36,696 nt of DNA, taken from contig JAGBAV010000042.1 of the NCBI GenBank assembly GCA_017938795.1, positions 1 through 36,696 on the forward strand, given 5' to 3'. Shown in pieces: positions 1-36,696 of this stretch. Source of the stretch: Clostridia bacterium (lineage in GTDB: Bacteria > Bacillota > Clostridia > Christensenellales > Aristaeellaceae). Each line of letters opens with the position of its first letter. Within the stretch, counting starts at the first letter, position 1. A program made the position numbers and the translations under genes. The notes below the pieces were generated by a model. The model worked only from the letters and a program-made list of their open reading frames with translations. It did no database searches and was not told where the DNA came from.

Positions 1-1091
1 AGTGGGCGCTCTCCCGCCTGAACACGCTGATCAAGGACGTCGACACGCACCTTGAGAACTACCGCATCACCGAGGCCTCCCGCGTGATGGTCGACTTCGT
101 GGACGACCTGTCCAACTGGTACGTCCGCCGCAGCCGCGAGCGCTTCTGGGGCACGGGCATGGCCGGCGACAAGGAGGCCGCGTTCGCCACGCTGTACCAC
201 ATCCTGGAGACCATGTCCCGCCTGACCGCGCCGTTCACGCCGTTCATGGCCGAGAGCATGTACCGCAACCTCGTGTGCTCCGTCGATCCGACCGCGCCGA
301 TCTCCGTCCACCTGACCGACTTCCCGGTGTGCGACGAGGGCATGATCAATCCGGAGCTGGAGGAGAACATGCGCGCGCTGCTGGACGTCGTCATCCAGGG
401 CCGCGCCGCCCGCGCGGAGTCCGGCCTGAAGGTCCGCCAGCCGCTGGCGAAGATGGTCGTCTCCGGCCTGACCCTGCCGCAGGAGCTGTGCGAGCTCGCC
501 GGCGACGAGCTGAACGTCAAGGCTGTGGAGTTCACCGACGACACCTCCGCCTTCATGACCTACCAGCTCAAGCCGCAGATGCGCACGCTGGGCAAGAAGT
601 ACGGCAAGCTGCTCAAGGCCATCGGCGAGAAGCTCGCCACGCTGGACGGCAACGAGGTCGTGAAGAACTTCGAGGCCGGCAACCTGCTGACCTTCGAGCT
701 GGACGGCACGATGATCGAGCTGGAGAAGGACGACGTCCTGACCAGCCCGATGAAGAAGCCGGGCTATGTCGTCGCCGCGGGCCGCGAGGTCACCGTCGCG
801 CTGGACACCAACCTCACCGACGAGCTGGTCGCCGAGGGCTTCGCGCGCGAGGTCGTCTCCAAGCTGCAGACCATGCGCAAGGAGGCCGGCTTCGACGTGA
901 CCGACCGCATCTACGTCACCGTCGCTACGGAGGATGAGAAGCTGGCGGCCATCGTCGCGGAGAATACCGCCGCGATCATGAACGGCGTGCTCGCGCTGGA
1001 GGTCGTTCTCGGCCCGGCCGCCGAGGGCGCCTACACCAAGGACTGGAGCATCAACGGCGTTGCTGCGACGCTCTCCGTCCGCAAGGCGTAA
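1..1091 (+). CDS. ileS: Isoleucyl-tRNA synthetase, C-terminal part (5' end outside window)
   Basis: The frame is open from base 3, so the first ATG at 84 is internal. The gene is cut by the window edge. The product charges tRNA-Ile with isoleucine in the cytoplasm. The visible 363 residues begin with WALSRLNTLIKDVD and continue into DDLSNWYVRRSRERFW, the class Ia anticodon-binding (DALR-like) region typical of IleRS. The remaining ~250 residues match the long C-terminal extension of the eukaryote-like IleRS type, containing KVRQPLAKM and VAEGFAREVVSKLQTMRKEAGFDVTDRI. No C-terminal zinc-binding CxxC pair is visible, which agrees with this subtype. Codon use is strongly biased to C/G endings, as expected for a highly expressed housekeeping gene. 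A terminator follows directly. The family assignment is very secure; the HIGH and KMSKS motifs lie upstream of the window. Confidence 0.97.
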   Translation, partial: WALSRLNTLIKDVDTHLENYRITEASRVMVDFVDDLSNWYVRRSRERFWGTGMAGDKEAAFATLYHILETMSRLTAPFTPFMAESMYRNLVCSVDPTAPISVHLTDFPVCDEGMINPELEENMRALLDVVIQGRAARAESGLKVRQPLAKMVVSGLTLPQELCELAGDELNVKAVEFTDDTSAFMTYQLKPQMRTLGKKYGKLLKAIGEKLATLDGNEVVKNFEAGNLLTFELDGTMIELEKDDVLTSPMKKPGYVVAAGREVTVALDTNLTDELVAEGFAREVVSKLQTMRKEAGFDVTDRIYVTVATEDEKLAAIVAENTAAIMNGVLALEVVLGPAAEGAYTKDWSINGVAATLSVRKA

Positions 1092-1110
1092 GCCGAACCT
1101 ATACCATCAC

Positions 1111-1167
1111 TTGCGCCCGACGGGGCGCCGGGGATCATGCGTCTCCGGCGCCCGGGCGCAATTTCTT
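1111..1167 (+). terminator. Rho-independent terminator after ileS
   Basis: A long GC-rich hairpin starts with TTGCGCCCG and closes with CGGGCGCAA, with an inner GCGCCGG/CCGGCGC pairing. It is followed by ATTTCTTT. It begins 20 bp after the ileS stop and separates ileS from the next gene. Confidence 0.8.
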
Positions 1168-1213
1168 TGATTATGCAGAAAGAACGGAAACAGCCGGAAT
1201 CGGAGAATCATCA

Positions 1214-2518
1214 ATGAAGAAAATCGTCATCGCCGGCGCGGGCGCGTATCATTTCGCCCCCGGCATACTGGAGGATCTCTTTGTCCGCTACCGCATGGCG
1301 TGCGAGGTGTGGATGGTGGACGCCGACCTTGACATGGCGGAGCTCACCGCGCGCGGCGCGCAGGCGCTGGCCCGGGGCTTCGGCGTGGAGGCGCGGTTCT
1401 ATTACACGACCCAGCTGAAGAAAGCGATCTTCTCCGCGGACGCCGTCGTCCTCTGCGCGGATTTCCTTGACGAGGAGGCGTGGAAGAAGGACTACGAGAT
1501 GCTCGACGCGGTCGGCCTTGGCAAGCAGGTGCGCCTGCGCGGCGGTGTCGGCGGCGCGATGCAGACCATGCGCGTGCTGGATTTCGTGACCGACCTCGCC
1601 GAGCAGATGGCGGAGGAATGCCCGGACGCGCCGCTGATCCTGTGCGACAGCGGCTTTGGCGGGCTGCAGATGGCGCGCGCGTGCGAGTGCGCGCAGCGCT
1701 GCTGCGGGATCCGCACGCTGGGCGTCAGCGGCGTGACGGAGCAGACGCGCCGCAGGCTCGCCCTCTACCTCAATATGAAGGAGGAGGAGCTTGACGTCGC
1801 CTGCGCAGGCCTCAATAACTTCAGCTGGGTGACGCGCCTTCAGGATCAGAAGGGGCGCGACCTTATCCCGCGCTGCAAGAAGGAGATCAGCGAGGACCCG
1901 CGCGAGGAGCTCGCCGCGCAGTACATCGACTGGTATGACGCGATCCCCGCGGGCGAGCGCGTGATGCAGTACGAGCTGCTCGCGGATACGGAGCTCAGCC
2001 CGCGCAAGACGGTGCTGCTTTCCGGCGTGGGGCTGGCGGATTACGAGCTGCGCAAGCGCAATCTCGCGCTGCTGACGGTTCACGGGCCGCTCAGCCCGCA
2101 GGGGCTGGAGGCGTGGGGCCAGATCCGCACGAGCGGCCTTGCCTCCGCGCGCCCGGTGGAGATCCTGCGCGCGCTCTGGGGCATGGGCGCCTGCAGCGTG
2201 CAGAGCCTGTGTATGCCGTGCGACGGCGCGGTTGCCGGCGTCGCCGAGGGGCGCTTTGTGGAGTGCCCGGCGACGGTGGATGCGCAGGGCGCACATGGCG
2301 AATACACGGAACTGCCCATCGAGCTGGAGGATATCATGGGCCAGCTGAGCCTGTGCAATCTTCTCTATGCCGAGGCGGCGGCCTCCGGCAGCCGCAAGGC
2401 GCTGCGCGAGGCGATGGAGTGCGACCCGGCGTTTGCCGGCGTGGATTTGCTCTATACAGAAGGCGTGCTTTCTGATATGATGGAAGGGCAGAAGGAGAAG
2501 CTCAAGCGGTTCTTCTGA
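1214..2518 (+). CDS. Divergent glycoside hydrolase family 4-like NAD-dependent protein
   Basis: The 434-residue product has the GH4 layout: an N-terminal Rossmann motif (IVIAGAGAYHFAPGILEDLF), an acidic VDAD after beta-strand 2, a glycine-rich GGVGGAMQTMR segment, and a GLNNFSW segment matching the family's GLNH(L/F)SW. GH4 enzymes use NAD+ and a divalent metal to cleave glycosides by oxidation, elimination and reduction. The usual metal ligands are Cys in a GLCN-type motif and His in GLNH. Here the corresponding residues read Ser172 (GVSGVTEQ) and Asn202 (GLNNF). The usual (N)xxNP motif is replaced by CDSGFGG around residue 145. The protein may therefore be a non-hydrolytic NAD(P)-dependent oxidoreductase or may use a different metal site. 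Fold membership is likely; activity and substrate are unknown. It appears to be monocistronic or to lead into the methyltransferase gene 63 bp downstream. No clear promoter was identified. Confidence 0.8.
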   Translation: MKKIVIAGAGAYHFAPGILEDLFVRYRMACEVWMVDADLDMAELTARGAQALARGFGVEARFYYTTQLKKAIFSADAVVLCADFLDEEAWKKDYEMLDAVGLGKQVRLRGGVGGAMQTMRVLDFVTDLAEQMAEECPDAPLILCDSGFGGLQMARACECAQRCCGIRTLGVSGVTEQTRRRLALYLNMKEEELDVACAGLNNFSWVTRLQDQKGRDLIPRCKKEISEDPREELAAQYIDWYDAIPAGERVMQYELLADTELSPRKTVLLSGVGLADYELRKRNLALLTVHGPLSPQGLEAWGQIRTSGLASARPVEILRALWGMGACSVQSLCMPCDGAVAGVAEGRFVECPATVDAQGAHGEYTELPIELEDIMGQLSLCNLLYAEAAASGSRKALREAMECDPAFAGVDLLYTEGVLSDMMEGQKEKLKRFF

Positions 2519-2581
2519 TCCCATCGGGGGAAGGCTGCGGAGCGGAATATGACGAGCATCTGAACAGGAAAGAGGAATCCA

Positions 2582-3460
2582 ATGTTTATTGCAGATAAGT
2601 GGCAGGATTATGAGGTGCTGGACTGCGGCGGCGGCGAGAAGCTGGAGCGCTGGGGCGACGTGTATCTGCGCCGCCCGGACCCGCAGGCGATCTGGCCCGC
2701 GCGCGATCCGTCGTTCTGGCGCAAGGCGCAGGCGCACTATCACCGCAGCGAGAAGGGCGGCGGCAGCTGGGAGTTCTTTGCCAAGCTCCCCGAGCGCTGG
2801 GAGATCGGCTATAAGAGCGTCGATAAGGATCTGAAGTTCTACGTCCGCCCGACGGGCTTCAAGCATACGGGTCTGTTCCCGGAGCAGGCGGCCAACTGGG
2901 ACTGGATGAACGCGCTGGTGCAGCAGCGCAGGGCGGAGGGCCGCCCCGTGCGCGTGCTGAATCTGTTCGCCTATACCGGCGGCGCGACGATGGCCTGCGC
3001 CGCAGCCGGCGCGCAGGTCTGCCACTGCGACGCGGCGAAGGGCATGGTGCAGTGGGCGCGGGAGAACCGCGAGCTGACCGGCCTGCCGGAGGAGAGCACC
3101 CGCTGGATCGTGGACGACGCGCTCAAGTTCGTGCAGCGCGAGGCGAGGCGCGGGCATTTCTACGACGGTATCCTGATGGACCCGCCCAGCTACGGGCGCG
3201 GCCCGGGCGGCGAGGTATGGAAGCTGGAGAATGAGCTCTACGGGCTGGTGAAGGCGGCGAGCGAGGCGCTGTGCGAGGATCCGCTGTTCTTCCTGCTCAA
3301 CGGCTATACGACGGGCTTCCAGGCGAGCGTGCTGGGGAATATGGTCGATATGTGCGTGACCTCCCGCTTCGGCGGCGAGGTGAAGGCGGACGAGCTGTGC
3401 CTGCCGGTGACGGCGGGCGGCGTGCTGCCCTGCGGCACCAGCGGCCGCTGGCAGCGCTGA
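2582..3460 (+). CDS. Class I SAM-dependent methyltransferase, COG1092/RlmI-like (probable rRNA methyltransferase)
   Basis: The 292-residue protein carries a Rossmann-type SAM site, VLNLFAYTGGATMACAAAGA near residues 120-140, followed by the acidic CDAAKGMVQWARENRELTGL segment. The catalytic-loop motif MDPPSYGRGPGGEVW has its Asp at residue 200. These features are typical of the COG1092 family that includes the 23S rRNA cytosine-C5 methyltransferase RlmI. The protein is shorter than RlmI and lacks a recognisable N-terminal PUA domain. The exact target is therefore unclear, though RNA is the probable substrate. It is followed 22 bp later by an RluA-type pseudouridine synthase, so the two probably form an RNA-modification operon. 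The start has an AAAGAGGAAT ribosome binding site just upstream. Confidence 0.85.
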   Translation: MFIADKWQDYEVLDCGGGEKLERWGDVYLRRPDPQAIWPARDPSFWRKAQAHYHRSEKGGGSWEFFAKLPERWEIGYKSVDKDLKFYVRPTGFKHTGLFPEQAANWDWMNALVQQRRAEGRPVRVLNLFAYTGGATMACAAAGAQVCHCDAAKGMVQWARENRELTGLPEESTRWIVDDALKFVQREARRGHFYDGILMDPPSYGRGPGGEVWKLENELYGLVKAASEALCEDPLFFLLNGYTTGFQASVLGNMVDMCVTSRFGGEVKADELCLPVTAGGVLPCGTSGRWQR

Positions 3461-3482
3461 TCATCAGCAGAAACCGAGGAAT

Positions 3483-4199
3483 ATGATGGAAACCTATCAC
3501 GGCGTAGGCGTCGTCTATGAGGACAATCACCTGCTTGTGGTGGTGAAGCCGCCGAATATGCCCACGCAGGCGGACGCCAGCGGCGACCCCGACCTGCACA
3601 GCACGATGAAGGCATATATCGCGGAGAAATACCAGAAGCCGGGCGCGGTGTATCTGGGGCTTGTGCACAGGCTTGACAGGCCGGTGGGCGGGCTGGTCGT
3701 GCTCGCGCGCACAAGCAAGGCGGCGGACCGCCTGTCCGCGCAGGTGCGGGAGAAGACGCTCGCGCGCCAGTATGTCGCGGCGGTGCAGGGCAGCGCGCCG
3801 GCGCAGAGGGAGCTTACGGACTGGCTGCTCAAGGACGAGCGCACCAATACCGTGCGCGCGGTTGCGCCGGGTACGCCCGGGGCGAAGGATGCGATGCTGC
3901 GCTATGCCTGCTGCGGCGGGGCCGGCGGGCTGTCCCTGCTGCGGGTGAAGCTGTATACCGGCCGCTCGCATCAGATCCGCGTGCAGCTCTCGCACAGCGG
4001 GCTGCCGATCTGGGGCGACGCGCGCTACGGCGGCGGCAGGCCGGGCGAGCAGATCGCGCTCTGGGGCGCGCATCTGGGGCTCGTCCATCCGACAAAGAAA
4101 GAAGAGATGCATTTTGACGCGCTGCCGCCGATGGATCAGGCGCCGTGGCGCAGCTTTGGCGCGGAGGTCTGGGCGTGCGAGGCGCAGACCGTCCTGTGA
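3483..4199 (+). CDS. RluA-family pseudouridine synthase
   Basis: The 238-residue protein isomerises uridine to pseudouridine in RNA (rRNA or tRNA). The family signature HRLDRPVGGLVVLARTSKAA is present, with the catalytic Asp at residue 65. The later GRSHQIRVQLSHSGLPIWGDARYGG motif is also typical of the RluA/RsuA fold. There is no N-terminal S4 domain, so this is a short catalytic-domain form; the N-terminus begins directly with the VVYEDNHLLVVVKPPNMPT strand of the domain. GAGGA sits about 3 nt before the first ATG, and a second in-frame ATG follows immediately at 3486, which may be the real start. It lies 22 bp downstream of the methyltransferase gene, consistent with co-transcription. The specific RNA site is not predictable from sequence. 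Confidence 0.92.
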   Translation: MMETYHGVGVVYEDNHLLVVVKPPNMPTQADASGDPDLHSTMKAYIAEKYQKPGAVYLGLVHRLDRPVGGLVVLARTSKAADRLSAQVREKTLARQYVAAVQGSAPAQRELTDWLLKDERTNTVRAVAPGTPGAKDAMLRYACCGGAGGLSLLRVKLYTGRSHQIRVQLSHSGLPIWGDARYGGGRPGEQIALWGAHLGLVHPTKKEEMHFDALPPMDQAPWRSFGAEVWACEAQTVL

Positions 4200-4272
4200 A
4201 TCGCGCCGAACATGCAGGGATTGCGCCTGATGCATCGTCTGTATCCATAGAGAAACCACCGGGAGGAATACC

Positions 4273-6177
4273 ATGAAGCACCTGATCGCACTCATCCTTT
4301 CGCTTGCGCTGCTGCTGGGCGCATCCGCACTGGCGGATCAGCGCGCGCAGACCCTGCTGGCCGTCGCCGTGACGGAGCTGGGGTACAGCGCGACGAAGGG
4401 CGGCTACACCAAGTACGGCGAGTGGGGCGGGAATGCCTACGGCGAGTGGTGCTCGGAGTTCGTCTCCTGGTGCATCAGCCGCGCGGATGAGTACTACGGC
4501 ATGTCGATGCTCGACAACGACTATCCTATGCAGACCAGCTGTGACGAGGGCGCGGAGTGGTTCGCCCAGCAGGGGCGCTACATCACCACCTCCGGCACGC
4601 TCAGGGACGGCGGCGAGCAGTTCTACCTGAGCGACGGCGTGCCCGTGGCGGAGCGGGCGTATATCCCCCAGCCGGGCGACCTGATCTACATCGAGTGGTA
4701 TAAGTATAACCGCCTTGACCATGTGGGCATCGTCGAGTTCGTCACGCAGAACGCGGACGGCAGCTACGTCGTCCATACCATCGAGGGCAACAACGGCGTC
4801 CTCGGCCCGAAGCCGACGGTCGTCGCGCGCTACAGCTATGCGCTGGATGATCCGTCCATCCGCGGCTACGGCGTGCTGCAGGAGGGGCTGGTCGGCACGG
4901 TGATGGGCATGGGCTCGGAGGGCGGCAGCGTCGCCTCCTACCAGCAGTCGCTCAAGGACCTTGGGTTCTATGACGGCGACTGCGCCGGCAAATTCGGCAA
5001 GGGCACGGAGACGGCGACCAAGAACTACCAGAAGAGCAAGGGCCTCAAGCAGACCGGAAAGGCCGACGTGGACACGCAGCGCAGCATCGCGGGCGAGATC
5101 GCCGCGCGCAGGATCGCCGCGGAGATCAACGCGCAGGCCAAGGCCGCCAAGGAAGCCGAGGCCATGATGGAGACGGCGAAGACCGCGATCGCCTCCGGCT
5201 GGTTCGGCGAGTTCGATCCGCATGACGAGGCGGCGGCATGGGCGCGGCTCACGGCGGACGTCACCGTTCTGGACGTCGACCAGAAGGAGAAGATCTATCT
5301 CTCCGACGGGCCCGACGGCGAGCGCAAGACCTACGCCGCGCACCGCGGATACTTCTACGGCGAGTCCGTGGCGGTCAAGGTGCTCGAGCAGCGCGACGGC
5401 TGGGCGAAGATCGAGGCATACAACGACTATGACGAGCTGGAGCAGGGCTGGGTGCGCGGCAAGCGCATCAAGACCGTCACGCCCAATCAGACCTACGGCA
5501 TCATCGTGGACAAGATGACGCAGCGCCTCTATCTCTATAAGGAGGGGAAGCTGCTGACCACGCTCCTCGTCTCCACCGGCACGACGACCGGGCAGAACGA
5601 GGGCTTCTGCGAGACGGCGTCCGGCGAGTTCTTCATGTGCAGCGCGACGGGCGGCTTCTGGTCGGGCAATCTCTGGTGCGATCAGGCGATCCGCTTCAAC
5701 GGCGGCGACCTCATCCATCTGGTGCCGTCCATCGTCAGCAGCAGCGGCGTGCATGATTACGGCCCGTGCGAGTCCGCACTGGGCACGCGCGCGTCCCATG
5801 GCTGCATCCGCGTGCAGCGCAGGGAGAACGCGGACGGCTATAACCACGACTGGATCTGGGATAACCTCAAATACGAAAAGAATATCAAGCTCATCGTCTG
5901 GGATGACGACGGCAGGAAGCTGCGCGAGACCCCGTCCGATACGATGGTCTACTACAATCCTGACGGCGGCGAGCGCTACCATACGGACGCGAACTGCAGC
6001 AGCGTGCGCAGCGCATACCTGCCGATGCCGGGCATCGGCTACGGCAAGCTGAGCGTATACCCCTATACGCAGCTGCGTCCCTGCGGCGCCTGCTCCGCGC
6101 CGGACAGGCCGGAGACCGTCTCCGCATGGAATTCGGCGATTGACAGGGCATATGAAGAGCTGGGCCTGACCCCGTAA
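4273..6177 (+). CDS. Secreted multidomain cell-wall enzyme: CHAP + PG-binding + SH3-like + L,D-transpeptidase (YkuD)
   Basis: The 634-residue protein starts with a signal peptide (MKHLIALILSLALLLGASALA). A CHAP/NlpC-like amidase or endopeptidase domain spans roughly residues 25-205, with GEWCSEFVSWC giving candidate nucleophile Cys60 and LDHVGIVEF giving His150. A peptidoglycan_binding_1 repeat follows (about 220-265, SLKDLGFYDGDCAGKFGKGT), then an Ala/Glu-rich helical linker and an SH3-like domain (about 315-395). A YkuD L,D-transpeptidase domain covers about 405-545, with ASHGCIRV giving His509 and Cys511. A C-terminal segment has CSS and CGAC cysteines. CHAP enzymes cut peptide or amide bonds in peptidoglycan, while YkuD domains make 3-3 cross-links or attach proteins, so this chain appears to combine cutting and joining. 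GGGAGG lies 7 nt before the ATG. Domain assignments are good; the biological role is inferred. Confidence 0.9.
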   Translation: MKHLIALILSLALLLGASALADQRAQTLLAVAVTELGYSATKGGYTKYGEWGGNAYGEWCSEFVSWCISRADEYYGMSMLDNDYPMQTSCDEGAEWFAQQGRYITTSGTLRDGGEQFYLSDGVPVAERAYIPQPGDLIYIEWYKYNRLDHVGIVEFVTQNADGSYVVHTIEGNNGVLGPKPTVVARYSYALDDPSIRGYGVLQEGLVGTVMGMGSEGGSVASYQQSLKDLGFYDGDCAGKFGKGTETATKNYQKSKGLKQTGKADVDTQRSIAGEIAARRIAAEINAQAKAAKEAEAMMETAKTAIASGWFGEFDPHDEAAAWARLTADVTVLDVDQKEKIYLSDGPDGERKTYAAHRGYFYGESVAVKVLEQRDGWAKIEAYNDYDELEQGWVRGKRIKTVTPNQTYGIIVDKMTQRLYLYKEGKLLTTLLVSTGTTTGQNEGFCETASGEFFMCSATGGFWSGNLWCDQAIRFNGGDLIHLVPSIVSSSGVHDYGPCESALGTRASHGCIRVQRRENADGYNHDWIWDNLKYEKNIKLIVWDDDGRKLRETPSDTMVYYNPDGGERYHTDANCSSVRSAYLPMPGIGYGKLSVYPYTQLRPCGACSAPDRPETVSAWNSAIDRAYEELGLTP

Positions 6178-6210
6178 TACGGGCGACTTACACAGCGGGA
6201 GAGATGCGGC

Positions 6211-6765
6211 ATGACAGCAGGTAAGCTGCCAAAAAAATACCACATCGGCATGCGCAACATCAAGACGGCGATCTGCGCGGCGCTTTGCGCGCTGCTGTAT
6301 CTGCCGTTTGGCCGCAGCCCGGCGTTCGCGTGCATCGGCGCGATCTTCGGCTTGGGCAGCGATATGGACGACTCCATCACGCAGGGCGGCAACAGGCTCT
6401 TCGGCACGCTGTTCGGCGGCGTGATCGGCGTCGTGCTGTTTTGGGTGTATCTGCATTTTGTCCCGGATGGGGCGCATACCCCGCTGCTGGCGGCGCTGGT
6501 GTTTATCGGCACGGTGCTGCTCATTGAGGTCTGCCATATCTTCTGGGTCGGCGGCGTGCAGCCGGGCAGCGTGGTGCTGTGTATCCTGCTGTTCAATACC
6601 CCGCCGGAGACGTATGTCGCCTATATGCTCGCCCGCACGTTTGATACGGCGGTCGGCGTGCTGATCGCTTGGGTGTTCAGCTGGGTGTTCCCGCGCGGCT
6701 GGCGCGGGCTCTGGCCGCAGCGCATCGCCGCATGGAAGGCGCGGCGGGGCGGCTCGTCCTCCTGA
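6211..6765 (+). CDS. FUSC / aromatic acid exporter-like membrane protein
   Basis: The 184-residue protein has a short basic N-terminus (GKLPKKYHIGMRNIKTAICAAL) typical of the DUF939/ArAE_1 family, then four to five hydrophobic segments: residues ~20-50, 65-88, 93-113, 115-135 and 143-165. Members of this family are proposed efflux or membrane-integrity proteins. Only the N-terminal transmembrane half of a full-length FUSC protein is present, with no cytoplasmic C-terminal domain. GGGAGAG lies 7 nt before the ATG. The gene begins 33 bp after the CHAP/YkuD gene and could be read through from it. It converges on the aromatic operon, separated by a hairpin terminator. Family placement is fairly sure; the substrate is unknown, and the family name alone does not show aromatic-acid export. 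Confidence 0.72.
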   Translation: MTAGKLPKKYHIGMRNIKTAICAALCALLYLPFGRSPAFACIGAIFGLGSDMDDSITQGGNRLFGTLFGGVIGVVLFWVYLHFVPDGAHTPLLAALVFIGTVLLIEVCHIFWVGGVQPGSVVLCILLFNTPPETYVAYMLARTFDTAVGVLIAWVFSWVFPRGWRGLWPQRIAAWKARRGGSSS

Positions 6766-6782
6766 AAAACGGCATATCCATT

Positions 6783-6824
6783 AGACCTCCGCGTGGCGAA
6801 TCGTCACAGCGGAGGTCTTTGCTT
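6783..6824 (+). terminator. Hairpin between convergent genes
   Basis: AGACCTCCGC and GCGGAGGTCT form a perfect 10-bp stem with a 16-nt loop, followed on the plus strand by TTGCTT. It lies between the FUSC-like gene and the end of the minus-strand aromatic operon. The minus-strand side lacks a U-run, so it is mainly a plus-strand terminator. Confidence 0.7.
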
Positions 6825-6842
6825 ATGCTGTTTTCGTGAGGC

Positions 6843-7172
6843 TTATCGGCGGATGTATGTCCGCTCGATGCGCCTGTATGCGCGGACAAGCAGGGCGAAG
6901 CCGGCGGAGCAGCCAAGCCCCGCCGCAATCAGCGAGGCGATGGGGCTGACGAGCGCGAGCAGCCCGGCCGCCCAGTACCAGAGGGAATAGCGCGCCCACA
7001 TCCGCGCATGCGCCCTGTTGTGCCCATGGATATCGGCGACCGAGGCAGGATCGACCTCCGTCCCCGCCCAGAAGGGCATGGGGTCGCTGCGCCGCAGGGC
7101 CCACTGCGCGACGGCGCAGAACACCGCCGCCGTCCCGAAATAGATCATGCAGGTGATGAGCTTGCCGGCCAT
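6843..7172 (-). CDS. Small membrane protein of unknown function, last gene of the aromatic operon
   Basis: The 109-residue protein has three hydrophobic segments (about residues 3-22, 63-82 and 84-100) around a conserved-looking soluble stretch, PMPFWAGTEVDPASVADIHGHN, followed by ARMWARYSLWYW. Small Firmicutes membrane proteins with an FW-x-G-T ... DI-x-x-x-N ... MW-x-x-Y pattern are common, but I know of no assigned function. The start is supported by AAGGAGG five nt before the ATG. It begins 9 bp after the RidA-like gene, so it belongs to the same transcript. There is no evidence from its sequence for a direct role in aromatic metabolism; membership of the operon is the only functional hint. 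Confidence 0.75.
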   Translation of the reverse strand: MAGKLITCMIYFGTAAVFCAVAQWALRRSDPMPFWAGTEVDPASVADIHGHNRAHARMWARYSLWYWAAGLLALVSPIASLIAAGLGCSAGFALLVRAYRRIERTYIRR

Positions 7173-7181
7173 ACGTCCTCC

Positions 7182-7544
7182 TTACTTCCCGCAGTAGGCG
7201 ATCGCGTCCGCCTGAAACTGCAGGCCGCTCTCTCCTCCCCTGTGCGCGAACTCGGTCTGGATCGATTTGCGCACGGGGTATTTCCCGCCGAACCGCTCCT
7301 TGATGACCTTCTCCATCACGGGGATGTTCCACACGTCGCGGAAGAGGCAGTCCATCTGCACGACATGCTCAAGCGTCAGACCGACGAGCGCGAGCCTGCG
7401 CTCCATCTCGTCGAATGCACCGTTGATCTGCTCCTCGACGGTGCCGCCGACATTGCCGACGCAGTAATTGAGGAAGCAGAAATCCCCGGCGCGGATGATG
7501 CCGGTATGCGCCCAGTCCTCGTGAATATCGTATCGTTCGATCAT
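7182..7544 (-). CDS. RidA-family (YjgF/YER057c/UK114) protein
   Basis: The 120-residue length and the pattern GDFCFLNYCVGNVGGTVEEQ, followed by AFDEMERRLALVGLTLEHVVQMDCLFRDV, match the Rid family. These trimeric proteins hydrolyse reactive enamine/imine intermediates released by PLP enzymes. YPVRKS probably supplies the family's catalytic Arg. The C-terminal block reads LQFQADAIAY where classical RidA has a VEIE-type acidic motif, so this looks like a non-archetypal Rid subgroup with possibly different activity. It lies 18 bp after aroK and 9 bp before the small membrane protein, inside the aromatic operon. A housekeeping role beside amino-acid biosynthesis is plausible because transaminases making Phe and Tyr produce such intermediates, but this is inference. 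Confidence 0.85.
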   Translation of the reverse strand: MIERYDIHEDWAHTGIIRAGDFCFLNYCVGNVGGTVEEQINGAFDEMERRLALVGLTLEHVVQMDCLFRDVWNIPVMEKVIKERFGGKYPVRKSIQTEFAHRGGESGLQFQADAIAYCGK

Positions 7545-7562
7545 GATGCGCCTCCTTCGGTG

Positions 7563-8075
7563 TTACAGCAGCGCCTGCACATCGGGCAGGGCGAGCAGCG
7601 CCTTGGCGGCCTGCTGCGGCGGCAGGCTGTTGTCATAGAGCAGATGCGCCGCCCCGCGGTAGAGCGCCTCGCGCCGGGCATAGAGGGTGCGCATGCGCTC
7701 CTCCTTGTCCCCGGCGAGGTTGGGGCGGGTGTCCTGCCGCACGCCGGCGATGATCGACTCCAGCGGCCTGCACAGCCACACGACCAGCCCGGTCTCCCGC
7801 ATGAGCGCGATGTTCTCCGGGCGCGTGATGATCCCGCCGCCGGTGGCGATGATGCGTGGCGGCATGGCGCAGGCCGCGCGCAGGGCCGCCGTCTCGCAGA
7901 TGCGGAAGGCGTCGTCCCCGCCGCCTGCGAAGATCTCCGGGATGCTGCGGCCTTCGCGGCGCACGATTGCCTCGTCAAGGTCGAGGCAGGGCGTGCCGGT
8001 CAGCTGCGCGAGCGCCGCCGCCATGGTGCTCTTGCCGCAGCCCATCATGCCGATCAGGAACAGATGCTTACGCAT
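7563..8075 (-). CDS. aroK: Shikimate kinase
   Basis: The 170-residue enzyme phosphorylates shikimate at the 3-hydroxyl with ATP, the fifth step of the shikimate pathway. The Walker A motif GMMGCGKST lies near residues 9-17. The shikimate-binding DLDEAI segment, the EIFAGGGDDAFR helix and the ATGGGII loop follow, and a lid Arg occurs in GVRQDTRPNL. The length is normal. Its start overlaps the 3' end of pheA by 8 bp, indicating translational coupling, and the RidA-like gene follows 18 bp later. It is in the same minus-strand operon as aroF, aroB, aroA and aroC. Confidence 0.95.
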   Translation of the reverse strand: MRKHLFLIGMMGCGKSTMAAALAQLTGTPCLDLDEAIVRREGRSIPEIFAGGGDDAFRICETAALRAACAMPPRIIATGGGIITRPENIALMRETGLVVWLCRPLESIIAGVRQDTRPNLAGDKEERMRTLYARREALYRGAAHLLYDNSLPPQQAAKALLALPDVQALL

Positions 8076-9180
8076 GGCCGCTCTCCTTGGCCGAGCGGTA
8101 TGCGCCCAGCAGCCTGCAGCCGTCGCAGTCCGCCGCGAGGGACTGCATCAGCACATGCAGGTTGTCTTCCGCGACGTTGCCCACCACGTCCACATAGAAG
8201 CAGTATTCCCAGCTGCCCTTGCGCAGCGGGCGGGATTCGATGTGCGTCAGGTTCATGCCCAGCGCGACGAAGCTGGACAGCGCGCGCATCAGCGTGCCGC
8301 GCTCATGGCGCACGGAGAAGGTGAGCGTCGCCTTGTCCGGCACGCCGATGGGCGTGGGCGAGGCGCTCACGACGATGAAGCGCGTATGGTTGCCGGTGTA
8401 GGAGTGGATGTCCGGCATGAGGATATCCAGCCCGTAGTGCCGCGCGGCGAGGCGCGAGGCGATGGCGGCGCAGTGCACGTCGCCCATCTGCGCGACATGG
8501 CTGGCGGCGATGGCTGTGTTGAAATACGGGGTCTGTATCCAGTCCGAATGCTGCGCGAGGAAGGACGGGCACTGCGCGAAGCCCTGCTCATGGCTGTAGA
8601 CGGTAGTGATGTCCTCGATGCGCGCGCCGGGCACGCCCAGCAGGCAGTGCTCCACGCGCACCAGCTGCTCGCCGACGATATGGCAGGAGTACGCGCCCAT
8701 CAGGTCGTAGACCGTGTTGATCGAGCCGGAGGAGGAGTTCTCCACCGGGACAACGCCGTACTTCACGCGCCCCTCGGCGACGGCGGCGAAGACCTCCTCA
8801 AAGGTCTTATAGCTCACACGCTCGCAGTCCGCGCCGAAGAAGCCGATGACCGCGCTCTCGCCGAAGGCGCCGGGCACGCCGCTGTAGGCGACGACGCTGT
8901 CCTCGCAGAGCGCGTCGAGGCAGCGCTGCTGCTCCTCGCGCGACAGGCGCATCAGCTCGCGGTACAGCTCCGTCACCGGGCCGCGCAGCACATCCTCCTC
9001 CGCCATCTGCGCGCGGGAGGCGAGCACGGCCTCCTCGCGGGAGGTGTCCAGGATGTTCATGTGGTGCTCATGCTTGTAGCGCACGACGTCGCGCGAGACG
9101 CGCATGCGCTCCTCAAAGAGGCGGACGATCTGCCGGTCGATGGCGTCGATCTCCGCGCGGCACTGGATCAGATCCTTCAT
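8068..9180 (-). CDS. pheA: Bifunctional chorismate mutase / prephenate dehydratase (P-protein)
   Basis: The 370-residue protein converts chorismate to prephenate and then to phenylpyruvate, the Phe branch. An AroQ-type chorismate mutase helix bundle occupies about residues 1-90 (RAEIDAIDRQIVRLFEERM). The prephenate dehydratase domain begins near residue 105 (VAYSGVPGAFGESA), with VENSSSGSI and the substrate-site motif TGNHTRFIVV. A C-terminal ACT domain (about 285-360, LSSFVALGMNLTHIESRPL) is the usual site of allosteric inhibition by phenylalanine. All three modules appear complete. It sits 17 bp after aroC and overlaps aroK. It also supplies the only chorismate mutase visible in the operon, because the TyrA here has none. 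Confidence 0.96.
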   Translation of the reverse strand: MKDLIQCRAEIDAIDRQIVRLFEERMRVSRDVVRYKHEHHMNILDTSREEAVLASRAQMAEEDVLRGPVTELYRELMRLSREEQQRCLDALCEDSVVAYSGVPGAFGESAVIGFFGADCERVSYKTFEEVFAAVAEGRVKYGVVPVENSSSGSINTVYDLMGAYSCHIVGEQLVRVEHCLLGVPGARIEDITTVYSHEQGFAQCPSFLAQHSDWIQTPYFNTAIAASHVAQMGDVHCAAIASRLAARHYGLDILMPDIHSYTGNHTRFIVVSASPTPIGVPDKATLTFSVRHERGTLMRALSSFVALGMNLTHIESRPLRKGSWEYCFYVDVVGNVAEDNLHVLMQSLAADCDGCRLLGAYRSAKESGHA

Positions 9181-9197
9181 GTCGTGTTCCTCCCTGC

Positions 9198-10307
9198 TTA
9201 CGGTGTGTGGCGGTGCGGGTAGAGGCTGCAGTCATCCGCCATCAGCTCGCACAGCGCGATGGCGAGCACGCTCTCGATGACCGGCACGGCGCGCAGCACG
9301 ATGCACGGATCATGGCGGCCGGTGACGCTCAGGGTCGTGTTCTCCCCGGTTTCAAGGTTGATCGTCTGCTGCTCGCGGGCGATGGAGGGCGTGGGCTTGA
9401 TCGCCGCGCGGAACACGACGGGCATGCCGTTGGTGATGCCGCCGGTCACGCCGCCGTTGTGGTTGCTCGTGCAGGATACGCCGCCGTCCGTCATGCGCAT
9501 GGGGTCATTGGCCTCGCTGCCGCGCAGGGCAGCGATGTCCATCCCGTCGCCGAAGGCGACCGCCTTGACCGCCGGCACGGAGAAGGCCAGCTGGCTGACC
9601 ACGCTCTCCACCGAGCCGAAGAACGGCGAGCCGATCCCCGCCGGGACGCCGACCGCGGCGCACTCGATCACGCCGCCGACGCTGTCGCCCTCGGCCTTTG
9701 CCGCGGCGATGCGCGCGCGCATCTCGCCTTCAAGCGAGGGATCCAGCAGCGGGAAGCGGCTCTCCTGCAGGGCGAGCAGGGTCTGCGCGTCCATATGGAC
9801 GGGGTCGAGCGCCCTGTCGCTGCAGCCGGCGATCTGCGCGATGTGCGCGCCGATGGTGATGCCCCGGGCGGCGAGCATCTGCCGCGCGACGGAGCCAGCG
9901 AAGACCAGCGGCGCGGTGAGCCTGCCGGAGAAGTGGCCGCCGCCCCTCGGATCGTTATAGCCGCTGTACTTGACATGCCCGGCGTAGTCCGCATGGCCGG
10001 GGCGCATGCGCGTGCGCAGCTGCGCGTAGTCGCCGGAGCGCGTGTTGGTGTTCATGATCATGCCGCAGATGGGCGCGCCGGTTGCGCGTCCGTCCATCAC
10101 GCCGGACATGATGCGCACGGCGTCCGGCTCCTTGCGGCTGGTGGCGGCGGGGTCGCTGCCGGGGGCCCTGCGCGCCATGTCGCGGGCGATCGCCTGCTCG
10201 TCGATGGGCGTGCCGGCGGGTACGCCGTCGATGACCACGCCGATAGCCTCCCCGTGGGATTCGCCGAAGATGGTCAGCCTGTACTGCGTGCCGAAGTTTG
10301 CTCTCAC
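9198..10307 (-). CDS. aroC: Chorismate synthase
   Basis: The 369-residue enzyme eliminates phosphate from 5-enolpyruvylshikimate-3-phosphate to give chorismate, using reduced FMN. The N-terminal FGTQYRLTIFGESHGEAIG signature, the DPRGGGHFSGRLTAP motif and the C-terminal GRHDPCIVLRAVPVIES motif are all present, and the length is normal. The ATG overlaps the aroA stop codon by 4 bp (ATGA), a clear coupling signal. pheA follows after 17 bp, so synthesis of chorismate and its first Phe-branch use are encoded side by side. Confidence 0.97.
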   Translation of the reverse strand: MRANFGTQYRLTIFGESHGEAIGVVIDGVPAGTPIDEQAIARDMARRAPGSDPAATSRKEPDAVRIMSGVMDGRATGAPICGMIMNTNTRSGDYAQLRTRMRPGHADYAGHVKYSGYNDPRGGGHFSGRLTAPLVFAGSVARQMLAARGITIGAHIAQIAGCSDRALDPVHMDAQTLLALQESRFPLLDPSLEGEMRARIAAAKAEGDSVGGVIECAAVGVPAGIGSPFFGSVESVVSQLAFSVPAVKAVAFGDGMDIAALRGSEANDPMRMTDGGVSCTSNHNGGVTGGITNGMPVVFRAAIKPTPSIAREQQTINLETGENTTLSVTGRHDPCIVLRAVPVIESVLAIALCELMADDCSLYPHRHTP

Positions 10308-11590
10308 AGCGCGATACCTCCCAGTGATGCGAATTCATCGTAGAATGCGAGGGCGGACTTGGCGACGGCCTCCGCGTCGGAGATGACCATGTCGCCCTCC
10401 GCGATAGCGGAGGCGACGGCCATCGCCATCACGATCCTGTGGTCGTTGCAGCCGTCGATGGCAGCCGCGTGCAGCGGGTTTCCGCCGCGGATGATCAGCC
10501 CGTCGGGCAGCTCAGTCACGTCCGCCCCGGCGGCGCACAGCGCGGCGCGCATGGCGGCGAGGCGGTCGCTCTCCTTGATGCGCAGGCGGCCTGCGCCGGT
10601 GATACGGCTCTCTCCTTTGGCGGCGGCCATCGCCACAGCCAGCGCGGGCACGAGATCGGGCGTCTGGCTGACGTCGACTTCAGCGCCGGTCAGCGAGGAG
10701 GGGCGGGCGGCGATGCTGCCGTCCTCCTGCAAGGTGATGCGCGCGCCCATGCCGCGCAGGATACCGAGGATCGCGCGGTCGCCCTGCGTGCTCTGCAGGT
10801 CGAGCCCTGTGAGGGTCACCGGGCCGCCGCGGCCGATCGCGCCGGCGACCAGATAGAACGCCGCGTGGCTCCAGTCGCCCTCGACCTCAAAGCGGCCGGG
10901 GGAGACCGGCGTCTGGCTGCCGGGGATGACGAGGGTATGGTCGTCCGCCCAGCGGGAGACGACGCCGAAGGCCTGCTGGATGCGCCGCGTCAGTTCGACG
11001 TATGCGCGGGATTCAAGTTTTGTCGTGATGCGGATGACGCTCTCGCCGTCAAGGCCGGGCAGCGCAAGCAGCAGGCCCGTGATGAACTGGCTGCTGACGT
11101 CGCCGGGCAGCGCGTATTCGCCGGGCGTGAGGCAGCCTTCGACCGTCAGCCGGTCGCCGTCTTTTTGCCATGAGACGCCCCGGGGGAGGAAGAGCTCCTC
11201 ATAGACGCCGAGCGGGCGCTGCATCAGCCTGCCGTGCCCGATGAAGGTCACGGGGCCGCGCCCGTCCAGCGCGAGGGGGATGAAGAAGCGCAGCGTCGAG
11301 CCGGACTCGCCGCAGTAAAGCGTGCGCGGGCCGCAGGCAGCGCCGGCCCCGCCGATCAGCGACGCGGAGACAAGACCGCCGGGCAGCGGCGAGAGCTGCG
11401 CGCCGCCGGTGAGCCCGAGCGCCTTTGCGCAGGCGAGCGTGGCCTCAATATCGCGCGAGAGCTGCAGCGGGCCGACCGTGCACGCCCCCTGCGCCATCGC
11501 GGCGAGCATCACCGCGCGGTGAGAGGCGGACTTGCTGGGGATGATGCGGACGCTGCCCTGCAGCGCGGAGGGGCGGATGGTCTTGTTCAT
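10304..11590 (-). CDS. aroA: 3-phosphoshikimate 1-carboxyvinyltransferase (EPSP synthase)
   Basis: The 428-residue enzyme joins phosphoenolpyruvate to shikimate-3-phosphate. The N-terminus contains IRPSALQGSVRIIPSKSASHR, with the substrate-binding KSASHR motif. YCGESGSTLRFFIPLA follows near residue 90. The C-terminal RIKESDRLAAM and NDHRIVMAMAVA motifs are intact. The usual glyphosate-contact LFLGNAGTAMRPL-type motif is represented by the shorter CGESGSTLRF form common in class II-like enzymes of Firmicutes. It lies 10 bp after aroB and overlaps aroC by 4 bp. Confidence 0.96.
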   Translation of the reverse strand: MNKTIRPSALQGSVRIIPSKSASHRAVMLAAMAQGACTVGPLQLSRDIEATLACAKALGLTGGAQLSPLPGGLVSASLIGGAGAACGPRTLYCGESGSTLRFFIPLALDGRGPVTFIGHGRLMQRPLGVYEELFLPRGVSWQKDGDRLTVEGCLTPGEYALPGDVSSQFITGLLLALPGLDGESVIRITTKLESRAYVELTRRIQQAFGVVSRWADDHTLVIPGSQTPVSPGRFEVEGDWSHAAFYLVAGAIGRGGPVTLTGLDLQSTQGDRAILGILRGMGARITLQEDGSIAARPSSLTGAEVDVSQTPDLVPALAVAMAAAKGESRITGAGRLRIKESDRLAAMRAALCAAGADVTELPDGLIIRGGNPLHAAAIDGCNDHRIVMAMAVASAIAEGDMVISDAEAVAKSALAFYDEFASLGGIAL

Positions 11591-11600
11591 GTCGTCCTCC

Positions 11601-12674
11601 TCATGCCGTGAGCAGCGCGCGCAGCTGATCGGGGGTCAGCGGCACGCCGGTGCATGCGCCGATGGCGGTGAGGATCACAGTGTTGACCTTCGCGCCGTCG
11701 GCCTTCTTGTCAAGCGCCATGGAGTCGGCGAGCGCCTGCGCCGTCAGCCCCTCGGGGATATCGGTCATCATGCCGTAGGCGGTCAGCAGCGCGCGGATGC
11801 GGCCCTGCGTGCCCTTGGGCGTCACGCCCAGCGCCTCGCCCCAGCCTGCGGCGGCGACCATGCCGATGGAGACAGCCTCGCCGTGCAGCAGCGTGCCGTA
11901 GCCCATGCCGTTCTCCAGCGCATGGGCGAGCGTGTGGCCGAAGTTGAGCTGCATGCGCACGCCGTGATCGAACGGATCCTCGTGAACATAGCGCGCCTTG
12001 ATCGCGCAGCAGCGGGCGACGACCTCGTCGATCTGCGCCATCAGCGCCGCGCGGGAGCCAAGACGCTCCAGCAGATCAAACAGATCGCTGTCGGCGATGC
12101 AGCCGTACTTGACGACCTCGCCAAGGCCGGCGCCGATCTGCCGCTCGTCGAGCGTGAGCAGCGTGTCGCAGTCGATGACCACCATATCCGGCTGGCAGAA
12201 TGCGCCGAGCAGATTCTTCCCGCGCGGGTGATTGACGGCGACCTTCCCGCCGACGGAGGAATCCACCTGCGAGAGCAGCGTCGTGGGCACCTGCACAAGC
12301 CGCGTGCCGCGCATATACGTCGCGGCGGCATAGCCCGCGATATCGCCCACCACGCCGCCGCCGAGCGCGACGACGACGTCCCTGCGCGTCAGGCGCAGGT
12401 CGAGGAAGGCGTCGTAGAGGGCGGAGAGCTGCTCCGGGCACTTGGTCGTCTCGCCCGCGGGGAGGGTGATCAGCGCAGGCTGCACGCCGGCAAGACTGAG
12501 CTGCGCCATGAGGGCGTCGGCATAGAGCGGCGCGGTGTTGCTGTCGGCGACGACGGCGGCCTTGCGCCCGGCATACGGGGCGAACAGCGCCGCGCAGCTG
12601 CGCAGCAGGCCGCGGCCGATGTGGATCTCATAGCGGCTGTCCTTAGCCGGGGCGGCAACGGATACGATGGGCAT
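11601..12674 (-). CDS. aroB: 3-dehydroquinate synthase
   Basis: The 357-residue enzyme cyclises DAHP to 3-dehydroquinate using NAD+ and a divalent metal. The NAD-binding GGGVVGDIAGYAAATYMRG motif and the QVPTTLLSQVDSSVGGK motif are present. Metal ligands are expected in GEVVKYG and in the two His-containing segments NFGHTLAHALE and LHGEAVSIGM. All are intact. It begins 14 bp after tyrA and is followed by aroA after 10 bp. It is the only early-pathway cyclisation gene here; aroD and aroE, needed for the next two steps, are not in the window. Confidence 0.96.
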   Translation of the reverse strand: MPIVSVAAPAKDSRYEIHIGRGLLRSCAALFAPYAGRKAAVVADSNTAPLYADALMAQLSLAGVQPALITLPAGETTKCPEQLSALYDAFLDLRLTRRDVVVALGGGVVGDIAGYAAATYMRGTRLVQVPTTLLSQVDSSVGGKVAVNHPRGKNLLGAFCQPDMVVIDCDTLLTLDERQIGAGLGEVVKYGCIADSDLFDLLERLGSRAALMAQIDEVVARCCAIKARYVHEDPFDHGVRMQLNFGHTLAHALENGMGYGTLLHGEAVSIGMVAAAGWGEALGVTPKGTQGRIRALLTAYGMMTDIPEGLTAQALADSMALDKKADGAKVNTVILTAIGACTGVPLTPDQLRALLTA

Positions 12675-12688
12675 GAGCGTCAGCCTCC

Positions 12689-13567
12689 TCAGGTATACAG
12701 GGGCGTCCCGCTGGGCGCCTTCGTGGTCATGCGGTCAAAGATCTTCTTGCGGTCGCTGGATGCGGTCAGCCGATCCAGCAGGGCCTCGCGGTCGCCGCCG
12801 CGCAGCAGCGCGCTGTATTCGCTGAGCTTCTGTGCCAGTTCGTCTGTGAGGTCGGCGAGCGTCTCCTTGTTCGCCCAGAAGAGCTCGCACCAGAGCTGCG
12901 CGTCCATGGCCGCCACGCGCGTCGCGCCGCGGAAGGAGCCGCCCTCAAAGCCCTTGCTCTCATAGAGCAGATGCTGGTCGCACAGGGCGAGCGCCAGCAC
13001 ATGCATCAGCTGGCTGGTGTAGCCGATGCGCTCGTCATGCTCCTCCGGCGTGGCGGTGACCACATCCGAGCAGCCGATGAACGTCGCCAGATTCGTCATC
13101 AGGCGGACGCATTCCTCCGGGACGGTCTCGTCCGGTGTGAGGATGTAGTGCGACCCGCGGAAGAGATCGCCGGTCGCATTGGCGAAGCCGCCGCGCTCCA
13201 GCCCGGCCATCGGGTGCCCGCCCAGATAGACGAAGCGGCGATCCCCCAGCGCGGCGACGGCGTCGCGCAGCGGCCGCTTGACGCCGCAGACGTCGGTGAG
13301 CATCGCTCCTTCGCTGATGCGGGATGCGTGCGCCGTGACGAAATCCGCACAGGCCTGCGGATGCAGGCAGAGGACGACGACGTCCATCTCCTCGATCGGC
13401 GCGTCCTGCGCGTCGGCCCATGCGGCCTTCACCGCGCCGCGCCCCAGCGCCTCAAAGCGCGTCCATTCGTCGCGCTCGATGGCATAGCGCTCCAGCCCCG
13501 GGCAGCCATTAAGCGCCAGCGCCATGCTGCCGCCGATGAGGCCAAGCCCCACAAACATCATCTTCAT
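12689..13567 (-). CDS. tyrA: Prephenate dehydrogenase
   Basis: The 292-residue protein oxidatively decarboxylates prephenate to 4-hydroxyphenylpyruvate, the Tyr branch. The true start gives MKMMFVGLGLIGGSMALAL, a Rossmann NAD(P) motif right at the N-terminus. GGGAGG precedes this ATG by 8 nt, so the longer open frame upstream is not used. HPMAGLERGGFANA and the LFRGSHYILTP segment are typical of the family, as is the SQLMHVLALAL helix. There is no fused chorismate mutase and no obvious C-terminal ACT domain, so feedback control may be weak or absent. It follows aroF by 29 bp and precedes aroB by 14 bp. Confidence 0.93.
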   Translation of the reverse strand: MKMMFVGLGLIGGSMALALNGCPGLERYAIERDEWTRFEALGRGAVKAAWADAQDAPIEEMDVVVLCLHPQACADFVTAHASRISEGAMLTDVCGVKRPLRDAVAALGDRRFVYLGGHPMAGLERGGFANATGDLFRGSHYILTPDETVPEECVRLMTNLATFIGCSDVVTATPEEHDERIGYTSQLMHVLALALCDQHLLYESKGFEGGSFRGATRVAAMDAQLWCELFWANKETLADLTDELAQKLSEYSALLRGGDREALLDRLTASSDRKKIFDRMTTKAPSGTPLYT

Positions 13568-13596
13568 GGCGAATCCTCCCTGCTTGGCTGTGTTCG

Positions 13597-14610
13597 TTAC
13601 ATGGTGCGCTCGACGATCGGCGCCATCGCCGTGATCTTGCCCACGAGCTGAGCGAACTGCGGCGGGGTGAGGCTCTGCGCGCCGTCGCACAGGGCGCAGG
13701 CCGGGTTGTTGTGAACCTCGATGATCAGGCCGTCCGCGCCGGCGGCAATGGCGGCCAGCGACATGCGCTCCACCATCCAGTTCAAGCCGGTGGCGTGGCT
13801 CGGGTCGACAATCACCGGCAGATGGGACAGCTGCTTGACCGCCTGCACGGCGGAGAGGTCGAGCGTGTTGCGGGTATAGGTCTCGAATGTGCGGATGCCG
13901 CGCTCGCAGAGGATGACGTTCGGGTTGCCGGAGGCCATGATGTATTCCGCGCTCATCAGCCATTCGCTGATGGTGGAGGAGAGGCCGCGCTTGAGCAGCA
14001 CGGGCCTGCGCGTCTGGCCCAGCTCCGTGAGCAGGTCGAAGTTCTGCATGTTGCGCGCGCCGACCTGAATGACGTCGACCCGGCGGTCGAACTCCTCCAC
14101 GAGCTTCGGGCTCATGATCTCGGTGCAGATGGGCATGCCGGTGAGCTCCTTCGCCTGCTCGAGCAGGTCAAGCCCCTCGAGCTTGAGCCCCTGGAAGGCA
14201 TAGGGAGAGGTGCGCGGCTTGTATGCGCCGCCGCGCAGGATGTTCGCGCCGCTGGCGCGGACCTTGAGCGCGGTGTCGGTGATCTGGTCGTAGTTCTCCA
14301 CCGAGCAGGGGCCTGCGAAGAGCGTGAGCTTACGTCCGCCGACCTTCACGCCGCCGCAGTCGATGACGGAGTCCGTCGGGTGGAACTTGCGGTTCGCTTT
14401 CTTGAAGGGCTCGGAGACCGACATGATGCGCTCCACGCCTGGCTTGATCAGGAAGTCGTGCGGATCCAGATGCGCCACGTCGCCGATGACGCCCAGCACC
14501 GTGCAGCCCACGCCGGCGTTGCGCTGGATCTGCATGCCCTGCGCAATCAGGGAATCGGACAGGGAAACAATCTGCTCTTCGGTCGCCTGCGGCTTCATAA
14601 TGATGATCAT
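13597..14610 (-). CDS. aroF: 3-deoxy-7-phosphoheptulonate (DAHP) synthase, first structural gene of the aromatic operon
   Basis: The 337-residue enzyme condenses phosphoenolpyruvate and erythrose-4-phosphate, the committed shikimate-pathway step. It is of the AroQ-unlinked type I-beta form. An N-terminal ferredoxin-like regulatory domain (about residues 1-75, MIIIMKPQATEEQIVSLSD) is followed by the TIM barrel with FAGPCSVENYDQITDTA, GGAYKPRTSPYAFQG, VGARNMQNFDLL and VDPSHATGLNWMVERM. In related enzymes the N-terminal domain mediates Tyr or Phe feedback inhibition. The chosen ATG at 14610 has AAGGA about 8 nt upstream; the longer open frame to 14739 runs through the attenuator and is not supported. 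Expression is probably controlled by the Phe-rich leader upstream. Confidence 0.96.
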   Translation of the reverse strand: MIIIMKPQATEEQIVSLSDSLIAQGMQIQRNAGVGCTVLGVIGDVAHLDPHDFLIKPGVERIMSVSEPFKKANRKFHPTDSVIDCGGVKVGGRKLTLFAGPCSVENYDQITDTALKVRASGANILRGGAYKPRTSPYAFQGLKLEGLDLLEQAKELTGMPICTEIMSPKLVEEFDRRVDVIQVGARNMQNFDLLTELGQTRRPVLLKRGLSSTISEWLMSAEYIMASGNPNVILCERGIRTFETYTRNTLDLSAVQAVKQLSHLPVIVDPSHATGLNWMVERMSLAAIAAGADGLIIEVHNNPACALCDGAQSLTPPQFAQLVGKITAMAPIVERTM

Positions 14611-14671
14611 AACCAAAATCCTTCTTTCTGACGGTTTGTCATGGTGTGATGGCGGGGAGCGCCCGGGGGAC

Positions 14672-14703
14672 AAGAAAAGGCTCCCGCCTGTGTGGCAGGA
14701 GCC
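14672..14703 (-). terminator. Attenuator terminator upstream of aroF
   Basis: On the minus strand GGCTCCTGCC pairs with GGCGGGAGCC across a 5-nt loop, with one G-U pair, and is followed by TTTTCTT. It lies 51 nt after the stop of the Phe-rich leader ORF and about 60 nt before the aroF start. A terminator placed between promoter and structural gene, behind a leader ORF, is best explained as an attenuator. A small hairpin (CCTGA/TCAGG, 14702-14715) shares its last two G residues with the terminator stem and could compete with it. Confidence 0.85.
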
Positions 14704-14722
14704 TGATGATTCAGGTGATTGA

Positions 14723-14747
14723 CGCAGGGGGATATACATCCTTTGCG
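14723..14747 (-). promoter_or_regulatory. Leader-RNA hairpin between leader peptide and attenuator
   Basis: On the minus strand CGCA pairs with TGCG and, inside an AA/CCC internal loop, GGAT pairs with ATCC around a GTAT loop. It lies just after the leader stop codon, where antiterminator or pause structures are expected. A second possible pairing joins TGCACG within leader codons 6-8 (14807-14812) to CGTGCA at the leader end (14758-14763). The exact antiterminator was not resolved by eye. Confidence 0.45.
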
Positions 14748-14754
14748 CCCGTTC

Positions 14755-14829
14755 TCATGCACGCACAAAAGCAAGACCACAGCCCATAAAGCCATAGCCG
14801 CTAAATCGTGCAAAAGAGAAGACGAACAT
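14755..14829 (-). CDS. Phe-rich leader peptide of the aromatic operon
   Basis: A 24-codon ORF starts with ATG and reads MFVFSFARFSGYGF..., ending AFVRA and TGA. Six of 24 residues are Phe (positions 2, 4, 6, 9, 14, 21), plus one Tyr. AGGAGGT lies 9 nt upstream (14839-14845), an excellent ribosome binding site. The ORF sits between a good promoter and a terminator hairpin in front of aroF. This matches ribosome-mediated attenuators such as pheL, in which stalling at Phe codons when Phe-tRNA is scarce allows read-through. No T-box sequence (UGGNACCGCGG) was seen in the leader. The peptide itself is unlikely to have a function beyond control. Translation and stalling are inferred, not shown. Confidence 0.85.
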   Translation of the reverse strand: MFVFSFARFSGYGFMGCGLAFVRA

Positions 14830-14859
14830 GGACGGCGTACCTCCTGTTGAGTTGACCTG

Positions 14860-14888
14860 AGTATACCACCATGAAAATAGGAACGCAA
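14860..14888 (-). promoter_or_regulatory. Promoter of the aromatic operon
   Basis: On the minus strand TTGCGT (14883-14888) and TATACT (14860-14865) are separated by 17 bp. Transcription would start about 24 nt before the leader-peptide ATG, so the leader ORF and attenuator are inside the transcript. Confidence 0.72.
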
Positions 14889-14894
14889 GGGATT

Positions 14895-14928
14895 TTGACC
14901 AAGTTTGTGAAAAGTTGACAAAGTGTCA
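14895..14928. promoter_or_regulatory. Candidate operator upstream of the aromatic promoter
   Basis: Two copies of TTGAC(C/A)AAGT lie 20 bp apart (14895-14904 and 14915-14924). The second overlaps an inverted repeat TGACA-AAG-TGTCA (14916-14928). The pair sits directly upstream of the -35 element of the aromatic promoter and between it and the ychF promoter. The spacing is close to two helical turns, as expected for a dimeric regulator, but no regulator is known. Confidence 0.35.
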
Positions 14929-14982
14929 TGATGCCCGGAAGAAACATGAAAAAAGGTTTTTCCGGCAAATCCCTTGTATGGA

Positions 14983-15011
14983 TTGAATTTTCCTGTTGCT
15001 TCGGCTATAAT
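14983..15011 (+). promoter_or_regulatory. Promoter of ychF
   Basis: TTGAAT (14983-14988), a 17-bp spacer and a perfect TATAAT (15006-15011) lie about 60 bp before the ychF start. It faces away from the aromatic promoter. Confidence 0.82.
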
Positions 15012-15072
15012 ATCATGGTCACAATACCCCACTATGTGCTTTTGCCATTACCTGATATCGGAGGATTATCAT

Positions 15073-16170
15073 ATGAAGCTCGGCGTCGTTGGTCTGCCCA
15101 ACGTGGGCAAGTCCACTCTCTTTAATGCGATCACCAAGGCCGGCGCGGAGGCCGCCAACTATCCCTTCTGCACCATCGAGCCCAATACCGGCATCGTCGC
15201 CGTCCCGGACGAGCGGCTTGACAAGCTGGAGGCCATGTACAGCCCGAAGAAGAAGACCCCGGCCGTGATCGAGTTCGTCGACATCGCCGGTCTGGTCAGC
15301 GGCGCGAGCCGCGGCGAGGGCCTTGGCAATAAGTTCCTCTCCCATATCCGCGAGTGCGACGCCATCGTGCACGTCGTGCGCTGCTTCGAGGATCCGGACA
15401 TCATCCGCCATGCGGACAGCGTCGGCCCGCAGCACGACATCGAGACGATCAACCTCGAGCTCATCGCCGCGGACCGCGAGTCCGTCGCCAAGCGCGCTGA
15501 GCGCGCGACCAAGATGCTCAAGACCGGCGATAAGAAATTCGCCGAGGAGAGCGAGATCGGCAACCGCCTGCTCGCGCATCTGGACAGCCTGCAGCCCGCC
15601 CGCACCTGCCCGATGACGGAGAAGGAGCGCGAGATCGTGCGCGACTGGTTCCTGCTGACGACCAAGCCCGTCATCTACGCCTGCAACATCAAGGAGGACG
15701 ACCTTGGCAGGGACGAGAGCGAGCTGGAGGGCGTGGACGAGGTGAAGGCCATCGCCGCGGAGGAGAACGCCAAGGTGCTGGTCATCTCCGCGAAGATCGA
15801 AGAGGACATCGCGCAGATGGACGACGAGGAGAAGACCATGTTCCTGGAGGAGCTGGGCATCGGCAAGAGCGGCCTTGACCGCCTGATCTCCGAGTGCTAC
15901 GACCTGCTGGGCCTCATCTCCTTCCTGACCGCCGGTGCGGACGAGTGCCGTGCGTGGACGATCAAGAAGGGCACCAAGGCGCCGCAGGCAGCCGGCAAGA
16001 TCCACTCCGACTTCGAGCGCGGCTTCATCCGCGCGGAGATTGTCGCCTTTAACGACCTCATGGCCAACGGCACGATGGTCGCCTGCAAGGAGAAGGGCCT
16101 TGTCCGCTCCGAGGGCAAGGAGTACGTCATGCAGGACGGCGACGTCACGCTCTTCCGCTTCAACGTGTAA
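15073..16170 (+). CDS. ychF: Redox-regulated ATPase YchF (Obg family)
   Basis: The 365-residue protein is an Obg-like nucleotidase that prefers ATP over GTP and associates with ribosomes. The start ATG gives MKLGVVGLPNVGKSTLFNAI with the Walker A/G1 motif GLPNVGKS at the N-terminus, and a GGAGGATTATCAT ribosome binding site precedes it. The FVDIAGLVSGASRGEGLGNKFL G3 region follows, with the NIKEDDL segment in the modified G4 position typical of YchF. A C-terminal TGS-like domain (about residues 280-363) contains FLTAGADECRAWTIKKGTKAPQAAGKIHSDFERGFIRAE. The length matches the family's usual 363-365. It has its own promoter and terminator, so it is monocistronic. Confidence 0.97.
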   Translation: MKLGVVGLPNVGKSTLFNAITKAGAEAANYPFCTIEPNTGIVAVPDERLDKLEAMYSPKKKTPAVIEFVDIAGLVSGASRGEGLGNKFLSHIRECDAIVHVVRCFEDPDIIRHADSVGPQHDIETINLELIAADRESVAKRAERATKMLKTGDKKFAEESEIGNRLLAHLDSLQPARTCPMTEKEREIVRDWFLLTTKPVIYACNIKEDDLGRDESELEGVDEVKAIAAEENAKVLVISAKIEEDIAQMDDEEKTMFLEELGIGKSGLDRLISECYDLLGLISFLTAGADECRAWTIKKGTKAPQAAGKIHSDFERGFIRAEIVAFNDLMANGTMVACKEKGLVRSEGKEYVMQDGDVTLFRFNV

Positions 16171-16181
16171 TGTCATCAGGG

Positions 16182-16213
16182 CAGCCCGGCAGGCATCTGC
16201 CGGGCTGTTTTTT
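16182..16213 (+). terminator. Terminator after ychF
   Basis: CAGCCCGGCAG and CTGCCGGGCTG form a perfect 11-bp stem with a GCAT loop, followed by TTTTTT. It is one of the clearest terminators in the window. Confidence 0.93.
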
Positions 16214-16366
16214 GGCTTTGCGGGCGATTGTGCAGGATGCGTACTGCCCGCAGATGCGCCCCAAAAGCATGCGCGGAACGCGCCGTGTCTCCCTGTGAGG
16301 CGGCGGCGCGGGGTATACTCGGCGTATGATGAATCAGCAGTCTGCTGGACTGAAGGAGGAATATGT

Positions 16367-17362
16367 ATGACAGTACACACGGGGCGCAGCCTGAATGCGG
16401 AGCGGCTTGACACCGGGAGGCACAATCTCAAATGCTGGCCGCTCGCCATCGCTTTCCTGCTGCTGTATATCCCGATGTTCCATTATTTCGAGCCCATTGC
16501 CGGGCTGGTGGAATGGATCGTCGACCAGTCGATCGCGCTCGGCAGGAGCATCCCGGGGCATCCGTATGACACGGAGCTATGGACGGTCGGCGACGGCGGC
16601 ATGCTGGGCAGCCTGCTGACCCTTCTGCTGTTCCCGGTTTCGATGATCCTGCAGCTTGCGTGGGATATGCTGCTGGATCTGCCGCATATCGTCTTCTCGC
16701 TGCTGTTCATCCTCGTCATCCCGGCGGCGGTGATTCTGCTTGTGCTGCTGTTTCCTGTGATTCTGGCGATCACCGTGCCGGACTGGAAGCACAAGCCGGA
16801 GAACTGGCGCGTGCTGGAGGCGGGCGTGGAGGGCGAGCGGGCCGCGCTTGGCTGGGCGTCGGGGCTTCCCATGGACGGCCACGTCTTTGCCAATCTCTTC
16901 ATCGAGCATAACGGCAGGCGCAGCGAGACGGACCTGATCACGGTGACGCGCGGCGGCGTCTATGTCATCGAGGTGAAGAACTACAGCGGCGTGGTCAAGG
17001 GCGGGCCAAACAGCGAGAGACTCCGCCGCTACAGGCGCCTGCCGGACGGCAGCCTCGAGGAGAAGGAGGATTGCTACAATCCCATGCGGCAGGTGAAGAC
17101 GCATGTGCATAACCTTGCCGGCTACCTGCGGGAGAACGGCGTGAACGTCTTTGTGACCGGGCGCGTGCTCTTCACCAACCCGGAGATGGAGCTGTCGCTC
17201 GCCTATCCCTGCGCGGAGGCATGCACATGGGATGAGCGGAGCGAACTGGAGCGGGAGCTTGGCGAGGGCAGCGCCCGCACGCGGCTTGACGACGCGCAGA
17301 TTGCGCGCATCGCGCAGCTGCTGGACGAGGCGATCAGCCGCTTTTCCGGCGGGACGGCGTGA
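16367..17362 (+). CDS. Membrane-anchored NERD-domain protein
   Basis: The 331-residue protein has hydrophobic segments at about residues 25-45, 75-100 and 103-135, followed by a cytosolic NERD (nuclease-related) domain from about 150 to 270. The core reads RRSETDLITVTRGGVYVIEV followed by KNYSG, which preserves the D...E-x-K arrangement of the PD-(D/E)xK nuclease fold. The RQVKTHVHNLAGYL helix and the VTGRVLFTNPE strand are also typical. NERD proteins are often found beside DNA-processing genes, but none is present here. AAGGAGG lies about 5 nt before the ATG at 16367; another ATG at 16363 is out of frame. The 150-bp upstream gap contains TATACT (16314-16319) without a convincing -35. Nuclease activity is possible but unproven. 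Confidence 0.85.
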   Translation: MTVHTGRSLNAERLDTGRHNLKCWPLAIAFLLLYIPMFHYFEPIAGLVEWIVDQSIALGRSIPGHPYDTELWTVGDGGMLGSLLTLLLFPVSMILQLAWDMLLDLPHIVFSLLFILVIPAAVILLVLLFPVILAITVPDWKHKPENWRVLEAGVEGERAALGWASGLPMDGHVFANLFIEHNGRRSETDLITVTRGGVYVIEVKNYSGVVKGGPNSERLRRYRRLPDGSLEEKEDCYNPMRQVKTHVHNLAGYLRENGVNVFVTGRVLFTNPEMELSLAYPCAEACTWDERSELERELGEGSARTRLDDAQIARIAQLLDEAISRFSGGTA

Positions 17363-17366
17363 ATCA

Positions 17367-17403
17367 GGGGGGCTGTGCAGAGGCGCACGGCCCCCTTTCT
17401 GTT
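17367..17403 (+). terminator. Terminator after the NERD gene
   Basis: GGGGGC-T-GTGC pairs with GCAC-G-GCCCCC around a 6-nt loop and is followed by TTTCTGTT. It begins only 4 bp after the stop codon and ends just before the next promoter. Confidence 0.85.
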
Positions 17404-17408
17404 GTCCC

Positions 17409-17437
17409 TTGTCTGGCGGGGAGGAGTTGTGTATAAT
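17409..17437 (+). promoter_or_regulatory. Promoter of the following membrane protein gene
   Basis: TTGTCT (17409-17414), a 17-bp spacer and TATAAT (17432-17437) lie immediately after the NERD-gene terminator. The -10 ends 18 bp before the ATG, so the 5' untranslated region must be very short. Confidence 0.75.
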
Positions 17438-17455
17438 GAGGAGGAAAGGGGCGTG

Positions 17456-18772
17456 ATGACAGTGTCGGATCGGAATATGCTGCGGAGGCTGGGCGGCCTG
17501 CGGGGATGGAGGCTGTATGCCGCGCTGACCGTCGCGCTGACAGCTGTTTTCTGCGGCCTGCTCTGGGCTGCGGGCCTTGGCGGCGGCTGGGCGCAGCGGC
17601 ACATCAATGAGCACGCGCTCAGCTCAGTGAAGCAATTCAAGGAGGAGGGCGTCTACCCGCAGCCCTTTCATGATAACGACCGCTCCTCGCAGCTGGATAA
17701 CTGGACGGATTCGCTGATTCTGCAGGCGAGCGTGACGATGAACACGGGCGATGACCCGCTGACCATCTTCTCCAATCCGTACCTGATCCGGGAATACGGG
17801 GATGAGACGCACCACGACCTCATCCTCTCCCTCGAGGAGACCGCGCAGACCGGAGAGACGAACAGAAGCTACAGCTATTACTGGCAGGGCTTCCGCGTGT
17901 TCGTCAGGCCGCTGCTGATCATCATGGATTATCAGGATATCCGCGGGCTGGTGGCGATTGTGTTCATGGCGCTGTTCGCCGCGGCGCTGCTGGCGCTGTA
18001 TCGCCATGCGGGGCTGTGCCTTGCGGCTCCGTTTGCCGTCGCTGTCGCCGCGATGAATGCGCCGGTTGCGATGTCCCAGCTGCAGTATGTGCCGTGCTTC
18101 TTCCTCGCGTTCGCCGCGCTGTGCCTGACGCCGCGCGCCCTGCGCGCCGGCGTGATCGCGCCGTTCTTCTTTGTGCTGGGCGCGTGCACGCAGTATGTGG
18201 ATTTCTATACCTATCCGCTGCTGACGCTGGGCTTCCCGCTGGTGTTCATGCTGGCGCTCCTGCGCGATGAGGGCGCGGGGCGGCGCGCGGCGCTGATGGG
18301 GCGGTGTGTGCTGGCGTGGCTTTCGGCGTATGGGCTTTTCTGGCTGATCCGGCTGCTGCTTGCAGCGCTCTTCATGGATCCGAAGTGGTTCAGCCTCGCG
18401 TTTGATCGCTTCTCCACGTGGACGGGGCTCTCCGGCGAGGCGCAGTATGCCGAGTTCACGCCCGGCAGGGCTGTGCAGCTGGTGATGGATATGACGATGA
18501 GCAAGCGCAATCTGCTGCTCTTCTGCATGGTGCTTGCGCTCTATGCCTGCCGCTTTGCCGTCTGCGCGCTCAGGCGGCAGCTGCGCAGGCCGCCGCTGCT
18601 CATGCTGGTTCCGGCCGTGCTGCCGTTTGTATGGGTCGCCGCCGCCAGCCGGGCGACGGGCAATCACTACTGGTTCCAGTACAGGGCGATGGCGGTGACG
18701 GTCTTTGCCGTCGGCGCGTTCCTCGCGCAGATCACAGGCTCCCCTGCGCCGATGGGCGGGGAGAAGGAATAA
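17456..18772 (+). CDS. Polytopic membrane protein of unknown function
   Basis: The 438-residue protein has one N-terminal transmembrane segment (about residues 20-40), an ~120-residue extracytoplasmic region, and eight or so further membrane segments from about 145 to 425. The pattern YYWQGFRVFVRPLLIIMDYQD before the second membrane segment resembles a group of uncharacterised Clostridia membrane proteins. The overall layout, one TM then a loop then many TMs, resembles GT-C glycosyltransferase-like or DUF6056-like proteins, but no diagnostic acidic loop motif was recognised. The start is 17456; GAGGAAAGGGG lies ~5-15 nt upstream. The gene has its own promoter and terminator. I do not assign a function. 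Confidence 0.72.
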   Translation: MTVSDRNMLRRLGGLRGWRLYAALTVALTAVFCGLLWAAGLGGGWAQRHINEHALSSVKQFKEEGVYPQPFHDNDRSSQLDNWTDSLILQASVTMNTGDDPLTIFSNPYLIREYGDETHHDLILSLEETAQTGETNRSYSYYWQGFRVFVRPLLIIMDYQDIRGLVAIVFMALFAAALLALYRHAGLCLAAPFAVAVAAMNAPVAMSQLQYVPCFFLAFAALCLTPRALRAGVIAPFFFVLGACTQYVDFYTYPLLTLGFPLVFMLALLRDEGAGRRAALMGRCVLAWLSAYGLFWLIRLLLAALFMDPKWFSLAFDRFSTWTGLSGEAQYAEFTPGRAVQLVMDMTMSKRNLLLFCMVLALYACRFAVCALRRQLRRPPLLMLVPAVLPFVWVAAASRATGNHYWFQYRAMAVTVFAVGAFLAQITGSPAPMGGEKE

Positions 18773-18788
18773 CCGATCAATCATACAG

Positions 18789-18824
18789 AGCCGGACGGGC
18801 GGTCAGCCTGCCCGGCCTGTTTCT
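18789..18824 (+). terminator. Terminator after the membrane protein gene
   Basis: CGGGCGG pairs with CC-T-GCCCG (one bulged T) around TCAG, and the product strand continues into CTGTTTCTT. It follows the stop codon by about 17 bp. Confidence 0.65.
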
Positions 18825-18854
18825 TATGGCGATAGCGCAGGCACCCGGAAACGG

Positions 18855-18896
18855 AAAGCGGGAGAAGATGACCATGACGATCATCCTCTCCCGCTT
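18855..18896 (-). terminator. Terminator after the DUF1540 gene
   Basis: On the minus strand AAGCGGGAGA pairs with TCTCCCGCTT, with additional ATGAT/TCAT pairing inside. It is followed by TCCGTTT and lies about 35 nt after the DUF1540 stop codon. Confidence 0.6.
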
Positions 18897-18929
18897 CATC
18901 GGTTTTCTGCCGCGCCTTAATCCGGGCGC

Positions 18930-19082
18930 TTACTTCTTGGCGTAGGAGCCGCACATGCTCTCGTCGCACTTGCCGGAATGGCAGTCGCAGTTCGGCTTGA
19001 CGTCGATGGCCTGCAGCTCGCACAGGTTCTTGGCGCTGTGGTGGCGGCAGGTGGACACGGAGCAATGAATGGTCTGGTTCAT
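18930..19082 (-). CDS. DUF1540-domain small Cys-rich protein
   Basis: This 50-residue ORF starts MNQTIHCSVSTCRHHSAKNL and ends SMCGSYAKK. It has seven Cys (7, 12, 21, 32, 34, 39, 44) and four His. The pattern I-x-C-x-V-x-x-C near the start, a middle Cys followed by I-x-V, and a C-x-C...C end matches DUF1540, a family of short Cys-rich Firmicutes proteins, many of them sporulation-associated or metallothionein-like. GGAGGGAAATGCC precedes the ATG, a good ribosome binding site at about 8 nt. It is transcribed opposite to its neighbours and has its own downstream hairpin. Metal binding is likely from composition; a sporulation role is only possible. Confidence 0.85.
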   Translation of the reverse strand: MNQTIHCSVSTCRHHSAKNLCELQAIDVKPNCDCHSGKCDESMCGSYAKK

Positions 19083-19179
19083 GGCATTTCCCTCCATCAT
19101 CAAGATATGAGCGTTCGCTCGCTGCTAGTCTGTCCGGATTGCGCCGGATTATGCCTGCGTGAAAAAACGCGCGCCTGCA

Positions 19180-19208
19180 TTGCATTGCGCGGCGAGAAAC
19201 GCTATAAT
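19180..19208 (+). promoter_or_regulatory. Promoter of the aldo/keto reductase gene
   Basis: TTGCAT (19180-19185), a 17-bp spacer and TATAAT (19203-19208) lie about 70 bp before the start codon. The [FeFe] hydrogenase gene 53 bp downstream of the reductase may share this transcript. Confidence 0.8.
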
Positions 19209-19276
19209 GAAAGATACGGAATACGGACGCGGCGCGCATGCGCTGCGGTGAGCATAAAGCAAAGGAGAGCGATCTT

Positions 19277-20284
19277 ATGGAATATACGACGCTTGGCAGG
19301 ACGGGGCTGCGCATTTCGCGCATGGGCTTTGGCGGCATCCCGATCCAGAAGGTGGACGCGAAGGCCACCCGCGCGCTGATGGAGCGCATGGCGCAGGAGG
19401 GCGTGAACTATATCGACACCGCGCGCGGCTACACCGTCAGCGAGGCCTATCTGGGCGAGGCGCTCGAGGGGCTGCGCGACCGGTTCGTGCTGGCGACCAA
19501 GTCCATGGCCCGCACGAAGGAGGCCATGGCGGCGGACATTGAGACGAGCCTGAAGAATCTGCGCACGGACCATATCGAGCTGTATCAGATCCACAATCCC
19601 TCTCTCGCGGATCTTGACACCGTGACCGCCCCGGGCGGCGCGCTGGAGGCCCTGATGGAGGCGAAGGCCGCTGGGAAGATCGGCCATATCGGCGTGACGG
19701 CGCACCTTGAGCAGGTCTTTGAGCGCGCGCTCTCGCTTGACTGGGTGGAGACGATCATGTTCCCCTACAACATCGTGGAGACGCAGGGCGAGGCGCTCAT
19801 GCGCCGCTGCACGGAGCAGGGCGTGGGCTTTGTCTGCATGAAGCCGCTGGCCGGCGGCGCGCTGGAGGATGCGGCGCTTGCGCTGCGCTTCATCATGCAG
19901 AACCCGGACGTCTCCGTGGTCATCCCCGGCATGTACGATGTGCGCGAGATCGAGCAGAACCTCGCCGCGGTGAACGACGCCTCCCCGCTTGGCGAGGAGG
20001 AGCTGGCGAAGATCGAGGCTGTCCGCGCGGAGCTGGGCACGCAGTTCTGCCGCCGCTGCAATTACTGCCAGCCCTGCACGGCGGGCGTCAACATCAGCGG
20101 CGTCTTCCTGATGGAGGGCTACCTCAAGCGCTACGGCCTTGGCGACTGGGCGAGGAGCCGCTATGCGACCTTCGCCAAGAAGGCGGGCGACTGCATTGGC
20201 TGCGGCGTGTGCGAGACGCGCTGCCCGTATCAGCTGCCCATCCGCGAGATGCTCGCGCGCTGCGCGAAGGAATTCGGCGCATAA
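19277..20284 (+). CDS. Aldo/keto reductase with C-terminal 4Fe-4S domain
   Basis: The 335-residue protein combines a TIM-barrel aldo/keto reductase (about residues 1-260) with a C-terminal iron-sulfur region. The N-terminus MEYTTLGRTGLRISRMGFGG is typical. The family's Asp and Tyr lie in NYIDTARGYTVSE, the Lys in LATKSM and the His in YQIHNP. C-terminal cysteines occur in CRRCNYCQPC and then CIGCGVCETRCPYQLPI, which matches a ferredoxin-type [4Fe-4S] site. Such fused reductases are common in anaerobes and probably take electrons from ferredoxin or an internal cluster rather than only NADPH. AAAGGAGAG lies about 8 nt before the chosen ATG. The neighbouring hydrogenase gene suggests a shared redox role. 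The substrate is unknown. Confidence 0.93.
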   Translation: MEYTTLGRTGLRISRMGFGGIPIQKVDAKATRALMERMAQEGVNYIDTARGYTVSEAYLGEALEGLRDRFVLATKSMARTKEAMAADIETSLKNLRTDHIELYQIHNPSLADLDTVTAPGGALEALMEAKAAGKIGHIGVTAHLEQVFERALSLDWVETIMFPYNIVETQGEALMRRCTEQGVGFVCMKPLAGGALEDAALALRFIMQNPDVSVVIPGMYDVREIEQNLAAVNDASPLGEEELAKIEAVRAELGTQFCRRCNYCQPCTAGVNISGVFLMEGYLKRYGLGDWARSRYATFAKKAGDCIGCGVCETRCPYQLPIREMLARCAKEFGA

Positions 20285-20337
20285 TACCGGATTTGTTTCG
20301 GGTGACAGAATAGATATGGATACACAGGAGGATACAT

Positions 20338-21810
20338 ATGAGCGGCAACCGCATTGATTTCAAGCACAGCACGCTGGTGGCTGTGGCCAAATATTGCTAT
20401 GAAGGCACGCTGGAGGCGCATAAGGATCAGATCCCGCTGGAGATCATCCCGCACGGCAGCCAGGCGACCTACCGCTGCTGCGTCTACCGCGAGCGCGAGA
20501 TCCTGCGCAACCGCGTGGACTGCGCCTGCGGCAGCGTGACCGCATTTGACGGCAAGCAGACCTACCATCTGGACGAGCCGATTTCCATCATCTACAGCGC
20601 GTGCGAGGGCTGCCCGCTGCAGCGCTATACCGTCACCAGCAACTGCCAGCACTGCATGGCGCAGAAGTGCATGGAGGCCTGCCGCTTTGACGCGATCGTC
20701 ATGACGCATCAGGGCGCGGTCATCAACCCGGAGAAGTGCCGCGAGTGCGGCATGTGCGCGCAGGCCTGCCCGTATAATGCGATCTCCGATGCGCGCCGTC
20801 CCTGCGTGCGCTCCTGCCCGGTGGACGCGATCTCCGTGGATAAGAAGAACCGCCGCGCGTCCATCGACTACAATAAGTGCATCTCCTGCGGCAGCTGCAC
20901 GGTCGCCTGCCCGTTCAGCGCGATCTCCGATATCTCGATGATCACCGATGTCATCGACGACATCCGCGAGGGCAAGGAGGTCTTTGCCTGCTTCGCCCCG
21001 TCCATCGAGGGTCAGTTCGGCGGCGTGACGGTCGGCGAGATGATCCGCGCGCTGACGATGCTGGGCTTCACCGACGCGCTGGAGGTCGCCCTCGGCGCGG
21101 ACGCGACCGCCTACCATGAGGCGCAGGAGGCGAAGGAGGTCGCCCGCGAGGGCGGGCATATGACCACCAGCTGCTGCCCGGCGTTCTACAATCTGGTGAT
21201 GAAGCACTTCCCGCAGCTGAAGGACAAGGTCAGCCATACCGTCTCCCCGATGGTCGCGATGGCGCGCTTTGTCAAGCAGCGTCACCCCGGTGCGAAGGTC
21301 GCCTTCATCGGCCCGTGCATCGCCAAGAAGAGCGAGGTCAAGCGCTACAAGGAGGCGGAGCTCGTCGGCGCGGACTATGTGATCACCTACGAGGAGCTGC
21401 GCGCGATGTTCGAGGCGAAGGGCGTGGACCCGGAGGCCGTCGCCGCCGCGAGCGTGCAGCAGGGCTCCGTCTACGGCAAGAACTTCGCCGTTTCCGGCGG
21501 CGTGGCTGCCGCTGTGCAGCAGGTGCTGGTGGAGGAGCAGTTCGATCTGCCGGTCTCCTGCCTCAAGTGCTCCGGCGCGGCTGAGTGCAAGAAGGCGCTC
21601 GCCATGCTGCGCGCGGGCAGGATCAACGAGACGATCATCGAGGGCATGGCCTGCGAGGGCGGCTGCGTGAACGGCCCGGGCAAGGTGACCGACATGCGCC
21701 ACAGCCTCGGCATGCGCAAGCAGCTGCTCAAGGATGCGGACGACAGGAGCATTCTGGAGAATCTGGAAGCGTCCGGCTTTACCGGCGTGGATATGAAGGA
21801 CGGCCGCTGA
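20338..21810 (+). CDS. Monomeric [FeFe] hydrogenase, group B-like
   Basis: The 490-residue protein has an N-terminal domain with several Cys (YRCCVYRE, DCACGS), and two ferredoxin-like clusters: CRECGMCAQACP, and CISCGSCTVACP plus CVRSCP. The H-cluster domain carries the three hydrogenase signatures: L1 as TSCCPAF (Cys279, Cys280), L2 as GPCIAKKSE (Cys327, with the usual Lys and Glu) and L3 as MACEGGCVNGPG (Cys439, Cys443). All four H-cluster Cys are present. The L1 Ala-Phe, L2 Gly and L3 GP variations match group B monomeric hydrogenases rather than the bifurcating group A enzymes. It could evolve or consume H2, or sense it; group B enzymes are poorly characterised. No maturation genes (hydE, hydF, hydG) are in the window. 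AGGAGG lies 8 nt before the ATG. Confidence 0.93.
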   Translation: MSGNRIDFKHSTLVAVAKYCYEGTLEAHKDQIPLEIIPHGSQATYRCCVYREREILRNRVDCACGSVTAFDGKQTYHLDEPISIIYSACEGCPLQRYTVTSNCQHCMAQKCMEACRFDAIVMTHQGAVINPEKCRECGMCAQACPYNAISDARRPCVRSCPVDAISVDKKNRRASIDYNKCISCGSCTVACPFSAISDISMITDVIDDIREGKEVFACFAPSIEGQFGGVTVGEMIRALTMLGFTDALEVALGADATAYHEAQEAKEVAREGGHMTTSCCPAFYNLVMKHFPQLKDKVSHTVSPMVAMARFVKQRHPGAKVAFIGPCIAKKSEVKRYKEAELVGADYVITYEELRAMFEAKGVDPEAVAAASVQQGSVYGKNFAVSGGVAAAVQQVLVEEQFDLPVSCLKCSGAAECKKALAMLRAGRINETIIEGMACEGGCVNGPGKVTDMRHSLGMRKQLLKDADDRSILENLEASGFTGVDMKDGR

Positions 21811-21867
21811 GCGGCCACCCGCCCCGGCTGGGGCATGATCATGAAATGAAACAGGAGAGGGCAGAGC

Positions 21868-23349
21868 ATGAAGCGACTTCATAAGGCCATTCCCTTGCTG
21901 ATATGGGCGCTTGTGCTGCTGCCCTTTTTCCTCGGTGCGCCCGCCGCGCACCCGGTGAAGGATGATTTCACCTTCTCGCTCTATACGCATCCGACGTGGG
22001 AGGCGACCGGCAGCCTGCTGCATGTGATCAAGGACGCCGTGTCCTATGCCCTGCGCACATGGCGCGACTGGCAGGGGACGTTCACCGGCGTTGTGATCAT
22101 GGCGCTCAACCCGGCGGTCTTCTCCATCGAGCATTACGGCTGGCATGCCGTTATTCTCCTTCTCGGGCATCTGGCGGCGTGGTTTGTGTTCATGCGGCAT
22201 ATGCTCTGCCGGCGCATGGGGCTTGACAAGGGCTTCGCCTCGGCTGCCTATCTGGCGCTGAGCGCGTGCATGCTGGTCTATCTGCCGGATTTTCTGGAGG
22301 GCGTGTACTGGTTCAACGGCGCGTGGTTCTATACGGGCGCGCAGGCCGTGTCGCTGGTCACGCTGGTGCTGTGCGACCGCATGAGCGTGAGCGGCGCGGG
22401 GCGCGGGCGGCTTTGCCTGCATGCGCTTGCCTGCTGCGGGCTGCTCTTCGCGCTGGGCATGGACAACTATATCACCGCGATGATGACCGCCGCGGCGCTG
22501 CTGATGATGGCGCTGCAGCGGGGCTATGCGGCGTATGCCGCCGGAGACGCGCAGGGGGCTGCGGCGCAGCGGCGCGCTGCCGTGCGCACGGCGCTCATGC
22601 TCATCCCCATCGGCGCGGGGCTGCTGCTCTCCGTGCTCGCCCCCGGCAACAGGGTGCGCATGGCGGTGGACGGCGCGCACAGCGGCGGAATCGGCTGGCT
22701 GATGACCGCCGTGGGCCTCACCCTGCGGGACGCGGGGTATTACCTGCTGCGCTTCCTGCTCAGGACGCCGTTGCTGTCCCTCTGCCTGCTGATGACGCCG
22801 GCGCTGTGCAGGCGGCTCGGCGGCGTGCGGCGCGGCCTGCCGCCCGTATGGGCGACGGCGCTTGGCGGGTATCTGATTCTCTGCGCGATGATCATCCCGC
22901 ATATGTATTCCGCCGGCAACGCGGGCTCAGGCCGCGTGATCAATATGTATCACTGCTATGTGTTTTTCGCTGTGCCGTTTGCGCTGGCGATGATCCTCGC
23001 CCGGCTGGGCGGCGGGGTATGCAGGCGGCTTGAGGGGAAGGCGCCGCTCTTTGCTGCGCTGGCGGCGTGCGCGCTGGCGGTCTGCCTCCTCGGCGGGCAG
23101 CATGGGAATTACGCCGAGCTGGTGGGCGATCAGCTGGACGGCTCGCAGCAGGCGTACATCGCGCAGATCAGGAATGAGTTCGCCATGCTGGAGGCCGCGG
23201 GCGAGGGCGACGATGTGGTCGTGCCGCCGTGGTCCGTGTATACCGTCACCGGCAGGCCCACCATCCACGACGACCCGGCGGCGTGGTCCAACGAGGCCAT
23301 CGCGCAGTACTTCGGCGTGGGCAGCGTGCGCACCGGCGCGCCGGAATAA
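21868..23349 (+). CDS. DUF6056-like polytopic membrane protein
   Basis: The 493-residue protein has an N-terminal transmembrane segment, then the conserved-looking HPVKDDFTFSLYTHPTWEAT loop, and about ten further membrane segments to residue ~420. A short extracytoplasmic C-terminal domain follows (VPPWSVYTVTGRPTIHDDPA). The KDDF motif right after the first membrane segment and the following aromatic/Trp-rich loop (YALRTWRDWQGTFTG) match DUF6056, a family with GT-C-like glycosyltransferase topology in which the acidic pair is thought to lie at the active site. The role is probably transfer of a sugar to a surface polymer or lipid, but this is inference. GGAGAGGG lies about 7 nt before the ATG. 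It begins 57 bp after the hydrogenase gene with no clear terminator between. Confidence 0.78.
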   Translation: MKRLHKAIPLLIWALVLLPFFLGAPAAHPVKDDFTFSLYTHPTWEATGSLLHVIKDAVSYALRTWRDWQGTFTGVVIMALNPAVFSIEHYGWHAVILLLGHLAAWFVFMRHMLCRRMGLDKGFASAAYLALSACMLVYLPDFLEGVYWFNGAWFYTGAQAVSLVTLVLCDRMSVSGAGRGRLCLHALACCGLLFALGMDNYITAMMTAAALLMMALQRGYAAYAAGDAQGAAAQRRAAVRTALMLIPIGAGLLLSVLAPGNRVRMAVDGAHSGGIGWLMTAVGLTLRDAGYYLLRFLLRTPLLSLCLLMTPALCRRLGGVRRGLPPVWATALGGYLILCAMIIPHMYSAGNAGSGRVINMYHCYVFFAVPFALAMILARLGGGVCRRLEGKAPLFAALAACALAVCLLGGQHGNYAELVGDQLDGSQQAYIAQIRNEFAMLEAAGEGDDVVVPPWSVYTVTGRPTIHDDPAAWSNEAIAQYFGVGSVRTGAPE

Positions 23350-23364
23350 ACAGACGTATATCGC

Positions 23365-23388
23365 GGGGCAGCGTGAATTCGCTGCCCC
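23365..23388. repeat. Intergenic hairpin without U-run
   Basis: GGGGCAGCG and CGCTGCCCC form a perfect 9-bp stem with loop TGAATT. No T-run follows in either direction, so termination would be weak or Rho-dependent. Confidence 0.45.
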
Positions 23389-23414
23389 TGCGCATTCAGA
23401 GGGGAGTGGGGCGT

Positions 23415-24668
23415 ATGGCCTATAAAGAGCTGATCAAGAGCTTTGACCGCATCCGGGAGTACATGCGGCAGTTCTATGTGTACGGATTCCGCAGCCGCAG
23501 CGAGTTCGACGCGAAGTCCGCGCGCAGCTATGACAACGAGCGGCGCAGGATTGACAGCTGGCTGCACGACTATATGCGATTCCATCAGGATGCATCGGGC
23601 CGCCGGTTCTTCCTCTCCATTGACAGCCGCGAGGCGGCGCAGAACCCGCTGTACGCGGCCTTCCGTGCGAAGTCTTTCACGGACAACGACATCACGCTGC
23701 ATTTCCTCCTGCTGGATACTCTGGCCGACGGGCAGGCGCACAGCCTGCGCGCGCTGCTTGACGCGCTGGCGGACGCCGGGATGAAGGATCTGGATGAGTC
23801 CACCGTGCGCAAGAAGCTGCGCGAGTATATGGACATGGGGCTCGTCTGCGGGGAGAAGAGCGGGCGCGACATGGCCTACCGCCTCCCGCAGGAGACGGAG
23901 GACCTCGCTGCGTGGCGCGATGCTGCGGCCTTCTATGCGGAGGCGTCGCCGCTTGGCGTGGCGGGCAGCTACCTGCTCTCCCGCATGCCGCAGGAGGAGA
24001 CGCCCTTCTGCTTCAAGCATCATTACATCCTGCATGCGCTGGACAGCGAGGTGCTGCTCGCGCTGCTTGAATTGATCGCCGGACAGCGCGGGGCGAAGGT
24101 GACGGTCCATTCCTCCCGCAGGGGCGCTCAGGTGGAGCGGTACATTGTGCCGCTGTCCATCCGCGAGAGCGTGCAGGGCGGCCGGCGATATCTCTATGGC
24201 TATGATGTGCGCAGGAAGCGCTTCACCTGCAGCCGCATTGACGGCATCCTCTCCGTGGAGGACGGCGGGCCCGTCGCGGCGTATGAGAAGGTGCGCGCGG
24301 CGGGCGAGGCGTTTGCCGCGCGGATGTGGGGCGCATCCACGGGCGCGCATCCCGACGAGACCGCCGCGCCGTCTGCAGCCGAGCATGTGGAGATGGTGAT
24401 CTGCGCGGCGGAGGGGGAGGACTTCATCCGCCAGCGCCTTGAGCGCGAGCGGCGCTGCGGGCAGGTGGAGGCGATTGACGCGCTGCGCACGCGCTTTACG
24501 GCCGACGTTGTGGATGCGCTGGAGCTGCTGCCGTGGATCCGTACATTCACCGGGCGCATCGAGTCGCTGACGAGCAGCAATCCGGAGCTTGAGCGCCGCT
24601 TTGCGCAGGATCTGGCAGCGATGGAGCGCCTGTATGGGGAAGGAGGCGGGGAGCATGCTGTTCTCTGA
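23415..24668 (+). CDS. WYL-domain regulator, first of a pair
   Basis: The 417-residue protein has a predicted winged-helix N-terminal half and a WYL-type C-terminal half. LHFLLLDTLADGQAHSLRALL, continuing through STVRKKLREYMDMGLVCGE, gives a helix-turn-helix-like wing at about residues 95-145. The WYL core reads YIVPLSIRESVQGGRRYLYG and YDVRRKRFTCSRIDGILSVE at about 240-285. WYL domains bind nucleic acids or nucleotides and usually control transcription in response to DNA damage or phage infection, although many are simple regulators. GGAG lies 9 nt before the ATG. Its 3' end overlaps the next WYL gene by 14 bp, strongly suggesting that the two act together. No target gene is evident nearby. 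Confidence 0.85.
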   Translation: MAYKELIKSFDRIREYMRQFYVYGFRSRSEFDAKSARSYDNERRRIDSWLHDYMRFHQDASGRRFFLSIDSREAAQNPLYAAFRAKSFTDNDITLHFLLLDTLADGQAHSLRALLDALADAGMKDLDESTVRKKLREYMDMGLVCGEKSGRDMAYRLPQETEDLAAWRDAAAFYAEASPLGVAGSYLLSRMPQEETPFCFKHHYILHALDSEVLLALLELIAGQRGAKVTVHSSRRGAQVERYIVPLSIRESVQGGRRYLYGYDVRRKRFTCSRIDGILSVEDGGPVAAYEKVRAAGEAFAARMWGASTGAHPDETAAPSAAEHVEMVICAAEGEDFIRQRLERERRCGQVEAIDALRTRFTADVVDALELLPWIRTFTGRIESLTSSNPELERRFAQDLAAMERLYGEGGGEHAVL

Positions 24669-25575
24669 GGTATACGGCAGTTACTTTGCCGCCGTGGCGG
24701 AGATCCTCGTCCTCGCCGTGGAGGGCGGCGTGACCCACGCCCAGATCCGGGAGATCGTGCAGCGCAGGGCCTTCGGCGAGAGCGGGACGGCAATCCCGCA
24801 GGCGCTTAAGGACGGCACATGGCCGCTGCTTGACGCGCAGGGCGGCACGCCCCTGCGCCATCCGCCGCGCCTCCCGCTGACGCTGCTGGAGCGCCGGTTC
24901 ATGAAAGCGCTGCTGCTGGATCCGCGTATCCGCCTGTTCGGCGTCCCGCAGGACGGGCTGGAGGACGTGCAGCCGCTCTACACGCCGGAGATGTTCGTCT
25001 GCTTTGACCGCTACAGCGACGGCGATCCCTACGACGACCCGGCGTATATTGCGCATTTCCGCGCGGCGCTGCAGGCTGTGCGCGAGGGGCGGATGCTGCA
25101 TGTGGAGTTCCTTACGGGGCGCGGCGTCCGGCAGGAATGGCACTGCCGCCCTGTCCGGCTGGAATACTCGGAAAAGGATGACAAGTTCCGTCTGCATGCC
25201 GTCGCGTACGGACGACGGGTGATGGTCAATCTCTCCCGGATGACGCTCTGCGTGCCGGGCGGGCTGGCGGATCCTTCCGTGCCGGTGCCGCCGGCGCAGA
25301 CGGAGCAGCTCGTGCTCACGCTTGTGGATGAGCGTGATGCGATGGAGCGGGCGATGCTCCATTTCTCCCATTACCGCAGGGAGACGGAGCGCATCGATGA
25401 CATGCACTACCGCATCACGATCCAGTATGCCGCAGAGGACGAGACGGAGCTGCTCATCCGCGTGCTCTCTTTCGGACCGCTGGTGCGGGTGGAGGCGCCG
25501 CAGGCCTTTGCCGATCGCCTGCGCGGCAGACTGAGCCGCCAGCGCACGCTGCTTGGCGGCGGGCGCAAAGCATAA
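24655..25575 (+). CDS. WYL-domain regulator, second of a pair
   Basis: The 306-residue protein contains LHVEFLTGRGVRQEWHCRPV followed by RLEYSEKDDKFRLHAVAYGRRVMVNLSRM, a recognisable WYL domain at about residues 145-195. The C-terminus (about 215-300) resembles the WCX extension found after WYL domains. Its N-terminal part (MLFSEVYGSYFAAVAEILVLAV) is helical but shows no classic winged helix, so it may depend on its partner for DNA binding. AAGGAGG lies 8 nt before the ATG at 24655; an earlier in-frame ATG at 24634 would place the same sequence inside the gene. The 14-bp overlap with the preceding WYL gene indicates coupled translation and probably a heteromeric regulator. Confidence 0.82.
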   Translation: MLFSEVYGSYFAAVAEILVLAVEGGVTHAQIREIVQRRAFGESGTAIPQALKDGTWPLLDAQGGTPLRHPPRLPLTLLERRFMKALLLDPRIRLFGVPQDGLEDVQPLYTPEMFVCFDRYSDGDPYDDPAYIAHFRAALQAVREGRMLHVEFLTGRGVRQEWHCRPVRLEYSEKDDKFRLHAVAYGRRVMVNLSRMTLCVPGGLADPSVPVPPAQTEQLVLTLVDERDAMERAMLHFSHYRRETERIDDMHYRITIQYAAEDETELLIRVLSFGPLVRVEAPQAFADRLRGRLSRQRTLLGGGRKA

Positions 25576-25578
25576 ATA

Positions 25579-25620
25579 AACGCCCCGGCCGCTCGCTGTG
25601 AGCTGGTCGGGGCGTTAGGG
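25579..25620. terminator. Bidirectional terminator between WYL and MarR genes
   Basis: AACGCCCCGgCC pairs with GGtCGGGGCGTT. The plus strand continues into TTAGGGTTT and the minus strand into TTTATTTATG. The genes converge here, so the hairpin can serve both. Confidence 0.75.
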
Positions 25621-25629
25621 TTTGCAGGT

Positions 25630-26112
25630 TTATCCGCGCTGCCTGTCCAGCGCGTCGCTGAGGTAGCCGACGCATTTATCCATGAAGGAAGAGACAGCCT
25701 GCAGCTCCTCGTCGGTGATGGCGGCATACATCCGCTCCGTGCCGGCGAGCAGGGCGCTGTCGATGCAGCCGAGCAGGCGGACGCCCTCGCCGGTGAGGGA
25801 GAGGAAATAGCGGCGGTCGTCGTTCTCGTCCTGCTCCTTGATGACGAGGCCGCATTCAGCCAGATGGCGCACGCGGCGCGTCGCAGAGGAAGGATGCAGG
25901 CACAGCTGCCGCGCGATCTCCGTCATGCTGACCGTGCTGTCCATCGCGGCGGCGACAGCGGAGAGGATCTTGTAGTCCGTGATGCACAGGGTATAGGGCG
26001 CGCCCTCCTCGCGGAGCACGCGTGCAATGACGCCCTCCGTCACGCTTGTGACGAGGCTGCCGTAGCGTTCGCATTTTTCGGCGATGATGGCGCAGCGGGG
26101 ATCCATCTTCAC
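25630..26112 (-). CDS. MarR-family transcriptional regulator
   Basis: The 160-residue protein has the MarR winged-helix fold: YTLCITDYKILSAVA, SMTEIARQLCLHPSSATRRVRHLAECGL as the recognition helix, and the wing DENDDRRYFLSLTGEGVRL with the conserved D-x-R. MarR proteins repress target promoters and release them on ligand binding. The likely start is a GTG at 26112 with AAGGGAG about 9 nt upstream; the ATG at 26106 has poorer spacing (about 15 nt). It is divergent from the HAD phosphatase gene, and the shared 184-bp region with two good promoters is the natural place for its operator. Confidence 0.9.
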   Translation of the reverse strand: MKMDPRCAIIAEKCERYGSLVTSVTEGVIARVLREEGAPYTLCITDYKILSAVAAAMDSTVSMTEIARQLCLHPSSATRRVRHLAECGLVIKEQDENDDRRYFLSLTGEGVRLLGCIDSALLAGTERMYAAITDEELQAVSSFMDKCVGYLSDALDRQRG

Positions 26113-26151
26113 AGACCATCGCTCCCTTCTGCAATCAGTATCGAATATCGT

Positions 26152-26181
26152 ATTTTACCATTATCTGCGTGTTCTTGTCAA
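26152..26181 (-). promoter_or_regulatory. Promoter of the marR-type gene
   Basis: On the minus strand a perfect TTGACA (26176-26181) and TAAAAT (26152-26157) are separated by 18 bp. The sequence around the -10, ATACGATATTCGATAC, contains repeated CGAT/TCGA elements that could be an autoregulatory MarR site, but it is not a perfect palindrome. Confidence 0.78.
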
Positions 26182-26211
26182 ATGATGATATGACCGCTGT
26201 GCGCTTCGCTC

Positions 26212-26240
26212 TTGATGTTTTGTTCATGAGTTGCTATACT
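26212..26240 (+). promoter_or_regulatory. Promoter of the HAD phosphatase gene
   Basis: TTGATG (26212-26217), a 17-bp spacer and TATACT (26235-26240) face away from the marR promoter. The two -35 boxes are only about 30 bp apart, so one bound regulator could affect both. Confidence 0.75.
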
Positions 26241-26296
26241 GTATCTGCATACTGGGTTTTTGTGCGCCGGGCGGCGACGGGGAAAGGAAACACACG

Positions 26297-27022
26297 ATGG
26301 GACTGACGACGGTTCTCTTTGATCTGGATGGAACGCTCCTGCCGATGGATCAGGATGCATTTGTCAGGAGCTATTCTTCGCTGCTGATCGCGAAGGCTGC
26401 GCCGCATGGCTATGTGCCGGAGAAGATGATGGCGGCGCTGATGCACGGCATCACCGCGATGGTGCGCAACGACGGGAGCTGCCTCAATGAGGAGGCGTTC
26501 TGGCGCAGCTTCGCCCGTGATTTCGGTGAGGCGGCGCTTGGCGACAAGGCGATCTTTGACGATTTCTACCGCAATGAGTTTGAGCAGGCGAGGGTCAGCT
26601 GCGGCTATGATGAGCGCGCGGCGCAGGTAATCCGCCTGCTGAAGGAGAAGGGCTATCGCCTTGTGCTGGCGACCAATCCGTTCTTCCCGAAGGCGGCAAC
26701 CTATGCGCGCATCCGCTGGGCCGGGCTGGATGCATCCGACTTTGAGCTGGTGACCACCTACGACAACTCCCGCTTCTGTAAGCCGAACCCCGCGTACTAT
26801 CATGCGATCATGGAGGAGCTTGGCGTCACGCCGCAGGAGTGCATGATGGTCGGCAACGACGTCGGGGAGGACATGATGACCGCCGCGCTGGGCATGCAGG
26901 TCTTCCTGCTCACGCCCTGCCTGATCAACGCCGTGGGCGCGGATACCTCCGCCTACCCGCAGGGCGGCTATGACGAGCTGCTGGCGCATATCCGCGCCAT
27001 GGATCATGCGGCCAACGGTTGA
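26297..27022 (+). CDS. HAD-superfamily phosphatase
   Basis: The 241-residue protein has all four HAD motifs. Motif I is LFDLDGTLLPMD with both catalytic Asp. Motif II is LVLATNPFFP (Thr in the usual Ser/Thr place), motif III includes the Lys of FCKPNPAYY, and motif IV is VGNDVGEDMM. The cap domain lies between residues ~18 and 95, as in subclass I phosphoglycolate-phosphatase-like enzymes. The substrate is a phosphorylated metabolite that cannot be named from sequence. GGAAAGGAAA lies upstream of the chosen ATG; the longer open frame upstream overlaps the promoter and is rejected. The gene is divergent from a MarR regulator. Confidence 0.92.
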   Translation: MGLTTVLFDLDGTLLPMDQDAFVRSYSSLLIAKAAPHGYVPEKMMAALMHGITAMVRNDGSCLNEEAFWRSFARDFGEAALGDKAIFDDFYRNEFEQARVSCGYDERAAQVIRLLKEKGYRLVLATNPFFPKAATYARIRWAGLDASDFELVTTYDNSRFCKPNPAYYHAIMEELGVTPQECMMVGNDVGEDMMTAALGMQVFLLTPCLINAVGADTSAYPQGGYDELLAHIRAMDHAANG

Positions 27023-27047
27023 GAGACCGTGAAGAATATGTTATAAT
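27019..27047 (+). promoter_or_regulatory. Promoter of the Cys/His-repeat protein gene
   Basis: TTGAGA (27019-27024) overlaps the HAD stop codon. After 17 bp comes a perfect TATAAT (27042-27047), 45 bp before the next start codon. Confidence 0.8.
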
Positions 27048-27092
27048 ATGACGATGCCGTCGTGCGGAGCATGCGGCTGAGAGGAGAATCGG

Positions 27093-27983
27093 ATGATGAA
27101 GAAAAGAGTGTTCCTGCTTGCGCTGATGGCTGCTGTGCTGCTGGCCTCCACGGCGTATGCGCATGAATGCCGCTTCGGCGGCTGGCAGACCAAGCGCGCG
27201 CCGAGCTGCCGCGACACCGGCCTGCAGTTCCGTTACTGCCAGCTGTGCGACCACTGGGAGCAGCGCGAAATCAAGCGCCTGCCGCATGAGGTGGACGAAT
27301 GGGTGATCGACAACGAGCCCAACTGTGTGCAGTACGGCTTCAAGCACGGCACCTGCAATCTCTGCGGTGATTACCTCACCTATTCCATCGACAAGACCGA
27401 CCATCATTACGGCGAATACACCATCACCAAGGAGCCGACCTGCACCAGGGAGGGCGTCAACGCCTCCACCTGCGTGGACTGCGGCAAGAAGAAGACCCAG
27501 TCCATCCCCAAGCTCGGGCATGACTGGTCCAGCTACACCGCGACCCCCGGCAAGGAGCCGACCTGCAAGAAGGCCGGCAGCGGCGTGATGGAATGCGCCC
27601 GCTGCGGCGCGACGAAGAAGGGCCAGATCCCCAAGCTGGAGCACGTCTACAGCGAATGGGAGATCACCAGCGAGCCCAGCGGAGCGAAGAAGGGCACGCG
27701 CGAGCATACCTGCGAGCTGTGCGGCGGCGTGGAGACTGAGCGCTTCTTCTGGGAGGGCACGCTCTATCAGGATATGAAGCCCTGCGAGGAGGTCATCCGC
27801 CTGCAGGAGATGCTGCGCGACCTCGGCTACTACTCCGGCAACATCAGGAGCGGCACCTTCGGCGCGCTGACGGGCAAGGCCGTCGCCAGATTCCAGAAGG
27901 AGAACGGGCTGAAGGCGACCGAGATCGCCGACCCGGAGACCATCGAGGCGATCGAGGCGGAGTGGGACAAGCTCAGCCTGTGA
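27093..27983 (+). CDS. Secreted Cys/His-repeat protein with peptidoglycan-binding domain
   Basis: The 296-residue protein starts with a signal peptide (MMKKRVFLLALMAAVLLASTAYA). About five imperfect repeats of ~42 residues follow, each with P-x-C, a Gly, C-x-x-C, a Lys-Leu/Ile-Pro turn, a His and an aromatic (for example NEPNCVQYGFKHGTCNLCG, then TKEPTCTREGVNASTCVDCG). The final repeat has lost its first Cys (SEPSGAKKG). Each repeat could bind zinc or form disulfides outside the cell. A C-terminal peptidoglycan_binding_1 domain (residues ~225-285, LRDLGYYSGNIRSGTFG) should anchor it to the wall. Two adjacent ATGs (27093, 27096) share the GAGAGGAG ribosome binding site. The function is unknown; the architecture suggests a wall-attached scaffold or metal-binding protein. 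Confidence 0.85.
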   Translation: MMKKRVFLLALMAAVLLASTAYAHECRFGGWQTKRAPSCRDTGLQFRYCQLCDHWEQREIKRLPHEVDEWVIDNEPNCVQYGFKHGTCNLCGDYLTYSIDKTDHHYGEYTITKEPTCTREGVNASTCVDCGKKKTQSIPKLGHDWSSYTATPGKEPTCKKAGSGVMECARCGATKKGQIPKLEHVYSEWEITSEPSGAKKGTREHTCELCGGVETERFFWEGTLYQDMKPCEEVIRLQEMLRDLGYYSGNIRSGTFGALTGKAVARFQKENGLKATEIADPETIEAIEAEWDKLSL

Positions 27984-28002
27984 GCTGCGATGATGCGCGA
28001 TG

Positions 28003-28034
28003 ACAGCCGCCGGCAGGCCCGGCGGCTGTTTCTC
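28003..28034 (+). terminator. Terminator after the Cys/His-repeat gene
   Basis: ACAGCCGCCGG and CCGGCGGCTGT form a long stem around a short CAGGC loop, followed by TTCT. It begins 20 bp after the stop codon. Confidence 0.83.
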
Positions 28035-28133
28035 TGCCGTCCATCATGCGTGCGGATGTACCAGCCGGGCTGGCGTTCGCCGCCGTAATATGATAAGATG
28101 AGACCAATCAGAACAGCGAAAGGAAGCGCACCT

Positions 28134-28757
28134 ATGACAAAGAAGATCCTGCATACCATTCTCGGCATCCTGCTCGTGTACGCGTCCGTGGCCTTCGCCA
28201 TCAAGGCGGGCATCGGCGTGCTGCCGGTCGATGCGGCGATCACCTCGATCGCCACGCTCATCGGCATGAAGGTCGGCACATTCTCCATGCTCTTCCACGG
28301 CAGCTTCTTCCTTGGCCAGATCGCCATCGAGAAGAAGAACTTCCGCAAGACGGAGCTGCTGCAGCTGCTCTACATCACGCTGGGCGGCTCTGTGCTCAAT
28401 TTCTTCCTGTATACGGTGCTGGGCGGCGTGTCCTTCGGCCTGTATCCGGTTCGCCTTGTCGTGTGCGTGCTGGCCTTTGCCGTCAGCGCGTTCGGCTGCA
28501 CGCTCGTGCTGGAGACGCGCCTGATGCGCACGCCCATGGAGGGCTGCATCCAGCTGCTCGCCGACCGCATGGGCACGACCATGGGCAAGCTGCGTCAGAA
28601 GATCGACGTCGTTCTGGTGCTGATCAGCGTGGCCATCAGCCTGATCTTCGGCGTGGAATGGACGCTGCGCGAGGGCACGATCATCGCCGCGCTGATGTTC
28701 GGCCCGATGATGGATTTCTGGAAGAGGACGGTCTTTGCCCGCGGAGCGAAGGCATGA
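28134..28757 (+). CDS. YczE/YitT-family membrane protein
   Basis: The 207-residue protein has five to six hydrophobic segments. It begins MTKKILHTILGILLVYASVA and contains AIKAGIGVLPVDAAITSIAT, the G-x-G-x-x-P-x-D-A pattern that marks YczE/YyaS/YitT membrane proteins. Their function is poorly known; related proteins are proposed permeases. AAAGGAAG lies about 9 nt before the chosen ATG. An upstream in-frame ATG at 28098 lacks a ribosome binding site. It overlaps or abuts the AAC(3)-like gene, so the two form a pair. No strong promoter was found; AT-rich TATGAT near 28089 could be a -10. Confidence 0.85.
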   Translation: MTKKILHTILGILLVYASVAFAIKAGIGVLPVDAAITSIATLIGMKVGTFSMLFHGSFFLGQIAIEKKNFRKTELLQLLYITLGGSVLNFFLYTVLGGVSFGLYPVRLVVCVLAFAVSAFGCTLVLETRLMRTPMEGCIQLLADRMGTTMGKLRQKIDVVLVLISVAISLIFGVEWTLREGTIIAALMFGPMMDFWKRTVFARGAKA

Positions 28758-28768
28758 TCGGAGGAACG

Positions 28769-29557
28769 ATGTACACCAGAGATATGCTGATCGCGCAGCT
28801 GCGCGATATGGGCCTGCAGCCGACGGATACCGTGATGATCCATTCCTCGATGAAGGCCATCGGCCCCGTCGAGGGCGGCGCGGATACGGTGCTGGACGCG
28901 CTGATGGCGTATTTTGCGCCGGGTCTCCTGCTGCTGCCCACGCACACATGGGCCCAGATGAACGACAGCTACAGCGTCTATGACCCGGCGACGGAGCCGG
29001 CCTGCGTCGGCATTCTGCCGAATCTGTTCATGAAGCGGCCGGGCGTGGTGCGCTCGCTGCATCCCACGCACAGCGTCGCGGCATACGGCGAGGGCGCGGC
29101 GGCGTATATCGCCGGGGAGGAGAATGTGCTCACCCCCTGCGCGCCGGAGGGCTGCTGGGGCCGCCTGTATACGACCGGGGCGAAGGTGCTGCTCATCGGC
29201 GTGACGCATGCGCGCAATACCTTCATTCATGCCGTGGAAGAGTACCTCGACGTGCCCGAGCGGCTGGCGGATACGCCGTCGTATTTCACCGTCGTGATGC
29301 CCGACGGCACGCACAAGCAGTCCATCCAGTACCGTCATTACAATGCGAAGGAGCCGCATGTCTCCGAGCATTTCGTGAAGCTGACCGAGGGCTACTATGA
29401 GACCGGCGCTGCCGTGCGCGGGCAGCTGGGCGATGCGGCCTGCATCCTGTGCGACTGCCGCGAGCTCTACCGCGTGACCGAGCGCGTGCTTGCCCATGAG
29501 ATCAACTGCTTCCTCGACCGCGACGAGATTCCGCGCGCGTGGTGGCAGGCGGGCTGA
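28769..29557 (+). CDS. AAC(3)-family N-acetyltransferase
   Basis: The 262-residue protein matches the aminoglycoside 3-N-acetyltransferase family. Motifs include MIHSSMKAIGPVEGGADTVL, LLLPTHTW, the signature VVRSLHPTHSVAAYG and KVLLIGVTHARNTFIHAVEE. The family transfers acetyl from acetyl-CoA to an amine. Chromosomal members in commensal Firmicutes frequently have unknown natural substrates, so resistance cannot be assumed. GGAGG lies 4 nt before the ATG at 28769 and the protein then begins MYTRDMLIAQL, the usual start; an ATG at 28754 overlapping the upstream stop (ATGA) is an alternative giving five more residues. Either way it is translationally linked to the YczE-type gene. Confidence 0.88.
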   Translation: MYTRDMLIAQLRDMGLQPTDTVMIHSSMKAIGPVEGGADTVLDALMAYFAPGLLLLPTHTWAQMNDSYSVYDPATEPACVGILPNLFMKRPGVVRSLHPTHSVAAYGEGAAAYIAGEENVLTPCAPEGCWGRLYTTGAKVLLIGVTHARNTFIHAVEEYLDVPERLADTPSYFTVVMPDGTHKQSIQYRHYNAKEPHVSEHFVKLTEGYYETGAAVRGQLGDAACILCDCRELYRVTERVLAHEINCFLDRDEIPRAWWQAG

Positions 29558-29670
29558 GCCCGCCCCCCGCTGCCGACAATGTTTGCAGAATGGTGTTTCT
29601 CTGGCGCACGGGGGCGCAGATATGCTGCGTTCGCGCAGGCGGGCGTTCCGCAGAATGATTCATACAAAAT

Positions 29671-29713
29671 AACAGCACGGAATGCCGTCATGGCGCTCCG
29701 TGCTGTTTTGCTG
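29671..29713. terminator. Bidirectional terminator between AAC(3) and GtrII-like genes
   Basis: AACAGCACGGA and TCCGTGCTGTT form a perfect 11-bp stem with a 15-nt loop. The plus strand continues into TTGCTGTT and the minus strand into ATTTTG. The 113 bp between the AAC(3) stop and this hairpin contain nothing recognisable. Confidence 0.82.
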
Positions 29714-29722
29714 TTGATGGGG

Positions 29723-31180
29723 TTATTCTGCGAGGTGGATGACGAGCGTATCGCCGATAAACGCGCAGCAGCCCTGCGCCGGATAGACCGGCATGGCCTG
29801 CACGGCGTCGCTTGCGGCGAGCTGTTCGCGCTCATAATCACTGACCAGATTGATCGGATAGCCGAGAATCTCCCACAGGTACCATGCCATATCCTCCTGC
29901 GAGGCGAGCGCGCTGTCTGCGGCGGCGGCGTCCAGCGCTTTCAGATGCTCAAAGCCCTGCAGCCCGGCGGTAACGGCCGCGTCCTGCGGGGTGCCGATGA
30001 TCGCAGCGGGGGTGGCGCCTGGCTGGTAGCCCGGGGTATCCTCTGCGCGGTCGAGCACGCGCGTCATCACCGAGAGCGTGGCCTCGAACTCAAGGCACTT
30101 CTTCAGATAGACCTGATTGGAGAAGATCGTGCAGCCGAGGCAGAGCACGGCGATCGCGCCCGCAGCCGCCCGGCGGACGGAGAGGCGGACGCTGCCCTGC
30201 AGGAGCAGCAGCACGACCAGCACATCAAGCAGCGCATACGCGGGGCGCAGCTGCCCGGCAGGCTCCGCGCTGAAGATGGGCAGGCTGACCGCCGCAGGCA
30301 GCAGCAGCGCGCACAGCACGGCGGCAGCCGCCCGCCCGGGCGTCATGCGGCGCGCAGCGCGCAGCAGAGCGAGGCAGGCGGCAAGCATGAGCAGCATGCG
30401 CAGCAGGATACCGACGCGGGGATACGCCGTCAGCGGGGCGAAGAGCGTCGAGAGGGGATACAGCCAGAGCCCGATGAGCCCGCCGCTCATCTGCAGCGAG
30501 GCGGTGCCGTCCAGCCCGGCGATGCGCAGCAGCACGGCAAAGCCCGCGCCATAGAGCGCCGCGCCCGCCGCCAGCGCAGCGGCGAAGGAGGCCGCGGGGC
30601 GGGGGCGCTCCCCGCTCATCAGCGCCTGCAGAATCGCGAGCAGCGTAAGACCCGCCGCCAGCGAAAAGGCGCTGGAGTCCGCCGCCATGGCGGCAGCGAT
30701 GAGCGCCGCGCCGGGGGCAAAGCCAAAGCGGAGCCTGCGGCAGCACCACAGCCCCGCGCAGACCAGCGGCAGGGCGAGCAGATGGGCATCCGCCGTATGC
30801 AGCGACGAGGCGAAGAGCGAGGTCAGCGAGGGATGCGCACAGAAGACGGCGCAGAGGGCATAGAGCTGCGCGCCGCGCAGGCAGAGCAGATCGCCAAGCA
30901 GCAGCAGCGCCGCCGCCAGATACAGCGCGCAGAGCATGCCGGTCATCAGCGGAGAGGCAATGCCGCCGCGCAGGGCGAAGTAGAACGGCTGCAGATACAG
31001 CCCGCCCTCCAGCTGGGCATAGAGCCCCTTCTGCGCGTTGAGCATCACGCCGGGGCCGGAATAGGTGAGATTGAAGAAGCAGAAGGCGTGCGCGATGAAG
31101 AAGACGCCCAGCGCCGTCAGCAGGAGATGGGCTGCGCCCCTGCGGTCATGCCCGAAGGGGACGGGAAATCGTTTGATCAT
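29723..31180 (-). CDS. GtrII-like membrane glycosyltransferase, downstream paralogue
   Basis: The 485-residue protein has an N-terminal transmembrane segment, an extracytoplasmic loop (YSGPGVMLNAQKGLYAQLEGG) and about ten further hydrophobic segments, ending in a soluble C-terminal domain from about residue 375. The layout and the GLYLQPFYFALRGGIASPLMTG segment match its upstream neighbour (GRFLQPVYWRLRGAVTAPMT) and the Glucos_trans_II/GtrII family, which adds glucose from a lipid carrier to surface polysaccharide. The C-terminal region PGATPAAIIGTPQDAAV parallels PGETPVVIIGYLPASLL in the neighbour. AAGGAG lies 8 nt before the ATG. It begins 17 bp after its paralogue and is probably co-transcribed. 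Family placement is moderate; the acceptor is unknown. Confidence 0.78.
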   Translation of the reverse strand: MIKRFPVPFGHDRRGAAHLLLTALGVFFIAHAFCFFNLTYSGPGVMLNAQKGLYAQLEGGLYLQPFYFALRGGIASPLMTGMLCALYLAAALLLLGDLLCLRGAQLYALCAVFCAHPSLTSLFASSLHTADAHLLALPLVCAGLWCCRRLRFGFAPGAALIAAAMAADSSAFSLAAGLTLLAILQALMSGERPRPAASFAAALAAGAALYGAGFAVLLRIAGLDGTASLQMSGGLIGLWLYPLSTLFAPLTAYPRVGILLRMLLMLAACLALLRAARRMTPGRAAAAVLCALLLPAAVSLPIFSAEPAGQLRPAYALLDVLVVLLLLQGSVRLSVRRAAAGAIAVLCLGCTIFSNQVYLKKCLEFEATLSVMTRVLDRAEDTPGYQPGATPAAIIGTPQDAAVTAGLQGFEHLKALDAAAADSALASQEDMAWYLWEILGYPINLVSDYEREQLAASDAVQAMPVYPAQGCCAFIGDTLVIHLAE

Positions 31181-31197
31181 ATCGGCGCTCCTTACGG

Positions 31198-32718
31198 TCA
31201 GTTGATGCGGATATACAGCCGCCCGTCGATCATGCGGCAGCAGCCCTCGTCCGGGTAGGTGGTCAGGCCGGCTTCCAGCGCGGCTGGGGTGAGCGCCCTG
31301 CGCTCCTCATGCGGGACAAGGTTGATGCGCTCGCCCATCGCCATCTGCAGATACCAGTAGGTCGAGGTCTCATACGAGGCGGCATAGGTATAGCGCATGC
31401 CCTGCGCGGCGGCGACGGTCTCAAACCCGGGCCGCTCCATCGCCAGCAGGGAGGCGGGCAGATAGCCGATGATCACCACCGGCGTCTCCCCGGGGAGATA
31501 GCCCTGCTCCGCCTCCGCGCGGTCGAGGAGGCGCGTCATGACGGACGCTGTGGAGGAGAACTCGAGGTCGCGCTTGACCGCCATCTGGTTGGCCGTGCGC
31601 ACATTCAGCAGGAAGATAGCGCACAGCGCGGCGCAGCCGATGCGCACCACCGCCGCGCAGCGCCCCTTGACTATGTGCAGCAGCATGACGGGAATCAGCC
31701 AGAGGAGATTGAAGGCGTAGATCGTCAGGCCGTTGGACAGGCCTTTGGCGATGAACTGAACGAAATTGACGCTCAGCGGCAGGACGAGGATGAGGAAGAG
31801 CGCGGTCAGCTTCGCGCCAGCGCGCCTGCCGCGCAGCGCCAGCGCCAGCGCGATCAGCCCGGCGCCGATGCACAGGATGTTGAGCGGGGCGGGAATCGTG
31901 GAGATATGCCACGTCATCGCCGGCTCGCCCCAGAGCGCAAAGAGCATGATCAGCGGGGAGAGATAGGTCCTGACCAGCATCCCCGGGAGCTCGCGCAGCG
32001 GCGGCAGGGAGGCGCTGCCCACGCCGTTATAGTCGCCGGAGGCGGGCAGGCTGCTGACGCCCAGCACGGCCTGCAGCGCCAGATAATACAGCAGAAGGGA
32101 AACGACGAGCATGGCGCACGCGCCGAGCCCCTGCCTCCAGATGCGCGCCGTGGGCTCGCCCTGAGCGAGCTGCTTCATCAGCAGGAGGATGACAAGCGTC
32201 GGGGCGACAGGCAGATACGCGGGGTAGAGCCCCATCGACAGCGCCATGCAGACCGCGCCCCAGACAAGCCCGCCGCGCGCATGGACATACAGACAGACGC
32301 CCGCCACATTCAGCAGCAGCGCCAGCGCGTAGACATCCATCCACGGCAGGTAGGTTGCGGAGGCGAGGGCGAGGGTCTCGTTGAGCGTCAGCACGCCGCA
32401 GACGAGCGCGATGCGGCCCGTGCCGTGCAGATCAAGGAGCAGGCAGACGAGCCACGCCGAGGCGATCAGGAACACGCAGGAGAACAGCGCGATGGTCATC
32501 GGTGCAGTAACCGCGCCGCGCAGACGCCAGTACACGGGCTGCAGGAAGCGGCCCAGCGTGATCTGATAGGCGGTATCGGATGTCTCGTTGAGCAGCATGG
32601 CGTCCGCAGAGAAGCTCAGCGACAGGCTGCGGTAGCCGTACGCCGCAAAGAAAAACAGCGCCGTCAGGATCGCCGCAGTCCGCAGGACGCAGCGGGAATG
32701 AGCGGATCGTATATTCAT
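31198..32718 (-). CDS. GtrII-like membrane glycosyltransferase, upstream paralogue
   Basis: The 506-residue protein starts MNIRSAHSRCVLRTAAILTA, with a transmembrane segment followed by the loop SLSFSADAMLLNETSDTAYQ and GRFLQPVYWRLRG. About ten more membrane segments and a C-terminal soluble domain follow (SVMTRLLDRAEAEQGYLPGE). Glucos_trans_II proteins keep an Asp in this first loop, and FSADAM offers one. GGAGG lies 10 nt before the chosen ATG. The open frame runs further upstream to 33012 but would cross the promoter, so that extension is rejected. The tandem paralogue immediately downstream suggests that both act on the same surface glycan or lipid. The exact reaction is not determinable. 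Confidence 0.8.
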   Translation of the reverse strand: MNIRSAHSRCVLRTAAILTALFFFAAYGYRSLSLSFSADAMLLNETSDTAYQITLGRFLQPVYWRLRGAVTAPMTIALFSCVFLIASAWLVCLLLDLHGTGRIALVCGVLTLNETLALASATYLPWMDVYALALLLNVAGVCLYVHARGGLVWGAVCMALSMGLYPAYLPVAPTLVILLLMKQLAQGEPTARIWRQGLGACAMLVVSLLLYYLALQAVLGVSSLPASGDYNGVGSASLPPLRELPGMLVRTYLSPLIMLFALWGEPAMTWHISTIPAPLNILCIGAGLIALALALRGRRAGAKLTALFLILVLPLSVNFVQFIAKGLSNGLTIYAFNLLWLIPVMLLHIVKGRCAAVVRIGCAALCAIFLLNVRTANQMAVKRDLEFSSTASVMTRLLDRAEAEQGYLPGETPVVIIGYLPASLLAMERPGFETVAAAQGMRYTYAASYETSTYWYLQMAMGERINLVPHEERRALTPAALEAGLTTYPDEGCCRMIDGRLYIRIN

Positions 32719-32757
32719 AGGCGATAAGCCTCCAAAACCGGGAGAATCAACAGAATG

Positions 32758-32787
32758 ATTATACCATCCGCGCGCGGCCTTTGTCGA
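32758..32787 (-). promoter_or_regulatory. Promoter of the GtrII-like pair
   Basis: On the minus strand TCGACA (32782-32787), an 18-bp spacer and a perfect TATAAT (32758-32763) lie about 40 bp before the gene start. Confidence 0.75.
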
Positions 32788-32890
32788 GCAGCCTGCGCCG
32801 CTTTGACAAATAATGCGCGATACCGTCGCGGCGGAAGGGGCGTGCGACAGCTCAGCCTGCATATTGCGGAAAGAATTCTGCGGCATATGG

Positions 32891-32919
32891 CTGACCGGCT
32901 GCGCGCGCTGTGGTATAAT
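32891..32919 (+). promoter_or_regulatory. Promoter of the M24 peptidase gene
   Basis: CTGACC (32891-32896), a 17-bp spacer and TATAAT (32914-32919) lie 22 bp before the start. It diverges from the GtrII-like promoter about 100 bp away. Confidence 0.72.
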
Positions 32920-32941
32920 CCTCCCAAAGGGGGATGAGGAT

Positions 32942-34006
32942 ATGATCATGGACAGGCTTGCGCGCGTGCGCGAGCGGATGCGGGCGCATGGCCTTGAGCA
33001 GGTGATCGTCACGCAGCCGCAGTCGATTTATTACCTCACGGGGCTCTGGTGCAATCCGATGGAGCGCCTTGACGCGCTGATCATCACAAAGGAGCGCTGC
33101 AGGATGCTGTGCTATGTGCTCGCGGTGATCGAGCCGGAGGGATGCGAGGTCACGGTCTATGCCGATACCGGCGTGACGATCGACCGGCTGAGCGATCTGC
33201 TGGAGAGCGGGGAGACGGGCGTGGACGGCGATATCCCCGGCCGCTTCCTGCTGCCGCTGATGCGCAGACGGCCGGATGTGCGCCTGCAGATCTCCTCCTG
33301 CGTGGAGGAGGCGCGCATGATCAAGACCCCGGGCGAGATTGAGCTGCTGCGTCATGCGAGCGCCGTGACGGACGATGTGTTCATCCGTGCGTTCCCGCAG
33401 CTCAGGCCCGGGATGAACGAGCTGGAGTTCGGCGCGGTGTTTTCCGATCTGTTTCTGGAGAGCGGCGCGGGGCGCATTGCGGGCGACCCGATGGTTTCCT
33501 TCGGCCCGGGCACGGCGGAGCCCCATCACGACCCCGGCGCATACCGCATCGCGCATGGAGATACGGCATGGGTGGATATCGGCAAGCGCATCGGCGGCTA
33601 TCACAGCGACATGACGCGCTGCGTGTTCCTTGGCGCATGCAGCGATGAGCAGCGGCGCGTCTATGAGACCGTGCTGGAGGCGAACCTCGCCGGCATCGCC
33701 GCTGTGAAGCCGGGCGCGCTGCTCTCGGACGTCCATGCCGCCGCCTGCCGGGTGATCGACCGCGCGGGCTACGGCGCATACTTCCCGCACAGGACGAGCC
33801 ACGGCATCGGCATCGATTGCCATGAGGCGCCGTTTGATGTGGTCGGCGAGCGGCTGACGCTGGAGGAGGGAATGTGCTTCTCCGTCGAGCCGGGCGTATA
33901 TCTGCCGGGGCGGTTCGGCGTGCGCATCGAGGATCTCGTTGTCGTCACGGCGCAGGGCTGCAGCCTGCTGACGCATGCCCCCAAGGAACTGACGATTATC
34001 GGATGA
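32942..34006 (+). CDS. M24-family Xaa-Pro peptidase
   Basis: The 354-residue protein has the creatinase-like N-terminal domain (about residues 1-125) and the pita-bread metallopeptidase domain. The five metal ligands are intact: Asp212 and Asp223 in WVDIGKRIGGYHSDMTR, His287 in TSHGIGIDCHEAPF, Glu316 in SVEPGVYLPG and Glu330 in VRIEDLVVV. The enzyme should remove an N-terminal residue preceding proline, in the cytoplasm, using two Mn or Co ions. The start could be the ATG at 32942 (AAAGGGGG about 8 nt upstream) or 32948 (GAGGA about 7 nt upstream); the difference is two residues. It is followed 33 bp later by the acyltransferase gene. Confidence 0.94.
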   Translation: MIMDRLARVRERMRAHGLEQVIVTQPQSIYYLTGLWCNPMERLDALIITKERCRMLCYVLAVIEPEGCEVTVYADTGVTIDRLSDLLESGETGVDGDIPGRFLLPLMRRRPDVRLQISSCVEEARMIKTPGEIELLRHASAVTDDVFIRAFPQLRPGMNELEFGAVFSDLFLESGAGRIAGDPMVSFGPGTAEPHHDPGAYRIAHGDTAWVDIGKRIGGYHSDMTRCVFLGACSDEQRRVYETVLEANLAGIAAVKPGALLSDVHAAACRVIDRAGYGAYFPHRTSHGIGIDCHEAPFDVVGERLTLEEGMCFSVEPGVYLPGRFGVRIEDLVVVTAQGCSLLTHAPKELTIIG

Positions 34007-34039
34007 GACTGCGCCGCAGGGCGCGGAGACGGAGGAACG

Positions 34040-35203
34040 ATGGATAAGCTGGTATATCTGGCCTACCCGGCTGTGCTGCTCCTGCTGCTGGCGGGGGCGC
34101 GCATGTACGGGCCGGGCCAATGGAACGAGGAGAGTATGTCCCTTCGCCAGTGCAAGCTCTGGCAGGGGTTCTTTGCGGTGTGCATCATGCTGCATCACGC
34201 CGGGCAGAAGACCTGCGCCTTCTGGCTCAACAGGCGCTATATCATCCCGGGGCTGGAGTTCTTCGTGCCCATCGGGTATTACTTTGTGGCGTTCTTTCTG
34301 GTCTGCTCAGGCTATGGGCTCTATAAGAGCGTGCATGCCAAGCCGGACTACCTGAAGGGCTTTGTCCGCCGGCGGGTACTGCCGGTGGTCGCGGCGTTCT
34401 ATGCGGTGGAGTGGATTTACATCGCCGTACGCCTTGCGATGGGCGAGGCGATGAGCGCGCAGCAGATCCTGCTCTACATCCTCAGCGTGCCGCAGGCGAA
34501 CCCCAATTCATGGTATGTGATCGCGACGCCCGTGCTCTATCTGGCGTTTTACGTCTGCTACCGCTTCATCCGCAGGGACGGCGCAGCGCTGGCGGGCGTA
34601 TTCGCGCTGACGCTCCTGTGGGTGCTCGCCGGCTGCGCGACGGACCACAACGACGTCTTCATGACCGGCGAGTGGTGGTATAATTCCGTGCTGTTCTTCC
34701 CGCTGGGCATGCTGCTGGCGAAGCATGGGCATGCGCTGCGGGCAGCGGCGAAGAGGGCATGGCTGCCGCTGCTGCTGCTGTGCGCTGCGGCAGGGTATGG
34801 GCTGTATATGGCGTCGGAGCTTGCGCAGAACGTATACGGCTATTACTGCGAGTGGTCGCCCTCGCTGGCGGATCGCGTTCTGCGCCGGTTTGTCTGCGTA
34901 CTTTCGCAGACGGGCGCGGCCGGCGCGTTCGTCTGCTTCGTGCTGCTGCTGGGGATGAAGCTGCGCATCGGCAACCCTGTGCTGTCCTTCATGAGCGGGA
35001 TGACGCTGGAGTTCTACCTGATCCATGCGATCTTCGTGGAGCTGTTCGGCTTTGACTTCCTCGAGGTTCGCCCGAGCCTCTGGTATATCAGGAATGTCGC
35101 GCTGTATCTGGCGGTCGTTGCCGCATGCTCCGTGCCTGCTGCGATGCTGCTGCGCGCCGTGCTCCATCCCGGGAAGTACCTGCTGCGCACGGCGAAGGAA
35201 TAA
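34040..35203 (+). CDS. Acyltransferase-3 family membrane protein
   Basis: The 387-residue protein has about ten hydrophobic segments. LWQGFFAVCIMLHHAGQKT (His52, His53) matches the conserved His in the first AT3 segment. FFLVCSGYGLY follows, and FMSGMTLEFYLIHAIFVELF is typical of the final part of the domain. These proteins move acyl groups across the membrane onto surface glycans, lipids or peptidoglycan. GGAGGAACG lies upstream of the ATG with slightly short spacing. It follows the M24 peptidase gene by 33 bp and may share its promoter. A role in modifying the surface polymers made by the nearby glycosyltransferases is plausible but unproven. Confidence 0.85.
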   Translation: MDKLVYLAYPAVLLLLLAGARMYGPGQWNEESMSLRQCKLWQGFFAVCIMLHHAGQKTCAFWLNRRYIIPGLEFFVPIGYYFVAFFLVCSGYGLYKSVHAKPDYLKGFVRRRVLPVVAAFYAVEWIYIAVRLAMGEAMSAQQILLYILSVPQANPNSWYVIATPVLYLAFYVCYRFIRRDGAALAGVFALTLLWVLAGCATDHNDVFMTGEWWYNSVLFFPLGMLLAKHGHALRAAAKRAWLPLLLLCAAAGYGLYMASELAQNVYGYYCEWSPSLADRVLRRFVCVLSQTGAAGAFVCFVLLLGMKLRIGNPVLSFMSGMTLEFYLIHAIFVELFGFDFLEVRPSLWYIRNVALYLAVVAACSVPAAMLLRAVLHPGKYLLRTAKE

Positions 35204-35233
35204 CAGCCTGTAGCCATAATCGGCAAATCATGC

Positions 35234-35239
35234 TATAAT
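35234..35239 (+). promoter_or_regulatory. Candidate -10 box of the leucine-rich repeat gene
   Basis: A perfect TATAAT lies 51 bp before the start codon. No convincing -35 hexamer is present at 16-18 bp, so promoter strength or factor dependence is uncertain. Confidence 0.5.
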
Positions 35240-35290
35240 CAATACAGTTTGAGTGCAATGCACCATATCTATCTGGAAGGAGAGGATCAC

Positions 35291-36415
35291 ATGAAGAAGA
35301 GATGGATTGCCGCGTGGCTCTGCCTGATGATGATCAGCCTGTGCGTGTGCGCGGCTGCGGACAGGGACAACGGCGTGTGGAAGTACAAGAGCGCCGGCGG
35401 TAAGATGCAGCTGACTGGTTATATGGGCGCGGAGCGCATCAAGAAGCTCGAATTCCCGGAGGAGATTGACGGCGTTCCGGTGGGGATCATCGGCAACGGC
35501 TCCATATTCGTCTGGCTCAATGAGGTAGGGCAGCGCACGGAGCTCATCTTCCCGGATACGACGGAGGAGATCCGCGGCGAGTTCTTCACCCTCGGCAGCT
35601 TTGGCAAGGTGGTGATCCCGGCCTCTGTCAAGACCATCGGCAACAGTGCTTTTGCCATTGCCGCTGTCACGGAGTTTGAGTTTGAGGGCGCGCCGACGAC
35701 CTTTGGCGACCGGGCGTTTGCGGAGAATTTCGACCTGAAGCAGATGGAGATCCCGGAGGGCGTGGAGACCATCGGCGGCTCCTGCTTTGAGATGTGCGAC
35801 AGGATGACCAGCGTTACGCTGCCCGCTTCGCTCAAGAGTATCGGTTCAAAGTGTTTCAGCGGTGATGTGAAGCTCTCGTCGGTGAAATTTGCGCCGGGCT
35901 GCGCGATCCCGGAGATCCCGATGGGCTGCTTCATCAGCTGCGCGATCAAGAGCGTCGACATCCCGAAGAGCGTGACCAAGATCGGCACGAATGCGTTCTA
36001 TGGCTGTGAGAAGCTCACCGCGGTGACCATTCCCGCCGGCGTGACCAGCATCGCGAGCGATGCCTTCAGCGGCTGCCCGGACAATATCGTCTTCACCGTG
36101 ACCGAGGGCAGCTATGCGCATGATTGGGCTGCGGGCAAGGGCTATAAGGTCAAGACCGTGCCTGCGCCGGTCACCGTCACCGCGCCCGACGGCAGCACCG
36201 TCGCCTATTACGAACTCAAGCCCGGCAGCAAGGGACCGGAGGTGCTTGAGGCGCGCACGAAGCTCTATGAGCTGGGCTATTTCTCCAAGGTGCCCACGCA
36301 GACCGAATACACCAACAACATGATGGATTATGTCAAGAAGTTCGAGAAGGATTACGGCCTCAAGGAGGACGGCATCCTTTCCCCCGAGGATCAGGCGGTG
36401 CTCTTCGCGCAGTGA
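35291..36415 (+). CDS. Secreted BspA-like leucine-rich-repeat protein with peptidoglycan-binding C-terminus
   Basis: The 374-residue protein starts MKKRWIAAWLCLMMISLCVC, a signal peptide. BspA-type LRR_5 repeats run from about residue 60 to 275: VVIPASVKTIGNSAF, MEIPEGVETIGGSCF, VTLPASLKSIGSKCF, VDIPKSVTKIGTNAF and VTIPAGVTSIASDAF. The C-terminal part (about 315-374, LYELGYFSKVPTQTEYTNNM) resembles a peptidoglycan_binding_1 domain, so the protein should be held in the wall and display its repeats outside. BspA proteins of gut and oral bacteria bind host or bacterial surface ligands. AAGGAGAGG lies about 6 nt before the chosen ATG; the open frame extends 14 codons further upstream without support. 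A clear terminator follows. Confidence 0.9.
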   Translation: MKKRWIAAWLCLMMISLCVCAAADRDNGVWKYKSAGGKMQLTGYMGAERIKKLEFPEEIDGVPVGIIGNGSIFVWLNEVGQRTELIFPDTTEEIRGEFFTLGSFGKVVIPASVKTIGNSAFAIAAVTEFEFEGAPTTFGDRAFAENFDLKQMEIPEGVETIGGSCFEMCDRMTSVTLPASLKSIGSKCFSGDVKLSSVKFAPGCAIPEIPMGCFISCAIKSVDIPKSVTKIGTNAFYGCEKLTAVTIPAGVTSIASDAFSGCPDNIVFTVTEGSYAHDWAAGKGYKVKTVPAPVTVTAPDGSTVAYYELKPGSKGPEVLEARTKLYELGYFSKVPTQTEYTNNMMDYVKKFEKDYGLKEDGILSPEDQAVLFAQ

Positions 36416-36439
36416 TGCGAAGCGGCATGCAGAATACAG

Positions 36440-36470
36440 AAGGCCGGAGCGTTTTGCTCCGGCCTTTTCT
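36440..36470 (+). terminator. Terminator after the leucine-rich-repeat gene
   Basis: AAGGCCGGAGC and GCTCCGGCCTT form a perfect stem around GTTTT, with the U-run TTTTCT continuing. The mobile element begins just downstream. Confidence 0.93.
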
Positions 36471-36493
36471 GATGGAGCTTTAGCGCAATAAAT

Positions 36494-36512
36494 CCACCAG
36501 CTCAGCTGGTGG
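36494..36512. repeat. Subterminal hairpin of the IS200-type left end
   Basis: CCACCAGC and GCTGGTGG form a perfect 8-bp stem with a TCA loop. In IS200/IS605 elements such hairpins are recognised by the single-strand transposase. Confidence 0.75.
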
Positions 36513-36534
36513 AAAAAGAATCTTTAGATAAAAG

Positions 36535-36601
36535 AAAAATCCTCCTTTGCTATAATAAGGATAAGGTCTGCCAACCGCATCCAAAGCAAAGGAGGATTTT
36601 T
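36535..36601 (+). promoter_or_regulatory. 17-bp inverted repeat enclosing the transposase -10 box and ribosome binding site
   Basis: AAAAATCCTCCTTTGCT (36535-36551) is perfectly repeated in inverted form as AGCAAAGGAGGATTTTT (36585-36601). The right arm contains the transposase ribosome binding site AAAGGAGG (36588-36595), and a perfect TATAAT (36551-36556) starts at the inner edge of the left arm. RNA containing both arms would hide the ribosome binding site. Confidence 0.82.
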
Positions 36602-36604
36602 GTC

Positions 36605-36696
36605 ATGAAAGACATCAAGAGTTTATCACATTCAAAATGGAATTGTAAATACCACATTGTGTTTGCACCAAAGTACAGAAGACAGGTAATCTATGG
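36605..36696 (+). CDS. tnpA: IS200-type transposase TnpA, N-terminal fragment
   Basis: The 30 visible codons begin MKDIKSLSHSKWNCKYHIVF, followed by APKYRRQVIYG. The HSKWNCKYHIVFAPKYRR block is the characteristic N-terminus of IS200/IS605 Y1 HUH single-strand transposases. The HUH pair and catalytic Tyr are downstream of the window edge, so completeness cannot be judged. AAAGGAGG lies 9 nt before the ATG and is part of an inverted repeat that may repress translation. Codon use is AT-rich, unlike the rest of the window, indicating recent acquisition. Confidence 0.92.
   Translation, partial: MKDIKSLSHSKWNCKYHIVFAPKYRRQVIY

Follow-up and report, generated by a model that had tools for sequence, protein, structure and literature searches.

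A Phe-dominant aromatic leader upstream of aroF in a Clostridia bacterium: a probable transcription attenuator with candidate counterparts across Clostridia

The aroF operon and its leader region

The window analyzed here, namely the whole stretch of 36,696 nucleotides from a Clostridia bacterium, is part of a 2.87-Mb assembly which is 79% complete. Its minus strand carries nine genes, from the DAHP synthase gene aroF to a small ORF, which share the same direction and are overlapping or closely spaced (Table 1). The preliminary description of the locus had placed all nine under common control: the nine same-direction genes, tyrA and pheA included, are indeed there, and their spacing suggests that they may belong to a single transcript. 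At the end of the putative operon (7541-6843), a RidA-like gene is followed by a small ORF that matches no family.

Table 1. Features of the aroF locus and its leader.
Feature	Position	Strand	Details	Basis
Promoter	14860..14888	-	-35 TTGCGT 14888-14883, 17-nt spacer, TGg, -10 TATACT 14865-14860	sequence
Shine-Dalgarno AGGAGG of leader ORF	14840..14845	-	10 nt 5' of ATG	sequence
Leader peptide ORF, 24 codons	14755..14829	-	MFVFSFARFSGYGFMGCGLAFVRA; Phe codons 2, 4, 6, 9, 14, 21; Tyr codon 12	
Structure 1:2, hairpin inside leader ORF	14762..14812	-	14812-14806 with 14768-14762; inner helix 14799-14790 with 14784-14775	
Segment 2, 5' side of predicted antiterminator	14754..14767	-	TGTGCGTGCATGAG; codon 21 to just past stop	folds
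Two small hairpins inside antiterminator	14702..14748	-	GCGCA/TGCGT 14748-14722; CCTGA/TCAGG 14715-14702	folds
Terminator 3:4	14670..14704	-	AGGCTCCTGCC-ACACA-GGCGGGAGCCT then TTTCTTGT; hairpin 14704-14678	
Segment 3, loop and 5' arm of terminator, predicted to pair with segment 2	14689..14701	-	CTCCTGCCACACA	folds, alignment
aroF, DAHP synthase (TIGR01361 / PRK08673 type), first regulated gene	13597..14610	-		profile search, best E 2.4e-144
Rest of operon after aroF, tyrA to small ORF	6843..13660	-		
tyrA	about 13660-12689	-	start approximate; below curated cut-off of every prephenate dehydrogenase model	
aroB	12674-11601	-		
aroA	11590-10304	-		
aroC	10307-9198	-		
pheA	9180-8068	-	one bit under its model's curated cut-off	
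aroK, shikimate kinase	8075-7564	-		Pfam E 2.3e-38
RidA-like gene	7541-7182	-		Pfam E 2e-06
Small ORF without family match	7172-6843	-		

Upstream of the structural genes, the order on the minus strand is promoter, Shine-Dalgarno (SD) sequence, 24-codon ORF, 11-bp terminator and aroF, so that every element named in the preliminary description (promoter, 24-codon ORF with six Phe codons, good SD, hairpin, aroF) is present in the sequence. Judging from the position of the promoter, transcription is expected to start around 14853. The predicted translation of the leader ORF contains six Phe and one Tyr among its 24 codons and, for the window leader alone, this aromatic content is moderately unusual (binomial p 0.006). 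An automated promoter scan listed another minus-strand site (TTGTCA/CAAAAT) and missed the conserved promoter; the former was rejected in favor of the latter.

An intrinsic terminator lies between the leader ORF and aroF, the first structural gene. The aroF frame is open from an ATG at 14739 through this terminator (380 aa), so that gene-calling programs may choose the upstream start for aroF and thereby hide the attenuator. If aroF did start at this in-frame ATG, as the uninterrupted 380-aa frame would allow, positions 14739-14611 would be coding and the hairpin would be a part of the gene. Such a start is barely credible: relatives do not keep the upstream extension, their open frame being down to 343 aa (locus L005); the alignment with the DAHP synthase profile begins, at profile position 1, with the Met at 14610; and the terminator covaries as an RNA structure (see below).

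Conservation within the genus

The genus to which the window belongs is represented by 29 genomes, 21 of which carry a window-type aroF at E<=1e-150. Two named contigs were added, one of them from Candidatus Ventricola gallistercoris, and their leaders repeat two of the genus set. After setting aside L123, which has only 64 nt of upstream DNA, 22 loci with enough upstream DNA were available. All 22 have a leader ORF (20 distinct), an SD-like match of 5 bases or more (which the search required), a TGnTATA(C/A)T motif and a terminator-like hairpin, the U-runs being poor in L006 and L121. TTGC is found at exactly 17-nt spacing in 20 of the 22 loci, the exceptions being L121 and L126. Conserved Phe codons together with a terminator, which had been proposed earlier as a check on the attenuator, are thus present in 22/22 genus loci; in the wider sample described below, 101 of 136 loci have both a leader and a terminator.

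The 20 distinct genus leaders contain 2-7 Phe, 1-4 Tyr and no Trp codons, with Tyr exceeding Phe (4 to 2) in L006. Phe had been put forward as the signal; it is dominant, but the leaders are better called aromatic, as each of the 20 has at least one Tyr codon. Beyond the aromatic codons, the peptide residues ARFSGY and LAFVRA are kept in most genus leaders.

RNA structures in the leader

The terminator hairpin has an 11-bp stem with a dG of -22.1 kcal/mol. In a 20-row alignment of the genus sequences, 95.9% of its cells are paired and five pairs are changed on both sides, whereas none of 500 shuffles has as many. A second hairpin, structure 1:2, is the RNAalifold consensus of the 20 genus sequences, and its inner helix also appears in an automated hairpin list of the window. 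The 3' side of the RNAalifold hairpin covers codons 21-23 and overlaps segment 2. A hand-drawn variant of 1:2 has 88.0% of cells paired and four doubly changed pairs (19 of 500 shuffles with as many), while sliding it by +2 yields five doubly changed pairs with 77.7% of cells paired. All 20 aligned sequences share the codons CGA-TTT at 14808-14803. CGA, which is leader codon 8 (14808-14806), makes up just one of the 162 Arg codons of the seven aro genes of the window. This codon takes part in the pairing of hairpin 1:2, and it may in addition slow down the ribosome.

Folding predicts an antiterminator in which segment 2 pairs with segment 3, a pairing which the preliminary description had not included. 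In the 20-row alignment, 89.9% of the antiterminator cells are paired, as compared with 20-53% in versions slid by 1-3 columns. The covariation of 2:3 is not significant in this alignment (two doubly changed pairs, with 107 of 500 shuffles showing as many and three such pairs in the version slid by +2), and it does not prove the antiterminator because just two pairs are doubly changed. It is the retained pairing and the energetics that argue for 2:3 as a predicted structure. In the window the helix is broken into runs of at most five pairs; among the distant loci whose folds were inspected, L107 and L100 show 13 pairs in a row without interruption. The two small hairpins enclosed by the antiterminator may have a function of their own, and a hairpin of the CTGA/TCAG type can be recognized by eye in many genus sequences.

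A predicted switch depending on ribosome position

To model the effect of the ribosome, the RNA downstream of it was folded up to the terminator loop for each codon, with its leading edge set 12 nt beyond the first nucleotide of the codon in the A site. A fold that included promoter DNA was set aside, as the transcript should start after the promoter. For the A site at codons 2-20 of the window leader, the mean probability that the terminator 5' arm pairs upstream is 0.64-0.90; it drops to 0.24-0.29 from codon 21 to the stop codon. The minimum-energy fold of the window finds the 2:3 pairing unprompted. In the folding model, the predicted antiterminator therefore excludes the terminator and would be masked once the ribosome reaches the stop codon. 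A switch as strong as that of the window occurs in 14 of 500 dinucleotide shuffles and with two of 20 foreign terminators.

The same calculation was applied to 104 loci, i.e., the 108 leader-plus-terminator loci minus L044, L094, L099 and L126, in which the ORF looked wrong or a T-box was present. The early-minus-late difference averages 0.39 in these loci, versus 0.16 for shuffled bodies and 0.22 for foreign terminators. With relatedness between loci ignored in both comparisons, the locus's own switch exceeds the shuffled mean in 90 of the 104 loci (Wilcoxon 5e-15) and the mean of foreign terminators in 84. It does not exceed the shuffled mean in the other 14, and it is nil or reversed in five leader-keeping loci (L013, L033, L060, L071, and L116), two of which belong to the genus.

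The motif ATGAG, which spans the leader stop codon in the window, is complementary to the terminator arm CTCAT. It is present in 12 of the 23 loci having that arm (this set counts L126, whose ORF is wrong, as well as L087 and L098, which are near-duplicates), versus 8% in shuffles. As ATGAG occurs in each of the three frames, its conservation seems to act at the level of the RNA and not of the peptide.

Probable ribosome-mediated attenuation of the aroF operon

By far the best reading of the aroF leader is a ribosome-mediated transcription attenuator of the pheL/trpL kind, aromatic with Phe dominant, and we consider this reading very probable given the parts of the leader, their conservation, the covariation of the terminator and the computed switch. 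The attenuation mechanism of the preliminary description is thus strengthened, both by the conserved leader and terminator and by the predicted, mutually exclusive antiterminator.

For translation, stalling, the tRNA signal, termination and transcript length, we infer the following course of events. RNA polymerase would start near 14853 and make a short leader, on whose SD sequence a ribosome would load and translate the Phe-rich peptide. If the supply of charged tRNA-Phe (and tRNA-Tyr) suffices, this ribosome would reach the stop codon and cover segment 2, leaving segment 3 free for segment 4, and transcription would end before aroF. Under a shortage of Phe, it would stall at codons 2-14 and hairpin 1:2 could not form; upon such an early stall, segment 2 (codon 21 to stop) would pair with segment 3 (terminator 5' arm and loop). 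Formation of 2:3 would then allow read-through into aroF-tyrA-aroB-aroA-aroC-pheA-aroK and the two genes that follow.

A stall might also be brought about by the peptide itself. In such a TnaC-like arrest, the nascent aromatic peptide would stall the ribosome in response to free Phe or another ligand, and the RNA switch would read the stall and not tRNA charging. The retention of ARFSGY and LAFVRA, i.e., of residues beyond the Phe codons, in most genus leaders is what such a peptide would call for. However, LAFVRA falls in segment 2, so that RNA pairing can explain its conservation, and ATGAG is found in three reading frames in other lineages. Furthermore, peptides outside the genus vary widely yet stay aromatic, and the Phe/Tyr balance of leaders varies with operon content (see below). 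Peptide arrest is therefore an unlikely explanation.

Distribution of leaders and T-boxes across Clostridia

We assembled 136 dereplicated DAHP-synthase loci, many of which are close relatives of one another; they were drawn in part from 80 named loci, which are the best matches to the window's aroF and not a random draw. We also used a class-wide set of 76 loci, with one genome per genus taken by hand among the matches listed (97 genera have a match; the match in L205 starts one codon late). A leader candidate is found in 115 of the 136 loci. The binomial test yields p<=0.01 in 76 of the 136, versus 0.55 per 136 expected from dinucleotide shuffles and three of 313 upstream regions of other genes used as controls. 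As binomial p values are modest for any single locus, we relied on a combined leader-plus-terminator rule, applied alike to loci and controls. This rule is passed by 101/136 loci and by 41/76 clostridial genera, versus 3/313 control regions; the corresponding figures for the leader alone are 106/136, 44/76 and 12/313. The rule being mechanical, some of the 41 genera may be false. Named carriers include Clostridium, Pelosinus, Sporomusa, Flavonifractor, Christensenella, and a Synergistaceae assembly.

Attenuation of this kind had been noted as an enterobacterial-type oddity in a Firmicute. This view does not hold: with 41 of 76 clostridial genera passing the rule, sequence comparison suggests that ribosome-mediated attenuation is not odd for Firmicutes. 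These figures also bear on the idea that the ORF encodes a small protein with a role of its own, the hairpin being an ordinary terminator or processing site without any regulation. Small proteins are often overlooked, and this ORF is conserved and has a good SD; nonetheless, the contrast between DAHP-synthase loci and controls is hard to reconcile with this idea, the end of the ORF can pair with the terminator arm in folding, and searches of Pfam and NCBIfam with the leader peptides tried gave nothing up to E 1. We hold it to be very unlikely.

Another way to control the operon would be a T-box or another known aptamer. T-boxes do precede aroF in L099, L101, and L111, where they replace the leader peptide, and in five of the 36 class loci judged leader-less, versus none of the 24 leader loci scanned (among the 36, L217 and L230 pass the rule adopted later, and L239, a second gene copy, is not one of the 76). 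L101 and L111 have two T-boxes each in the examined stretch. The window's genome itself has 14 T-box matches, three of them over the cut-off, but none is on this contig. Covariance models of Rfam, including T-box RF00230 and the enterobacterial amino acid leaders, have no match at gathering score in the window, nor in 20 aroF loci (the window's copy and 19 relatives), which agrees with the absence of a T-box signature noted at the outset; the matches elsewhere indicate that the covariance-model search works. Control of this operon by a T-box or another known aptamer is thus exceedingly improbable. Four sub-threshold Rfam matches in the window (E 1.8-9.5) were taken as chance.

Judging from the longest downstream ORF, the 14 T-box matches of the window's genome (L128-L141) precede leuA, leuS, cysS, a TrpX-like transporter gene (scoring below its model's cut-off), metG, serS, valS, ileS, ilvB, leuC, alaS, thrS, proS, and glyS. 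They are thus associated with branched-chain, Cys, Met, Ser, Ala, Thr, Pro, and Gly genes and with the TrpX-like transporter, and none lies at the Phe/Tyr operon. Nine other loci (L045, L056, L079, L088, L091, L103, L105, L106, and L109) have neither a leader nor an Rfam match at gathering score upstream of aroF; they are mostly labelled Lachnospiraceae or genera thereof.

Comparison with known leader peptides

In the enterobacterial pheL-pheA and trpL-trpE systems, a leader ORF rich in codons of the end product is combined with three alternative pairings and a terminator before the first gene. The aroF leader resembles them in its codon-rich ORF, its three predicted alternative pairings and the position of its intrinsic terminator before the first biosynthetic gene. 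It differs from them in occurring in another phylum, in having no Rfam match at gathering score, in preceding the common-pathway gene aroF with both the Phe and Tyr branches behind it, in its mixed Phe and Tyr codons, and in a predicted antiterminator that uses the terminator loop as well as the arm.

Similar aromatic leader candidates are already published (PMC6429828, PMC8632094). One of these papers describes uORFC-13-1, a Phe-coding uORF located upstream of aroF, with a promoter, an RBS and an adjacent terminator (PMC8632094). It is represented by 24 sequences from Acholeplasma and environmental samples, with at least one Phe residue (PMC8632094). The layout described for it at aroF is the same as in the window, and the hosts are different. 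The other paper, according to the legend of its Fig. 6b, has two candidate uORFs encoding Phe and Tyr at shikimate metabolism genes (PMC6429828). As the five genomes studied there include Clostridium novyi and Thermovirga lienii, these uORFs may belong to the same family as the window leader. They are aromatic and located at shikimate genes, as in the window; the legend gives no mechanism.

Leader peptides for other amino acids appear in two further papers on Firmicutes. In Staphylococcus aureus, ilv-leu is controlled by a Leu-rich attenuator supported by mutants (PMC5794164); like the window, it combines a Firmicute leader peptide with a terminator, but for Leu/Ile and in Bacilli, not for aromatic amino acids. 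In bacilli, His leader peptides have been predicted for hisZ/hisS* (PMC2965389), where, as in the window, a leader peptide stands in place of a T-box, although for His and for genes of the tRNA-synthetase type. The accessible parts of PMC4833913, PMC2494555 and PMC11477304 contain no aromatic leader peptide in Clostridia that we could find. Our literature search, which was mostly conducted outside subscription journals and is therefore weak evidence, returned no paper describing a clostridial aromatic leader family as such.

Codon content of leaders and gene content of operons

Across many clostridial relatives, the Phe/Tyr content of the leader appears to follow what the genes behind it make. 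We located pheA, tyrA, and aroB by tblastn with the window proteins (>45 bits), so that diverged copies may be missed. In leaders with pheA downstream (n=31), F/(F+Y) ranges from 0.44 to 1.00, i.e., they are Phe-rich or balanced, whereas in aroF-tyrA loci without pheA (n=8) it ranges from 0.00 to 0.33, i.e., they are Tyr-rich. The two sets differ with a Mann-Whitney p of 8e-6, a value which ignores relatedness; as all eight aroF-tyrA loci belong to one clade (12 rows), the contrast is close to one event. The test comprised categories P (31) and T (8) and left out 70 other leader loci (37 B?, 16 ?, 11 T? and 6 '0'). Before it, the peptides of L094 and L126 were replaced by hand by the evident leader, and L041, L044, L073, L082, L084, and L099 were set to no leader; L070 (category T?) is probably a wrong ORF.

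In 11 loci, tyrA comes next and the operon end lies outside the sequence seen; their leaders are mixed and several are Phe-rich (L028, L155, and L158 outside the genus). Tyr-rich leaders are also found on other DAHP-synthase clades, and Phe-rich and Tyr-rich states require eight changes on a quick tree from which 11 near-duplicate rows were left out.

The window's genome carries a second DAHP synthase gene (L142, C100:15719-16699), which has its own leader, MRIRIAYGRNTLYYRRSAGSLCGV, with three Tyr and no Phe codons, located 215-140 nt upstream of the gene and followed by a terminator. In the folding model, the switch of this leader is weak (0.58 to 0.49). Second copies in relatives have leaders ranging from Tyr-only to Phe-rich, and those nearest to L142 on the tree are Tyr-rich or balanced. 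Together with the Tyr leader of L142, these nearest copies suggest, from codon content, isozyme-specific control of the two DAHP synthases.

We lean towards the view that much of Clostridia, together with outliers in Negativicutes (Pelosinus, Sporomusa) and Synergistaceae, shares one old family of ribosome-read attenuators for aromatic synthesis, whose Phe/Tyr mix would have been adjusted in evolution to what each operon produces. In genomes with two DAHP synthases, each isozyme would then have a separate leader, a Phe-rich one for the operon and a Tyr-rich one for the gene elsewhere. If this is true, ribosome-mediated attenuation would be an ordinary and probably old control of the shikimate pathway in Clostridia, operating beside T-boxes in the same genome. 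In E. coli, aromatic control is exerted via TyrR and allostery; clostridial attenuators would then do by translation what E. coli does with these. The exchange of Phe and Tyr codons with operon content would amount to a natural experiment on the evolution of attenuator specificity, and many uncultured species would have a testable regulator of aromatic synthesis.

A trpE model has no match in the window's genome (79% complete, as noted above) and matches two of the 29 genus genomes and none of the nine of high quality, the assemblies being incomplete; this scarcity fits an operon feeding Phe and Tyr only. A link between Trp codons in the leader and trpE was not found in a wider search of 46 genomes (L069 excluded): a trpE-like match (>400 bits) is present in 14 of the 25 genomes with leader Trp and in eight of the 21 without. 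In the genus, 27 of the 29 genomes lack a trpE match and the 20 distinct leaders lack Trp codons, which is consistent with such a link and not evidence for it. The scarcity of trpE in the genus, along with a T-box match before the TrpX-like transporter gene in the window's genome, suggests that the genus may be unable to make Trp.
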